Positions 1 to 56,201 of a stretch of DNA of 56,201 bases are shown one piece after another. The stretch spans positions 1 to 56,201 of the forward strand of contig JAFLJQ010000194.1 of assembly GCA_022712915.1 (NCBI GenBank), written 5' to 3'. The DNA comes from Gammaproteobacteria bacterium (GTDB lineage: Bacteria; Pseudomonadota; Gammaproteobacteria; UBA6429; Thiohalophilaceae). The translations under genes and the position numbers were made by a program. The notes beneath the pieces were generated by a model. It was not told the origin of the DNA, made no database searches, and saw only the letters and a list, made by a program, of their open reading frames with translations. Every line of letters begins with the position of its first letter. The first letter of the stretch is position 1.

Positions 1-61
1 ATCGGAGCAATTATGGCAAAGTTGTTTGAGAGAATCAAGCTCCGTTTTCGGAGCAAAATAA

Positions 62-280
62 ATGAATGTTATTGGCCCACAAGTACGTAGTTTACGTGAA
101 GAACAGGAATTAACTCAGGAAGAACTTGCTGCCAGGTGCAATGTGATTGGCTGGAATATAAGCCGTAGCACATTGGCAAAAATAGAGTCTCAAGTTAGGC
201 GTATTACAGACGATGAGGTTGCTTTATTAGCAAAAGCTTTGAAGGTTGATATTAATTTGTTATATGGAGAAACTGAATAG
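62..280 (+). CDS. XRE-family helix-turn-helix regulator (72 aa)
   Basis: A small protein consisting almost only of a Cro/C1-type helix-turn-helix. LTQEELAARC forms the first helices and SRSTLAKIESQVR the recognition region, followed by an acidic linker and LAKALKVDINLLYGE. A GGAG ribosome site lies about 8 bases before the ATG. It probably acts as a DNA-binding repressor; no partner domain is visible. It is the gene of the first integron-type cassette seen in the window, read towards the attC site at 298-361. The target is unknown. Confidence 0.85.
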   Translation: MNVIGPQVRSLREEQELTQEELAARCNVIGWNISRSTLAKIESQVRRITDDEVALLAKALKVDINLLYGETE

Positions 281-297
281 CTGATGTGTGATGGCTC

Positions 298-361
298 CTA
301 ACGCTGAGTTAACCGGGAAGGCGCGTTTTTTGCGCCGATCCGGTTTAACGACTTGTTATGT
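298..361 (+). other. Integron attC recombination site 1
   Basis: The site has attC architecture: R'' box CTAACGC (298-304), L'' GTTAACCGG (308-316), an internal GGCGC/GCGCC hairpin (320-336), L' CCGGTTTAAC (340-349) with one extra base relative to L'', and R' GTTATGT (355-361). Integron integrases recombine such folded sites. It sits at the 3' end of the XRE gene, in the same orientation as the site at 1383-1439. No integrase gene is in the window. Confidence 0.75.
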
Positions 362-886
362 GTTTTTATTGTGAAATCCACTAAGTATATTTTTAACACT
401 ATCCCTATTAATTAAATTTTTAGTATCCTTTGACACAATGAACTCAATATATTCATATGCTGTCATCCCGTTATTATGCTCGGTTTTTAAAGGGTCTGCT
501 CCTTTTGATAATAAATATTGAACAAGATCAGGATCATTTAATAATATGGCTGAATGAAGTGGTGTCAGCCCATCAATTTTGCTTGCACCATTTATATTTA
601 GTCCTTTAGATATGAAATAGTTCAAAAATTTGTATCTTTTAATTGGATCTTTGATATTTGCTACAAAACTAAGACCAGCGCCGTTCTCTAGTTTTTTTAT
701 GTCGTCCTTATTTCCTCTATAGTTTATTAAGTAATATTCACAAACCGATTCTGGAATGTAAAATGCTTCGTTAGTCGATGCACATATAACTAATTCACTT
801 ATAGAAAATGTTTTTACAGCATATGTCATTAGTCCGGTTATACTAATGAACGTAAATATTAAGAAAGAAATTACGAGCTTTTTCAT
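356..886 (-). CDS. Ankyrin-repeat protein with N-terminal membrane anchor or signal
   Basis: The start is placed at the ATG at 886, which begins MKKLVISFLIFTFIS; the upstream in-frame TTG overlaps the previous gene's stop. The N-terminus is a hydrophobic signal or anchor segment. Two ankyrin-type motifs follow in the second half, GLTPLHSAILLNDPDLVQYL and LSKGADPLKTEHNNGMTAYE, so it is probably an exported or anchored protein-binding protein. It follows the gene at 889-1362 by about 2 bases, suggesting translational coupling. Both are read against the cassette direction. Its stop codon overlaps the R' box of attC site 1. Specific function is unknown. Confidence 0.7.
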   Translation of the reverse strand: MKKLVISFLIFTFISITGLMTYAVKTFSISELVICASTNEAFYIPESVCEYYLINYRGNKDDIKKLENGAGLSFVANIKDPIKRYKFLNYFISKGLNINGASKIDGLTPLHSAILLNDPDLVQYLLSKGADPLKTEHNNGMTAYEYIEFIVSKDTKNLINRDSVKNILSGFHNKNT

Positions 887-888
887 AT

Positions 889-1362
889 TTACCCCCAAAC
901 CATATTTATATGTTTAGATTTGGCATAGGCGACAAAACCTGTATTCATTCCCTTGTTCTTAGCTGTACCGTTAGAATACATAATCAATTTACTTGTAAAT
1001 CCACTTTCTAAGGCCAACCTAACTACCTCATAGATCTTTATATTCATGAGATCTTTTGCTGTTGCATATTTAAACCAGTGTTTCAATGCTTTTTTAGCAA
1101 ATTTAAAGAGTACTTTCTTTGCTCCCAGACCGGGATTAAATACAGCCCCAAATAACGAATGAACAAAACCAAGTGCATATGATGCATCAACAGCTTCCAA
1201 TAGCAACCCTTGAGCAAACTCTCTTATCTTATCGTTTATAACAAGACTATCAATAAGGCTATGGCGGTTTTTGAATATGAAACGTAAAATTATTTTCGTT
1301 TCTTCTTCATCAAAAATGAGTTCTTCCTTTTTAAATTTGAGTAAGTGAATATATTTAGTCAT
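889..1362 (-). CDS. Hypothetical protein (157 aa), partner of the ankyrin gene
   Basis: I do not recognise a family. The protein is basic, with an amphipathic or weakly hydrophobic middle (ALGFVHSLFGAVFNPGLGAKK) that could touch a membrane. A GGAG ribosome site precedes the ATG by 6 bases. It is the first gene of a two-gene operon with the ankyrin protein. The pair fills one attC-bounded cassette, so it was probably acquired as a unit. A toxin/immunity or effector/partner arrangement is possible but nothing in the sequence proves it. Confidence 0.6.
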   Translation of the reverse strand: MTKYIHLLKFKKEELIFDEEETKIILRFIFKNRHSLIDSLVINDKIREFAQGLLLEAVDASYALGFVHSLFGAVFNPGLGAKKVLFKFAKKALKHWFKYATAKDLMNIKIYEVVRLALESGFTSKLIMYSNGTAKNKGMNTGFVAYAKSKHINMVWG

Positions 1363-1382
1363 GTTTTTCTCCTTGATTTACA

Positions 1383-1439
1383 CATAACGTTATAGCTCAG
1401 CCGCGCGGGTTTAGCGTCGGCTGGAGCGTCGTGTTATGC
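1383..1439 (+). other. Integron attC recombination site 2
   Basis: A textbook 57-bp attC: R'' CATAACG (1383-1389), L'' GCTCAGCC (1395-1402), L' GGCTGGAGC (1419-1427) with the single extrahelical base that sets strand choice, and R' GTTATGC (1433-1439). Same orientation as attC site 1. The 1.07 kb between the two R' boxes is one cassette with two minus-strand genes. Confidence 0.85.
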
Positions 1440-1447
1440 AACACACC

Positions 1448-1846
1448 TCAACAAATGCCTTTAGTTCGTTTGCAACATTTTTCATCACACACCCGCACAA
1501 AGCTTTTGTCTTTATTTTCAAAATTCCCAACACCTCCAGCTCGTATGATCCATGAAAATGACTCGCCATTTATGACCATAGTCCCCGTAGAATTACAGGG
1601 AAGTATATTATAGTCATCATGCACTTCTTGCTCTGTGCTTAAGCGAGATTCTAAATAATATATTTTGATCTGTTCTTTGGTTAACTTAAATTTTCTGCAT
1701 ACTTCGCGCATATCGTCAGTGTCTTCTAAGCTATTTCCTTGGGCTTCAATTTTAATATCACTTATAGATGCGTTCTCGTATTCGCTCTGCTTTGTTGAGC
1801 ATGACAAACTAAAGATTACTAAGGCTAATAAAAAGAGTTGTTTCAT
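1448..1846 (-). CDS. Cys-rich putative lipoprotein, possible immunity protein to the adjacent amidase
   Basis: MKQLFLLALVIFSLSC is a lipoprotein signal peptide with a lipobox ending in Cys16. The mature part is small and has several further cysteines (around MREVCRKF, ILPCNST, VRVCDEKCCK and the C-terminal GIC), fitting a disulphide-bonded periplasmic protein. The start overlaps the amidase stop (ATGA), so the two are translationally coupled. A periplasmic partner encoded directly after a peptidoglycan amidase fits an immunity protein; this is inferred from context. Confidence 0.65.
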   Translation of the reverse strand: MKQLFLLALVIFSLSCSTKQSEYENASISDIKIEAQGNSLEDTDDMREVCRKFKLTKEQIKIYYLESRLSTEQEVHDDYNILPCNSTGTMVINGESFSWIIRAGGVGNFENKDKSFVRVCDEKCCKRTKGIC

Positions 1847-2490
1847 TTGTAATTATCCCAAAGCCAGTCGAGAGCATCTGCTCCTTCATTTATCTTTTTA
1901 CGTGCCACCTCACCATGAGCATAAATGTCATCAGAAAAAGATAATTTATACTTTTGAAGAAGCTTTGTGATGAGCCACAAAAAACTGGCTGCTTGAGGCT
2001 CGGTCAGCTGCTCGAATGGTCCTTTGTCGCTTGTTTTACTTCCAAGATATAAACCAACTAATTCTATGCCGATAGAATCGTTATTCATTGGATATCTGTC
2101 TGAATAGCTCTTTTTCCTTTCATGCTGCAATACTTTTTTGAATTTTTCTGACCATCCGCCTTGCCCATGCAGGATATTACTTATAATCTCCCCATCTTTC
2201 TTTGTGCAGGAAGACTCAAGTCGGCACTTTGCAACAACATACCCCATGTGCCAACATTTTTTATCCAGACCTGCTGTTTGGTATATTTTCCCGCTCTTAT
2301 CTATTAAAAAATGCGCACCAGATTTCTTTGTCTTCCACGCATTTAGAGTGGATTCAGCCGTACTGGCTGCCGTTCTGTGTATAACTATAGCATTAACCCT
2401 TGACAATGCTCCATGCTCAAGGTTTGGAATTATTTTCGTTTCTATCTTTGTTGGGTGGTTTTTAATCACTCCGTTAAATATTGCTAACAT
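1843..2490 (-). CDS. N-acetylmuramoyl-L-alanine amidase (Amidase_2 type), possible secreted effector
   Basis: The start is set at the ATG at 2490 (MLAIFNGV) because a GGAGG site lies 8 bases upstream. The 215-aa product matches the zinc amidase/PGRP fold: NAIVIHRTA (first zinc His), GAHFLIDKSGKIYQ, a central CWHMGY, SIGIELVGLY, and DIYAHGEVARK (second His). Such enzymes cleave the bond between MurNAc and the stem peptide of peptidoglycan. There is no signal peptide, so delivery would need a dedicated secretion system or cell lysis. With the lipoprotein gene it forms one integron cassette that looks like an antibacterial effector/immunity pair. Confidence 0.8.
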   Translation of the reverse strand: MLAIFNGVIKNHPTKIETKIIPNLEHGALSRVNAIVIHRTAASTAESTLNAWKTKKSGAHFLIDKSGKIYQTAGLDKKCWHMGYVVAKCRLESSCTKKDGEIISNILHGQGGWSEKFKKVLQHERKKSYSDRYPMNNDSIGIELVGLYLGSKTSDKGPFEQLTEPQAASFLWLITKLLQKYKLSFSDDIYAHGEVARKKINEGADALDWLWDNYK

Positions 2491-2511
2491 TGTTATTTCC
2501 TCCTTGTTTTG

Positions 2512-2688
2512 CATAACAGTTGTATCGACGAACGTTCGTAATTCACCTTACTTTACCGTATTAGACGAATGTTCGTCTAATACCCGATTTAGCTGGAAAT
2601 ACGAACACGGGTTAATTATTATAACCAGCTTAATCAGCCCCCTCCTCCAACAAATACTTAACAATCAATAAATAACAACTAGTTAGAG
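2512..2688 (+). other. Possible third, long attC-like site with internal palindromes
   Basis: The outer ends pair as R''/L'' (CATAACAGTTGT) and L'/R' (ACAACTAGTTAG), with one extra base in the right arm. At about 177 bp it is longer than most attC sites. Inside are a perfect 12-bp palindrome (2528-2539) and a near-perfect 24-bp palindrome centred on GACGAATGTTCGTC (2559-2582). Folding is plausible but the assignment is much weaker than for sites 1 and 2. Confidence 0.4.
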
Positions 2689-2750
2689 CCTTTTTTTAGC
2701 ATGGATATGCTAATTGTTCCGAGATTGATGTGGTGCCTCTTTTTTATCTC

Positions 2751-3125
2751 TCATGTCTTGTTACTTTTAACAACCATTGTCACGCAGTCTTTTAGCAATT
2801 CATCTTCTGCCTTTTTTTTATCTTCATATTCATCTTCTTTTAAAAATATAGTTGGCATAGGACAGTTTGATTTGTATAAGTGACATTCCGCTGGTTTGTC
2901 CGTAGAACGATCAAGAAAGATGGAAACGCCTTCATCATTGCCGATGAAATCTTTAGATATTTTATTGGGCACATTTTTGTGAACCACGATGGTTAGATCA
3001 TGTGCACCCACACCTCGTATATTGATTTTACGTAAATCTTGTTTGGCAAGCTCTCGCAATTCTTCAGCGTGCTTTTTGTCTACCGGCATTTCCTCTTTTA
3101 AAATTATATTATTATCTTGTAACAA
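2751..3125 (-). CDS. Standalone copy of the domain found at the C-terminus of the neighbouring response regulator
   Basis: The ORF starts at a TTG with no good ribosome site. Its residues align with the C-terminal half of the protein at 3347-4087: both have VVHKN..NK.S, then G.D/E, F/IFLDR, PA.CHLY and a following L/F...E pattern. The reading frame stays open upstream for about 40 codons with residual likeness to the end of a receiver domain (KDKCLNEFKEC). It may therefore be a 5'-truncated paralogue rather than an independent gene. I do not recognise the domain; the CHLY cysteine and histidine are the most conserved feature. Confidence 0.5.
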   Translation of the reverse strand: MLQDNNIILKEEMPVDKKHAEELRELAKQDLRKINIRGVGAHDLTIVVHKNVPNKISKDFIGNDEGVSIFLDRSTDKPAECHLYKSNCPMPTIFLKEDEYEDKKKAEDELLKDCVTMVVKSNKT

Positions 3126-3145
3126 GTATGTTATAGCGCGGTAGG

Positions 3146-3308
3146 TTGAGGTGAGTGTACGAACCCCAACACCTGAAGCACATTCTTTAAACTCGTTAAG
3201 ACATTTATCCTTTTCATTTGGTATCGTCTTGTCGATAATATATTTACACGACCTTTTGCTTGGTTAGATCTGTGCATTTTTTTGTTGGGGTTCATTCTTC
3301 ACCTCAAC
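3146..3308. repeat. Inverted repeat with about 25-bp arms
   Basis: The left arm, GTTGAGGTGAG..CGAACCCCAAC (3146-3171), is repeated in inverted form as GTTGGGGTTC..CACCTCAAC (3284-3308), separated by 112 bp. It lies between the two paralogous receiver-related genes and overlaps the degraded 5' part of the smaller one. It could be a small non-autonomous element or a structured transcript end. Confidence 0.6.
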
Positions 3309-3346
3309 AGGGCCAAATTATCTTCAAACCATCGCGCTATTGAATT

Positions 3347-4087
3347 CTATTTTTTATCCTCAGCAGTAAGATTTAGATCAACCGCAGAAATATAATTTTC
3401 TATGTCGCTATTTTCTAGCTGTGCTCGCTGTTCAAACTGCTCTGGCGTTAAAAGTAACCTGTTGGTTTGCATATTACATCTATACAAATGACAATTGGCC
3501 GGATTTTCCCCACGATCCAGAAACTCGAACAATTCCTTATCTTCACCAACAAGCATATGGCTCATTTTATTCTGAATGTTTTTATGTACGACAAAACGCT
3601 GGCTGCCTTGTTCAATTATGAGCAGGGCCAAGCCCTTTTTTTCAAGTTCTCTTAGTTCTTTTAGTTGTTCTGAATCCATTGGGCTCACCTGTTTAATTAA
3701 TATATTATTTTTTTCGTAGTCTAACAAAACTGATTTTACAGCTAATTCATTTATCTTTTTGAAAAGGCTCGCTGAGCTCGTGGGCTTTTCAACAAACTCA
3801 TCAAATCCACATTCAAAACATTGTTTTCTGTAAGCGGGGTTTGATGTATAGGCCATGATGGGAAAATATTTTGTCTTTTGCCGGATCAGTTTGGTGGCTT
3901 CCAGGCCGTTCATTACCGGCATTTCAATATCCATGAGAGCCAGATCATATTTTCCTTCATTCTCTAAGGCGTAATCCACTGCCTCTGCGCCATTTGATGC
4001 CATATCAAAGTCATATCCCCAAATATTCATTAGTTCTGTGTTTAATAACTGTAGAAACGGCATGTCTTCTGCGATAAGTATATTCAT
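3347..4087 (-). CDS. Response regulator: receiver domain fused to an unrecognised C-terminal domain
   Basis: The start is placed at the ATG at 4087 (MNILIAEDMPF), which has a GGGAG ribosome site; the longer in-frame extension lacks one. Residues 1-120 are a CheY-like receiver: acidic pair E7/D8, phospho-acceptor D53 in LMDIEMPVMNG, T/S in AYTSN and K in VEKP. Residues 140-246 hold a domain shared with the gene at 2751-3125, including VVHKNIQNK and NPANCHLYRCN. It is not a DNA-binding output module I know. No cognate kinase is adjacent. Confidence 0.8.
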   Translation of the reverse strand: MNILIAEDMPFLQLLNTELMNIWGYDFDMASNGAEAVDYALENEGKYDLALMDIEMPVMNGLEATKLIRQKTKYFPIMAYTSNPAYRKQCFECGFDEFVEKPTSSASLFKKINELAVKSVLLDYEKNNILIKQVSPMDSEQLKELRELEKKGLALLIIEQGSQRFVVHKNIQNKMSHMLVGEDKELFEFLDRGENPANCHLYRCNMQTNRLLLTPEQFEQRAQLENSDIENYISAVDLNLTAEDKK

Positions 4088-4437
4088 GGGTTGCTCCCTT
4101 TTCCCTGTCAATTGTTTGAATGTGCCGTGACGAGCAGGCATTTAAAAACATATCATACCCTTGACCGTGACAACCGGCTCTTTACTCTATCTTGTCGTCA
4201 CAACATACCCCCAAACCTTCCCGGATCGCAAGGTTTGCGTGGCAATTTAGTCTGTGAAATGGGTTAATTACCTTGCGGTCTAAGTTTTTGACTGGATTTT
4301 AATTATTAAGCGCGGCATTAAAATAGCCGTGAAATACATTTTACCGTCGAGGGCCAAAAGGGGCGCAGAGAAACGAATATAGAAAAACTCTGCGGCCCTT
4401 TATTTAAGATTGAAACCCGGCATTCGCCTGTATTGGG
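4088..4437. other. Intergenic region without a recognisable gene
   Basis: About 350 bp between the response regulator and arsM. I see no convincing ORF. It includes a stretch at 4340-4405 with partly repeated GGCGCAGAGAAACG / CTCTGCGGCCC sequence that could fold. No clear terminator is visible. Confidence 0.4.
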
Positions 4438-5322
4438 CTAGTCACAACCCCCTGTGGTATTACCGCAACAACCCGCAGCGGGTTTGACACCTTCGATGGA
4501 TGCAGAGACAACATAGTCAGTAATATTATGATCTGGTGCCCAGTCTCGAATGAATTCCTTTGATTCATCTTTGGGGTGAATCTTCACTTGCTCAAACCCG
4601 GCTTCTTGTATCATGGTTTGCAGGTCTTCGATGAGTGATGCATTGCCCATGCAACCAGAGATCAACAGGGGATCAGTACGCATCTCTTCCGGTAATTCGA
4701 TGGTGGCAACGACATCTGAAATAGCCAGACGTCCACCGGGTTTGAGAATGCGAAATGTATCTTTAAAGACTTGTGCCTTATTGGGTGAAAGGTTGATCAC
4801 ACAATTGGAGATAATGACATCTGCGGTATCGTTGGCGATAGGCAGGTTTTCAATTTCACCAAGACGAAACTCGACATTGCTGTAGTTTCCCTTCGCCGCA
4901 TTATTGCGTGCCTTGCTCAACATATCGGGTGTCATATCTATGCCGATCACATGGCCCTCCTGGCCCACTTCCTGCGCGGCAAGAAAACAATCAAAGCCGC
5001 CACCCGAACCAAGATCGACCACAACCTCACCCGGCTGGAGCGATGCAATGGCACGGGGATTACCGCAGCCCAGGCCCATATCGGCACCCTCTGGGACGGC
5101 ATTCAGATCTGACTCACTGTAACCCAGCCGAGTTGAAATCAGTGTATTAATCGCGTCATCATCTGACACACCACAGCAACTTCCACCAATGCCGCAGGCA
5201 TCACCGTCATTATTGGCCTGTGCTACCTTGGCATAGGCATCACGTACTGTTTGACGGTGACCATCGTGTTCATGATGATCCGTATTGTTTGCTTCTGGAC
5301 TACAACATTTGTTATCACTCAT
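4438..5322 (-). CDS. arsM: Arsenite S-adenosylmethionine methyltransferase
   Basis: A SAM-dependent class I methyltransferase that converts As(III) to methylated arsenicals in the cytoplasm. The SAM-binding motif I is VVDLGSGGGFDCFLAA, with VIGIDMTPDML as motif II. ArsM-type cysteines are visible in ACGIGGSCCG, GLGCGNP, NCVINLSP and SGCMGN, and the protein ends in a Cys-rich tail (AAGCCGNTTGGCD). The His-rich N-terminus (HHEHDGH) may bind metal. At 294 aa it is normal for bacterial ArsM. A GGAG site precedes the ATG. It lies 49 bp downstream of arsR and is probably controlled with it. Confidence 0.93.
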   Translation of the reverse strand: MSDNKCCSPEANNTDHHEHDGHRQTVRDAYAKVAQANNDGDACGIGGSCCGVSDDDAINTLISTRLGYSESDLNAVPEGADMGLGCGNPRAIASLQPGEVVVDLGSGGGFDCFLAAQEVGQEGHVIGIDMTPDMLSKARNNAAKGNYSNVEFRLGEIENLPIANDTADVIISNCVINLSPNKAQVFKDTFRILKPGGRLAISDVVATIELPEEMRTDPLLISGCMGNASLIEDLQTMIQEAGFEQVKIHPKDESKEFIRDWAPDHNITDYVVSASIEGVKPAAGCCGNTTGGCD

Positions 5323-5371
5323 GACGGACTCCTTAATTATTCAATATCGGACATGTTAACAATGCCCATCG

Positions 5372-5680
5372 TTAACCGGTGTGTGAAAAAAATTGACCTA
5401 ATTCGTTCAACACCTCGGGGTCGACCCAACATTCAACGTGTTTACCGCGTCGTTCCATGCAAACTAGACCGGCTCGATTCAGCTCTTTCATGTGATGAGA
5501 CAAGGTAGACGGCGCAATATCCAGACCATCACCCAATTCACCCACGTTGAAACGCACCGCTTCATCCGGACTGCATTTTGTACCGGGAGAGCAACAGGTC
5601 ATCAGGCGATGAAACACCGCAAGGCGGTGGACATTACTCAAAGCCTTGAACATATCTGCAATGCGTTTATTATTCGACAT
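5372..5680 (-). CDS. arsR: ArsR/SmtB-family metalloregulator
   Basis: A winged-helix repressor of the arsenic genes. Starting at the ATG at 5680 (MSNNKRIADMF) it has 102 residues. The DNA-recognition helix is IAPSTLSHHMKELNRAGLV. The likely As(III) ligands are C29, C30 and C36 (MTCCSPGTKC). The upstream in-frame start at 5722 would lie within the promoter, so the shorter start is preferred. The ATG lies only 7 bases after a perfect -10 box, so the mRNA appears leaderless. Arsenite binding would release the operator and induce arsR and arsM. Confidence 0.9.
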   Translation of the reverse strand: MSNNKRIADMFKALSNVHRLAVFHRLMTCCSPGTKCSPDEAVRFNVGELGDGLDIAPSTLSHHMKELNRAGLVCMERRGKHVECWVDPEVLNELGQFFSHTG

Positions 5681-5716
5681 ATATCGAATTATAGAATCGT
5701 CTGCTAAGCTTGTCAA
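5672..5716 (-). promoter_or_regulatory. Consensus sigma-70 promoter and palindromic operator of arsR
   Basis: On the minus strand, TTGACA (5716-5711) and TATAAT (5693-5688) are both perfect matches separated by exactly 17 bp. An 18-bp palindrome, ATTCGA-6-TCGAAT (5672-5689), covers the start codon and the edge of the -10 box, where a bound ArsR dimer would block polymerase. The predicted transcription start falls at or next to the A of the ATG. Confidence 0.85.
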
Positions 5717-5833
5717 GCTCAAAGCTCAGTTAATGTCAGCATGGATGGATGCAGCCATATAGGATTTCCACCCAAAATTCATGCATATGGCGGCCACATG
5801 CCGCCTTTATAAATAGTGAGTTTTTTGTGGCAG

Positions 5834-5957
5834 CACGGTGCTGACTGCCACTATCGTGGGCTGTGCCCCTTGGGCAAAAAGTGCATTTAAGAGACGTACC
5901 CTAATAAAGCGGTATTCAATTGAATCTTTTATAAAAATTGCATTATAGATATCAGAT
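5834..5957 (+). repeat. Direct repeat A, left copy
   Basis: Related by eye to 14016-14125 in the same orientation. Shared blocks include CACGG..CTGAC, GGGC.TGTGCCCC, GGGC.AAAA.TGCATTT and ATTGC...ATAGAT. The two copies bracket the whole decaprenyl-arabinose-like gene cluster. No ORF is present. Confidence 0.6.
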
Positions 5958-5967
5958 AAGGCCTGAT

Positions 5968-7434
5968 TTATGAATCCTCGCTTAGATGCCTGAAGCCATG
6001 ATAAGGCCCATGCAAACCTAAATAGACATAATTACCATAATGTTCACCCTTTTTCGGGTTTTTCACCCGCAAATCACGTAGATGGTGATCCGTCAACACT
6101 AGAAATTTTCGTTGGTCCTTGCTGGCAACATTAAAAAAATCTTTTTCGAGCTGTATTATTTTTTGGCCAGCCATAACCCGATAGACATGAAAACATTGAA
6201 TCGTAAAATTCTCCATTTCATTAAAGACAAAAATGATAGGGGCAACTATCCGGTCTCCTGGTTGCATACCAAGAGTCTTGACTACATTCACGTGCATAGC
6301 AGGCAAGCCCGGTGTTTTTTTATTGAACAAAGAAATGCTTTCCCCCCACTGAGTGAGGAAAAAAAGACACAGCATAACCGTAAATATTCTTTGTCTGACT
6401 ATGCTCTGTTCATACATGTGCTTATACAAAATAGCTATCAATAAAAACACATATGGCACATTATAAACCAGGTATAAACTCTTGGCCCCAGGAGATAGAA
6501 GCGCAAGGCTTATTGCGGCTGATATAAAATAAATAAAGATAATACGTAAATTTTCATCATTAAAAATTAATTTTCGCTGTGTCCAAAATACAAGCACAAA
6601 CAACAGTGTATAGCTGGCATCTGAACCTTTGTGAAAATATGATTTGTAGCTGGACAAGAGTTTTAATGTCGAACCAAAAAAGCTAAAATCTTTTTCCGAC
6701 AGCGCGGGGTTGTTTTTCATCTGTAGTAAATACAGCAATAAATCCGCCTTGTCCTGAATAATAATTAAATATAATAGCGAGACAACAAAGCTGGTTGTTG
6801 AAAAGTAAAAAAATAAACGGTATTTTTTTGATAACAGTAGCACCATCGAACCGGCAACAATAAAAATAATACCATTTAGATGCGTAAGAACAGCAAGGCC
6901 AGCAAAAATACCTGCGAATATCGAATTATATAAGTGTTCTGTTTTTATTGCTGAGAACACCATAAAAAATGATAAAAACCCAAACACCATGACGATAATG
7001 TCTGGCCGATAGGTAAATGACAGCTTAATTAATATCGCGTAGGCAATGGTAAGCAGATAAAACAGTATGTATTCAGAACGTTCAGTGAATATTTTATGCG
7101 TTTTTATAAATAAATAACTGCTTATTAGCAAAATAATAAAATAAAATAACAAGATCGATTTAAATGTATAGGCTGACCAGTTGAATAACTTGGCAACTAA
7201 GGCCCCTTGCCAAACATGCAAACGGTGATATGCCAGATGCCTATTCTCAACTTGGTTCATACCACGAAAAAGCTCTGATTTAACATAACCATTTTGCGCA
7301 AACCAATAAGATTGTTCAGCAAACCAGGCGTCATCTGTTCCGATTTCACGCTGCCAAAGGGTCAGTAAGGCTACTGCGATACTGATCAATAACAATGCAA
7401 TGAGGAACTTATCGTTTGTAAATAGTTTAGACAT
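5968..7434 (-). CDS. Multi-spanning membrane glycosyltransferase (GT-C fold, ArnT/PMT-like)
   Basis: A 488-aa polytopic protein with about 11-12 hydrophobic segments, beginning LIALLLISIAVALLTLW. The first periplasmic loop has the acidic motif REIGTDDAWFAEQSYWFAQ, typical of GT-C enzymes that use polyprenyl-phosphate sugars. A soluble tail follows the last segment. It is probably the transferase that moves the lipid-linked pentose made by the adjacent enzymes onto an envelope acceptor. Acceptor and sugar are inferred from the neighbourhood. It is the last gene of a four-gene minus-strand operon. Confidence 0.75.
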   Translation of the reverse strand: MSKLFTNDKFLIALLLISIAVALLTLWQREIGTDDAWFAEQSYWFAQNGYVKSELFRGMNQVENRHLAYHRLHVWQGALVAKLFNWSAYTFKSILLFYFIILLISSYLFIKTHKIFTERSEYILFYLLTIAYAILIKLSFTYRPDIIVMVFGFLSFFMVFSAIKTEHLYNSIFAGIFAGLAVLTHLNGIIFIVAGSMVLLLSKKYRLFFYFSTTSFVVSLLYLIIIQDKADLLLYLLQMKNNPALSEKDFSFFGSTLKLLSSYKSYFHKGSDASYTLLFVLVFWTQRKLIFNDENLRIIFIYFISAAISLALLSPGAKSLYLVYNVPYVFLLIAILYKHMYEQSIVRQRIFTVMLCLFFLTQWGESISLFNKKTPGLPAMHVNVVKTLGMQPGDRIVAPIIFVFNEMENFTIQCFHVYRVMAGQKIIQLEKDFFNVASKDQRKFLVLTDHHLRDLRVKNPKKGEHYGNYVYLGLHGPYHGFRHLSEDS

Positions 7435-7466
7435 TTTGTTTTCTGGTCGTCACGATCTGTATTGTA

Positions 7467-8204
7467 TTATAAGGACATACGTTTAAATATTCGCTCTGGA
7501 ATAAATTTTATAATGAGCATTATATATCGCCAGAAAAAGGGTAAATAGACGGTATCTTTTTTCCGTTTGATAGCATTTTCAATACCTTTGGCAATACTTT
7601 TAGGGCTAACCCATAACAGGCCTTTTTTAAAATCTTGCGTCATAGGGGTATCGACAAAACCTGGTTTAATGGTCAATACGTGCACCCCTTTACGATCCAG
7701 CCTATTACGGAGGCCTTGTAAAAATATCGTCAATGCCCCTTTAGCGGTACCATAAATATAATTACTTTGTCGGCCACGATCCCCTGCAACGGATGAAATT
7801 ACAGCTATGCAGCCAGATGCCTGCTTCTCAAACACATTGGCCAGTAGCGTTAAAAGTGAAATAACGCTCAGACAATTGGTATTCAGTTCTTTCAGGCTCA
7901 ATTCAGAATCACCTTCACAGGCGGGTTGATTACTTAGACTGCCATAAGCAATCAGTGCAATGTCGATATGCTCAAGCCTGCCAATTACAGATGTCATAAA
8001 GTGGTTATGACCACTGGTCTCCGTTAAATCCAGCGACTCAGTGATGACGTCCTTTGCGCCACGTACTCGCAGGTCATCGGCAACATTATCAAGTCTGATT
8101 TGATTGCGTGAAACCAGATAGAACCGACAGTCCTGATTGGCATAACGTTGTGCAAACCTTTCTGCAATAGCAGAAGTTGCACCCAGAATAAGAATATTTT
8201 TCAT
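7467..8204 (-). CDS. Short-chain dehydrogenase, DprE2-like (decaprenylphospho-2-keto-pentose reductase)
   Basis: A 245-aa SDR with the cofactor motif ILGATSAIAERFAQRYA at the N-terminus, the active-site Ser in AVISSVAGDRG and the catalytic YIYGTAKGA (YxxxK). The C-terminus has a hydrophobic stretch near FWRYIMLIIKFIP that may contact the membrane. Next to a DprE1-like oxidase and a UbiA-like phosphoribosyltransferase, its likely role is NAD(P)H reduction of the 2-keto intermediate to decaprenyl-phospho-arabinose. It starts 8 bp after the DprE1-like gene. Confidence 0.82.
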   Translation of the reverse strand: MKNILILGATSAIAERFAQRYANQDCRFYLVSRNQIRLDNVADDLRVRGAKDVITESLDLTETSGHNHFMTSVIGRLEHIDIALIAYGSLSNQPACEGDSELSLKELNTNCLSVISLLTLLANVFEKQASGCIAVISSVAGDRGRQSNYIYGTAKGALTIFLQGLRNRLDRKGVHVLTIKPGFVDTPMTQDFKKGLLWVSPKSIAKGIENAIKRKKDTVYLPFFWRYIMLIIKFIPERIFKRMSL

Positions 8205-8211
8205 GGTATGT

Positions 8212-9519
8212 TTATTGTTGTCCTGTTGAGGAAGTTACTCGCCGCCAGAAACTCGATGAGAATTTTGGGTCGATATATTGGCTGAAGGTTTGCCATTCGG
8301 GATAGTAGGATTTATAAGCAAGCCCCGACATACGTGCATCCTTGGCTGGGTAGACTGCACCATTATTCTGCATGGTAATTTCATCAAGTTGATCCAGAAG
8401 CCTAAGGGTTTTGTCGCCTCGGTTGGCCATATCCATCGCCAATGTAATGCCAGGTCTTGGAAATGACAATAATCCCGGTGGTAAATTTTCTCCAAATTTT
8501 TTCACGACACTTAAAAATGATGCCTGACCACTTTTGGCGATAGCCTGTAATATTTGACTCAATGCGTGTTGTGATTTTGCCATCGGAATAACGCATTGAT
8601 ACTGGAAAAAGCCCCGTTTTCCATACATCCGGTTCCAATGTGCAATCTTATCCAATGGATAAAAATAACTATCGTAATGAACGTTTGAAACGTGTTTACG
8701 TGGTTTTTGATAATACAGGGTGTTGAATGATTTAACAGTATAGCGATTCAGCAAAAAACCGGGGGCATCCACTGGCATGGTTAAGGCGGGTTCATCGATA
8801 GTCTTAATGGCTAATTCTTTATCGTCGGCATGATTACCTGCCATATATAAACCACGACCCAACTTGCGCCCCTTGGCCAGACAATCAATCCAGGCCACCG
8901 TATATTCCCAGTCTCTTTCCATAACATCATTTAATGCCAGAAATTCCTCCAGGTTTGCAAAACAACATACCTGTTGGTCAATATGAAAACTGGTAATGGG
9001 TTTGAGTTTGATTTCTACCCAGCTTATCAGACCGGTTAAACCCAGACCGCCTATGGTTGCTTTAAACCAGTCTTCATTTTGTTCCGGGGAGCATAACAGG
9101 CGTTGGCCATCTGAACGTAACAATTCAAAGGCGCTGACATGACAACCAAAACTGCCTGCCCGGTGATGATTTTTGCCATGCACATCATTCGCCACGGCAC
9201 CACCCAATGAAACAAACTTGGTGCCTGGCGTAACGGCTAAAAACCAGCCCTTTGGCATGACCAAAGACAGGATTTGAGCAAGGGTCACACCCGCCTCAGC
9301 GCGCAAGATTCCCTTGTCACTATCAAATTGGATAAAACGTTGTAGATTGGCTGTCGGTAATATTACCGCCCCATCATTCAGGCAGACATCACCATAGCTT
9401 CTGCCCTGACCATAGGCCAACATGGACGGTTTATCTGGCAGTGGTTGATCACGCCAGTAAAGCGGAATGGTGTCCTGCTCAACCGTAGGATAACGGCCCC
9501 ATGATGCACCATGTTTCAT
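8212..9519 (-). CDS. FAD-linked oxidase, DprE1-like (decaprenylphospho-ribose 2'-oxidase)
   Basis: A 435-aa VAO/PCMH-type flavoprotein. The FAD-binding part is visible in LAYGQGRSYGDVCLNDGAV, AEAGVTLAQIL, GWFLAVTPGTKFVSLGGAVA and NDVHGKNHHRAGSFG, followed by IGGLGLTGLI. The last residues match the GLAYKSYYPEW and F...DPKF ending of the family. DprE1 oxidises the 2'-OH of decaprenyl-phospho-ribose, the first half of an epimerisation finished by DprE2. The start overlaps the UbiA gene stop by 4 bp (ATGA). Confidence 0.88.
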   Translation of the reverse strand: MKHGASWGRYPTVEQDTIPLYWRDQPLPDKPSMLAYGQGRSYGDVCLNDGAVILPTANLQRFIQFDSDKGILRAEAGVTLAQILSLVMPKGWFLAVTPGTKFVSLGGAVANDVHGKNHHRAGSFGCHVSAFELLRSDGQRLLCSPEQNEDWFKATIGGLGLTGLISWVEIKLKPITSFHIDQQVCCFANLEEFLALNDVMERDWEYTVAWIDCLAKGRKLGRGLYMAGNHADDKELAIKTIDEPALTMPVDAPGFLLNRYTVKSFNTLYYQKPRKHVSNVHYDSYFYPLDKIAHWNRMYGKRGFFQYQCVIPMAKSQHALSQILQAIAKSGQASFLSVVKKFGENLPPGLLSFPRPGITLAMDMANRGDKTLRLLDQLDEITMQNNGAVYPAKDARMSGLAYKSYYPEWQTFSQYIDPKFSSSFWRRVTSSTGQQ

Positions 9520-10937
9520 AGCGCCAGCCAGAAACTACAAGAGACAATAGCGGCAACGACGTAACTCATCTTGTCACGCAGGGCAAACAGGACTGGATCT
9601 TCATCCATCTGCCCACGATAGGCTAGTAACCAAATACGGCTTACCCAGAATAGCAAGACCATGCTGATGCTCCACAACCACATCGGCTTACTATAGAGCA
9701 TGCTGGCTTGAAGGTCATGGATATACAAGATCATGACCATGATGGATAAATAGCTGCTCGTTACACCAAATAAACTGATAATAGGCAAATCACTCACAAC
9801 GTAACCACGCGTACCTGCGGACAAATCTCCCGCTTCTGCCAGATTATGTAATTCTGAATAACGCTTGGCAAAAGCAAAACTCAGAAAGAAAAATACCGAG
9901 AATGCAAGTAACCAATGAGAGACCTGAATATCTGCGGCAAACACGCCAGCAATAATTCTTAAGCTATAAAGTATGGTCAGAGTAAAGACATCCACCAAGG
10001 CATGTAACTTGAGGTTGATGGAATAAGCCGTGGTCAAAATAATATACAGTATTAGAAGTAAGGAGAACATGCCGTTTACCTGCCATGCTAACAAACCTGC
10101 CAGCAGAAGCAGTAACGGAATAACCATAATACCCACAGGAATAGGTAAGGCACCCGAGGCAAAGGGTCGGTTTCGTTTTTTAGGATGCTTGCGGTCTGCC
10201 TCCAGGTCAAATAAATCATTAATAATATAGATTGACGATGCCGTCAGACTAAAGGCTATGAAGGCAAATAATACATTAAACCATGATGTTAACGGTTGAG
10301 GTGTCGCAAGAATGATAGGCACAAATAGCAGGCTGTTTTTGGCCCACTGGTGTAGGCGCATATTCCGCAATAGATTCCTGACAATGCCATTTGAAGAAAT
10401 GGCAAACTCTGCCTCTAATTCAATGTCTTTTTGCTTTAACTGGCGCTTTAGTTTTTGTGGTGCATTAACCAGTATCGCAGCAGCAGCCTGTTCCCATACC
10501 GCCATATCAACGCTGGCATTGGCAGCATAGACAAAACCTTTTTCACCGTATTCATCAACTAATCTGGCCGCTTTAACCTTGCCCGATAGATTGGTTCTGT
10601 CGTCGCTGGCCAAGACCTTATCGAACAGGCCCAGTTCGTTGGCTATACCGTTGGCGATATTTGCATTGGCAGCGGTGACCAGGCAAATATGACGACCGTT
10701 CTGTTTTTGTTTGCCTAAATAATCAAGCAGAGATGCCGTATAGGGCAATAACGAGGGATTGAGGCGGATGCGTTTACTCACCTGCTGCTTAAATCCAGCT
10801 TTACCAGACAGTAACCAATAGAACATTTTGACCAGATAGGCGGGATTGGTCCGGATGAGTATCAGGCAGCCCTCCCAGAGGGTGTCGGTTGGCGTCAGCG
10901 ACCCGTCCAAATCAACACAAAGAGGTTTTAGCGGCAT
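9516..10937 (-). CDS. HAD phosphatase-UbiA prenyltransferase fusion (decaprenyl-phosphate phosphoribosyltransferase-like)
   Basis: Two domains. Residues 1-190 are a HAD-type phosphatase: CVDLDGSLTPTDTLWEG (DxDGT-like nucleophile), LVTAANANIA and YAANASVDMAVWEQA. Residues 195-473 are a UbiA-family membrane transferase with the two Asp-rich motifs NDLFDLEADR and YSINLK..ALVDVFT. In this context the UbiA part should attach 5-phosphoribose to a polyprenyl phosphate, and the HAD part would remove the 5-phosphate. The fusion puts steps 1 and 2 of the pathway in one chain. First gene of the minus-strand operon. Confidence 0.85.
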   Translation of the reverse strand: MPLKPLCVDLDGSLTPTDTLWEGCLILIRTNPAYLVKMFYWLLSGKAGFKQQVSKRIRLNPSLLPYTASLLDYLGKQKQNGRHICLVTAANANIANGIANELGLFDKVLASDDRTNLSGKVKAARLVDEYGEKGFVYAANASVDMAVWEQAAAAILVNAPQKLKRQLKQKDIELEAEFAISSNGIVRNLLRNMRLHQWAKNSLLFVPIILATPQPLTSWFNVLFAFIAFSLTASSIYIINDLFDLEADRKHPKKRNRPFASGALPIPVGIMVIPLLLLLAGLLAWQVNGMFSLLLILYIILTTAYSINLKLHALVDVFTLTILYSLRIIAGVFAADIQVSHWLLAFSVFFFLSFAFAKRYSELHNLAEAGDLSAGTRGYVVSDLPIISLFGVTSSYLSIMVMILYIHDLQASMLYSKPMWLWSISMVLLFWVSRIWLLAYRGQMDEDPVLFALRDKMSYVVAAIVSCSFWLAL

Positions 10938-11334
10938 GTTGTATAGGAATATTTTAGTGTGAGGGTTCTTAAATAAGTCAAAATGTGGTGTTGCCTTATT
11001 GATTGCCTAGTTATTTCAGTTGTTTTTATTCTATATGTTATATGACTATTTCACATTTCTCTAAATCACCACAACTATTCCTTGTTAGTCCGTCTGTTTA
11101 TATTTCCATCTCCTTGCGGCCATTTTACGTAAACTAGCTGTTAGCATATCACGATACAAGGCATATACAATGGGTGCTGTTCTGAGGACGATTATTGTGG
11201 ATAGGGGTTAAAATCTATCCCCATGCTACTTTCCCATCACTCTTGATAGAGTGAGGCGCTGTGGCATATCGGCGTGTATAGTATACTCAACCAAAATCAT
11301 ATTTCGACGCAACCTGACCATTAAAATTGCTTAC
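10938..11334. other. Divergent promoter region
   Basis: About 400 bp between two diverging operons. It is AT-rich, and I see no ORF with a ribosome site and no confident terminator. Promoters for both operons probably lie here, but no near-consensus -35/-10 pair is visible. Confidence 0.4.
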
Positions 11335-12282
11335 ATGACTATTAATACAAGTTTGAAATTAATCATTCCTGGTGCTGCAGGACTGGTAGGACAAAATCTG
11401 ATCATTGCGCTAAAGGAAATGGGATATAAAAATATTGTCGCCATCGATAAACATCCAGACAATACCCGGATATTGCGTCAGCTCCACCCCGATATCACGA
11501 TCATCGAAGCCGACATATCCTATCCTGGCGAGTGGCAAAGTGCTTGTGCCGATGGTGACATGGTGGTCATGTTACAGGCCCAGATCGGTGCCAAGTTATC
11601 CGCCCCCTTTATTCGCAACAACATTGAATCCACTCGATTAATGCTAGAGACCGCTAAAAAAGAATCGGTTCCCTACATTGTGCACATCAGTTCATCGGTG
11701 GTGGAGTCGGTGGCGGATGATAACTATACCAATACCAAAAAAACCCAGGAAGAAATGGTCAAAAACAGTGGCATTGAACACTGTATCTTGCGGCCCACGC
11801 TTATGTTTGGTTGGTTTGACCGTAAACACCTCGGTTGGCTCTCTCGCTTTATGAAAAAGGTGCCTGTGTTCCCCATACCGGGTAATGGTCGTTATATGCG
11901 TCAACCGCTATATGTGCAGGACTTTTGTAATATTATCGTTGCCTGCCTGGAGAAAAAACCCAAAAATGACGTTTTCAATATTACAGGTATTGAAAATGTT
12001 GATTACATCGATATCATCAAAATGATCAAAAAGACAGTCCGATCCAGCACCCTGATTTTGCATATACCCTATGCCCTGTTCTGGTTGTTGCTCAAGGTTT
12101 ATGCCATGTTTGACTCTGATCCCCCCTTTACGGCGGAACAATTAAAGGCGCTGATTGCCAAAGATGAATTTGAGGTCATTGCCTGGGGAGATATATTTGG
12201 TGTCAAACCAACACCCTTTACCCAGGCCATAGAACAGACCTATGGCGAAAACAAATATTCCAACATAACTCTAAAGTTTTGA
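11335..12282 (+). CDS. NAD-dependent epimerase/dehydratase (extended SDR)
   Basis: The start is placed at the ATG at 11335 (MTINTSLKLIIPGAAGL); the longer frame has no support. Residues 8-25 carry the Rossmann motif GAAGLVGQNL, then ADIS for adenine contact, HISSSVVE for the active-site Ser region and an RPTLMFGWFDRKHLGWL substrate loop. The expected YxxxK is represented by DNYTNTKK. It is probably a sugar-nucleotide or lipid-linked sugar epimerase/reductase. It overlaps the next gene (TGATG), so the pair is co-translated. Confidence 0.8.
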   Translation: MTINTSLKLIIPGAAGLVGQNLIIALKEMGYKNIVAIDKHPDNTRILRQLHPDITIIEADISYPGEWQSACADGDMVVMLQAQIGAKLSAPFIRNNIESTRLMLETAKKESVPYIVHISSSVVESVADDNYTNTKKTQEEMVKNSGIEHCILRPTLMFGWFDRKHLGWLSRFMKKVPVFPIPGNGRYMRQPLYVQDFCNIIVACLEKKPKNDVFNITGIENVDYIDIIKMIKKTVRSSTLILHIPYALFWLLLKVYAMFDSDPPFTAEQLKALIAKDEFEVIAWGDIFGVKPTPFTQAIEQTYGENKYSNITLKF

Positions 12283-13580
12283 TGATGAAAAAAGTTGCAG
12301 TTTTAGGTGCCGGTGTCATGGGGTTGGCCTGTGCCAATGAATTATTGAAAAAGGGCTATCAGGTCGACATCTATGAAGCCGATGATCGTATTGGTGGTAT
12401 GTCAGCCCACTTTGATTTCAGTGGTCTGAGCATCGAGCGTTATTATCATTTTATCTGTAAAACAGACCATGATCTTTTTGCCTGCCTGGAGGACTTTGGC
12501 CTCAGCAATAAGCTGCGTTGGGTTGACACCAAAATGGGCTATTTCTACGATGGTAAGCTCTATAAATGGGGTAATCCCCACGCCCTGCTAAGCTTCCCGA
12601 AATTAGATCTGATTTCAAAACTACGTTATGCCCTGCATGCCTTTATCTCTACCAAACGAAATGACTGGTCCGGGCTTGACCAAAAAGAGGCCTCTCACTG
12701 GATTAAAAAATGGGTTGGTAACAAGGCCTACAAGGTTCTATGGGAAAAACTGTTTGCCCTGAAGTTCTATGGCTACAAGGATAATTTGTCCGCCGCCTGG
12801 ATCTGGACGCGCATCAAACGCATTGGCCTGTCCCGCCGGAGCCTGATGCAAGAACAATTGGGTTACATCGAAGGGGGTTCGGAAACACTGCTAGATCGCT
12901 ATCAAACACTTATCGAACAGCAAGGTGGTCGGATTCATCTGAGCTCAGCGGTTGAGCAGGTTATCGTTGAACAAGGCCGGGCCAGTGGTGTGAAAACGGC
13001 ACAAGGGGTTGAAAATTACGATATGGTTGTAAGTACCGCCCCCCTGCCTTTTGTCCCGCAACTTATCCCAGCGTTATCTAATGACGATAAGGATAAATAT
13101 AACAACATTAACAATATTGCCGTAGTGTGTGTCGTCTTCAAACTGAAACATGCGCTAACAGAAAATTTCTGGCTGAATGTTAATGATGATCGCATGGCGA
13201 TACCCGGTCTCATCGAGTTCTCCAACCTGCGTCCACTTGATCCACATATCGTGTATATTCCTTATTATCTGCCACAGCAACATCCCAAGTTCTCACAGTC
13301 TGATGATGAATTTAAGGTCGAGGCAAAGGCCTGTTTGAAAATGATTAACGCGGACTTTGTCGATGATGACATCATCGACATACATGTCTCAAGGTATCGC
13401 TTTGCCCAGCCGATTTGTCCACCAGGTTTTCTGAGTACCTTGCCGCCCATCAAAAATGAGATTAACAACCTGTATATTGCTGACACGTCTTATTATTACC
13501 CTGAAGACAGGTCAATCAATGAGAGTATAAAACTGGGTAAGCAGATCGCTAAAATATGTATGTCTGATGTCAATCACTGA
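12282..13580 (+). CDS. FAD-dependent oxidoreductase (amine oxidase / UDP-galactopyranose mutase-like)
   Basis: A 432-aa flavoprotein with an N-terminal dinucleotide motif VAVLGAGVMGLACANELLKKG and the DRIGGMSAHFDFSGLSIERYYHFI stretch common to NAD(P)/FAD oxidoreductases of polysaccharide clusters. The C-terminal FAD contact is NNLYIADTSYYYPEDRSINESI. It may reduce or rearrange a lipid-linked or nucleotide sugar. The neighbours (epimerase upstream, GtrA downstream, both overlapping) point to envelope glycan synthesis. Exact substrate unknown. Confidence 0.78.
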   Translation: MMKKVAVLGAGVMGLACANELLKKGYQVDIYEADDRIGGMSAHFDFSGLSIERYYHFICKTDHDLFACLEDFGLSNKLRWVDTKMGYFYDGKLYKWGNPHALLSFPKLDLISKLRYALHAFISTKRNDWSGLDQKEASHWIKKWVGNKAYKVLWEKLFALKFYGYKDNLSAAWIWTRIKRIGLSRRSLMQEQLGYIEGGSETLLDRYQTLIEQQGGRIHLSSAVEQVIVEQGRASGVKTAQGVENYDMVVSTAPLPFVPQLIPALSNDDKDKYNNINNIAVVCVVFKLKHALTENFWLNVNDDRMAIPGLIEFSNLRPLDPHIVYIPYYLPQQHPKFSQSDDEFKVEAKACLKMINADFVDDDIIDIHVSRYRFAQPICPPGFLSTLPPIKNEINNLYIADTSYYYPEDRSINESIKLGKQIAKICMSDVNH

Positions 13581-13974
13581 TGCTTTCAAATCGCAGCGCT
13601 TTGTCAAGTTTGTTATGGTCGGCGGTCTCGCTGCGTTGGTCAATTTTCTATCGCGGATAGGTTTTAGTCAATTTGTATCCTTCAGTACCGCCGTCATATT
13701 AGCTTATCTGGTCGGCATGACCACCGCATTTATTTTATCCAGAAAATATGTTTTTGATAAAAGCAGCCAGCCTGTTATAAAGCAGTTTTATTTTTTCTCA
13801 CTAGTTAATATGTTTGCCGCCGCGCAAGTCTGGGCGATCAGTGTTGGTTTGGCGGAATACTTGTTTGTCTGGCTGGAATACCATTTTTTTCGGGAAGAGC
13901 TGGCACATCTGATTGGTATAGCGGTGCCCGTTTTCACCAGTTACATAGGGCACAAAAAACTGTCATTCCGGTAA
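13567..13974 (+). CDS. GtrA-family membrane protein
   Basis: A 135-aa protein with four predicted membrane helices, starting RFVKFVMVGGLAALVNFLSR, the typical GtrA N-terminus, with ending FTSYIGHKKLSFR. GtrA-like proteins are thought to assist translocation or use of polyprenyl-linked sugars; the mycobacterial one sits in the decaprenyl-phospho-arabinose pathway. It overlaps the preceding gene by 14 bp and ends the plus-strand operon. Confidence 0.85.
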   Translation: MSITDAFKSQRFVKFVMVGGLAALVNFLSRIGFSQFVSFSTAVILAYLVGMTTAFILSRKYVFDKSSQPVIKQFYFFSLVNMFAAAQVWAISVGLAEYLFVWLEYHFFREELAHLIGIAVPVFTSYIGHKKLSFR

Positions 13975-14015
13975 TAAAAATTACCACTGATGGTATGCAT
14001 GCACGGGAACTCAAA

Positions 14016-14125
14016 CACGGCACTGACGCCGCTATCGCGGGCTTGTGCCCCTGTGGGCGAAAAATGCATTTGTAGAAGTGCCCTATAGTTTGAAATACGG
14101 CTAAAAAATTGCGCTAATAGATGAT
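14016..14125 (+). repeat. Direct repeat A, right copy
   Basis: Counterpart of 5834-5957 in direct orientation, with the same order of conserved blocks (CACGGCACTGAC, CGCGGGCTTGTGCCCC, TGCATTTGTAGA). It lies between the GtrA gene and tRNA-Phe, a common integration site. Confidence 0.6.
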
Positions 14126-14140
14126 AGGTAACAGAATAAA

Positions 14141-14216
14141 TGGTGGCCAGGGACGGAATCGAACCGCCGACACGGGGATTTTCAATCCCCTGCTCTACCG
14201 ACTGAGCTACCTGGCC
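14141..14216 (-). tRNA. tRNA-Phe (GAA)
   Basis: On the minus strand the sequence begins GGCCAGGTAGCTCAGTCGGT and ends in an encoded CCA. The acceptor stem GGCCAGG/CCTGGCC, D-arm, anticodon stem GGGGA-TTGAAAA-TCCCC with anticodon GAA, and T-arm GGTTCGATTCC are all intact. Length is 73 nt plus CCA. Confidence 0.97.
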
Positions 14217-14389
14217 TTAGTGGTGGCTTGACTAATTAGGTCCGAGTATCAAGGGAATCCAACTGCGAGATAATCACTGTGGGGGGGGGTGTGATTGTCT
14301 CTGGCCCCTCGTTACTCGTTCCTCCCCATAGGGAGCGGCGTATTAAACAGGCTCCACGCCCGTGAGTCAAGTTCTTGAGTGGGATAGCG

Positions 14390-14662
14390 TTAATTATTAG
14401 GTGGGGTATAGCCTTCTGGTGTAGTTGAGTCATCACTAAATAAGAATTTCTCCATTTCTTTTACCAGTAGGGCACGATGCTCGGGGTTAACCAGGGTCAG
14501 ACGGCGTTCATTGATGAGCATGGTTTGTTGTTTTAACCACAGTTGCCAGGCCTCCTTGGAAATAGAGTCAAATATCTGCTGCCCCAGTTCCCCGGGGTAG
14601 GTCGGCCGTTCCAGGCCTTCGGCTTCTTTATTCAATTTTATACAGTTGATCATACGCGCCAT
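14390..14662 (-). CDS. yggX: Fe(2+)-trafficking / oxidative damage protection protein YggX
   Basis: A 90-aa protein with the YggX hallmarks: [10 protein letters not shown] with the conserved Cys7, [35 protein letters not shown] and LTLVNPEHR. YggX protects iron-sulphur enzymes during oxidative stress. It lies directly downstream of mutY, whose product carries a 4Fe-4S cluster; this order is conserved in gammaproteobacteria. Confidence 0.95.
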
Positions 14663-14700
14663 GGTTCTTCCTCCGACTCATATTGTTTATTTGGCTGCCT

Positions 14701-15762
14701 TCAAGCTAATTGCTCAAGCAGTTGTTTAACCGGGCCTGGCAGGCCCAGTGCATCAGGTTGGTGTGTGTTATACCAGAGAGTGACAGGGGCTTCCATGATG
14801 TAATTCGTATGGCCTTGAAGCTTGGCGCGAATCGGCTGGATATCAAGGTGGAAGTGGCTGAAGCTATGGCGGATTACATTTTCTTGTTGCACGGGGCTGA
14901 TCGTCAGGCCGAATTGCTGTTCACACCAGACATTGATATCTTCATCCAATGGGCACTCTGGAAAGCTCCACAGGCCGCCCCAGATGCCGCTAGGTGGACG
15001 TTGCTGTAAGAGGAACTGACCATGCTGATCTTGCAATAACAACATGCGTGCTTGGCGAACAGGCAGGGGCTTTTTTGGTTTACGTGATGGGTATTGTTTA
15101 ACCGCGTCATGTTTTCTGGCCTGACATAATTCACAGACCGGGCAGCTATCGCAACGGGGTTTGCTGCGAGTACAAACCGTAGCGCCCAGATCCATGATTG
15201 CCTGACTATAATCCACCAGCCTTGCATCGGGAGTATATTTATCGGCCAGTAGCCAGAGTTGTTGTTCGATAGTCTTTTGCCCCGGCCAACCTGAAATGGT
15301 ATGCAGGCGAGTGAGTACTCGCTTCACATTGCCATCCAGAATAGCGTGGCGTTGACCCAGTGACTGAGCAAGGATTGCACCGGCGGTGGAACGGCCAATG
15401 CCAGGCAAGGCTATGACCTCATCAAACTTATCAGGAAACAGTCCGGCATGTTTTTCGGTGATAATTTGTGCGGCCTTGTAGAGGTTTCGAGCACGGGCGT
15501 AATAGCCAAGCCCCGTCCATAAATGCAGGATATCGTCTATTTTTGCGTGGGCAACGGCATCGATATTCGGGAAACGTGCCATAAACCGTTCAAAGTAGGG
15601 TATGGCCGTGACAACCTGGGTCTGCTGTAACATGATCTCTGAGATCCATACTCGATACGGGCTGCGATCGGACTGCCAGGGTAAATCATGACGACCATTT
15701 TGCTCAAACCAGTTCAGTAGGCGCAGGCTAAATTCTTCAGTAAGATTCTTCGTCTTGGGCAA
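14701..15762 (-). CDS. mutY: A/G-specific adenine DNA glycosylase
   Basis: Removes A mispaired with 8-oxoG. Helix-hairpin-helix LPGIGRSTAGAILAQSLGQ with catalytic Asp in AILDGNVKRVL; catalytic Glu in ISEIMLQQTQV. The 4Fe-4S loop is CTRSKPRCDSCPVCELC. The C-terminal NUDIX-like 8-oxoG reader runs over about residues 235-350 (QHGQFLLQQRPPSGIWGGLWSFPE). 353 aa is full length. It overlaps the SRPBCC gene by 26 bp and precedes yggX. Confidence 0.96.
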   Translation of the reverse strand: MPKTKNLTEEFSLRLLNWFEQNGRHDLPWQSDRSPYRVWISEIMLQQTQVVTAIPYFERFMARFPNIDAVAHAKIDDILHLWTGLGYYARARNLYKAAQIITEKHAGLFPDKFDEVIALPGIGRSTAGAILAQSLGQRHAILDGNVKRVLTRLHTISGWPGQKTIEQQLWLLADKYTPDARLVDYSQAIMDLGATVCTRSKPRCDSCPVCELCQARKHDAVKQYPSRKPKKPLPVRQARMLLLQDQHGQFLLQQRPPSGIWGGLWSFPECPLDEDINVWCEQQFGLTISPVQQENVIRHSFSHFHLDIQPIRAKLQGHTNYIMEAPVTLWYNTHQPDALGLPGPVKQLLEQLA

Positions 15763-16318
15763 GATGCTCTATTCCATTTATAGTCTTCTCCGCCTCCTCC
15801 AGCAGACGCCTTTTCATAAAATAGGGGCCAATGACGGGGGGGACAAAAAAACCCGGTACCACATCGGCCCGGTAATGAATGATGGTAAAATCATCCTGTT
15901 GATAAATGTGCCACAATATTCGCCCATATTCCATATTGCTTTCTTCCGGCAGGGTCTTCACCTGAATATAACCTTTGCCCAACTCCGTTACCTGCTGCAC
16001 CTGTTTGATCTCCTGACAAAAAAACCACACACAACCCTCAGCTATAATTTGAACCTTGTGCTGCTGGCCATCACTTTGCAACAGGCGACTGGTTTTAATG
16101 GCGTCATTCAGATCTTTGAGATGGTTGAAATCCATCAGAATAGCGTACACCGTTGCTGGTTCGGCCTCAATTTTCATCTCCAGCCGGATCAGATAATGCC
16201 CATTATCATAATGGATGTAGCTATCAATAATCTCACCTGCATGACAGATAGACAGGTAAACGGCCTGATAATAGACAAAACATATACAAAGCATGATCCT
16301 GGCAGATGTGTCCCTCAT
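15737..16318 (-). CDS. SRPBCC-family (START/cyclase-like) exported protein
   Basis: 193 aa with an N-terminal hydrophobic signal (IMLCICFVYYQAVYLSICHA) followed by a START/polyketide-cyclase-like domain: VYAILMDFNHLKDLNDAIKTS, then alternating beta strands and FFVPPVIGPYFMKRRLLEEAEKTI as the C-terminal helix. It probably binds a hydrophobic ligand or lipid in the periplasm. The start is uncertain. It overlaps mutY and may be co-transcribed with it. Confidence 0.72.
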   Translation of the reverse strand: MRDTSARIMLCICFVYYQAVYLSICHAGEIIDSYIHYDNGHYLIRLEMKIEAEPATVYAILMDFNHLKDLNDAIKTSRLLQSDGQQHKVQIIAEGCVWFFCQEIKQVQQVTELGKGYIQVKTLPEESNMEYGRILWHIYQQDDFTIIHYRADVVPGFFVPPVIGPYFMKRRLLEEAEKTINGIEHLAQDEESY

Positions 16319-16575
16319 AAAGACAAAGGTAGCACTTGATTGCTGGGAAGCGTGGTCTGGCGAATAAAAATAAAATTGGAGTGTTAGTCGAATGATATTG
16401 GATCATCTTTATTTGACCATACAGATGCTTTTTCCAAATTTGGACTGAATCCAGGCATCATGCTTGCCAGATATATTAAATAAAGTTCTCAAATATCTAC
16501 AGAACCCCTGTGCTCAGACGATAAATATGGCATTCAGGGAGAGGTTAATTTACTGATTTTAAGAGGGTTGTTCGA

Positions 16576-19491
16576 GTGTCAATACAAAAGGTATCAGAAA
16601 AGCCCGGGCTAGCGAATGAGCCGGTAGATAACCGATACAGAATTTTGATCATTGATGACGATAATGACTTTATAGATTACCAAACCATCATTTTAGAAGA
16701 CCATAACTACATTGTCAGGGCGGCCAACACAGCCAAACAAGCCTTACAACTACAGACAGAATTTCAGCCACAACTTGCCCTTATTGACCTGATGCTTGAA
16801 AAAGAAAATGGCATTGATGTGTTGACGGCCATGTTGTCTGCCAATCGAGATATATGTTGCTTGATGATCACCGGCCGGGAAGAGATTAATTCAGCCTTGC
16901 TTTCATTGCGTCATGGAGCTGTTGATTATTTGAGTAAATCAATTAGTTCAAATGAATTGCTCGAAGCGCTTGATCGTGCCGCTGAAAAAATACAATTGAG
17001 AGAGGCAAAACAGGATGTGGAACAAGAAATTAAATTACGAAATGAGGAATTAAAACAGATTAATGCACGCCTGTATGATGAAATTCAGGAACGTGTTCGA
17101 GCGGAAAATAGTGCGCTGAATGCCATGAGGGAACTGGTTAAAACTAATGTTAAACTAAAAAACAATCAGGACGAACTGCAAAACAGAGTTAAGCAACAAA
17201 CGGATGAGCTAATCAGTAAAAACACACAGTACAGCATTCTTGCAGAGAATGCCGCAGATGGACTTTTTATTCACGATGATCAAGGTGTCATTATTGAAAT
17301 CAACCAATCTGCTTTGACAAATCTGGGGTATGCGGCTGAGCAATTAACATCACTTGATATTTTTGACATTGATGTAGGTGTTACGAAACAAGTATTGCTT
17401 GCCACCTGGATGGCATGCGAACCTGACAATGCAGTATCAATTGATAGCGTACAGCGGCGCAAGGATGGCTCAACGTTTTCTGTAGAAGTAAGAATCAGCG
17501 CCTACTATCAAAAAGAAAAAAAATATCTGTTGTCCATTGCACGTGATGTAACAGAAAGAAAAATTGCAGAAATCGCCCTGCGTGAGAGTGAATTGAAACT
17601 GCGCTCGATTATTGAATCAGCCGAAGAAGGCATCCTGGTTGTGGATAGCCATGATCAACTGATGCACACAAATTGCCGTTTTCAGACAATGTGGCACATA
17701 TCAAATGAATTGATTGCTGAAGGCGATGACTCGGCTATTCTTGACCACTGTATGGGCCAACTAATTGAGCCTGAGTCATTTTGTAAGTTAGTAAAAGATC
17801 TCTACGATAGTAACAGAGAATCGACTGACATTTTGCACTTCAATGATGGTCGTATCTTTGAACGTTATACCCGACCGTTACAGAGGATGGAAGGTACTAA
17901 AATGGAAGGTCGTATATGGGTGTTTCACGATATCACCAAGCATGAACAGGCCGAACAAGATTTACAGCTATATCAACTGATGGTGGAATCCACTTCTGAC
18001 CCTATGTTTGTAATTGATAATGAAACCGCACGCATGATCTATGTGAATGAAGCTGCCGTTAAACATTATCGGGCACCAAGAGAAGAGATCTTGACCTGGC
18101 GCATCCCTGACTGGGATCCAAACTTTACAGATGATGATGTAGAGTTTCATATAGATGCTATTCAAAACAACAATGGTTTAGTGATTGAAACCGAGCATCG
18201 CCTCAAGGATGGTGAACTGGTGCCGGTGGAAGTTTCACTGAATCAGACAGAATATAAAGGCAGGCATTGTCATTTTGGTTTTGTGCATAATATTGCTGAA
18301 CGTAAGCATAAAGAACAGGAGCTGCGTACTGCAAAACAAGAAGCCGATTATGCTAATAAGGCCAAATCTGAATTTCTTGCCAGAATGAGCCATGAATTGC
18401 GTACCCCCATGAATGCAATTCTTGGTTTTGGTCAATTACTGCAAATTGATAATGAAAATATAAACGAAAAACAAAAAATCAGCATTGAGCATATCCTTGT
18501 GGCTGGACGGCATTTGTTGCAACTTATTAATGAGGTGCTTGATATAGCCAAGGTCGATGCAGGTGAAATGTCTCTGTCGATGGAAAACATATCAATTAAT
18601 ACTGTGCTCGAAAGTAGTTTGTTACTGGTAGAGCCACTCGCCATGAAAAATGGTGTTACGCTTGAACACGTTGATTGTGGTTCAGGTTTCTCTGTGATAG
18701 CGGATGTTCAGCGTCTAAAACAGATTTTCTTGAATTTGTTATCAAACGCGGTTAAATATAATCGCCAAGGTGGTCAAGCCAAAATACACTGTATGTTAAA
18801 AAACAAGGCTGGCACTATGTCTGAACAGACTATGGTGCAAATTGCCATCACTGACACGGGGATCGGCATCAAAAAACAAGATTACATAAAAGTTTTTGAA
18901 CCCTTTCAGCGTGTCAGTTTACGCGGTGAAAATATCGAAGGGAGTGGTATAGGTTTGTCCATTACGAAAAAAATGGTTGAGTTGATGGGTGGCAATGTCG
19001 GTTTTGAAAGTGAATATGGCAAGGGCAGCACCTTCTGGTTTGAATTGCCCTATGCCGGAAAAAATGAGGGGCTGATAACTGAGCCGGACACTGATCATAT
19101 AAATATTAATAGTGTTTGCCAGACAGAAAATAAAAAAGTAATTCTATATATTGAAGATAACCCGACTAATCTTACTCTGGTTGAATGTATTCTGGATAAA
19201 TACGCCGCTTATACCTTGTTATCGGCGGAAACAGCCGAGCACGGTATTGACGTGGCAAAAGAACAACAGCCTGATCTTATTTTAATGGATATAGAATTAC
19301 CTGGCATGAATGGTTATGAGGCGCTTGATGTACTACAGGCTTGTGCAGAAACAGCCCATATCCCGGTTGTAGCAATCAGTGCCAACGTCATGCCAGAGCA
19401 TATAAAAAAGGGAGGGCAGTCTGCATTTAAACAATACCTGGCCAAGCCAATTGACATAAACGAACTATTGCGTATTCTTGAGCAAGACTAA
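16576..19491 (+). CDS. Hybrid histidine kinase with receiver domains at both ends
   Basis: 971 aa starting at GTG with a GAGGG site. Order: receiver (about 22-140, phospho-acceptor D71 in LIDLM), coiled coil (about 145-215), three PAS domains (about 220-330, 340-455, 465-580), HisKA with H606 in ARMSHELRTPMNAI, HATPase with NLLSNAVKYN, DTGIGI and GSGIGLSI, then a second receiver (about 850-970, D905 in ILMDIELPGMNG). No membrane segment is evident, so it should be cytosolic and sense through its PAS domains. The N-terminal receiver lets another kinase gate it. No target regulator is adjacent. Confidence 0.9.
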   Translation: MSIQKVSEKPGLANEPVDNRYRILIIDDDNDFIDYQTIILEDHNYIVRAANTAKQALQLQTEFQPQLALIDLMLEKENGIDVLTAMLSANRDICCLMITGREEINSALLSLRHGAVDYLSKSISSNELLEALDRAAEKIQLREAKQDVEQEIKLRNEELKQINARLYDEIQERVRAENSALNAMRELVKTNVKLKNNQDELQNRVKQQTDELISKNTQYSILAENAADGLFIHDDQGVIIEINQSALTNLGYAAEQLTSLDIFDIDVGVTKQVLLATWMACEPDNAVSIDSVQRRKDGSTFSVEVRISAYYQKEKKYLLSIARDVTERKIAEIALRESELKLRSIIESAEEGILVVDSHDQLMHTNCRFQTMWHISNELIAEGDDSAILDHCMGQLIEPESFCKLVKDLYDSNRESTDILHFNDGRIFERYTRPLQRMEGTKMEGRIWVFHDITKHEQAEQDLQLYQLMVESTSDPMFVIDNETARMIYVNEAAVKHYRAPREEILTWRIPDWDPNFTDDDVEFHIDAIQNNNGLVIETEHRLKDGELVPVEVSLNQTEYKGRHCHFGFVHNIAERKHKEQELRTAKQEADYANKAKSEFLARMSHELRTPMNAILGFGQLLQIDNENINEKQKISIEHILVAGRHLLQLINEVLDIAKVDAGEMSLSMENISINTVLESSLLLVEPLAMKNGVTLEHVDCGSGFSVIADVQRLKQIFLNLLSNAVKYNRQGGQAKIHCMLKNKAGTMSEQTMVQIAITDTGIGIKKQDYIKVFEPFQRVSLRGENIEGSGIGLSITKKMVELMGGNVGFESEYGKGSTFWFELPYAGKNEGLITEPDTDHININSVCQTENKKVILYIEDNPTNLTLVECILDKYAAYTLLSAETAEHGIDVAKEQQPDLILMDIELPGMNGYEALDVLQACAETAHIPVVAISANVMPEHIKKGGQSAFKQYLAKPIDINELLRILEQD

Positions 19492-19536
19492 ATTTAATAA
19501 CTGTCAGATTAAATATTTCATCATATAAAGTCAGAA

Positions 19537-19987
19537 CACTGCTGTCCCGCTAATAACTGAAAAAAAGATGTATCTACCGGGTACTTAAAGGCTTGAGGTA
19601 GTTGAACTAGGTATGAGACATGAAAAGTGCCCGTAAAACATACTTTACCGCAAAGGTCGCAAAGGTCGCAAAGGTCGCAAAGGTCGCAAAGGTCGCAAAG
19701 GTCGCAAAGGTCGCAAAGGTCGCAAAGAAGCGCAAAGAAAAATAAATCAGGCATTTCATAAAAAATGAGCTCTTGAATACTTTGGATAACCCAAAATTTC
19801 CCTCTAATATATAAACAAAATAACGTTGCGTTACTTTGCGGTTTAGATCTTTAAATGGATTTAATACTTAACGGGACAGTAGTGATTTTATAAACAATTT
19901 TCATATCTCCTGCCCATTTCAACTACCTCAAGCCTTTAAGTACCCGGTAGATACATGATTTTTTAGATTATTAACAGGACAGCAGTG
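19537..19987. mobile_element. MITE-like element with about 70-bp inverted repeats
   Basis: The left arm 19537-19606 (CACTGCTGTCCCGC...CTTGAGGTAGTTGAA) reappears inverted at 19918-19987, with a long identical core, TGTATCTACCGGGTACTTAA. A third inverted piece, ACGGGACAGTAGTG, lies at 19871-19884. There is no transposase ORF. The 451-bp unit looks like a non-autonomous element between the kinase and peroxidase genes. Confidence 0.7.
19649..19738 (+). repeat. 9-bp minisatellite CGCAAAGGT
   Basis: Eight perfect tandem copies of CGCAAAGGT followed by two degenerate units, inside the MITE-like element. On the minus strand it creates a spurious Cys-Asp-Leu repeat reading frame. Copy number is likely variable between strains. 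Confidence 0.92.
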
Positions 19988-20299
19988 AGGGCAAAATACA
20001 GTATTGCACGCTATACCATCATTTCTAGAGTCCAACTTATTTCATTCGGTTACACATGTTAATTGCCTGAGAATTTTCTTACCTGGATTGTCGCTATGTA
20101 AGGGAATAATGACGGAAGGCTAAATTAAAGGTTTCTAAATAATCACATGGGCGGATATCAAAATATTCTTATATTTTGGTGTCTTTATCATTAATCCGTA
20201 TTTTTAGAGAGTTTTTTCAAAATTGACACTACTCTTAGTATGCCTTTGTTTTTATTGGACAATTGTTAACAAGATCACTGAATGAATTACTAAGTACCG

Positions 20300-20327
20300 T
20301 TGACACTGACTTTAGAATAAGTCTAAT
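20300..20327 (+). promoter_or_regulatory. Predicted sigma-70 promoter of the peroxidase gene
   Basis: TTGACA at 20300-20305 and TCTAAT at 20322-20327, spaced by 16 bp, about 58 bp before the start codon. The intergenic region is AT-rich. No certain FNR or OxyR site is seen. Confidence 0.55.
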
Positions 20328-20384
20328 CTAAGCAACCTTACAATCCCGTACAATTTAATTCCATATCACAAAAAAGGACATAAA

Positions 20385-21407
20385 ATGATTAAGCTGATTT
20401 TTGCATTAAGCACGGCATTAATAATGCCGATAAGTTATGCGGCCGACTGGCAAGCCTTGCCTGACACTGCCCCCGCACCTGCTGATAACCCCACCACCAA
20501 AGCCAAAGTTGAGTTGGGCAAAATGCTCTTTATGGATCCACGTTTTTCATCCACTGGCACAGTGGCATGTAATTCTTGTCACAACATAATGGAAGGGGGA
20601 GATGATGATCGTCAGTTTTCCATGGGCATTCATGGCAAACTTGGAGCACGTAACGCGCCAACCGTCTGGAATGCCGCCTTTGCCTCAACTCAGTTCTGGG
20701 ATGGTCGTGCCGCAAGCCTGGAAGAACAAGCTAAAGGCCCAATGACGAATCCAGTTGAAATGGGCATGGCTAATATGGATGAAGCATTTGCCCGAGTTAA
20801 AGCTATTCCTGGTTATGCGGTTGAATTTCGTAAGGCCTATGGTAAAGATGCCATGACAATTGATAATGCCATGAAGGCGGTTGCCGCATTTGAACGTACT
20901 TTGATCACACCAAACAGTCCCTTTGATCAATATGTCAAAGGTGACAAAAAAGCAATGAATGCGACACAGGTACGCGGCATGAAGAAGTTTGCTGAGTTGG
21001 GCTGCAAGAGCTGTCATTCAGGCGCCGCATTTAATGGCCCTAGCCTGCCAGATGGTCAGGGATTTTTTGCTAAATTTCCCACCTATTCAGACAGTAAACT
21101 TGAAAGCCAGTATGAGCTGATAAAAGACAAAGGCCGTTATGATCTTAGTAAGCTCGACAGCGATAAAAATATGTGGCGTGTACCAACGCTACGTAACATC
21201 AGTTTAACCGCACCTTATTTTCACAATGGTACAGTTAAGACCCTGCCAGAAGCCGTGCGTGTGATGGCGAAGACTCAACTTAACAAAGATCTTTCCAGCC
21301 GGGAAACAGCCGATGTTGTTGCTTTTCTGGAATCCCTAACCGGCGAATTTCCAGAAATTATCATGCCACGCCTGCCAGGGAAATCAGGGGAAACAACCAT
21401 TAACTAA
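20385..21407 (+). CDS. Periplasmic dihaem cytochrome c peroxidase (CcpA/MauG family)
   Basis: 340 aa with a cleavable signal peptide (MIKLIFALSTALIMPISYAA). Two c-type haem sites are present: CNSCH near residue 62 and CKSCH near residue 206, with APYFHNGTVKTLPEAVRVM as the typical C-terminal block. These enzymes reduce hydrogen peroxide to water with electrons from a small cytochrome or copper protein. A ribosome site AAGGA lies before the ATG and a strong terminator follows, so the gene is monocistronic. Confidence 0.93.
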   Translation: MIKLIFALSTALIMPISYAADWQALPDTAPAPADNPTTKAKVELGKMLFMDPRFSSTGTVACNSCHNIMEGGDDDRQFSMGIHGKLGARNAPTVWNAAFASTQFWDGRAASLEEQAKGPMTNPVEMGMANMDEAFARVKAIPGYAVEFRKAYGKDAMTIDNAMKAVAAFERTLITPNSPFDQYVKGDKKAMNATQVRGMKKFAELGCKSCHSGAAFNGPSLPDGQGFFAKFPTYSDSKLESQYELIKDKGRYDLSKLDSDKNMWRVPTLRNISLTAPYFHNGTVKTLPEAVRVMAKTQLNKDLSSRETADVVAFLESLTGEFPEIIMPRLPGKSGETTIN

Positions 21408-21430
21408 GCTTGTCTCAACCGTAGTAGAAA

Positions 21431-21455
21431 AAACGCCCATCCGGGCGTTTTTTTT
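21431..21455 (+). terminator. Rho-independent terminator of the peroxidase gene
   Basis: AAACGCCC-ATCC-GGGCGTTT stem-loop running directly into T8, 23 bp after the stop codon. Confidence 0.92.
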
Positions 21456-21775
21456 AACTTTAAAAATAAATGTGGGCATAACGACGTTTGTTAAAACTTA
21501 GCCATTAATGGTTCCATCTGTGCCATTAAGTATTAAATTTCTTTTAAAATTTAAACCGCAGAAAACATAGACGGTGTGAAGTTAAAATATAAATAACCCG
21601 CTAATTTAATGACGGAACATAGGCTAGCAATGGCAGCTTATAGGGTTATGTACTTCGAAGTTAAATCTGTCTTAGTATTTAACATGAGGGTTATCTTTTG
21701 TTGGTTTTAATAAAAGTTCGCACTTCTATCAAACCCGGTAACCCTCATTTTTTAAAGTAAGCGCCCTTAAGTCGA

Positions 21776-22345
21776 TTACATCGATTTCTGGATAGTGAAT
21801 GCCCCTCTGACATCGCCTAGCTTGAAACCTATAGCCTTGTCATCAGGATAAATTTTATCAAGTTTGGCCTTGACCGCAGGTTCTATTTTTTCGCCGTGGC
21901 AGCTAAGGCAGACTTTACCCGTTGGAATGGCCTTCATAAAGCGAAAGGTTTGTTTACCATCTGCTTTGACCACTTCAAAGTAGGCCATTTTTTTTACATC
22001 TTCACCTTTTTGTTTACGCTCTTCAAATGATTGCAGTACTCTGGTTTCCCAGGCATCGGGAGCATTAGCCTGATTACGTAACTTGAGGCTGGTGCGCGCG
22101 ACTTTCATACCATGTTGCATAGATTGAGCTTTGGCAATATCGGGTGCCACCTTGCTACAGACTTCAATAGCCTTGAGTGGACCGCCAGCCTTCACCGCGG
22201 TTTGCAATTCAATTTTTAATTTCCCCATGAATTCCTTTACGACAACCTTGCTTTCAGCAACATGCCGTTGATTTTCATCGGCATGAACCTGAGCTTGCGC
22301 TAAGAAAATGCCAGGTAACATAGCTAATAACAGATATTTTTTCAT
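21776..22345 (-). CDS. Exported c-type haem protein (DUF3365/Tll0287-like)
   Basis: 189 aa with a signal peptide (MKKYLLLAMLPGIFLAQAQVHA). The domain has the family's AIEVCSKVAPDIA and GMKVARTSLKLRNQANAPDAWE motifs and one haem attachment site, CLSCHGEKIEP, near residue 145. It probably acts as a periplasmic haem sensor or electron carrier. The neighbouring peroxidase, also haem c, suggests a shared redox setting; they are convergent, not an operon. Confidence 0.82.
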   Translation of the reverse strand: MKKYLLLAMLPGIFLAQAQVHADENQRHVAESKVVVKEFMGKLKIELQTAVKAGGPLKAIEVCSKVAPDIAKAQSMQHGMKVARTSLKLRNQANAPDAWETRVLQSFEERKQKGEDVKKMAYFEVVKADGKQTFRFMKAIPTGKVCLSCHGEKIEPAVKAKLDKIYPDDKAIGFKLGDVRGAFTIQKSM

Positions 22346-22670
22346 ACATTTTTACTCCGGTATATTAATAATATTTTAGGGCACGTATATAAAGAATTTA
22401 TCACCCGTAAGAACACAAGCCCATGATAGTGATTTCAGTGCCGAGCCCGAACACTTGGACGGCACCTTGTCCTCATGGATGTTATATTCACAGCAGTTTT
22501 ACGCACGGTGCTTTCTTGCCCTCACGAAAAAATTACTGCTTATATATAAGTGCCTTTCATTAAGAAAACAATACAAAACAGGGTACCCATCTTTAGATGT
22601 ATCATTCCCTCTTCAGCTGTGATTTACCCGGGCCTTGCCAACATAATATTGAGCACGAGGCAGAAATTAA

Positions 22671-22747
22671 GGGCATGTCTAAAAATTCAATCAAGCAGAT
22701 GATGGCAACACAGTCAACGCTGCTTCAGTGGATTTTTAGATGTGCCC
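22671..22747. repeat. Palindromic dispersed element B, short copy
   Basis: 77 bp with imperfect terminal inverted repeats: GGGCATGTCTAAAAATTC at the left and GGATTTTTAGATGTGCCC at the right. A second copy with the same ends is at 34597-34864. The 480-bp intergenic region around it (22346-22825) otherwise holds no recognisable gene. Confidence 0.75.
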
Positions 22748-22825
22748 GTAAGTTAAGACTGTATACCTGATTAATATCTCATCAGAGTGTAGCTGAGATG
22801 GCTGATCATGTATAAGTGAAGTGGT

Positions 22826-23122
22826 TTAGTCCCAAAGACCAACAATAGATAGGGTCAGGGTTTCTTTTTTGCATTCTGGGCAGGGGTGCTGGTGTTGCAC
22901 GGTCTCACTGGGCAGACGAATCATCGAGGCCTTGCACTCGGGACAGTGTACGGGCTTGAACAGGCTGTCGACCTGCTGGTTGAGTTCGTAGTTGACCAGC
23001 ATGTGGCAATTTTCGCATTGATATAGCTCGTAACTAATGTCGCGCGAGTTAATGCCATAACCTTGCAGTAGGTCGATTTGTTTAAAGCCACAAGGGCATT
23101 TGGCTTGATAGATATTGCCCAT
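22826..23122 (-). CDS. Zinc-ribbon protein (98 aa)
   Basis: Four metal-binding knuckles are visible: CPCG, CENC, CPEC and CPEC, arranged as two treble or ribbon modules. No catalytic domain is present. The function is probably nucleic-acid or protein binding; I cannot assign a family name. Confidence 0.65.
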   Translation of the reverse strand: MGNIYQAKCPCGFKQIDLLQGYGINSRDISYELYQCENCHMLVNYELNQQVDSLFKPVHCPECKASMIRLPSETVQHQHPCPECKKETLTLSIVGLWD

Positions 23123-23386
23123 GATTTACTTTCGATGCCAATTTTAGGGAAAACAACAGGGTAATTCTCACAGTGGCTATTATCCGTCTCAGAGCCATGT
23201 TCGTCCAGAATATAGCCCACTGCAATACCTTGTATTTATCGTTTATTTGTAGAAAGGTATGCTGGACAGGGGGATGTAGCATGAAAAGTAAGTGTAATGG
23301 CTTGGTCGCTATACGGCATAGCACCATATGGAAATTAGAATTGCTGCCAGGTTTTGGAACAAGAGAATGACAACTATCTGGGTTGT

Positions 23387-23965
23387 TTAATTTAGCAAAT
23401 CATCATCGGTGTTATGTTTAATTAGCAGACCATTCGATATATTTGACAGCATTTTTTTTGCCTGTTGACTACCTGTATCCTGCCACAACTCAAATGCGAT
23501 AAGAGGGGTTAGCTGGGGAGCTTCGTTATTGATACCACGCATGGCCTGTAGTGTGTCCATTATGATGACAAACTGGCTGGCAAGACCGATAAAAAGCTGA
23601 CCGACAGCTTTGTGCGTGGCATCGGCGGCGGTGTGGTAGGCGCTGCGGCCCAGATCGACATAATAACTGACTTTGACATGCCGGTTTTCGGCCCGCTCAG
23701 GAAACAGGCCACTATATAATAGGCATTGATCCCCCACGTCCCGCATCCGATCCTGGCGTACCTGTCCGAGGGCATGGGCACCTTCGAGGTAGTCGAGGGC
23801 AAGAACGCTGGCGGCCATTTCCGGTTTGTCGGTGTAGCGCATCAACATGAAGACCAGATAACTCTCCAGTTCTTCATTCAGTTGTACGCCCGTATGATGC
23901 TGGGCATCATTTACCAGTGTGTGCCACTCATGGGTTGAATGGCTGCTCAAGATGCGTTTTGTCAT
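23387..23965 (-). CDS. Conserved-looking hypothetical protein (192 aa)
   Basis: I do not recognise a named family. It is mainly alpha-helical, with LNEELESYLVFMLMRYTDKPEM, ALDYLEGAHALGQVRQDRMRDVGDQCLL and LGRSAYHTAADA. Codon use resembles the neighbouring housekeeping genes. It is divergent from glyQ. Confidence 0.6.
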   Translation of the reverse strand: MTKRILSSHSTHEWHTLVNDAQHHTGVQLNEELESYLVFMLMRYTDKPEMAASVLALDYLEGAHALGQVRQDRMRDVGDQCLLYSGLFPERAENRHVKVSYYVDLGRSAYHTAADATHKAVGQLFIGLASQFVIIMDTLQAMRGINNEAPQLTPLIAFELWQDTGSQQAKKMLSNISNGLLIKHNTDDDLLN

Positions 23966-24135
23966 GTCACTTCCATTGCGTTATCCCTTATTTAAAAGAC
24001 ATCGACCATCATTAAGAATAACTTTAGTTCACTGACAGGAATTATTTTTTCCTGCACAAAAGCCCTATCTCCCCGTTATAATGCGTGTCCTTTTGTGTAT
24101 AAAATGAATGATTTACAAGGAACAATGGCTTATTC

Positions 24136-25071
24136 ATGTCTGAATTGACTCAATATTCACCCGATCCGTCCAAAAGTTTCCAGGATCTGATTCTTGTCCT
24201 GCAACAATACTGGGCCGCGCAAGGCTGTGTGCTATTGCAACCCTATGATATGGAAATGGGTGCAGGAACCTTTCATTCGGCGACCTTCCTTCGTGCCATC
24301 GGCCCCGAGCCCTGGAGTGCGGCCTATGTGCAGCCTTCGCGCCGGCCGACGGATGGCCGCTATGGTGAAAACCCCAATCGTCTTCAACACTATTATCAGT
24401 TTCAGGTGGTAATTAAGCCCTCGCCCCTAAATATACAGGAGCTGTATATTGGTTCCCTGAAGCTGCTGGGTATTGACCCCCTCGTACACGATATCCGCTT
24501 TGTGGAAGATAACTGGGAATCACCGACTCTAGGTGCCTGGGGGCTGGGCTGGGAGATCTGGTTAAATGGTATGGAGGTGACGCAGTTTACCTATTTTCAA
24601 CAGGTCGGCGGCCTGGAGTGTAAGCCTGTGACAGGCGAGATCACCTATGGCCTGGAACGTATTGCCATGTACCTGCAAGGTGTAGAGAGTGTGTTTGACC
24701 TGGTATGGACGGACGGCCCGCTGGGTAAGGTCACCTATGGCGATGTCTTCCTCCAGAATGAGGTGGAGCAGTCGGCTTATAATTTCGAACACGCCAATGT
24801 TGAGGCCATGTTCAATCAGTTTGATCTATGTGAGAGCGAAAGTCAGAAATTGATCGAGGTCGGTTTGCCCCTGCCGGCCTATGAACAGGTTCTTAAGGCC
24901 TCACATGCCTTTAATCTATTAGATGCACGGCATGCCATCTCGGTAACCGAGCGGCAGCGCTACATCTTACGAGTTCGCTCCCTGTCACGCGCCGTAGCCG
25001 AAGCCTATTATGCCGCACGAGAAAAGCTGGGCTTTCCCATGTGTAAAACTACCAAGGGAGATGCCCAATGA
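24136..25071 (+). CDS. glyQ: Glycyl-tRNA synthetase alpha subunit
   Basis: Class II catalytic subunit of the alpha2beta2 enzyme, charging tRNA-Gly. 311 aa (family about 300). Typical motifs: [58 protein letters not shown] and [12 protein letters not shown]. It overlaps glyS by 4 bp (ATGA) for stoichiometric translation. Confidence 0.98.
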
Positions 25072-27128
25072 GCAAACGTGATCTGTTAATCGAAATCGGT
25101 ACCGAGGAGCTGCCGCCTAAGGCATTGAAAAAATTATCCGCCGCGTTTTGTAATGAAACACGTGATGGTCTGGCCAAGGCCGGTCTGAAATTTAAAGATA
25201 TCAAGACCTATGCCGCACCGCGCCGTCTGGCCCTACTGATTACGGCACTGGATGAATCACAACAGGATAAAACTGTTGAGCGTCATGGCCCGGCCGTAAA
25301 GGCTGCTTTTGATGCGGATGGCAAGCCCACCAAGGCGGCAGAAGGCTTTGCCCGGTCAGTGGGGGTGTTGGTGGATGTGCTGGAAAGCAAAGACGGCAAA
25401 TTGTTCTTTGCCAAGAGTGAGAAAGGTCAACCGACCCCCGAGTTGATCCCGGACATAGTGCGGACGGCACTGGATAAATTACCTATCCCCAAACGTATGC
25501 GTTGGGGTGATTTGGATGCACAGTTTGTGCGGCCGGTGCAGTGGGTAGTGATGTTATTTGGCGATGAAGTGATCGATGCCGAGATCCTGGCGGTGAAGAG
25601 TGGCCGTGAGAGTCGTGGTCATCGCTTCCATCATCCAGACGCTATTTATATTCCCAAGCCTGCGGAATATGAAGTTTTGCTGGAGAGTGAAGGCAAGGTG
25701 ATAGCCGACTTTGATCGTCGCCGCGATACCGTGCGTGCGCGTGTTGAAGAAGTGGCAGTCAAATCGGGCGGTACGGCCGTGATTGATGAGGCCCTGCTGG
25801 ATGAAGTCACCGCCATGGTTGAATGGCCGGTGCCGGTACTGGGTAGATTCGAAGAGCGTTTCCTCGATGTGCCACAAGAGGCCCTGATCTCCACCATGAA
25901 GGCCAACCAGAAGTATTTTCATCTGGTAGATAAAGAGGGCACATTGCTGCCTTATTTTATCACCATCAGTAATGTCGACAGCACCGATATCGACAAGGTG
26001 CGCGAAGGCAATGAGCGTGTGATCCGGCCGCGCTTTTCTGATGCGGAGTTTTTCTGGAAACAGGATTGCAAACACAAACTGGAAGACCATATTGAGTCAC
26101 TCAAGTCGGTGGTGTTCCAGAAAGAACTGGGCACGTTGCATGAAAAATCACAACGCGCCAGCCAACTGGCTGGTGAGATTGCCAGACAACTGGGCAGTGA
26201 TGTGCAACAGGCACAGCGTGCCGCCCTATTATCACGTTGTGACCTAATGAGCGAAATGGTACTGGAGTTCCCCGAGCTACAAGGCATCATGGGCCGCTAC
26301 TACGCTAGTCATGATAAGGAACCAGGCGATATTGCCCAGGCACTGGATGAGTTCTACATGCCGCGGTTTGCTGGTGATGAATTGCCTAAGAGCAAAACGG
26401 GTCAGGCCCTGGCGCTGGCCGAACGCATCGATACCCTGGTGGGTATTTTCGGTATTGGCCAACCACCAACAGGCTCGAAGGATCCCTTCGCTCTGCGTCG
26501 TGCAGCATTGGGTATTTTGCGAATCATGATAGAAGGCGGCCTGGATCTCGATTTACAAGCTCAAATTGATCTCGCCGTATCCCTGTTAAAGGACAAGTTA
26601 ACGGCCAAAGAGACGGCTAAACAGGTCTTTGCATTTTTGATGGAACGCCTGCGGGCGTATTATCATGATCAAGGCGTGGCCCACGATACCTTCGAAGCCG
26701 TGTTGGAAGTCAAACCGGTTAGGCCCATCGATTTTCATGATCGCATCCAGGCCATCGGTGCCTTTCGCCAGATGGCTGAGGCCGAGAGTCTGGCTGCGGC
26801 CAATAAGCGTATCTCTAATATACTGAAGAAGGCCGGGGTCAAAATACCTGCTAAATATGATGACAAATTGTTGCAGGACAAAGAAGAAAAAGACCTGGCC
26901 AGGCAACTAGCCATCGTTAGCAAAAAGGTCGAACCTTTGTTGGCTAAACACGATTACCAGAATGCCATGAAGGCCATGGCCGGTTTGCGCGATGTAGTCG
27001 ATGCCTTCTTCGATAAAGTAATGGTCATGGCGGAGGACACAAAACTACGCGATAACCGACTGGCCTTACTAAACCAGTTGCGTAGCCTGTTCCTCGGAGT
27101 AGCCGATATTTCTGTGTTGCAGCAGTGA
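25068..27128 (+). CDS. glyS: Glycyl-tRNA synthetase beta subunit
   Basis: tRNA-binding subunit, 686 aa, normal length. It starts [18 protein letters not shown], contains the HD-like region with the [24 protein letters not shown] motif, [19 protein letters not shown]-type sequence and a C-terminal anticodon-binding DALR-like domain. Pairs with glyQ in one operon. Confidence 0.98.
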
Positions 27129-27223
27129 TGATAAATGATTTTTTCATCACGAAGATTCAAAGAATATGGAATGTAATTATTTTTTTGTTCGAGTCTTCGT
27201 AACTTCGTGGTAAAAGTAATCGC

Positions 27224-27784
27224 ATGAAACTTATTATCCTTGATAGAGATGGCGTCATTAACGAAGACTCTGATGATTACATCAAGTCACCTGAGGAATT
27301 TGTCCCCCTGCCTGGCAGCCTCGAGGCAATGGCCCGTTTGTATCGTGCCGGGTACACGATTGCCGTTGCGACAAATCAGTCAGGTATTGCGCGGGGATAT
27401 TTTGATATCGACACCCTTAACCGTATGCATGAGAAACTCTATCAGTTGCTGGGAGCATATGGCGCAGAGATTGAGGGAATTTTTTATTGCCCCCACAGCC
27501 CGGATGATGCATGTGAATGCCGTAAGCCCAAACCAGGCCTGTTGTTAGATATTAAGGCGCGCTTTAATGTATTGATGCCGGACGTCTCCGTAGTGGGTGA
27601 TTCCCTGCGTGATCTGCAAGCGGCAAAGTCCGTTGGTGCCCAACCCATTCTGGTACGAACGGGTAAGGGAGAACGAACCCTTGCCAAGGGCGAAGGCCTG
27701 GAAGGTATACCGGTGTATGCTGATCTTGCTGCCTTTGTGGATGATTTTTTAAAAAATTCATTCAAAAATGCACTATTTCCATAA
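27224..27784 (+). CDS. gmhB: D-glycero-beta-D-manno-heptose 1,7-bisphosphate 7-phosphatase
   Basis: HAD-family enzyme of ADP-heptose (LPS core) synthesis. Nucleophile motif LDRDGVINEDSDDYIKSPEE, ATNQSGIARGYF as motif II, the zinc-binding loop CPHSPDDACECRKPKPG (Cys, His, Cys, Cys) and VVGDSLRDLQAAKS as motif IV. 186 aa, full length. Located after glyS and before an acyltransferase gene, as in many gammaproteobacteria. Confidence 0.94.
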   Translation: MKLIILDRDGVINEDSDDYIKSPEEFVPLPGSLEAMARLYRAGYTIAVATNQSGIARGYFDIDTLNRMHEKLYQLLGAYGAEIEGIFYCPHSPDDACECRKPKPGLLLDIKARFNVLMPDVSVVGDSLRDLQAAKSVGAQPILVRTGKGERTLAKGEGLEGIPVYADLAAFVDDFLKNSFKNALFP

Positions 27785-27905
27785 TAGTGGCATTCATAGC
27801 GCCGTGCTTAAACCCTCATCTCCCCTGTTGTGCTCGACGGTTTTGCGCGTATTGGGTTGTTTACTCTCACAAAAACCACTATTTTAAATAAGCCTTAAAA
27901 CGATA

Positions 27906-28625
27906 ATGAGATCTAGCATGTTATTCCTGCGTTCCCTGTTCTTTACCATGGTCATGATAGTCATTACGGTTGTGATATCGACCGTTGGTATGTTGTCACT
28001 ACCTTTCCCTTTCAAATTTCGATGGCACATCATCCGTCTTTGGTCTGTTTTGAACTTATGGGCAATAGAATATATTTGTGGCATCCGCTATGAAGTGGTT
28101 GGCAAAGAAAATATTCCTGATGAAGCGGCCATTATTTTTTCCAAACATCAATCTACCTGGGAGACTTTTGCCCTACAACATTTATTTCCACCTCAGGTTT
28201 ATGTCATCAAGCGTGAATTGTTGTGGATTCCTTTTTTTGGCTGGGGTATCGCAATATTGGATCCCATTGCTATTAACCGCTCATCAGGCCAGTCGGCGAT
28301 TAAACAGGTTGTAGAGAAAGGCACAGCACGGCTGAAAAAAGGACAGTGGATTGTTATTTTCCCGGAGGGAACACGAGTACGCCCCAGAGAGAGAAAACGC
28401 TATAAGATAGGCGGCGCTATTTTGGCAGCAAATAGCGGTTTTCCAATTGTTCCTGTAGCGCATAATGCCGGAAACTATTGGCAAAAAGGTCAATTCATTA
28501 AGCAGCCCGGTACGATCAAGGTTGTAATTGGCCCTGTTATACAATCCAAAGGGCGAAAACCCGAAGAGATTATAAAAGAAGTTGAAACATGGATAGAAGC
28601 AACTATGGATGACATTACAATATAA
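27906..28625 (+). CDS. plsC: 1-acyl-sn-glycerol-3-phosphate acyltransferase
   Basis: Makes phosphatidic acid at the inner membrane. An N-terminal membrane segment (FFTMVMIVITVVISTVGML), acyltransferase motif I KHQSTWETF (H-x4-E variant of HxxxxD), motif III FPEGTRVRP and motif IV PIVPVAHNAG. 239 aa is typical. Confidence 0.93.
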   Translation: MRSSMLFLRSLFFTMVMIVITVVISTVGMLSLPFPFKFRWHIIRLWSVLNLWAIEYICGIRYEVVGKENIPDEAAIIFSKHQSTWETFALQHLFPPQVYVIKRELLWIPFFGWGIAILDPIAINRSSGQSAIKQVVEKGTARLKKGQWIVIFPEGTRVRPRERKRYKIGGAILAANSGFPIVPVAHNAGNYWQKGQFIKQPGTIKVVIGPVIQSKGRKPEEIIKEVETWIEATMDDITI

Positions 28626-28774
28626 AATACATGAATTTAAAGTCGTGTTCTATTTCTATGTATCATTTCCTAGACAGGAGCAGTTTTGACTGCTAAAACT
28701 CTACAGACAACAGTTGTCTGTATTTTACTGTTTGAAATTTTAACTACATAAAAAATAAACAGGAGCTTAACAGT

Positions 28775-29257
28775 ATGAAGAAAATTATCCTTTCCGCTTT
28801 GGTTGGTGTAATGTATGCCGGATCTGCCAGTGCTGCGCCTAATAACGTAGGTTGTGGTTTGGGTTCTATGTTTTTTGAAGGCAGTAGTGGTGTCATGATG
28901 GAGTCATTGGCTGCAACTACCAATGGTTCATCTGGTAACCAAACCTTTGGTATCACTTCAGGTACCCTCGGTTGTGCTAAAGATGGCGTAGTTCAAAAAT
29001 ATGCCGCTGCTGACGCCTTCATGGGTGCCAACATCGACAAAGTTGCTCGTGACATGTCTGTAGGTAATGGTGAAGCCCTGGAAACTCTGGCCGATGCCAT
29101 GGGTATTAAAGATGCTGATAAAGCCCGTTTCTTTGAAGTGGCTAAAGCAAACTTTGATGCTATCTATACTTCAACCAGCGTTACTTCTGACGAAGTTCTG
29201 ATTAACCTTGGTAAAGTGATGGCTAACGACCACAAACTGGCTGCTTACACTGCGTAA
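28775..29257 (+). CDS. DUF3015-family exported protein
   Basis: 160 aa with a clear signal peptide cleaved near ASA-APNN. The mature protein begins NNVGCGLGSMFFEG and has a second Cys in SGTLGCAK, likely a disulphide, and a helical C-terminal half. A GGAG site precedes the ATG and a strong terminator follows, suggesting a well-expressed single gene. Function unknown. Confidence 0.85.
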   Translation: MKKIILSALVGVMYAGSASAAPNNVGCGLGSMFFEGSSGVMMESLAATTNGSSGNQTFGITSGTLGCAKDGVVQKYAAADAFMGANIDKVARDMSVGNGEALETLADAMGIKDADKARFFEVAKANFDAIYTSTSVTSDEVLINLGKVMANDHKLAAYTA

Positions 29258-29280
29258 TATCCAATAGTTGTTGTACACTA

Positions 29281-29317
29281 ACACCCGGTGGAACTTTGGT
29301 TCCATCGGGTGTTTTTT
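29281..29317 (+). terminator. Rho-independent terminator
   Basis: ACACCCGGTGGAAC-TTTG-GTTCCATCGGGTGT stem with one bulge, followed by a run of T, 24 bp after the DUF3015 gene. Confidence 0.93.
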
Positions 29318-29351
29318 TATGTTTAATTTAAATTAAAATAAATAACGAGAA

Positions 29352-31280
29352 ATGTTGCATAAGCTATTTGTAGGTTGCTTGTATCTATTGGCCAGTTTTT
29401 CCCTTCAAGCGGAAACAATGCAGCAGGCCTATCTTGATCATCTTGTTTCGCAAGCTAAAAATCTCAGGCTTGCTGAACATAAAGAGTGGTTAAATCTTGT
29501 CCACTATAAAACAAACCTGTTTTCCGGATATACAAGTGAGATTATTTCGCAGGAATTTTTTAATGCCCCGGATGGCATGACCAACCCCGAAGCGGAATTA
29601 AACACCACGCTGGGCAGTTTTTTTTCGGATAAAATAGAAACCGATAAACAGCAAAATCCACAATGCCGGCATATTGCCCGCTATCATTGGTTAAAAAATA
29701 AACTTAAATTTGACTCAAGCAAGCTACCCGAACGGCATTGCAAGCGCTTTGATGAATGGGTAAAGAATCTTTCCCCTGAACGCCTTACGCTAATTTTCCC
29801 GGCGGGTACGGATAACAGCCCGTCTTCAATGTTTGGACACACCCTGTTTCGAATCGACAAAAAAGACCAGTCCGAAAGAACGCGCCTGTCATCCTATTCG
29901 ATCAATTTTGCTGCCGAAACAGATGAAACCAACGGAATGGTGTTTGCCTTTAAGGGGATTATGGGTGGTTATCCCGGTCGTTTTTCCATCATGCCTTATT
30001 ATGAGAAGGTTCGGCAGTATAATGACATGGAACACCGCGATATCTGGGAGTATCAGCTTAATCTGACACCAGTCGAAATTACACGCCTGTTACAACATGC
30101 CTGGGAATTGGGTCAGATCGATTTTGCCTATTATTTTTTCCTGGAGAATTGCTCCTACCAGTTACTGGCCTTGCTAGATGTGGCACGCCCCGGCCATGAC
30201 ATGAAAGGCCAGTTTTCTGTCTGGGCCATCCCTAGCGATACCGTGGCGGTGATTTTGGACGATGAAAAAATTCTGCATAAAGCGATGTACCGTCCCTCGG
30301 CACGTACCAAGTTACGCTTTCAGATAAATAACCTCGATAACCATGAGCAAGATTTGGTGTCGGCGTTGACCTTTGGTGAAATCCAGCCAACAGATCCGCA
30401 AGTCATCAGCCTGTCCGAGAAGCGGCAGGCTCTGGTGATTATCACCGCCTATGATTATCTTCTCTATGCTTTTAGCCGAGGGGGCTTTAATCGTGATGTG
30501 ATGATAAAACGCTCACTGATGTTACTGCGGGCGCGTAATAAGATTCCGGTTACCACCACCTTCCCTCCCGTGCCTACACCCCAAATCCGTTTTGATGAAG
30601 GGCATGGTACTTCACGTTTTGCCATAGGCGGCGGCCAAACCGAGCGTGATGGGGTTGAACACAATTTCACTGAGCTTAGGTTTCGGCCCGCCTACCATAA
30701 CTTGCTGGATAATCAGGCAGGTTACACCAAAGGTGCACAGATTAACTTTTTTGACTTTACGCTGCGCTATGATAAAGAAGACGAAATAGTACGCCTGCAT
30801 GAGTGGATGATTATCGATATCTATTCGCTTTCCCCCAGAGACCGCTTTTTTAAACCCGTCTCATGGAAGGTGAATACAGGTTTTGTACGTCGGCCCATTG
30901 GTGAAAATTACGAGAACCGCTTGGTCTATTCTGTTAACGGTGGTTTTGGACTGAATTATGGCCTGACCGACGATTTGAATACCTTCTTCATGCTGGATAT
31001 GACAGTACTAATTCATGATGAGCTACAAAATGAAGTCGCCGTTGCGGCTGGCCCAAGTTTGGGCATTATGTGGCGAGTCACTCGCAACTGGAACCTGTGG
31101 CTGAGTGCCAGTGAGCAGTACTATGATGATTCACTGGATCTGACTTATGTTGATTACCGCATGGAACAAAACATAGTCCTGACCACCAATACGGCAGTGC
31201 GCCTGATGGCCATAGAAAAGGGTGATCGTGATCACTCAGACAAAGAAATAAAGGCGACATTCAACTGGTTCTTTAAATGA
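29352..31280 (+). CDS. Large periplasmic/outer-membrane-associated DUF4105 (Lnb-like) protein
   Basis: 642 aa with a signal peptide (LFVGCLYLLASFSLQA). The first half is the DUF4105/Lnb N-terminal domain: LIFPAGTDNSPSSMFGHTLF contains the conserved Ser and His, and FFLENCSYQLLALLD the conserved Cys. The second half (about 400-642) is a run of amphipathic strands ending in Phe-Lys (NWFFK), fitting a beta-barrel. It is probably an envelope hydrolase or acyltransferase-like protein. Its stop overlaps the next start. Confidence 0.82.
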   Translation: MLHKLFVGCLYLLASFSLQAETMQQAYLDHLVSQAKNLRLAEHKEWLNLVHYKTNLFSGYTSEIISQEFFNAPDGMTNPEAELNTTLGSFFSDKIETDKQQNPQCRHIARYHWLKNKLKFDSSKLPERHCKRFDEWVKNLSPERLTLIFPAGTDNSPSSMFGHTLFRIDKKDQSERTRLSSYSINFAAETDETNGMVFAFKGIMGGYPGRFSIMPYYEKVRQYNDMEHRDIWEYQLNLTPVEITRLLQHAWELGQIDFAYYFFLENCSYQLLALLDVARPGHDMKGQFSVWAIPSDTVAVILDDEKILHKAMYRPSARTKLRFQINNLDNHEQDLVSALTFGEIQPTDPQVISLSEKRQALVIITAYDYLLYAFSRGGFNRDVMIKRSLMLLRARNKIPVTTTFPPVPTPQIRFDEGHGTSRFAIGGGQTERDGVEHNFTELRFRPAYHNLLDNQAGYTKGAQINFFDFTLRYDKEDEIVRLHEWMIIDIYSLSPRDRFFKPVSWKVNTGFVRRPIGENYENRLVYSVNGGFGLNYGLTDDLNTFFMLDMTVLIHDELQNEVAVAAGPSLGIMWRVTRNWNLWLSASEQYYDDSLDLTYVDYRMEQNIVLTTNTAVRLMAIEKGDRDHSDKEIKATFNWFFK

Positions 31281-32113
31281 GACAGATTTTTCTGCTCGTC
31301 TTTGCTCTGCTTTCCACTGCCTGTTCACATATGATCTTTCAGCCTCAAAAAGGCTACTTTCTCGATCCGAAAAAAGCCGAGCTGGCCCTCGAGATCAAGA
31401 TTGAGGATGTCTACTTCAAGAGCAACGATGGTACACAACTGCATGGCTGGTTTTTACCCAATCAGGTAGGCAAAAAAAAGGCCACCATACTGTTTTTGCA
31501 CGGCAACGCCCAGAATATCAGCACCCATGTTCAATTTATTTGGTGGTTACCACGCAACGGCTACGATGTTTTCATACCGGATTATCGGGGTTATGGCCGA
31601 TCCGAAGGTGAGCCGACCCTGGAGGGCGTGCATATGGACGTACAAAGTGCCATGGCTACCCTGCTGGCACGAAAGGACATCCATCAGGACAAACTGGTGC
31701 TCTATGGCCATAGCCTGGGGGGCGCGCTGGCCATTACCAGTTTGGCCGATTCGCCATACCGGGACAGGTTTAAACTGCTTATCGTTGAGAATTCGTTTAC
31801 CAGCTATCGCACTGTGGCCCGTGAAGTACTGGGTAATTTTTGGCTGACCTGGCTATTCCAGTACCCTCTTTCCTGGACCATCCGTGATGACTACCGGCCC
31901 ATTGAGGCTATTCCTCGCATTAGCCCAATACCTGTTTTGCTGGTGCACGGTGATGCTGATCCGGTGATTGCGCACTATCATAGCGGCGAATTGTACTCGG
32001 CAGCAAAGGAACCAAAGGAATTCTGGCTCATCACCGGGGGGCGCCACGCCTCCCTGGACAGCCCCCAGCAGCACCAGAGATTCCTTAAATATCTGGATAA
32101 AGCACTGAAATAA
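31277..32113 (+). CDS. Alpha/beta-hydrolase, putative lipoprotein
   Basis: 278 aa beginning MRQIFLLVFALLSTAC, a lipobox with Cys16, so probably anchored in the envelope. Nucleophile elbow YGHSLGGALA (Ser), acid near VHGDADPVI and His in GGRHASL. Strand-loop HGNAQN forms the oxyanion site. It is a serine hydrolase of the BEM46/YfhR-like group, translationally coupled to the DUF4105 gene (ATGA overlap). Substrate unknown. Confidence 0.85.
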   Translation: MRQIFLLVFALLSTACSHMIFQPQKGYFLDPKKAELALEIKIEDVYFKSNDGTQLHGWFLPNQVGKKKATILFLHGNAQNISTHVQFIWWLPRNGYDVFIPDYRGYGRSEGEPTLEGVHMDVQSAMATLLARKDIHQDKLVLYGHSLGGALAITSLADSPYRDRFKLLIVENSFTSYRTVAREVLGNFWLTWLFQYPLSWTIRDDYRPIEAIPRISPIPVLLVHGDADPVIAHYHSGELYSAAKEPKEFWLITGGRHASLDSPQQHQRFLKYLDKALK

Positions 32114-32256
32114 TTTTCCCTGCACTGTCCTCTGAAACTCCCCATCTTAAGAAATTCAGAATTTTATGGTAGAATGGCTCACATAGGCTCTGATACCGTG
32201 CTTTTGCGGGCAGATGAGCCTAATCAATTTTTTAAAATTACGGGAGTTAGAAATTT

Positions 32257-33291
32257 ATGCAGAACGGAAGAACGACTATTACCCAATTTATTATTGAAGA
32301 ACAGCGCCATATTGCCGGGGCATCGGGTGATTTCACCTCCCTGCTGAATGATGTTGTTACCGCCTGTAAAGTGATATCCGATATGGTCAACCACGGTGCA
32401 CTGGTCGGTGTGCTGGGTGCTGCGGGCACCGAAAATATACAAGGCGAAGATCAGAAGAAAATGGACATTATCTCTAATGATGTTTTTCTGGAATCGAACG
32501 AATGGGCAGGCCACCTGGCCGCCATGGCCTCGGAAGAAATGGAAGATATTTACCATATCCCTGAGGGAAATCCTCGTGGCAAGTACCTGCTGACCTTTGA
32601 CCCATTAGATGGCTCATCCAATATGGACGTGAATGTTTCAGTCGGTACTATCTTCTCCATTTTACGTAGCCAGGGCGATTGCACCAACCCGACCAAAGAA
32701 GATTTCCTGCAAGTGGGTTCGGATCAGGTTTGTGCTGGTTATGCCTTATATGGCCCTTCAACCATGATGGTGCTGACCACCGGCAATGGTGTAAATGGCT
32801 TCACCCTTGATCAGAATATTGGCGAGTTTATCTTGACTCATCCAGATATGATCATCCCTGCTGAGACTCAGGAATTTGCCATTAATGCTTCTAATGGACG
32901 CCACTGGGAAGAACCTATCAAACGCTACGTGGATGAATGTTTGAGTGGTGCTGAAGGGCCTCGTGGTAAGGACTTTAATATGCGCTGGATTGCCTCTATG
33001 GTGGCTGAAGTACACCGCATTTTGATGCGTGGTGGTATTTTCATGTATCCCATTGATGAGAAAATGAAGGCCAAGGGCCTGCAAGGTAAATTGCGTCTGC
33101 TGTATGAAGCCAACCCAATGTCGTTCATCATTGAACAGGCGGGTGGTTTAAGTACGACCGGGCGTGAACGTATTATGGACATCAAACCAACGGATTTGCA
33201 TCAGCGCGTACCCGTGGTGCTAGGATCAAAATCAGAAGTGGAACGGTTGACGGTTTACCACAATGAGTTTGCCAAGGCCGATGCGACATAA
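32257..33291 (+). CDS. fbp: Fructose-1,6-bisphosphatase class I
   Basis: Gluconeogenic (or Calvin-cycle) enzyme, cytosolic. 344 aa. Metal-site motifs: [22 protein letters not shown] and [25 protein letters not shown]; substrate region [23 protein letters not shown] and [23 protein letters not shown] ribosome site precedes the ATG. Followed by a terminator shared with the convergent CheY-like gene. Confidence 0.96.
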
Positions 33292-33317
33292 GTTGTTTTA
33301 GCTTATTTTAGAAGAAA

Positions 33318-33348
33318 CTCGGCATTAGCCGGGTTTTTTTATGCCGAG
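33318..33348. terminator. Bidirectional terminator between fbp and the CheY-like gene
   Basis: CTCGGCAT (33318-33325) pairs with ATGCCGAG (33341-33348) around an inner hairpin and a run of seven T. It overlaps the last codons of the convergent response-regulator gene. Confidence 0.75.
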
Positions 33349-33767
33349 CTGGAAATATCTTGATGTCCATTTTCAAGTAGCCGATGAACCTTCTTGATCA
33401 ATGGTGCATGGCGGAAGGGTTTGGCCAGGTAGTCACTAACACCAGACTCTACCGCTTCACGAACATTTTCGACAGAGACATCAGACGTTAGCATTAAAAA
33501 AGGGATATGTTGTAGTTTTTCGTCGGCTCGTACTGCTTTTAACAATTCAATTCCCTCCATTTCCGGCATATGCCAGTCACTAAGGATCAGGTCGTAAGGT
33601 TTTTTGTGTAATTCAGCCAGAGCGGATTTACCATTGTCGGCTTCTGTTACGTCGGTCAGGCCAATAGTTCGCAGTGCAATCAGCACAAAATTGCGAACAA
33701 AAATCGCGTCTTCAACAACTAATACAGTGGGAGATTTTGTTTTTGCGTCCATATTGAAAGACACCAT
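33339..33767 (-). CDS. Single-domain CheY-like response regulator
   Basis: 142 aa, receiver only: acidic pair in VLVVEDAIF, phospho-acceptor Asp in LILSDWHMPEMEG, T in MLTSDVS and K in LAKPFRH. No output domain. About half the residues match the regulator at 33896-34288, so the two are tandem paralogues. The start could be at either Met1 or Met6. Confidence 0.88.
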   Translation of the reverse strand: MVSFNMDAKTKSPTVLVVEDAIFVRNFVLIALRTIGLTDVTEADNGKSALAELHKKPYDLILSDWHMPEMEGIELLKAVRADEKLQHIPFLMLTSDVSVENVREAVESGVSDYLAKPFRHAPLIKKVHRLLENGHQDISSSA

Positions 33768-33895
33768 AATAAATAAAATATACTAATTGTAATGTCGGCC
33801 ATTTGCTTGAAAAATAAAGAATAAAGAGTGTTATGAATTGTAAACATGTATTTCATAAATTAGTTTTTTGAATTACGAATATAAAACATTCTGCA

Positions 33896-34288
33896 TTAAT
33901 GTTTTTTTAATAGTTTTTCGACTTTTTCCAGTAGAGGATCACTGCGAAAAGGTTTGCTCAGGAAGGCGCTGACCCCCATTAAATTGGCTTCATCAATGTT
34001 TTCCGAAGAGGAATTTGCTGTCAGCATAATAAAAGGAATGTGTTGCAAGCGGTCATCGGCTCTGACTTTTCGTAGCAGATCGATACCTTCCATTTCCGGC
34101 ATCTCCCAGTCACTAATAATCAGATCATAGCTTTTGAGTTGCAAGGCAGCCAAAGCCTGGCGACCATCCACGGCTTCCTTAACCTGGGTAATGCCAACTA
34201 ACTCGATAGCTTTTATGACAAGGCTACGGGTATAAGCCGCATGGTCGACGACCAATACTTTTTTGTCTTTGAAGTTAGCTATGCTCAT
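33896..34288 (-). CDS. Single-domain CheY-like response regulator, paralogue
   Basis: 130 aa receiver: VLVVDHAAYTRSL keeps only one of the usual two N-terminal acids (VDH), phospho-acceptor Asp in LIISDWEMPEMEG, T in MLTANSS and K in LSKPFRS. The DH in place of DD may alter Mg binding. It is upstream of its paralogue with about 130 bp between them, and a separate promoter is possible. A kinase partner is not nearby. Confidence 0.86.
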   Translation of the reverse strand: MSIANFKDKKVLVVDHAAYTRSLVIKAIELVGITQVKEAVDGRQALAALQLKSYDLIISDWEMPEMEGIDLLRKVRADDRLQHIPFIMLTANSSSENIDEANLMGVSAFLSKPFRSDPLLEKVEKLLKKH

Positions 34289-35204
34289 AATATTTATCTT
34301 CTGATTACTTGCTTATCCTATGTATCGGCATTTATAAAAATAAATTTACCATAATTAATGTGGTTAGAAATCACGATAAAAGCCAGGCTTTATTTGCATC
34401 AAAATCAATATGTTAAGTGGTTTTTTGTTGATCGATAAAATTGTATGTATGGCAGGAAAAATCGCAGTTATATGTTCCGTTATTAATTTGATTTTAGCTT
34501 TTTCTGGGTTGGTTTTGAGCCGGACAATAACCGCAGACACTTAAACGGCAGAGATTTTCAAAAAAACTGAACTTCTTTGCCAAAATTATCACAATAGGGT
34601 GCGTCTAAGAATTCAATCAAGCAGATGATGGCAAGGCAAAACAAGCGACAAAATCATCAGGAATGATTTTGGACATGAGGCAGCATGGCCCCGAAGGGGC
34701 TCACCAGAGGAATGTGGTGAGCACAACGCGCAGTTTTGTATATGGATGACCTTATTTCGCGAAGCCCACGGATGGGCGAGAGCGAATCATTTTCATGTAA
34801 GTGAGCATTTTGAGCTTGTTTTTAACCAAGCTATCGTTGCCTCAGTGGATTTATAGACGTGCCCAATAGATCATCCGTCTTTGCCATCAAACCATGCAGT
34901 CATAAACGGCATAGTGAGAAAAAGGCTGCCCATACAATCAAGAAAAGTCGTTTATTTTATCCAGAAATAAATGCCGCATAAAATTTTGAAGGAACAGGAA
35001 AAACATCCCTAAAAATAACAGGGTTGCAAGCATAAGAGTTTTACGTATATAAAGGGAGCACAAACAAAACCTAAATCCATCAGGTGATCAAGAACGGTCA
35101 ATATAATTAAGAATAAATCCAAATAGATTTGTCAGGGAGAAGGGATGTTATCGTTAATAACGCAAAGCCAGGTTCATGGCTATGTTGGTGCAGGATAAAC
35201 CATC
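34289..35204. other. Gene-poor region with element B
   Basis: About 900 bp without a supported ORF. It contains the long copy of palindromic element B (34597-34864). The remaining parts are AT-rich and may carry the promoters for the CheY-like gene (leftwards) and the WYL regulator (rightwards). It marks the border between the housekeeping block and the CRISPR island. Confidence 0.55.
34597..34864. repeat. Palindromic dispersed element B, long copy
   Basis: Same ends as 22671-22747: left GGGTGCGTCTAAGAATTCAA, then TCAAGCAGATGATGGCAA; right CTCAGTGGATTTATAGACG then TGCCC. Here about 190 bp of extra sequence separates the arms, including smaller hairpins such as GGCCCCGAAGGGGC. No transposase; a MITE-like or REP-like family. 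Confidence 0.75.
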
Positions 35205-36173
35205 ATGGATCGAACCGAACGCTTTTATAAAATATGCCAACGCCTGAAAGCAGGGCGGTCAGTACCGCTAAAAGCATTTATGTCTGATCTGGAAATATCC
35301 CGGCCAACATTTTACCGTGACATCGAATATCTCAAAGATCGTTTCAACGCCCCCATCGAATATGACAAACACGCACATGGCTATCGCTTCGACCCTAAAG
35401 CCGAGCAATTTGAACTACCCGGCATCTGGTTCACAGCCAGTGAAGCCCACGCCATGTTATCCCTGCACCACCTGTTAAACGAAGTGCAACCCGGATTGCT
35501 TAAGCCTCTATTAGAACCCGTATATCAAAGACTAGAAAAAAGTTTTGACAAAAACAACACCGCCATAAAAGAAATGAATCGGCGTATTCGTATCCTGTCC
35601 ATGGCTCATCGTAAAGTTGAACCCAATTACTACGAACTCATCAGCCATGCCGTCCTCACGCGCAAACGACTCTTCATCCACTACTACAACCGCGCACGAG
35701 ACGATAAAACCGAACGTGAAATTTCACCGCAATGCCTGACGTATTACCGAGACAACTGGTATCTGGACAGTCACGACCACATGCGTAACCAACTGCGCAC
35801 CTTCTCCCTGGACTGCATACAATACGTACAGCTTGTGGATGCCCCCGCGCGCAACATCAAAGACCCAATTCTCGATGAAGAACTCGGCAGCAGCTACGGC
35901 ATCTTTTCCGGAAAAAGCACACAAACCGCCGTACTGCAATTCAACGCCTTCCGCGCCCGCTGGGTCGCCAGAGAACAATGGCACCCGCAACAACAAGGTG
36001 AATGGCAAGCCGATGGCACATACCAACTGCACATCCCCTATGCAGACGACAGAGAACTGCTCATGGACATCCTCAAATATGGTGCAGACGTTGAAGTACT
36101 CTCACCCAAAGCACTACGTGATCGCGTATATAAAAGCCTACAACAAGCTGTAAAAAAATATAAAAATAATTAA
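35205..36173 (+). CDS. WYL-domain transcriptional regulator
   Basis: 322 aa. The N-terminal winged helix (RFYKICQRLKAGRSVPLKAF, SRPTFYRDIEYLKDRF) is followed by the WYL fold: RKRLFIHYYNRARDDKTEREISPQCLTYYRDNWYLD, FSLDCIQYVQLVD, and a C-terminal WCX-like domain. WYL regulators sense ligands, often nucleic acid-like, and commonly control CRISPR and other defence genes. Its position at the edge of the CRISPR island fits such a role. Confidence 0.88.
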   Translation: MDRTERFYKICQRLKAGRSVPLKAFMSDLEISRPTFYRDIEYLKDRFNAPIEYDKHAHGYRFDPKAEQFELPGIWFTASEAHAMLSLHHLLNEVQPGLLKPLLEPVYQRLEKSFDKNNTAIKEMNRRIRILSMAHRKVEPNYYELISHAVLTRKRLFIHYYNRARDDKTEREISPQCLTYYRDNWYLDSHDHMRNQLRTFSLDCIQYVQLVDAPARNIKDPILDEELGSSYGIFSGKSTQTAVLQFNAFRARWVAREQWHPQQQGEWQADGTYQLHIPYADDRELLMDILKYGADVEVLSPKALRDRVYKSLQQAVKKYKNN

Positions 36174-36177
36174 TGTA

Positions 36178-36194
36178 GTCTCATCGTATGAGAC
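36178..36194. promoter_or_regulatory. Short perfect inverted repeat after the WYL gene
   Basis: GTCTCAT-CGT-ATGAGAC, 7-bp arms, 4 bp after the WYL stop and about 60 bp before the HIRAN gene. There is no T-run, so an operator is as likely as a terminator. Confidence 0.4.
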
Positions 36195-36256
36195 AGGGGT
36201 ATGCAACAATAGTCACCGGGTAGAAAATATTTTTGGTAGCAAAGGGAGTCAGGGAA

Positions 36257-36637
36257 TTGAAAAGGCGGAGTTTTATACAAATAATCACCGGGCTGGTTAC
36301 GGCAACAGGTATCGCCCCTCATGTCCGGTCTGAGGCTCATCGAGTTAATCGCAGCACTTTATTGCAAACATCTCCTGTTGCGGGTTTTCAATATTATCAG
36401 GGTGAAGGGCTTTGGCCACAACTGCAACTACACAGAGCAGCCGACAACCACTACGACAAACAAGCTATCCGTATTGATTGGCAAGGTCACCAACTCGGCT
36501 ACCTGCCTCATTACGACAATACCACCATTAGCCAAATACTAGATCGTAGTGAAAAACTAAGCGCCCAGATCAGTCACCTACAAAAAGATTCCAGCCCGTG
36601 GCAGCGAGTGCAGCTCAACATACGATTGGAGATTTAA
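36257..36637 (+). CDS. HIRAN-domain protein with a Tat-type signal
   Basis: The start is taken as the TTG at 36257 (MKRRSFIQIITG), with GGGAG upstream; an earlier TTG at 36233 is possible. The N-terminus has an RRSFIQ twin-arginine motif followed by a hydrophobic stretch, so export is predicted. Residues about 45-125 resemble a HIRAN domain (PVAGFQYYQGEG, LQLHRAADNHYDKQAIRID, LGYLPHYDN), a module that in helicases binds DNA ends. An exported HIRAN protein is unexpected. Confidence 0.7.
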   Translation: MKRRSFIQIITGLVTATGIAPHVRSEAHRVNRSTLLQTSPVAGFQYYQGEGLWPQLQLHRAADNHYDKQAIRIDWQGHQLGYLPHYDNTTISQILDRSEKLSAQISHLQKDSSPWQRVQLNIRLEI

Positions 36638-36672
36638 AAAATGCGAGTAATAACACTTATAAGTATGGCCGT

Positions 36673-36871
36673 TCTAAATAACTGTTCCGAAAAGGTATTC
36701 ACATTGTAAAAATGTGCATGAATTAAATCAAGGAAGGCGGTATTTTGATCACCCTCCCCTCAATCCCCTCCCACAGGGAGGGGAAGTAACCCCTTCCCCC
36801 TTCGGGGGAAGGTTGGGATGGGGGCAAATCAATTAAACCACTGGACACCTTTTCGGAACACTTATTTAGAC
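36673..36871. mobile_element. MITE-like element with about 28-bp inverted ends
   Basis: Left end 36673-36700 (TCTAAATAACTGTTCCGAAA, then AGGT) and right end 36843-36871, its inverse (ACCTTTTCGGAACACTTATT, then TAGA). The interior is a set of C- and G-rich hairpins (CCCTCCC...GGGAGGGG). About 199 bp, no ORF. Inserted just upstream of the type I-F cas1 gene. Confidence 0.75.
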
Positions 36872-36887
36872 AGCACAAGAGACGGAC

Positions 36888-37853
36888 ATGGAACAATTAA
36901 CGGATCTAAAGGCAATACTGCATTCCAAGCGGGCGAATATTTATTACCTGGAAATGTGCCGAGTCATGCAAAAGGATGGCCGAGTGTTATATCTGACTGA
37001 AGCCAAAAAAGAATATCAGTACTGGAACATCCCCATCGCCAATACAACTGTGATCTTGTTAGGCACAGGCACATCCATTACCCAGGCCGCCATGCGAATG
37101 CTGGCCAGTGCTGGCGTACTAGTGGGCTTTAGCGGCGGCGGCGCCACCCCCTTACTAGCCGCAACGGAAATTGAATGGCTAACACCGCAGAGTGAATATC
37201 GCCCTACGGAATATATTCAAGGCTGGATGTCCTTCTGGTTTGATGATGAAAAACGACTGGCGGCGGCCAAACAGCTACAACAAGCCCGTATCCAGTTTAT
37301 GCAAATCGTATGGGCAAAAGACCGCGACTTAAAAGCAGCAGGCTTTAATCTGCATGATGATGATATCGCCTCCGCACTAAGTAACACCGTTGCCAAAATC
37401 GAACAGGCACAAAAAGTAACCAACCTATTACAAATAGAAGCCGAGCTAACAAAACGCCTGTATAAAATAGCCGCCAAGCGAACAAAGCACGGTGACTTTG
37501 TTCGTGATAGAGAATCCGTCGATGTCGCCAATGATTTTCTCAACCATGGCAATTATTTAGCCTATGGCCTGGCCGCCTGCACACTCTGGGTTCTCGGCAT
37601 ACCCCATGGCTTCGCCGTCATGCATGGCAAAACCCGCCGAGGCGCACTCGTCTTCGATGTCGCCGATTTAATAAAAGACACACTGGTACTTCCCTGGGCC
37701 TTCATCTGTGCCAAAGAAAACGCCACCGAACAGGAATTTCGTCAGCAATGCCTACAAGCGTTTACCGACCATAAAGCACTGGATTTTATGTTTGACCAGG
37801 TAAAGACAATCGCATTAAAGTATCGAGAGACCAAAGCTGAGGTCACAGAATGA
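36888..37853 (+). CDS. cas1: Orphan type I-F Cas1 endonuclease/integrase
   Basis: 321 aa and unmistakably of the I-F subtype: ILHSKRANIYYLEMCRVMQK, YWNIPIANTTVILLGTGTSI, LTPQSEYRPTEYIQGW and IPHGFAVMHGKTRRGALVF. Metal ligands appear intact: E186, H246, D257, D260. Cas1 with Cas2 inserts new spacers. In type I-F it is normally followed at once by cas2-3; here only a 13-codon stub (MITRKRHQYDYYV) overlaps its stop, and no I-F cas2-3, cas8f or I-F repeat is present. It is either a relic of a lost I-F system or a retained accessory Cas1. Confidence 0.92.
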   Translation: MEQLTDLKAILHSKRANIYYLEMCRVMQKDGRVLYLTEAKKEYQYWNIPIANTTVILLGTGTSITQAAMRMLASAGVLVGFSGGGATPLLAATEIEWLTPQSEYRPTEYIQGWMSFWFDDEKRLAAAKQLQQARIQFMQIVWAKDRDLKAAGFNLHDDDIASALSNTVAKIEQAQKVTNLLQIEAELTKRLYKIAAKRTKHGDFVRDRESVDVANDFLNHGNYLAYGLAACTLWVLGIPHGFAVMHGKTRRGALVFDVADLIKDTLVLPWAFICAKENATEQEFRQQCLQAFTDHKALDFMFDQVKTIALKYRETKAEVTE

Positions 37854-37897
37854 TCACCAGGAAACGGCATCAATATGACTACTACGTATAAACAATT

Positions 37898-38941
37898 ATG
37901 AAAGATAATCAGCAATTAGAGAAATTTAAAAATTTTATTATTTTTCAAAGTGTTACAGGAAAAATAAATATAGATGTTTATTTTCAAAATGAAACGTTAT
38001 GGCTCACTCAAAAGAAAATGGCCGAGCTTTTTGAAGTAAAAGTACCGGCAATATCCAAACACTTAAAGAATATTTTTGAAGGTGGTGAATTAGAGGAAAA
38101 CGCAGTTATTTCCATTTTGGAAACAACTGCCAAAGACAGCAAAAACTATAAAACTAAATACTATAACCTGAAAGCCATAACCGCTGTTGGCTACCGCGTA
38201 AGTTCTCAACGGGCCACAGAATTTAGAAAATGGGCAACAGAAATTCTGCATGAATACATCATCAAAGGTTTTGCTATGGATGATGAAAGATTAAAACAAA
38301 TCAAACATTTTGGTCATGATTACTTCGACGAAATGCTTGAAAGAATCAGGGAAATCAGACTCAGCGAAAGAAGGTTTTATCAAAAAATAACAGATATTTA
38401 CTCGCTTTCCGCTGATTATGACAAAAACTCACCGCTCACCAAAGACTTCTTCGCAACAACTCAAAATAAACTGCACTGGGCTATCCAGGGAAAAACAGCA
38501 GCAGAAATAATAGACACCGAAGCAGATGCTGAAAAAATCTATATGAGCTTGAAATTGTGGAACAAATCACCAGAAGGAAAAATTTTAAAGTCTGATGTTG
38601 TTATTGCAAAAAATGACCTTGAAGAAGAACACCTTAAACAACTCCAGAGAATAGTTTCAGCCTATCTGGATCTCGCTGAAAACAGAGCGAGCCTTGGAAT
38701 TGTAATGAACATGGAAGATTGGGTGATTTTTTTGAATAAATTTCTGGAATTATCAGACTATCCAGTTTTGCTTGATAAAGGAAAAATCACAGCTTTAGAA
38801 GCAAAACTAAAAGCAGAACAGGAATATGAAAAATATCGAGCCACACAAGATGAGAACTATGTGTCTGATTTCGATGAAAAAATAAAACGAATGATAGAAA
38901 AAATGCCGATAAATAACACCACCCAGCAGGGAGCCATGTAA
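37898..38941 (+). CDS. RhuM-family protein
   Basis: 347 aa with the RhuM/virulence-RhuM pattern: IDVYFQNETLWLTQKKMAELFEV (HTH-like), YNLKAITAVGYRVSSQRATEFRKWATE and YDYSLSADYDKNSPLTKDFFATTQNKLHWAI-type sequence, ending in a charged coiled tail. Such proteins are carried on mobile islands and phages; a DNA-related regulatory role is likely but not proven. It has lower GC than its neighbours, suggesting separate acquisition. Confidence 0.85.
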   Translation: MKDNQQLEKFKNFIIFQSVTGKINIDVYFQNETLWLTQKKMAELFEVKVPAISKHLKNIFEGGELEENAVISILETTAKDSKNYKTKYYNLKAITAVGYRVSSQRATEFRKWATEILHEYIIKGFAMDDERLKQIKHFGHDYFDEMLERIREIRLSERRFYQKITDIYSLSADYDKNSPLTKDFFATTQNKLHWAIQGKTAAEIIDTEADAEKIYMSLKLWNKSPEGKILKSDVVIAKNDLEEEHLKQLQRIVSAYLDLAENRASLGIVMNMEDWVIFLNKFLELSDYPVLLDKGKITALEAKLKAEQEYEKYRATQDENYVSDFDEKIKRMIEKMPINNTTQQGAM

Positions 38942-39427
38942 ATGAAAACTGACATGACTTTATTCGAAGATTACCAGATTCGCCGTGTGTACGATGAAGA
39001 GGTCGAAATCTGGTGGTTTTCGGTGATTGATATCGTGCAGGTATTGACTCAGCAATCTGATTATAAAGCAGCCAGAAATTACTGGAAGGTATTGAAAAAC
39101 CGGTTGAATAAAGAAGGTAGTCAGTTGGTTACAAATTGTAACCAACTGAAATTACCCGCCGCAGATGGCAAAAAATATCTAACCGATGTTGCCACAGCAG
39201 AAACCTTGTTGCGTCTGGTGCAATCCGTCCCCAGCCCCAAGGCCGAGCCCATCAAACTTTGGTTAGCCAAGGTCGGTTATGAACGAATGCAGGAAATGGC
39301 CGATCCGGCCATGTCTCTTAATCGTGCCAGAGAAACCTGGCAAAAACATGGCCGTAGTGAAAAATGGATCCAGCAATGTGTGATACGTCTATTTGGAATA
39401 GCCGGGTTGTTTTTGAATGATGAATAA
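38942..39427 (+). pseudogene. Truncated BRO-N (phage antirepressor-like) gene
   Basis: Residues 1-145 match BRO-N family proteins, including RRVYDEEVEIWWFSVIDIV, LPAADGKKYLTDVA, SVPSPKAEPIKLWLAKVGYE and RARETWQKHGRSEKWIQQ. In intact members the chain continues for about 100 residues after WIQQ; here it switches to unrelated CVIRLFGIAGLFLNDE and stops 11 bp inside cas3. The 3' part was therefore lost at a junction within about 50 bp of the cas3 start. It begins 0 bp after the RhuM stop. Confidence 0.8.
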
Positions 39428-42176
39428 AATGCAACAACACATCCCGTTATATTTTAAATATTGGGGCAAGGCCAACAAGGAAGGGGAGCAATATCATTTG
39501 CTGCCGTATCATTGTTTGGATGTGGCGGCGGTGGGTCAGGTTCTGATGCACAGAATACCTAAACTGAAAAAACAATTGGCTCGTCATTTAGGTATTGATG
39601 AAACTGTATTTGTACGGTGGATGTTATTTTTACTGGCATTGCATGATTTAGGGAAATTCACAGATTCTTTTCAGAAACTGCGTAAAGATATATTGATGTT
39701 ATTACAAGAACGGGAGAGTAATGCAAGTGGTGGTGTTCGCCATGATATCTTGGGTTATGTCTTGTGGCGAGAGCATCTTCTGCCCTTCTTGCGTGAGTTG
39801 GGGGTATTGAGTGAAAAGAAGAGCCGTATTGTCTCGCCAGATGAAGCGGCACTGGATGTATGGATGTCTGCGGTGACGGGTCATCATGGTGTTCCGCCGG
39901 GGGGGTTCACTGGGTACTTGCCTGATTTTATGAATCAAGCTGATGACGTGAATGCTGTAAAACAATTTGTTGAAGATATATTTATTCTATTCATGGGGGA
40001 CGATATTGTCTTACCTGAAATTGATGAGGACAAGGTAGGTAATGCCTCATGGTGGATGGCCGGTTTTATCGTTCTGTGTGACTGGCTGGGTTCAAGTAGA
40101 AAGTCGGAAGATTTTCATAGTGAGATACAACCGCTGTCGAGTTATTGGAATGAGGCTGTTAAATGGGCAGACGATGTTGTAGAACAGAGTGGCCTAATTC
40201 CAGCGGAAGTAAGTTGCTGTTTTGATATAAAGGATTTTTTTGAAAAAGATATCCATATTGATCCCACCCCGCTACAAACGGCAGCTTCAAAATGTGCAAT
40301 AGGTAAAGGGCCGCAAATATTCATACTGGAAGATGTGACGGGGTCAGGCAAGACAGAGGCGGCGGTTTTATTATTACACCAGCTTATGGCGCATGATCTT
40401 GCCGAGAGTGCTTATTTTGCTTTGCCCACCATGGCAACGTCTAACGGTATGTACCGGCGTATGGGAAAGGTTTATCGAAAACTTTATGCTCCTGAGAGCA
40501 ATCCATCTTGTGTGTTGGCTCATAGTGCCAGAGAGATGTCTGATGAGTTTCGTAAATCCATAACAGTATACGTGGATGAACGTCAGCAGAATTATGGTGA
40601 TGGAACCATGCCCGCCGCCGCGCACTGTAGTGCATGGTTAGCGGACAATCGAAAAAAGGCGTTACTAGCAGATATCGGTGTAGGGACAATTGATCAAGCT
40701 CTGCTCAGTATCCTGCCATCCAAACATCAGTCCCTGCGTTTGCTTGGACTATTGGGTAAGGTGTTGGTTATCGACGAAATACACAGTGCAGATGAATATC
40801 AAAATGTCCTCATTTGTCACTTACTCAAGGCACACGCTTCGACAGGCGGCAGTGCCATCTTGCTTTCTGCAACCTTGCCGCAGAATCAACGGCAAGGTTT
40901 TCTCAATGCCTTTGCAGCCGGTTTAGATAAGCCCTCACCTATCATGGAGAAGATCAATAACACGGATTATCCGCTACTGACGCACTTTTGTGCCGAGGTA
41001 TTTCGTGAAGAGGTATTGCAAACACGAGAAAGCGTGAAGCGAACCGTCAAGATCCAATTTATACACCATGAGACAGAACTGCATCAGTTAATTAAAGCGT
41101 CATCAGAACAAGGGCAGTGTGTTTGTTGGATACGTAATACCATAAAAGATACTCGTGCCACCTATGCAGCACTTAAAGGGGACATTCCACAAGATAAATT
41201 GGATTTGTTTCATGCCCGTTATGCCATGCAGGATCGTTTGAACATTGAAAATCGAGTGTTGGATCGGTTTGGGCCTGATAGCGGAGCGGAAGACAGAAAG
41301 GGGAAAGTGTTGATCAGTAGCCCCGTAACAGAGCAATCACTCGACCTATGTTTTGATATTTTAATTACCGATTTGGCATCTATCGATTTGATCATACAAC
41401 GCGCGGGCAGATTACAAAGACACACTCGTGATCTTAATGGCAATCGGATTGAAGGTGATGATCAACGCGGTGGAGCAGTCCTTTATATCTATGCCCCACA
41501 GTGGAATGATAACCCTCAAGCTGATTGGATTAAATCCAGCATGAAAGGCACGGCGGCTATCTATGAAGCGGGCCAGCTCTGGCTCACCCAAAAACGACTG
41601 CGCCAGGCCAATCAACAATTCAAAATGCCCGGTGATGCCCGTTCACTCATCGAAGCGGTGTATGGTGAGCAGGCCATGGGTGAAATACCGGATGGTCTGC
41701 TGGCTCAGGTGAATAAGGCGGATGGTGATCATTATGCAATTGCCAGCCATGCCAAGGCGAATGCGCTGAAGTTAGAGGAAGGTTATCGAAAGGATGGTAA
41801 TTGGTGGGATGAGGACAGCATGCCTACTCGTCATATAGAAAAGGAGAGCATTAGTGTTTATCTGGCCAAATGGGAACAGGGTCGTTTGCAACCCTGGATT
41901 AATAAAGGGGATTTTCACTGGGCGCGCAGTGCCGTGAATATGATGAAAGATAAGGTGACGGCAGAAGGCGAACACGAGTCGATACCGGCAGTAGAAATAG
42001 CCAAAGTGAAGGGAACCATGCCCGCCAAAGGCAAGTGGGGTGTGTTATTGCCCCTGATCGATATGGGTGAGGGGCTGTGGCGAGGAACGGTAAAAAATAA
42101 GGATAATCAATTGGTTAAGTTGTATTACAATAATGTTCGGGGATTGATGGAAGCGGAAGAGGTGCAGGAACCATGA
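39417..42176 (+). CDS. cas3: CRISPR-associated helicase/nuclease Cas3 (type I-E)
   Basis: 919 aa. N-terminal HD nuclease with H32 in PYHCLDVAAV and H76-D77 in LALHDLGKF; SF2 helicase with Walker A VTGSGKTEAAV (about residue 305), DEIH box VIDEIHSAD (about 451), SAT motif ILLSATLP and motif VI region IIQRAGRLQRHT. Recruited by Cascade to degrade the non-target strand. Its upstream region has been replaced by the RhuM/BRO insertion, so its promoter is not obvious. Ten bp after its stop lies a degenerate CRISPR repeat. Confidence 0.96.
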   Translation: MMNKMQQHIPLYFKYWGKANKEGEQYHLLPYHCLDVAAVGQVLMHRIPKLKKQLARHLGIDETVFVRWMLFLLALHDLGKFTDSFQKLRKDILMLLQERESNASGGVRHDILGYVLWREHLLPFLRELGVLSEKKSRIVSPDEAALDVWMSAVTGHHGVPPGGFTGYLPDFMNQADDVNAVKQFVEDIFILFMGDDIVLPEIDEDKVGNASWWMAGFIVLCDWLGSSRKSEDFHSEIQPLSSYWNEAVKWADDVVEQSGLIPAEVSCCFDIKDFFEKDIHIDPTPLQTAASKCAIGKGPQIFILEDVTGSGKTEAAVLLLHQLMAHDLAESAYFALPTMATSNGMYRRMGKVYRKLYAPESNPSCVLAHSAREMSDEFRKSITVYVDERQQNYGDGTMPAAAHCSAWLADNRKKALLADIGVGTIDQALLSILPSKHQSLRLLGLLGKVLVIDEIHSADEYQNVLICHLLKAHASTGGSAILLSATLPQNQRQGFLNAFAAGLDKPSPIMEKINNTDYPLLTHFCAEVFREEVLQTRESVKRTVKIQFIHHETELHQLIKASSEQGQCVCWIRNTIKDTRATYAALKGDIPQDKLDLFHARYAMQDRLNIENRVLDRFGPDSGAEDRKGKVLISSPVTEQSLDLCFDILITDLASIDLIIQRAGRLQRHTRDLNGNRIEGDDQRGGAVLYIYAPQWNDNPQADWIKSSMKGTAAIYEAGQLWLTQKRLRQANQQFKMPGDARSLIEAVYGEQAMGEIPDGLLAQVNKADGDHYAIASHAKANALKLEEGYRKDGNWWDEDSMPTRHIEKESISVYLAKWEQGRLQPWINKGDFHWARSAVNMMKDKVTAEGEHESIPAVEIAKVKGTMPAKGKWGVLLPLIDMGEGLWRGTVKNKDNQLVKLYYNNVRGLMEAEEVQEP

Positions 42177-42186
42177 GATCCCCGCA

Positions 42187-42264
42187 CCTTCCATCCCCAC
42201 GCGTGTGGGGAACACTCTGTCTATATCCATATACACGGTTCATCCCCATGCACGTGGGGAACAC
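42187..42264 (-). ncRNA. Degenerate two-repeat mini-CRISPR: predicted crRNA-like guide (CreA/CreR-like)
   Basis: Read on the minus strand. First repeat 42264-42236 differs from the array consensus at only 2 of 29 bases and keeps the exact 5' handle ATGAACCG. A 20-bp spacer follows (42235-42216, TGTATATGGATATAGACAGA). The second repeat (42215-42187) keeps a perfect 6-bp Cas6e hairpin (CCCCAC-ACGC-GTGGGG) but has a decayed 3' end. The parts needed for a functional guide are thus kept and the rest has drifted. A -10-like TAATAT (minus strand, 42280-42275) lies just upstream, so transcription would begin close to the first repeat. The spacer matches the site at 42318-42337. Confidence 0.75.
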
Positions 42265-42314
42265 TCAACGCGGAATATTAGCATTTATGTTTCAGTACAG
42301 AGAATTATTTTCTT

Positions 42315-42339
42315 AAGTGTATATGGATTTAGATATAAG
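42315..42339 (+). promoter_or_regulatory. Predicted Cascade target overlapping a promoter
   Basis: AAG at 42315-42317 (canonical type I-E PAM) is followed by 42318-42337, which matches the mini-CRISPR spacer at positions 1-11 and at 17 of 20 overall; mismatches are at 12, 17 and 19. A -10-like TATAAG lies at 42334-42339, with a weak -35 (TTCTTA, 42310-42315) 18 bp upstream. Cascade bound here would cover the promoter and silence the downstream transcript. Confidence 0.7.
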
Positions 42340-42400
42340 TTTTTGTTTCATGCTACTTGTATTATTCTTCGGTGGTTATTTTTAATTATAGAGGTGAGTA

Positions 42401-42562
42401 ATGGACAGATTAGAGATCGACTACAAATTTTTCAGAGTAAATCCACAAATTTTATTTGAGGAAATGCAGAAAACAGGTATGGACGGCTGCATTTATTACT
42501 GCGGACATGAATATGTGGTGAAATCGAACTTACAAGAAGCTGCAAATGATCCGGCGTATTAA
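42401..42562 (+). CDS. Small ORF downstream of the Cascade-target promoter; candidate toxin
   Basis: 53 codons, ATG preceded by GAGGTGA at good spacing, a near-perfect ribosome site. The product starts MDRLEIDYKFFRVNPQIL, is soluble and acidic, has two Cys (DGCIYYCGHEY), and matches no family I know. Codons 3 and 12 are AGA. A leader ORF of 11 codons (42350-42385, MLLVLFFGGYF) lies between the promoter and this gene. If the locus is a CRISPR-guarded toxin module, the toxin is either this protein, the leader peptide or the RNA itself. Confidence 0.5.
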   Translation: MDRLEIDYKFFRVNPQILFEEMQKTGMDGCIYYCGHEYVVKSNLQEAANDPAY

Positions 42563-42592
42563 AGTTGAAAAAGATACTCCTGATTAATGTCT

Positions 42593-42680
42593 GGCTACCA
42601 CGGTCTTTTGTGGGAACCCATTTGATACGCTAGAGATATGCATTCCCATACAGAATGGGGGGGATGAGGACATGTTAGGC
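42593..42680. repeat. Hairpins between the small ORF and the cas8e remnant
   Basis: CCACGGTCTTTTGTGG (42598-42613) is the counterpart of the hairpin 5' of cas8e at 43806-43831. It is followed by a REP-like palindrome (CATTCCCATACAGAATGGG, about 42641-42659), related to one at 53241-53275. A third stem, TTAGGCCC/GGGCCTAA, spans 42675-42708. Confidence 0.5.
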
Positions 42681-42724
42681 CCATGTACTTGCTGTTTCAG
42701 GGGCCTAATGATAAGCAGGTTGAT

Positions 42725-42812
42725 GAAAGGGACATAACGCAAAGGAGGATCTATTTTGAACCTGATCTCAGACGCATGAATAACGGTGTGCGGGGTTATA
42801 TTGCCCCGTAAC
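42725..42812 (+). pseudogene. Degraded duplicate of the cas8e leader and first codons
   Basis: Aligns by eye with 43829-43910: ATGAAAGGGACATAAC then AAGGAGGATCTAT(T)TTGAAC, versus the same arrangement before real cas8e. The copy reads TTG-AAC-CTG-ATC-TCA-GAC-GCA and then TGA, where cas8e continues with Trp-Ile-Pro; homology fades near ATATTGCC. It shows that an older cas8e start lay here and that the 1-kb hydrolase/partner cassette arrived with or by a duplication or recombination. Confidence 0.75.
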
Positions 42813-42857
42813 AGTTTGTCCTATTTGATTGTTAATAACATATAAGGAAATACGAAC

Positions 42858-43370
42858 ATGTTGAAAGAACCACCACAGATTTTACCGAGTTACTTAAATA
42901 AACACATCAGTTATTTTTGTGCTGCAACATTGGCTAAAGACGATTTGCAAAACCACTGTGCCCATTTCGTTTCTCATGTCATGCAATATGAGGTTGAAGG
43001 GTCGGCTACATGTAAAACATTTACGCTTAAAGATAAAAAAACCATAGAACATGGTGCAAGCATCAGGGTTAATGAAGTATTTAATAAATTGCAAAAAACG
43101 GGGGAATGGGAATCCAGACCAGAACACCTACGCGCTTGTTTAATGTTTGTGACGATATCAAGTAATATGCGTAACCGTGGAAATCATCTTGTAATGGGTG
43201 ATCGAAAAAAGAAACATATTGGAATCCTGTATAAGGACAAGATATGGAATTACAGTAATTCGAATGATAAAGTGGTTGCGGATAGCGTGGCGATTTTTAT
43301 TAATAAATTTAAACATTATTATATTACAGCAGGGAATACAGTAAATTTTTATTATGGAGGCTTCTCATGA
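42858..43370 (+). CDS. Putative papain-fold (NlpC/P60- or CHAP-like) hydrolase inside the cas locus
   Basis: 170 aa, AAGGAAAT ribosome site. A Cys in NHCAHFVSHVM (C34) and a later His in KKKHIGILYKDKIWNYSN (H120) are placed like the Cys/His pair of NlpC/P60-type peptidoglycan amidases. There is no signal peptide. It overlaps the next gene by 4 bp (ATGA). Not a known cas gene. The pairing with a secreted partner resembles T6SS amidase effector/immunity pairs. Family assignment is tentative. Confidence 0.5.
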   Translation: MLKEPPQILPSYLNKHISYFCAATLAKDDLQNHCAHFVSHVMQYEVEGSATCKTFTLKDKKTIEHGASIRVNEVFNKLQKTGEWESRPEHLRACLMFVTISSNMRNRGNHLVMGDRKKKHIGILYKDKIWNYSNSNDKVVADSVAIFINKFKHYYITAGNTVNFYYGGFS

Positions 43371-43795
43371 AGCCGTTGTTTGTTATGTTGCTGTTTTGTC
43401 TGGTTAATATGTCTAGCGCTACGGCAGAAAATAAAACGCCAATAGTTGAGGCTTTTTTAAGCCTAATTAACCATAAAGATGTTTTATTGTTGGAATCAAG
43501 TCATTGCAAGGGTTTGTTAAATGAAACGCCAGATAAAACTATAGGGGATCTGCTTTCAAGTTTTTTGGCCATGCCATCTGAAAATGAGAAAAATGTACAC
43601 GTTATTAATTCTAGTTGTGAGTCTGCACAATATGAGAATGCCAAAAAGGTTGTTGATGTGTGGGATTGTCGTTTGACTGTGACAGAAAAAGTTGTTACGC
43701 CAGGGGGGGCTAAGGAAGACATCATTGCGAGCATGATGTTTGCAATAATAAAAATTGATAATGAATTGATAAAAAACTCTTTGCGTTGTTTTTAA
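43367..43795 (+). CDS. Secreted Cys-containing protein, possible immunity partner
   Basis: 142 aa starting MKPLFVMLLFCLVNMSSATA, a signal peptide cleaved near ATA-EN. The mature domain has four Cys (SSHCKGLL, NSSCESA, VWDCRLT, SLRCF), fitting two periplasmic disulphides. Translationally coupled to the putative hydrolase upstream. This mirrors the amidase/lipoprotein pair at 1448-2490 in layout, and an immunity function is inferred from that layout. No family recognised. Confidence 0.55.
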   Translation: MKPLFVMLLFCLVNMSSATAENKTPIVEAFLSLINHKDVLLLESSHCKGLLNETPDKTIGDLLSSFLAMPSENEKNVHVINSSCESAQYENAKKVVDVWDCRLTVTEKVVTPGGAKEDIIASMMFAIIKIDNELIKNSLRCF

Positions 43796-43805
43796 TTTAT
43801 TATCG

Positions 43806-43831
43806 GGTTCCCACGGTCATTTGTGGGAATG
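43806..43831 (+). promoter_or_regulatory. Hairpin in the cas8e 5' leader
   Basis: TTCCCAC-GGTCATTT-GTGGGAA followed by TGAAAG, about 30 bp before the cas8e start. It resembles both the CRISPR repeat stem and a dispersed REP-like palindrome seen elsewhere in the window. It could influence cas8e translation or be a Cas6e-binding decoy; neither is shown. Confidence 0.45.
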
Positions 43832-43861
43832 AAAGAGATATAACATTAAGGAGGATCTATC

Positions 43862-45469
43862 TTGAACTTGATCACCGACCCATGGATACCGGTGCAACGT
43901 AAAAGCGGGGCATTGGACTACATTGCCGTTTGGCAAATAACGGAGCCGGACAACCCGGTCATTAAGCTAGCTGCCCCACGACATGACTTTGATGCCGCCA
44001 TCGTACAGTTTTTAATTGGATTGTTACAAACCACGGCAACACCCGCCGATAATCGCCAATGGGGGGCATGGCTGAGCAATCCTCCCTCACCGGATGAGCT
44101 GCGCTCGAAGTTTAAAGCGTATGAAGATGTCTTTATGTTGGATGGCGAAGGGCCACGATTCATGCAGGATAGCGAACCCTTTGAGGGTGAAGAAAAGCCC
44201 ATCAGTGGCCTGTTGATCGAAGCGCCGGGTAATCGTACTTCGACCCTATTTCTGGATCATTTTATAAAAGAGGGGTCTTATAACGGCCTATGTCATTGTT
44301 GCACTGCTACGGCCTTATTTGCCCTGCAAACCAATGCACCCAGTGGCGGTGTCGGTCATCGAACTTCACTAAGAGGGGGCGGCCCCTTAACAACTCTGTT
44401 GATACCCGATACTCAGGCAAATGCGAAACACAGCGATACCTTGCCGGATACCTTATGGACAACATTATGGCTCAATGTTCTGGAGCAAAAATCGGTAAAT
44501 TGTTTTAGTGGTTCTATAGAGCTGAATAAACATAAAGATATTTTTCCCTGGATGGCGGACACACGAACCAGTGAGGCCAAGACAGGAAGTGCAACGACAC
44601 CAGAAAACGCCCATCCCTTTCAAATGTATTGGGCCATGCCTCGGCGCATTCGCATTGACTGGAATGCAGAGCAGCAGGGTGTTTGTGATTTATGTGGCGC
44701 AGAAAACCAATCTTTAGTGGTGCACTATATCACCAAAAACTACGGTGTTAATTATACCGGCGCATGGCAGCACCCCCTTAGCCCACACTATCAAGACAAA
44801 ACAAGTGGAGAGCGTTTGCCCATGCATGCGCAACCGGCGGGCTTGGTCTATCGTTATTGGCTGGCCTGGGCGCAGGGTGGGAGGCAGTATCTGGCGGCAA
44901 AGGTTATTGATGAATATAAACCGGAAAAAGGCCGACGCTTGGAAAATGAGCAACTCAGGCTTTGGGTGTTCGGTTATGACATGGACAACATGAAGGCGCG
45001 TTGTTGGTATGAAAAACAGTATCCATTGATCGTCATAGAAGACCAACAGCAGCGTAAAATTTTTTGTATTAGAGCAGAGGAAATGCTCGGTCTGGCGACA
45101 CAAATGTCAGGCTTTGTGCAGAGTTGTGTGAAGGATGCCTGGTTTGATCGCCCTGCTGATGCCCGGGGCGATACCAGTTTTATCAAAGTGGCCTTTTTTG
45201 AGCAGACTGAACCGGTCTTTTTAGAACTGCTCAATGATTTGAAAGATCGAGTTATGACGAATGAAGGGCGAACCGTCTTGCAAAATTGGCATGCACGATT
45301 GACCCATCACGCCTTAAAATTGTTTGACCATTGGGCGGCCCGTGGTGATATCACTCCATCAGACCCAAGGCGGATTGCCGAAGCACATCGCAAACTGCGT
45401 AACCTCATCTATGGCAAAAAATTATTACAGTCCCTGGGGATTGAAACTAAAAAGGAGAAAGCAGCATGA
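43862..45469 (+). CDS. cas8e: Cascade large subunit Cas8e (Cse1/CasA)
   Basis: 535 aa starting at TTG with a perfect AGGAGG site. Family features: MNLITDPWIPVQRKSG at the N-terminus, NAPSGGVGHRTSLRGGGPLTTLL, a zinc-like CDLCGAENQ pair, and a C-terminal four-helix bundle. Recognises the PAM and nucleates target unwinding. Its stop overlaps cas11 by 4 bp. Confidence 0.96.
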   Translation: MNLITDPWIPVQRKSGALDYIAVWQITEPDNPVIKLAAPRHDFDAAIVQFLIGLLQTTATPADNRQWGAWLSNPPSPDELRSKFKAYEDVFMLDGEGPRFMQDSEPFEGEEKPISGLLIEAPGNRTSTLFLDHFIKEGSYNGLCHCCTATALFALQTNAPSGGVGHRTSLRGGGPLTTLLIPDTQANAKHSDTLPDTLWTTLWLNVLEQKSVNCFSGSIELNKHKDIFPWMADTRTSEAKTGSATTPENAHPFQMYWAMPRRIRIDWNAEQQGVCDLCGAENQSLVVHYITKNYGVNYTGAWQHPLSPHYQDKTSGERLPMHAQPAGLVYRYWLAWAQGGRQYLAAKVIDEYKPEKGRRLENEQLRLWVFGYDMDNMKARCWYEKQYPLIVIEDQQQRKIFCIRAEEMLGLATQMSGFVQSCVKDAWFDRPADARGDTSFIKVAFFEQTEPVFLELLNDLKDRVMTNEGRTVLQNWHARLTHHALKLFDHWAARGDITPSDPRRIAEAHRKLRNLIYGKKLLQSLGIETKKEKAA

Positions 45470-46002
45470 GTGTGGAATTTACCCATGATAGTGAGCTGGG
45501 CATGGCTTTGGCCGAGTGGTGGCTGGGTCTTAAAGATAATAGCGCCGCACGTGCTGAACTGCGGCGTTGCAACAGTGTTGCTGAGGTTGTGATGACACCT
45601 GCCTTCCAGCGTTTTTGTCAGCGCAAGTTGCGTTCCTTAATGCAAGACACTCAAATGTGGGAAGATCGCATGGCCGCTGTTGTCGGTTTGTTGTCTCATC
45701 TGCGACACGATGCCGAATCAACGGTGCTAGGAAAGAGTGCTCGACCAGTGGAAGCCTTTGCCGAACAAATGGCCGATTTGGTGAGTGCAGATCGCCCCCT
45801 GGTGAGTGAGCTTCGTTTTCGTCGCTTGCTGCAAAATGAACGTGCAGACCTTTATGAGTCGATGACTCGTATTATTCGCATGTTAAAAGGGGGCGCAAAC
45901 CTGTATGGCCTGTCGTATTCCATTTTCCATTGGGGAGATAACGTGAAAAAGCGTTGGGCCTATGCATATTTTCCAAAAGTACCAAGTAAAAAGTCAGCGT
46001 AA
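45466..46002 (+). CDS. cas11: Cascade small subunit Cas11 (Cse2/CasB)
   Basis: 178 aa, all helical: LAEWWLGLKDNSAARAELRRCNSVAEVVMTPAF is the typical N-terminal half; FRRLLQNERADLYESMTRIIRML the C-terminal half. A Cse2 dimer binds the belly of Cascade and stabilises the R-loop. Translationally coupled to cas8e. Confidence 0.95.
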   Translation: MSVEFTHDSELGMALAEWWLGLKDNSAARAELRRCNSVAEVVMTPAFQRFCQRKLRSLMQDTQMWEDRMAAVVGLLSHLRHDAESTVLGKSARPVEAFAEQMADLVSADRPLVSELRFRRLLQNERADLYESMTRIIRMLKGGANLYGLSYSIFHWGDNVKKRWAYAYFPKVPSKKSA

Positions 46003-46067
46003 TGAGCTGTCTACCTTGTTTTAAAAAAAATTAACTGAAATTTTCATATTGATTAAGGAGAACAATA

Positions 46068-47171
46068 ATGGGACATTTTATTCAATTACATCTATTAACT
46101 TCATATCCACCGGCCAACCTAAATCGGGACGACCTGGGACGACCCAAGACCGCCATGATGGGCGGTGTACCTCGACTGAGGGTGTCATCACAAAGTCTAA
46201 AGCGCGCATGGCGAACATCAGAAATATTTGAAACCGCCCTAAAGGGGCATGTGGGTACACGCACCAAGGCGATGGGTGTTAAGGTTTATGAAAGCCTGCT
46301 TGAAAAAGGCGTGACAGACAAAAAAGCGCTGGAGTGGGCAAAGACCATTGCGGCTGTTTTTGGCAAACCTAAGTCGTTGAGCAAAAGTGAAGAAGCAAAA
46401 CTGAAAGATCCTGAAATCTCCGATAAAGAGAAAGAAGCACTAACCAACAAGCCGCTAGAAATCGAACAGTTGGCGCACTTCAGTCCGGAAGAAGAGGCCG
46501 CTATTAATGCCTTAGAAGAAACACTGGCCTCTCGGGGTGATGGCCTGCAAGCAGATGAACTTAATTTGTTACGTGCAAAACACACCGGTGCAGACATTGC
46601 TCTGTTTGGGCGTATGTTGGCATCCAGTCCGGCCTATAACACTGAGGCCGCTGCACAAGTCGCACATGCTATTAGTGTTCACAAAGTTGCGGTTGAAGAT
46701 GATTTCTTTACTGCGGTGGATGACTTGAACAATGGTGCAGAGGACATGGGGGCCGCCCATATGGGAGATATCGAATTTGGTGCAGCACTGTTTTATCAAT
46801 ATATTTGCATTGATAAGGACCTGCTAACAAAAACGTTGGCAGATACCAAATTGGTCAAAGATACCATTATGGCCATGATTGAAACCTCAGCCACTGTTGC
46901 GCCGACCGGAAAGCAAAATAGTTTTGCATCACGTGCCAGGGCATCCTACATCATGTGTGAAGTGGGCAGCCAGCAACCACGTTCACTCTCTGTTGCCTTT
47001 CTGGAGCCTATTCAAGGTAATTCTATGCTGACTGATTCAATTGCCAAATTGGAAGAAACAAAAAAGAACATGGATGCCGTGTATGGCCCATGCTCTGATT
47101 ACAGTGAGGTCATGAGTGCCGTGACGGGTACGAGCAGTCTGCAAAATATTATGATAGCCGCTGTGGAGTAA
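46068..47171 (+). CDS. cas7: Cascade backbone subunit Cas7e (Cse4/CasC)
   Basis: 367 aa with AAGGAG ribosome site. RDDLGRPKTAMMGG, VPRLRVSSQSLKRAWRTS and EDMGAAHMGDIEFGAALFYQY are typical. Several copies polymerise along the guide, one per 6 nt, flipping out each sixth base. Confidence 0.96.
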   Translation: MGHFIQLHLLTSYPPANLNRDDLGRPKTAMMGGVPRLRVSSQSLKRAWRTSEIFETALKGHVGTRTKAMGVKVYESLLEKGVTDKKALEWAKTIAAVFGKPKSLSKSEEAKLKDPEISDKEKEALTNKPLEIEQLAHFSPEEEAAINALEETLASRGDGLQADELNLLRAKHTGADIALFGRMLASSPAYNTEAAAQVAHAISVHKVAVEDDFFTAVDDLNNGAEDMGAAHMGDIEFGAALFYQYICIDKDLLTKTLADTKLVKDTIMAMIETSATVAPTGKQNSFASRARASYIMCEVGSQQPRSLSVAFLEPIQGNSMLTDSIAKLEETKKNMDAVYGPCSDYSEVMSAVTGTSSLQNIMIAAVE

Positions 47172-47176
47172 GCCAA

Positions 47177-47923
47177 ATGACGTCATATCTCATGGTACGA
47201 CTTTACGGCCCCATGGCCTCGTGGGGTGATATCGCGGTTGGTGAGCAACGCTCCACACAGGGGCATCCGAGCAAGTCAGCCGTATTTGGGTTGTTGGCGG
47301 CGGCGCTTGGAATCAAACGTGATGAAGAGGAAAAACAGTTAAGCTTGATGAATGGCTACAGCATGGCGGTAAGAGTCGATTCAGAAGGGGCTCTGCTGCG
47401 TGATTATCACACGATACAAGTACCGCCACCGCAACGTGGGCGGCGCTACTATACGCGCAAGGATGAAATGAGTGTTCCAAAATATATGTTGAATACACTC
47501 TTGTCACAGCGTGATTATCGCGTGGATGCTCATTACACCGTGGCAATATTTGCAAAAGAGGCGCCATATTCTCTGGCGGAACTGGAAGCAGCCTTGAAAA
47601 CACCGCGTTATACACTTTATCTGGGCCGTAAATCATGCCCGCTGGCCTTTCCATTACAACCGCAATTGATTGATGCTGAAAATCTCCAGGTAGCATTTGA
47701 AACATTTGTTGTGGATAACAAATTTATTCGACAAGAAAAATTGACCACCACCAATGTGGAAAAAGTTAAAGCCTACTATTGGGAAGATGTCACTCTTGAA
47801 GAAACGGGTCTGCCTGATAGCGGTGTTTATCTTCAGAATGTGCGACGAGATCAGTCAAGCAGTCGGCGGCGGTGGCAGTTTGTTAATCGCATGGAACATT
47901 TCTTAATGGTCAAGGAGGGATAA
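47177..47923 (+). CDS. cas5: Cascade subunit Cas5e (CasD)
   Basis: 248 aa. RAMP-fold start YLMVRLYGPMASWGDIAVGE, then RSTQGHPSKSAVFGLLAAALGI. Binds the 5' handle of the crRNA. Five bp after cas7. Confidence 0.95.
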   Translation: MTSYLMVRLYGPMASWGDIAVGEQRSTQGHPSKSAVFGLLAAALGIKRDEEEKQLSLMNGYSMAVRVDSEGALLRDYHTIQVPPPQRGRRYYTRKDEMSVPKYMLNTLLSQRDYRVDAHYTVAIFAKEAPYSLAELEAALKTPRYTLYLGRKSCPLAFPLQPQLIDAENLQVAFETFVVDNKFIRQEKLTTTNVEKVKAYYWEDVTLEETGLPDSGVYLQNVRRDQSSSRRRWQFVNRMEHFLMVKEG

Positions 47924-47927
47924 CATT

Positions 47928-48611
47928 ATGAGCCATTTTAGTCGCATCATCCTGGATCCAAATAATTATCGCGCAAAAAAATTACTGCAAAATATTTCAC
48001 AGAATACTTACCAAGAGCATCAGAGTCTATGGAATATGTTTCCTGATGATCCCGATGCTAAGCGTGATTTTATTTATCGATGTGAACAACGACATCTTTC
48101 GCGTGTTTATTATGTGGTTTCCAGGCGTAAGCCGCAGCAACAAGACGCTTGGGATGTTGAATCAAAACCGTATCAGCCAAAAATATTAAGCCAAGAATCA
48201 CTGGCATTCACTTTGCGCGTAAACCCGATCATTAAGCGTAAAGATGACAAAGGGAAAGCTCAACGGCATGATGTTGTCATGAATACCAAAACACAGTTGG
48301 GTTACAGCCAGTTGCCGCCGACAAAACGCCCCCCGGTGGCGGAGCTGATACAAACGTCCGGTATTAAATGGCTTCAAGACCGCAAGGAAAAATGTGGTTT
48401 CGACTTTGATGAGCAAGCCGTTATCATTGAAAGCTATGAGCAGAATCAGGCCTATAAACAAGGTAATAAAGGTGCTATTTCCTATAGTACCATGGATTTT
48501 TCAGGCGTATTACGAGTGACAGACCCTGAGAAATTTACCGAGACCTTGTTAAACGGCATCGGCCCTGCCAAAGCCTTTGGCTGTGGTTTATTGTTGGTTC
48601 GCAGGCTTTAA
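47928..48611 (+). CDS. cas6e: crRNA endonuclease Cas6e (CasE)
   Basis: 227 aa, two RAMP folds; the C-terminal Gly-rich loop is GIGPAKAFGCGLLLVRRL. Cuts at the base of the repeat hairpin and stays bound to the 3' handle. It would be expected to process both the main array and the mini-CRISPR at 42187-42264, whose second repeat keeps an intact stem. Confidence 0.95.
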   Translation: MSHFSRIILDPNNYRAKKLLQNISQNTYQEHQSLWNMFPDDPDAKRDFIYRCEQRHLSRVYYVVSRRKPQQQDAWDVESKPYQPKILSQESLAFTLRVNPIIKRKDDKGKAQRHDVVMNTKTQLGYSQLPPTKRPPVAELIQTSGIKWLQDRKEKCGFDFDEQAVIIESYEQNQAYKQGNKGAISYSTMDFSGVLRVTDPEKFTETLLNGIGPAKAFGCGLLLVRRL

Positions 48612-48669
48612 AAAACTTGGGAGACTGATCTACCGGATACTTTGCATAAGTTACAGGACGTAAAATGAA

Positions 48670-49590
48670 ATGGCTTTCATACCCCTTAAACCCATCCCAA
48701 TGAAGGATCGTGTTTCAATGCTCTTTGTTGAATACGGTCAGGTCGATGTCAAAGATGGTGCCTTTGTTGTTATCGACAAGACGGGTATCCGTACTCACAT
48801 CCCGGTTGGATCGGTTGCCTGCATAATGCTGGAGCCGGGTACGCGTGTATCACATGCCGCTATTAAATTGGCGGCACAGGTAGGGACGTTATTGGTCTGG
48901 GTGGGTGAAGCCGGGGTGCGAGTGTATGCCTCGGGACAACCGGGTGGGGCAAGGGCGGATCGTTTGCTCTATCAAGCTAGTCTTGCTCTGGATGATACCT
49001 TGCGTTTGAAAGTGGTGCGCAAAATGTATGAGTTTCGCTTTGGCGAAGAACCACCGCAGCGGCGTAGCGTAGAACAACTGCGTGGTATTGAAGGGGCGCG
49101 GGTGAAAAAACTTTATCAGTTATTGGCGCAACGTCATGGCGTAACATGGCAAGGTCGCCATTATGATCCAAAGGATTGGAATAAAGGCGACATTGCCAAC
49201 CAGTGTTTAAGTGCCGCCACCGCTTGTCTGTATGGCATCACCGAAGCGGCCATACTTGCCGCAGGTTATGCACCGGCCGTTGGCTTTATTCATACAGGCA
49301 AACCCCTTTCATTTGTCTACGATATTGCCGACCTGTTTAAATTTGATACCGTTGTACCCGTGGCCTTCAAAATTGCAGCCCGATCACCATCAAAGCCGGA
49401 TAAAGAAGTACGTCGTGCCTGCCGGGATATCTTTCGTGAAACACGCCTATTGAAGAAAATCATTCCTTCAATAGAAGAAGTTCTTTCATCCGGAGGCATC
49501 GAACCACCCAAAGCGCCTGAAGAATCTGTTCCGCCCGCCATACCCAATCCTGAATCAATCGGTGATGAAGGCCACCGCAGTGGCGGTTAA
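48670..49590 (+). CDS. cas1: Cas1 (type I-E)
   Basis: 306 aa. Residues align one-to-one with E. coli Cas1 catalytic positions: E141 (GIEGARVKKLY), H208 (GFIHTGKPLSF), D218 and D221 (VYDIADLFKFD). DWNKGDIANQCLSAATACLYG is typical. Integrates new spacers with Cas2. A longer than usual Pro/Gly-rich tail follows residue 280. Confidence 0.97.
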   Translation: MAFIPLKPIPMKDRVSMLFVEYGQVDVKDGAFVVIDKTGIRTHIPVGSVACIMLEPGTRVSHAAIKLAAQVGTLLVWVGEAGVRVYASGQPGGARADRLLYQASLALDDTLRLKVVRKMYEFRFGEEPPQRRSVEQLRGIEGARVKKLYQLLAQRHGVTWQGRHYDPKDWNKGDIANQCLSAATACLYGITEAAILAAGYAPAVGFIHTGKPLSFVYDIADLFKFDTVVPVAFKIAARSPSKPDKEVRRACRDIFRETRLLKKIIPSIEEVLSSGGIEPPKAPEESVPPAIPNPESIGDEGHRSGG

Positions 49591-49905
<315 letters not shown>

Positions 49906-49923
49906 CAATTTGAGAACGTTTAT

Positions 49924-49944
49924 TAAGGGGGGCACACCCCCTTT
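49924..49944 (+). terminator. Terminator-like hairpin after cas2
   Basis: TTAAGGGGGGCACACCCCCTTTATTTT: a 7-bp GC stem with short loop and T-rich tail, 19 bp after the cas2 stop. Confidence 0.7.
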
Positions 49945-50017
49945 ATTTTGTGTGCCATATTGGTGGAAAATATGACACACAAAAATTCTTGGTGGCATAG
50001 TAACTTACGTTAAGAGT
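49945..50017 (+). promoter_or_regulatory. CRISPR leader with an inverted repeat
   Basis: AT-rich sequence directly before repeat 1. Contains imperfect inverted arms ATTTTGTGTGCCATATT (49945-49961) and AATATGACACACAAAAAT (49969-49986), and the motif TTGGTGG twice (49960-49966, 49989-49996). The position next to cas2 and the repeat orientation mark this as the leader, so the newest spacers are at the left. Confidence 0.75.
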
Positions 50018-52852
50018 GTGTTCCCCACATGCGTGGGGATGAACCGGCTAACCTGATTCATGATGTGCTCAATGTGATGTGTTCCCCACATGCGTGGGGA
50101 TGAACCGAATATCAACGCGCCATGGCTGCATAATGGCAAGTGTTCCCCACATGCGTGGGGATGAACCGATACTCAAAATCAGGATGGAAATACGCTTCTG
50201 GTGTTCCCCACATGCGTGGGGATGAACCGGAGTTTTTATGTATAAATATATTGTTTTATTAGTGTTCCCCACATGCGTGGGGATGAACCGCCAGCACACT
50301 TGCATGTGAATACAGCACTATTGTGTTCCCCACATGCGTGGGGATGAACCGGTTTCACATGAAACGTTAAACAGGAGAATTTAGTGTTCCCCACATGCGT
50401 GGGGATGAACCGAGTTGGATGGAGACCTGCACGAATGGGGGGATGTGTTCCCCACATGCGTGGGGATGAACCGAACTGATTTAAATAAAACCAGCTCTTG
50501 CACAGGTGTTCCCCACATGCGTGGGGATGAACCGCAGAGTATAAATCTCAAGCATACAAACTATGTGTGTTCCCCACATGCGTGGGGATGAACCGACTAT
50601 AATAATAGCAATTAGCAGTAAGTTGTTGTGTTCCCCACATGCGTGGGGATGAACCGAATCGGGGATTGTTATAGCAAAACCTCCCAAAGTGTTCCCCACA
50701 TGCGTGGGGATGAACCGACACTCAAAATCAGGATGGAAATACGCTTCTGGTGTTCCCCACATGCGTGGGGATGAACCGAGGTAAACTGAAATGAGCCAAG
50801 TAGCCGAAATGTGTTCCCCACATGCGTGGGGATGAACCGCTCTTGATTTAGAAATCATCGGAAATATTAAGGTGTTCCCCACATGCGTGGGGATGAACCG
50901 AATGGATAGAGGTGATTAATTACAATGCGCCAGTGTTCCCCACATGCGTGGGGATGAACCGCGGCGACATTCAAGCATCTTGCTTACAGTATTGTGTTCC
51001 CCACATGCGTGGGGATGAACCGGGCTGGATGTTGAAATAACAGGGACAGAGAAAGTGTTCCCCACATGCGTGGGGATGAACCGATGAATATTATCCTCTA
51101 ATGATCTGATGATATGTGTTCCCCACATGCGTGGGGATGAACCGACACCCGCTCAGACGAAATAGGGATTGTTGTTGTGTTCCCCACATGCGTGGGGATG
51201 AACCGTGAGAGTAATACTCTTGGCTAAATTAACGGTCGTGTTCCCCACATGCGTGGGGATGAACCGGTCGGTGTTGATAATGAGCCAGACCAGTCAGGGT
51301 GTTCCCCACATGCGTGGGGATGAACCGTAACTGTTCCAGATACATTTTTTTCAGAAATAGTGTTCCCCACATGCGTGGGGATGAACCGGCAATGGGTTTA
51401 TTGACGAGCGGCATCTCTGGGTGTTCCCCACATGCGTGGGGATGAACCGTTAGTTGTGCGGTACGCTGTAGCCGTATAAACGTGTTCCCCACATGCGTGG
51501 GGATGAACCGAGCTGGCTAGAGTTGGGTTATCTGACGTCAGAGTGTTCCCCACATGCGTGGGGATGAACCGAGGTTATCGACCCGTGCGCCGATTCCTAC
51601 AGTGTGTTCCCCACATGCGTGGGGATGAACCGAGTTGCAGGAAGTGGATCGCCTGTTTTTGATTGTGTTCCCCACATGCGTGGGGATGAACCGCAATGGA
51701 TGTTATTATTTCTGACGCTCTGCATGTGTTCCCCACATGCGTGGGGATGAACCGGGAATTGGGTAACCCGGAAAATCAGGGTGATCGTGTTCCCCACATG
51801 CGTGGGGATGAACCGGGCGCGCAGGCACACTCTTAAGTGAGAGTAATGTGTTCCCCACATGCGTGGGGATGAACCGAACTATGTGACGGATATCCGTTTC
51901 TTCAAAAGGTGTTCCCCACATGCGTGGGGATGAACCGATACTCAAAATCAGGATGGAAATACGCTTCTGGTGTTCCCCACATGCGTGGGGATGAACCGTA
52001 CCTGCCACACCCATCGAGAATGGATCTGTGGTGTTCCCCACATGCGTGGGGATGAACCGTTTCGATATTATCGGCTAATGACGGGCACGTCGTGTTCCCC
52101 ACATGCGTGGGGATGAACCGCTTCTACGCTATTTTACAAACTGAAGGGATTTGTGTTCCCCACATGCGTGGGGATGAACCGCAAGCCCGTAGCGTCAAGA
52201 AGGACGGGAGGGCGTGTTCCCCACATGCGTGGGGATGAACCGATCTGATCCGGGTAATAACCTTTTGCCGAATAGTGTTCCCCACATGCGTGGGGATGAA
52301 CCGATAATTTAGAGGTGTGGGGCCGGGCGCGTATGGTGTTCCCCACATGCGTGGGGATGAACCGGGGTGACGCAAAAAGACGACATGGATGGTATGGTGT
52401 TCCCCACATGCGTGGGGATGAACCGGGGATAGTGAGCAGGTAGGGACGTATAGGTTGGTGTTCCCCACATGCGTGGGGATGAACCGCAGGCGATCTAATG
52501 CTGAGTCAGCCGTATCCAGTGTTCCCCACATGCGTGGGGATGAACCGTAGCCCATCTTCCCGAAAGTCCGATATTTTTAGTGTTCCCCACATACGTGGGG
52601 ATGAACCGGGTTAGCAAAAAAAGGCAGCAGTTCGACACCAGTGTTCCCCACATGCGTGGGGATGAACCGCCCAGAAATAGTAGGGACAACATCACCCAGT
52701 TGTGTTCCCCACATGCGTGGGGATGAACCGAGGGGGTGGGTTGGTCGGGGTTGTTTTGATCAGTGTTCCCCACATGCGTGGGGATGAACCGCGTTCAATC
52801 TGTTCTTGGGCCTTAGCCTGTGCGTGTTCCCCACATGCGTGGGGATGAACCG
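50018..52852 (+). CRISPR. Type I-E CRISPR array, 47 repeats and 46 spacers
   Basis: 29-bp repeat GTGTTCCCCAC-ATGC-GTGGGGATGAACCG with a 6-bp stem; period 61 bp throughout, so spacers are 32 bp. Repeats are essentially identical; the one change I noticed is G to A in the loop of repeat 43 (52580-52608). The last repeat is intact, so no decayed trailer end is seen. Spacers 3, 12 and 32 (50169, 50718, 51938) are the same sequence, with one base different in spacer 12. Confidence 0.98.
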
Positions 52853-53551
52853 TTAAAACTGGCATAACCACACCACGAATCATGGGGTCATAACACTTGA
52901 TACACTTCCTGAGATTAATTGATTTAAGGTATTTCTTCTGGCTCTACAAATTGATATGTATTGCCGTCCCAGTACAGGTAGGTATCAATTCCAGCTTCGT
53001 TTGGTAGTATCAAAACATCTCCTTATCGCGTTAAAGTATGTTCACTGCCGCACAGGCAGCTTAGAAAGAAGAGGGTAAAGGTACAACTTAGCCGGACACC
53101 CACGATAAGACTTGATTAAATATGCATTAATTTCAAGTAGTTAGTGGTGATGGCTGTTTTTTAGGGTGAGTTGAGGTATCCCTACAAATTCCATTTTATC
53201 GTGTCATTGTGAGGAAAGACTTAAAAATAAGTGTTTTTTAGTGTGTATGCATTCCCACGCAGAGAGACTGTGAACGAGGAAGTGTTGACGCGGCAATCTT
53301 GGTGGGCATGATGTTGTAGCGGGAGATTGCTTCAGTCGCTTACTCCTTCGCAAAGACGGGGGGTAAGGCGTTTTGGTTGATTCATTGTGTGGGATCTGGC
53401 TCACTCAAGATCTGTTTGATAAAAGCTGTTCTAACGAAGCAGCGTCGTAAAAAAACTGGGTTAGAACACTATCATTTCTAATATTAGATAAATCTGTGTT
53501 CCGCCCCCGATTGTTGAACTGTAACCATATGTGTTTAAAAAGGGCCCAAAG
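52853..53551. other. Gene-poor region after the array
   Basis: About 700 bp. A degenerate coding-like stretch (52930-53020) has no intact frame. From about 53085 it carries one end of the CCGGACACCC element family, then repeat C (53167-53377) with a REP-like palindrome at about 53237-53281 inside it. No supported gene. Confidence 0.55.
53167..53377. repeat. Dispersed repeat C, left copy
   Basis: Shares GCGGCAATCTTGGTGGGC, GAGATTGCTTCAGTCGC and ACTCCTTCGCAAAGACGG with 54261-54431. It is internally palindromic (GTGAGGA...TCCTTCGCA and GCGGCAATCT...AGATTGC). It carries an extra ~45 bp REP-like hairpin that the right copy lacks. Confidence 0.75.
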
Positions 53552-54211
53552 ATGCTATTAAATTTATCTGCCAACGAAGTCCGCGTTATCGGTTGCCTGA
53601 TGGAGAAATCCGTTGTCACGCCGGAACAGTATCCACTGTCGCTCAATGCGCTGGTCAACGCCTGTAATCAGAAGTCAAGCCGCGATCCTGTCATGTCACT
53701 GGAACAGGGTATGGCGCAGCGTACCGCACGTGACCTGAAGGACAAACATATCGTTCGCATTGAGGAGAATTTCAAGAGCGGTGTTGAAAAATATACACAT
53801 ATTTTTTGCAACACGCACTTTGGCGAATATCAATTTGACACGGCTCAGTTCGCTATTGTCTGCTTGCTTTTGCTGCGTGGATCTCAGACACCAGGAGAAC
53901 TCAGGGCGCGCAGTGGGCGCCTGCATTCCTTTGCCGACAATGCGGCTGTCGTGGCGTCTCTTACCGGACTGATCGAGCGGGAGGGCGAACCGTTGGTCGT
54001 GATGTTGCCGCGAACGCCTGGACGCAAGGATGCAGAGTACATGCATCTCTTCTCCGGCCCCATTGACGTTGAAGCATATGTGAGTCATTCGCAGACTAAG
54101 ATTGATACCAGGGCTTCAGAGTATGTGAGTGTATCTGAGTTAGTGCAGAGAGTGAGCAAGCTGGAAGAAGACGTTGCCGAACTCAAGGAGCAATTAAAGA
54201 CATCATCATAG
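53552..54211 (+). CDS. yceH: UPF0502/DUF480 protein YceH
   Basis: 219 aa from the ATG at 53552 (MLLNLSANEVRVIG); a GTG 21 bp upstream is in frame but less likely. Family motifs: MEKSVVTPEQYPLSLNALVNACNQKSSRDPV, LLLLRGSQTPGELRARSGRLH, and a C-terminal coiled coil (RVSKLEEDVAELKEQL). Two winged-helix folds are expected. Function unknown; it stands alone between two copies of repeat C. Confidence 0.93.
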   Translation: MLLNLSANEVRVIGCLMEKSVVTPEQYPLSLNALVNACNQKSSRDPVMSLEQGMAQRTARDLKDKHIVRIEENFKSGVEKYTHIFCNTHFGEYQFDTAQFAIVCLLLLRGSQTPGELRARSGRLHSFADNAAVVASLTGLIEREGEPLVVMLPRTPGRKDAEYMHLFSGPIDVEAYVSHSQTKIDTRASEYVSVSELVQRVSKLEEDVAELKEQLKTSS

Positions 54212-54260
54212 CCGTTTGTTTATGTGTTTATGCGGACACCCATGTTAATAGCCCGCTAAG

Positions 54261-54431
54261 GTGATTTGAGGTAGCCCCTACAGATTTCATTTTATCATGT
54301 CGTTGCGAGGAGACACTTAAAAACAAGTGTTTTTTAGTGTTTACGCGGCAATCTTGGTGGGCGCAACGTTGTAGCTGGAGATTGCTTCAGTCGCGTACTC
54401 CTTCGCAAAGACGGGGGGGTATAGCGTTTTT
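54261..54431. repeat. Dispersed repeat C, right copy
   Basis: Same orientation as 53167-53377, without the REP-like insertion. Together the two copies flank yceH. Confidence 0.75.
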
Positions 54432-54444
54432 CATATCGCAACTT

Positions 54445-54547
54445 AGCCGGACACCCATGATAAGCATTTGTTAGATATACATTAACTTCAAACGTTTATC
54501 GGCAACGGTTGTTTTTACAGGGTGAGTTTAAGGTGGGTGTCCGGTTA
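54445..54547. mobile_element. Short MITE-like element (CCGGACACCC ends)
   Basis: Begins AGCCGGACACCCATGATAAG and ends GGTGGGTGTCCGGTT, an inverted pair, about 103 bp, no ORF. Its right end sits exactly at the broken end of the IS91-type transposase. Confidence 0.7.
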
Positions 54548-55005
54548 ACTATCCTGCGTCTTGAATGGGTATGTAGCACGGCTATTGCGCCAGGGGTGCC
54601 TTGAAGCGGCTTGTCGTTTTGACTAAATTTTTGCAGCATCTCCCAATAACGCTGGATCATAACCGCATAGATTTGGCGTTGATGCTGCCATGCCAATGGC
54701 CTGAATTCAGCAGGCAGGGTAAAGGTTATTAAAAAATAATCGGCAGGCACTTGTTTCTTAAGCTGTCGTTCCAGCCATTGCTGAGATTCATGATGTTGAC
54801 AGTGTGGGCAGTTTCTATGTTCACAGGAGTGAGGTACATAGATTTGTTGATCACACTTAGAACACCCAGCCAACATTTTTGGACTTTGTTTAGTACAACA
54901 GATTGTCATCGCACTCAATGCCTTGTAATGGGAAGGCAACAGTTGACCTTTGTATTGTGTTCGGAAACGGGCTTCGAAGGCTTTGATAATAGATGAGAGC
55001 AACAT
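54496..55005 (-). pseudogene. IS91-family transposase, N-terminal fragment
   Basis: Residues 1-150 match the zinc-binding start of IS91-type (Y2, HUH) transposases: CCTKQSPKMLAGCSKCDQQ, HSCEHRNCPHCQ, DYFLITFTLPAEFRPLAWQ and GAIAVLHTHSRR. In intact proteins the HUH region follows; here the homology stops at about 54550, where a CCGGACACCC element begins, so the catalytic part is gone. Confidence 0.85.
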
Positions 55006-55206
55006 TATTTAACATTTCCCCATGTTATGCAAAAGCCATTCATCAGCTTGTTGATGAGCTGTTCGGCATTGTCAGAGGTATGGGTTGTAAGGTGTGTATA
55101 TTTGCAGGTTGTTAAAATGCTGTTGTGCCCAAGGATCTTCTGTACCTCAAGCAGATCAACACCTGATTTGATCAGGTGCGTGGCGTAACTGTGACGTAAA
55201 CTATGA
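55005..55206 (-). pseudogene. Tyrosine recombinase, C-terminal fragment
   Basis: On the minus strand the frame reads [19 protein letters not shown], then [20 protein letters not shown], keeping the RHxxAT box, the GHNSI..T region and the nucleophile Tyr in KYTHL. It ends with TAA overlapping the transposase ATG, the usual integrase-transposase order of this IS91 subgroup. The N-terminal part is lost at about 55206, where another CCGGACACCC element starts. Confidence 0.8.
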
Positions 55207-55216
55207 AGAACAGTTT

Positions 55217-55430
55217 AACCGGACATCCAACATAAGCCGCTCTATTTGTGATCTCCGATTTGAGACTGGACTCTCCTCAACAAACATAACGTCATGATTT
55301 TAATTGATGACATTCAATCTCTTAACGTGGGTGTCCGGTTTGGTTACTTCGATTTGAGACTGGACTCTCCTAAATAGACATAACGTCATAATTTTAATCG
55401 ACAACATTCAATTTCTTAACATGAGTGTCC
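55217..55430. mobile_element. Tandem CCGGACACCC-family elements
   Basis: One full copy 55217-55341 (AACCGGACATCCAACATAAG ... GTGGGTGTCCGGTT) and a partial second copy 55349-55430 that shares GATTTGAGACTGGACTCTCC and the right end (ATGAGTGTCC) but lacks the left end. A third related copy is at 55666-55785. Confidence 0.7.
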
Positions 55431-55612
55431 ACGTAAGCTTTGTCCGTTCCCTACAAGGCGATCACCAGCTATTTGTATTCAATGTCAAAAAAGGAAAGTC
55501 ACCAATTTCTGCCGAAAAAAAACAACTCCTCGCAGCCTACCCTTCCCAGATAAAATCAGTTCGCCTCTACCGAAAACTCGCCAGTCAGGAATCCTTTCTA
55601 CAAATACGTTAA
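55421..55612 (+). CDS. Small ORF (63 aa), doubtful
   Basis: Starts inside the right end of a repeat element, without a clear ribosome site. The basic product (FVFNVKKGKSPISAEKKQLL) matches nothing I know. It may be the tail of a gene cut by the element. Confidence 0.25.
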   Translation: MSVHVSFVRSLQGDHQLFVFNVKKGKSPISAEKKQLLAAYPSQIKSVRLYRKLASQESFLQIR

Positions 55613-55665
55613 AAACGACTCAGGCACCATAGAATAATATTCTCTATTATTCGAAACCACTTATA

Positions 55666-55785
55666 CTGGACACCCAGCTTAAACAGCACTATTTATAGTA
55701 TTCCAACTTGAGTCTGGGCTCTCTTAAACAAATATAACTTACTGATTATTACTAATAATTGACTATTTGTTAAAGTGGGTGTCCA
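55666..55785. mobile_element. CCGGACACCC-family element that interrupts a gene
   Basis: TGGACACCCAGCTTAAACAG at the left, GTGGGTGTCCA at the right; interior GAGTCTGGGCTCTC as in the 55217-55430 copies. Its right end lies within the reading frame of the nuclease-like gene. Confidence 0.7.
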
Positions 55786-56047
55786 AGCAAGTTCTTATAG
55801 TTCGTATGATATGGCTGGGATCGGTTTCCCCAAGCATTACCTCAACCTCAAACATGGAGTCATCTAGTGGGTTTTTTAGAAGGATATCTAATCTTCCACC
55901 GGAGCTGATTGCGCGTTCTTTTGTTACACCTTCGAGCTCACCTAGCCCTAAGCATGCTGGGTTTTCCCAAATTTGATCTTGCAGCCATCCTTCATCGAAG
56001 CCGGCTTCTTTGATGCCTATAGTCGTAGATATTTGTATCGACTTCAT
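55763..56047 (-). pseudogene. PD-(D/E)XK nuclease-like gene interrupted by a MITE
   Basis: About 86 native residues remain: GLGELEGVTKERAISSGGRLDILL then FEVEVMLGETDPSHIIRTI. The D in RLDILL and E-V-E in MFEVEVM resemble a PD-(D/E)XK core. After IIRTI the frame enters the repeat element and ends with unrelated CLDTHFNK. The start ATG at 56047 is 15 bp from a group II intron end. Confidence 0.65.
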
Positions 56048-56061
56048 TATTTTCTCTCGGC

Positions 56062-56201
56062 GTTATGGTAGAACCGCCAGTTTCCCGACGGTCCCCACAC
56101 AGATCCGGACGTGCGGAACTACCGCATCCGGCTCTTCAATCATATTATTCGCCCGTGCATGCACGGCCCCTAGTACCAATCAACAACAACATGGCTACGC
56201 T
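56062..56201 (-). mobile_element. 3' end of a group II intron (domains V and VI)
   Basis: On the minus strand 56134-56102 reads GAGCCGGATGCGG-TAGTT-CCGCACGTCCGGATC, a domain V with the AGC triad, the two-base bulge and stem-loop. It is followed by a domain VI-like hairpin (GACCGTCGGGAAACTGGCGGTTC) and an intron end near 56065. The rest of the intron, with any reverse transcriptase, lies beyond the window. Confidence 0.8.

What the first reader, a model, noticed from the sequence alone, without database searches (positions are those of the whole stretch)
42187..42339. A mini-CRISPR between cas3 and cas8e encodes a guide that matches a promoter 53 bp away behind an AAG PAM
The minus-strand spacer (42235-42216) and the plus-strand site 42318-42337 agree at positions 1-11 without a gap (a complete seed) and at 17 of 20 positions. 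The first mismatch is at position 12, one of the every-sixth positions that Cascade flips out. The three bases before the site are AAG, the canonical type I-E PAM. Such a match at such a distance with the right PAM and orientation is unlikely by chance. Known CRISPR-regulated toxin-antitoxins (CreTA, first described in haloarchaeal type I-B) and Cascade-autorepressing guides (CreR) share this layout. I infer that this is a type I-E version.
Basis: partly seen in the sequence, partly recalled or inferred. Interest (0 to 1): 0.96.

Follow-up and report, generated by a model that had tools for sequence, protein, structure and literature searches.

The report
Mini-CRISPR guide repressing its own operon
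A tiny two-repeat CRISPR beside the cas genes most likely makes a guide RNA that sends the CRISPR complex to silence its own operon, a control circuit already known in outline; related systems carry unrelated guides that each match their own nearby site, often just ahead of a tiny uncharacterised gene.

Summary
A minus-strand mini-array (R1 42264-42236, 20-nt spacer 42235-42216, R2 42215-42187) encodes a guide matching 42318-42337 at positions 1-11 and 17 of 20, behind AAG. AAG plus this seed (position 6 free) occurs once in the 4.24 Mb genome. Of 101 type I-E loci examined, 34 have such a pair upstream of cas8e. In 30 non-redundant pairs every guide fits its own target, versus 4 of 870 cross pairings; matching falls to chance at positions 6 and 12 and fades after about 16. 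The closest guide-bearing relative, L092, keeps seed and PAM. This is a CreR-type Cascade-autorepressing guide, a kind already published for type I-E (as cited in PMC13131331): a new member, not a new system. No consensus promoter was found at the window's target; transcription is untested. New to me: a Shine-Dalgarno-led mini-ORF starts 59-87 nt after the target in 15 of 30 loci (1.5 expected), 9 membrane-peptide-like (0.05 expected). The window's is ORF53, 42401-42562. Whether such ORFs are toxins (CreTA-like) is open.

The parts
39417..42176 (+). cas3 (type I-E), ends just before the mini-array
   Evidence: Pfam Cas3_HD 6e-42, PADLOC Cas3e 4e-194
42187..42215 (-). R2, downstream repeat of the mini-CRISPR: hairpin intact, 3' handle decayed
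   Evidence: 25/29 identity to main-array repeat, first 21 nt 20/21, last 8 nt 5/8
42216..42235 (-). 20-nt spacer (guide)
42236..42264 (-). R1, upstream repeat: 8-nt crRNA 5' handle ATGAACCG intact
   Evidence: 27/29 identity to main-array repeat, last 8 nt 8/8
42315..42317 (+). AAG PAM
   Evidence: in the comparative set AAG was required for the call, except L011 with AAA
42318..42337 (+). Guide target (protospacer strand), 17/20, positions 1-11 and 13-16 matched
   Evidence: AAG plus seed (position 6 free) unique in the genome
42401..42562 (+). ORF53, mini-ORF with Shine-Dalgarno, starting 64 nt after the target; 39% identical in alignment to the mini-ORF at the same place in L019
   Evidence: tblastn E 6e-4; no significant Pfam, NCBIfam, PADLOC or PHROGs family
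42723..42788 (+). Decayed duplicate of the cas8e 5' end (fossil of an earlier cas8e start)
   Evidence: 82% identical to 43829-43894; 42730-42789 also matches the cas8e start of L092 at 75%
42858..43370 (+). ORF170, cargo gene of unknown family with CAHFVSH and KH(I/V)GI motifs shared with its relatives; hydrolase-like is inference
   Evidence: relatives L116, L117, three plasmid records; no significant family match
43367..43795 (+). ORF142, overlaps ORF170; signal-peptide-like start (by eye); an exported-looking ORF also follows the ORF170 relative in L116 and L117
43862..45469 (+). cas8e
   Evidence: CRISPR_Cse1 3e-111
45466..48611 (+). cas11e, cas7e, cas5e, cas6e
   Evidence: PADLOC matches
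48670..49905 (+). cas1e and cas2e (by position and recalled resemblance; not searched)
   Evidence: ORFs 48670-49590 and 49594-49905
50018..52852 (+). Main CRISPR array, 46 exact repeats, spacing 61 nt in 44 of 45 intervals (32-nt spacers)

Best explanation
The mini-array is a CreR-type gene. It is transcribed on the minus strand, cut by Cas6e at both repeats, and the crRNA-like product (handle, 20-nt guide, hairpin) loads into Cascade. That Cascade binds 42318-42337 behind AAG through positions 1-11 and 13-16, too short a match to call in Cas3 for cleavage, and blocks transcription rightward into ORF53 and the Cascade operon. When ordinary crRNAs or anti-CRISPRs tie up Cascade, repression lifts and more Cascade is made. 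Shown here: the anatomy, the guide-target fit, its conservation in an orthologue, and guide-target matching across unrelated guides. Inferred: transcription, processing, binding, repression, the position of the promoter, and the feedback logic.
For: Anatomy and uniqueness of the match. R1 keeps the handle and R2 the hairpin, the degeneration pattern described for two-repeat creA genes (PMC8501985, sections 14 and 19). 34 of 101 type I-E loci have a pair; 30 of 30 non-redundant guides fit their own target (by selection), 4 of 870 cross pairs do; 28 of 30 seeds are distinct; matches of 30 by position: 1-5 29-30, 6 = 7, 7-11 26-30, 12 = 9, 13-15 24-28, 16 = 18, 17 = 14, 18-20 7-10; positions 6 and 12-20 were not used for selection. 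Ortholog L092: the stretch 42120-42247 (end of cas3, R2, spacer, handle end of R1) is 77% identical, the 11-nt seed and the PAM are the same, and the only target change within positions 1-11 is at position 6. The cas3-cas8e gap is at least 163 nt in 32 of 32 measurable guide-bearing loci and under 150 nt in 53 of 65 measurable others. Predicted -35 boxes lie at +21 to +24 (10) or +31 to +33 (6) from the target's left end in 22 loci with minus-strand targets. Spacer lengths are 20-22 nt (13) or 31-34 nt (21), none between. In type I-B, 20-24-bp spacers repressed a target gene and no new spacers were acquired (PMC10989794 passages).
Against: No sigma-70-like promoter at the window's own target (p=0.32; the best-scoring one lay at +84). 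No RNA or binding data. In type I-B a 20-bp spacer repressed much less well than 21-24 bp (44% of mRNA left against 9-13%), and the window's guide is 20 nt. The nearest Cas8e relative, L010 (70%), has no mini-array and about 70 nt between cas3 and cas8e. The trait needs at least 23 changes on the Cas8e tree, so it is often gained or lost. The -35 peak at +21 is partly built in, because the PAM complement CTT supplies its first two T, and 6 of 22 best promoters fall elsewhere. 6 of 21 perfect handles lack an AAG target (one of them is L011 with AAA). cas8e lies 1.5 kb from the target in the window.
Confidence: 0.85

Rival explanations
1. CreTA reading: the guide is an antitoxin RNA and the primary target is the mini-ORF (ORF53 here), a toxin released when Cascade is lost or inhibited, so the module addicts the cell to Cascade; cas8e control is a by-product.
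For: Same layout as the Acinetobacter I-F creTA: a gap between cas3 and the next cas gene, two repeat-like sequences, PAM-flanked partial match, mini-ORF divergent from creA and downstream of the target (PMC10097628 section 6). Mini-ORFs at +59 to +87 in 15 of 30 loci, 1.46 expected; 9 membrane-peptide-like, 0.05 expected. The Methylomonas mini-ORF is under purifying selection, pS 0.68-0.74 against pN 0.04-0.07 in the two comparisons with L073.
Against: In several relatives the mini-ORF overlaps or abuts cas8e, which fits a co-transcribed accessory gene. 15 of 30 guide-bearing loci, including ortholog L092, have no mini-ORF by the stated criteria. ORF53 is not hydrophobic and has no known family. 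No toxicity test.
Confidence: 0.25
2. Leftover of a decayed CRISPR array with a chance or self-derived spacer and no present function.
For: R2's handle is decayed; the guide is short; the array has one spacer; the nearest Cas8e relative L010 lacks the array.
Against: The decay spares what a processed guide needs. Seed and target are conserved between the window and L092 while the rest of the gap diverged. Mismatches concentrate at positions 6 and 12 across 30 loci.
Confidence: 0.03
3. The guide controls mainly the minus-strand transcript, that is its own promoter, or both divergent promoters, rather than cas8e.
For: The target lies 53 nt upstream of the mini-array on its transcribed strand; no promoter could be placed on either strand in the window.
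Against: In relatives, predicted promoters on the cas8e-facing strand sit at recurrent offsets from the target, and ORFs follow on that side; the minus-strand side was not scored in the same way.
Confidence: 0.12

Closest known systems
CreR, cas-regulating RNA of type I-B, I-E and V-A (Liu et al. 2023 Cell Host Microbe; paper not held; seen only as cited and described in passages of PMC13131331, PMC12737573 and PMC12948488)
   Same: Mini-CRISPR by the cas operon; partial complementarity behind a PAM; predicted autorepression of the operon that makes Cascade.
   Different: Here three ORFs (ORF53 and a two-gene cargo) lie between the target and cas8e; promoter not identified; no experiment. I could not read whether the published type I-E examples have mini-ORFs.
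CreTA (haloarchaeal type I-B, PMC8501985; Acinetobacter type I-F, PMC10097628)
   Same: Two degenerate repeats, R1 keeping the handle and R2 the hairpin; match at 1-5 and 7-11; divergent mini-ORF after the target; location in the gap after cas3 as in Acinetobacter.
   Different: AAG PAM and type I-E repeats. The mini-ORFs here have 30-61 codons and some form families, while the CreT examples read here are toxic RNAs with very short ORFs (six codons; 33 bp). Toxicity unknown.
CrePA (CRISPR-repressed protein toxin; passages in PMC12737573, and PMC13131331)
   Same: Would match if ORF53 or the cargo were a Cascade-repressed protein toxin.
   Different: No evidence of toxicity here; expression of the published toxin is said to halt cell division.
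Canonical type I-E CRISPR array
   Same: Repeat sequence and handle.
   Different: One 20-nt spacer instead of 32-nt spacers; opposite strand to the main array; one repeat decayed; chromosomal target in the same locus.

Membership tests
CreR | Ectopic mini-CRISPR next to the cas operon | tested here: met
CreR | Partial complementarity (seed 1-5, 7-11) to a PAM-flanked site in the same locus | tested here: met
CreR | The target site lies in a cas promoter | tested here: inconclusive
   No promoter found in the window; recurrent -35 offsets in relatives
CreR | Generally not coupled to a toxin gene (PMC12737573) | tested here: inconclusive
   ORF53 follows the target; function unknown
CreR | Processed RNA and Cascade-dependent repression | not testable with these tools
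   needs RNA and reporter data
CreTA | Two repeats, R1 keeping the 5' handle and R2 the hairpin | tested here: met
   rule read
CreTA | Divergent mini-ORF downstream of the target | tested here: met
   ORF53 at +64
CreTA | The mini-ORF transcript or product is toxic and held off by Cascade | not testable with these tools
   needs expression tests
Canonical CRISPR array | Regular 32-nt spacers between uniform repeats | tested here: not met
   20-nt spacer, R2 handle decayed

The most novel reading that the evidence does not exclude
Type I-E operons under CreR control often begin with a dedicated micropeptide gene (two families of single-membrane-span peptides, a basic amphipathic one, and the soluble ORF53 family of the window and L019), and some also hold a toxin-antitoxin or effector-immunity-like pair (HicBA in Methylomonas; ORF170/ORF142 here). 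The circuit would then be an operon-embedded protein CreTA: one Cascade-repressed promoter makes both Cascade and a peptide that harms the cell when Cascade is lost or blocked.
Probability: 0.25. Interest if true: 0.82.

Novelty: new member of a known kind. Interest (0 to 1): 0.55.

Why it matters
It gives a natural example, and a comparative set of 34 loci, of a CRISPR complex apparently regulating its own operon in type I-E, with the every-sixth-base signature and a 16-17-nt limit of pairing read directly from evolution. It also exposes mini-ORFs at the head of these operons that can be tested for toxicity or for a role with Cascade, and two discrete guide lengths (about 20 and about 32 nt, twelve apart) that suggest Cascade of two sizes.

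Tried and rejected
Strict hairpin detector: 20 of 32 minus-strand candidates had AAG targets against 0 of 11 plus-strand ones, but its threshold missed the window itself (a mismatched sixth stem pair in R1), so it was not used for counts. Consensus promoter scan of the window: none. DNA match in plasmids: none. ORF170 in viral contigs: 27 pattern matches, none a relative; against solved structures by sequence the best E was 0.013 (myomesin), taken as chance; its fold without an alignment was useless, pLDDT 36.6, so no fold search was run. In the two plasmid records opened, the ORF170 relative is the start of a 490-residue protein, so the two-gene pair was not shown there. Mini-ORF families elsewhere: A2 in 369 genomes, 4 weak matches; A1, own plus 1 weak partial match; sensitivity for such short proteins is low.

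Error and correction: genome-search loci on minus strands are not turned. therefore read the wrong end of ten loci (L092, L097, L098, L099, L101, L105, L106, L109, L112, L114). They were redone, and the final counts come from those; searches are cited only for the window or for loci that were read correctly. Rows dropped or changed: L067 (call inside cas3) dropped from the 34; L011 added by hand with PAM AAA; duplicates L090, L091, L093, L095 and the fragment L110 left out; L081, L096, L062, L073 left out of non-redundant counts; the cas8e starts of L096 and L103 moved by hand; L096, L103, L108 too short for the tree. The 80 loci are the best 80 of 327 relatives, so '34 of 101' is not a census. 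The cas3 end was taken as the last open frame of at least 200 codons before cas8e, not checked gene by gene.

A laxer listing also showed ORFs in L058 and L065.

Literature on the mini-ORFs: searches gave nothing relevant by title and abstract start; Liu et al. 2023 was not held, so absence from print is not shown.

Full report
What is there. Between cas3 (ends 42176) and cas8e (starts 43862) of a type I-E system lies a two-repeat CRISPR on the minus strand: R1 42264-42236, a 20-nt spacer 42235-42216, R2 42215-42187. The main array, 46 exact repeats, 44 of 45 spacings 61 nt, lies at 50018-52852 and reads on the plus strand. R1 keeps the 8-nt crRNA handle exactly (8 of 8); R2 keeps the hairpin part (20 of 21) but not the handle (5 of 8). 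This is the pattern described for two-repeat creA genes (PMC8501985, sections 14 and 19 read). The guide matches plus 42318-42337 at positions 1-11 and at 17 of 20, behind AAG. The pattern AAG plus seed with position 6 free occurs once in the 4,236,486-base genome.

Is it more than chance? I fetched 80 type I-E loci with the window's Cas8e (the best 80 of 327 relatives) and 20 further non-duplicate loci from a 369-genome sample of the class (duplicates checked). With the window that makes 101. In up to 1000 nt upstream of cas8e (for the window 42161-42860), minus-strand 8-mers identical to the handle are followed by a guide with an AAG-flanked seed match (at least 9 of 10 at positions 1-5 and 7-11) in 15 of 21 cases; 7/8 handles in 12 of 74; 6/8 in 7 of 572. 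The background at handle match 5 or less is 153 of 93,885, and plus-strand handles of 6 or more give 0 of 679. In all, 34 of 101 loci carry a pair, counting L011 (PAM AAA, added by hand) and dropping L067 (inside cas3).

Co-variation. Among 30 non-redundant pairs, 28 seeds are distinct, yet 30 of 30 guides fit their own target and only 4 of 870 cross pairings do (own fit is by selection, the cross count is the control). Positions not used for selection carry the signal: of 30, position 6 matches in 7, position 12 in 9, positions 13, 14, 15 in 28, 27, 24, position 16 in 18, position 17 in 14, and 18-20 in 10, 8, 7. This is the every-sixth-base signature (recalled for Cascade) with pairing ending at about 16-17 nt. 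In the window position 6 happens to match. In the orthologous locus L092 (Cas8e 65% identical) the stretch matching window 42120-42247 (end of cas3, R2, spacer, handle end of R1) is 77% identical, the 11-nt guide seed is unchanged, and the target reads AAG TGTATGTGGATTT, changed within positions 1-11 only at position 6; the rest of the gap has diverged.

What it controls. In 22 non-redundant loci with minus-strand targets, the best-scoring sigma-70-like promoter on the cas8e-facing strand has its -35 box at +21 to +24 from the target's left end in 10 and at +31 to +33 in 6; 6 lie elsewhere. The first group is partly favoured because the PAM complement supplies two T; the second is not. In 8 loci with plus-strand targets, as in the window, the offsets are -13, -9, -8, +22, +27, +29, +30 and, for the window, +84. 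The window itself gave no acceptable promoter (0; p=0.32), so the promoter there is inferred from the relatives and from ORF53 starting 64 nt after the target. Guide-bearing loci have a gap between cas3 and cas8e of at least 163 nt in 32 of 32 measurable cases; 53 of 65 measurable others have less than 150 nt; 4 loci could not be measured. The trait is scattered on the Cas8e tree of 98 rows: at least 23 changes, 19 forced by well-supported branches, shuffled mean 27.9, 13 of 500 shuffles as low. The nearest Cas8e relative, L010, lacks the mini-array.

History of the window's locus. 42723-42788 is an 82% copy of 43829-43894, the start of cas8e, and 42730-42789 also matches the cas8e start of L092 at 75%. 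So cas8e probably once began there, about 420 nt after the target, much as in L019 (417 nt). Two genes now lie between: ORF170 and ORF142. ORF170 has relatives in another genome (L116) and elsewhere in the window's genome (L117, with internal stops), each followed by an exported-looking ORF, and in three plasmid records; in the two opened it is the start of a longer protein. A hydrolase/immunity pair is my inference from shared Cys and His motifs and signal-peptide-like starts; no family matched significantly.

Mini-ORFs. They include two membrane-peptide families (alignments), an amphipathic type (L023, L057), and the ORF53 type, 39% identical in alignment between the window and L019 (tblastn E 6e-4). 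In Methylomonas pS is 0.68-0.74 and pN 0.04-0.07 in the two comparisons with L073, and 0.15 against 0.04 between L053 and L062, so it is very likely a translated gene; between mini-ORF and cas8e these genomes also carry HicB-like and HicA genes. In several loci the mini-ORF overlaps or abuts cas8e. The other 15 of 30 loci, L092 included, have none by these criteria.

Guide length. The 34 guides are 20-22 nt (13) or 31-34 nt (21), none between. The twelve-base step equals two Cas7 footprints (recalled). In type I-B, spacers of 20-24 bp repressed a target gene and gave no primed adaptation, though 20 bp repressed less (44% of mRNA left) than 21-24 bp (9-13%) (passages of PMC10989794). That fits a repression-only guide in the window, perhaps a mild one.

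What is known. CreR guides that autorepress type I-B, I-E and V-A are published (Liu et al. 2023, not held; seen as described in PMC13131331, one passage; CreR in general also in PMC12737573, passages, and PMC12948488, passages). The Acinetobacter I-F CreTA has the same layout after cas3 (PMC10097628 section 6). Thus the finding is a new member of a known kind. Whether ORF53 makes it CreTA-like cannot be told from sequence. My literature searches aimed at the mini-ORFs showed nothing relevant by title and abstract start, but the key paper could not be read.

Noticed in passing
window 42858-43795: Two overlapping genes, ORF170 with shared Cys/His motifs and ORF142 with a signal-peptide-like start, lie between the guide target and cas8e; similar neighbours elsewhere in the same genome (L117, with internal stops) and in L116.
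   Followed up: partly
L053, L062, L073, between target and cas8e: In Methylomonas a membrane mini-ORF, a HicB-like gene and a HicA toxin gene lie between the guide target and cas8e (Pfam run on L062 for HicB, on L053 and L062 for HicA).
   Followed up: partly
window 36888-37853: A type I-F-like cas1 (NCBIfam Cas1f 1e-145, PADLOC Cas1fv 5e-183) upstream of the type I-E operon, followed by RhuM-family and Bro-N genes and preceded by a WYL-domain regulator at 35205-36173; other I-F genes were not searched for.
   Followed up: no
34 guide loci: Guide lengths are bimodal, 20-22 or 31-34 nt, with none between.
   Followed up: partly
window 43797-43829 and 42584-42616: A hairpin-bearing stretch (TTCCCAC...GTGGGAA in the first) directly upstream of cas8e and, 82% alike, upstream of the fossil cas8e start; function unknown, possibly an old repeat or a processing site.
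   Followed up: no
L086 and L064, upstream of cas8e: Loci not counted as guide-bearing that have a handle-like repeat and an AAG target with 8 of 10 seed matches; 34 of 101 may be an undercount.
   Followed up: no
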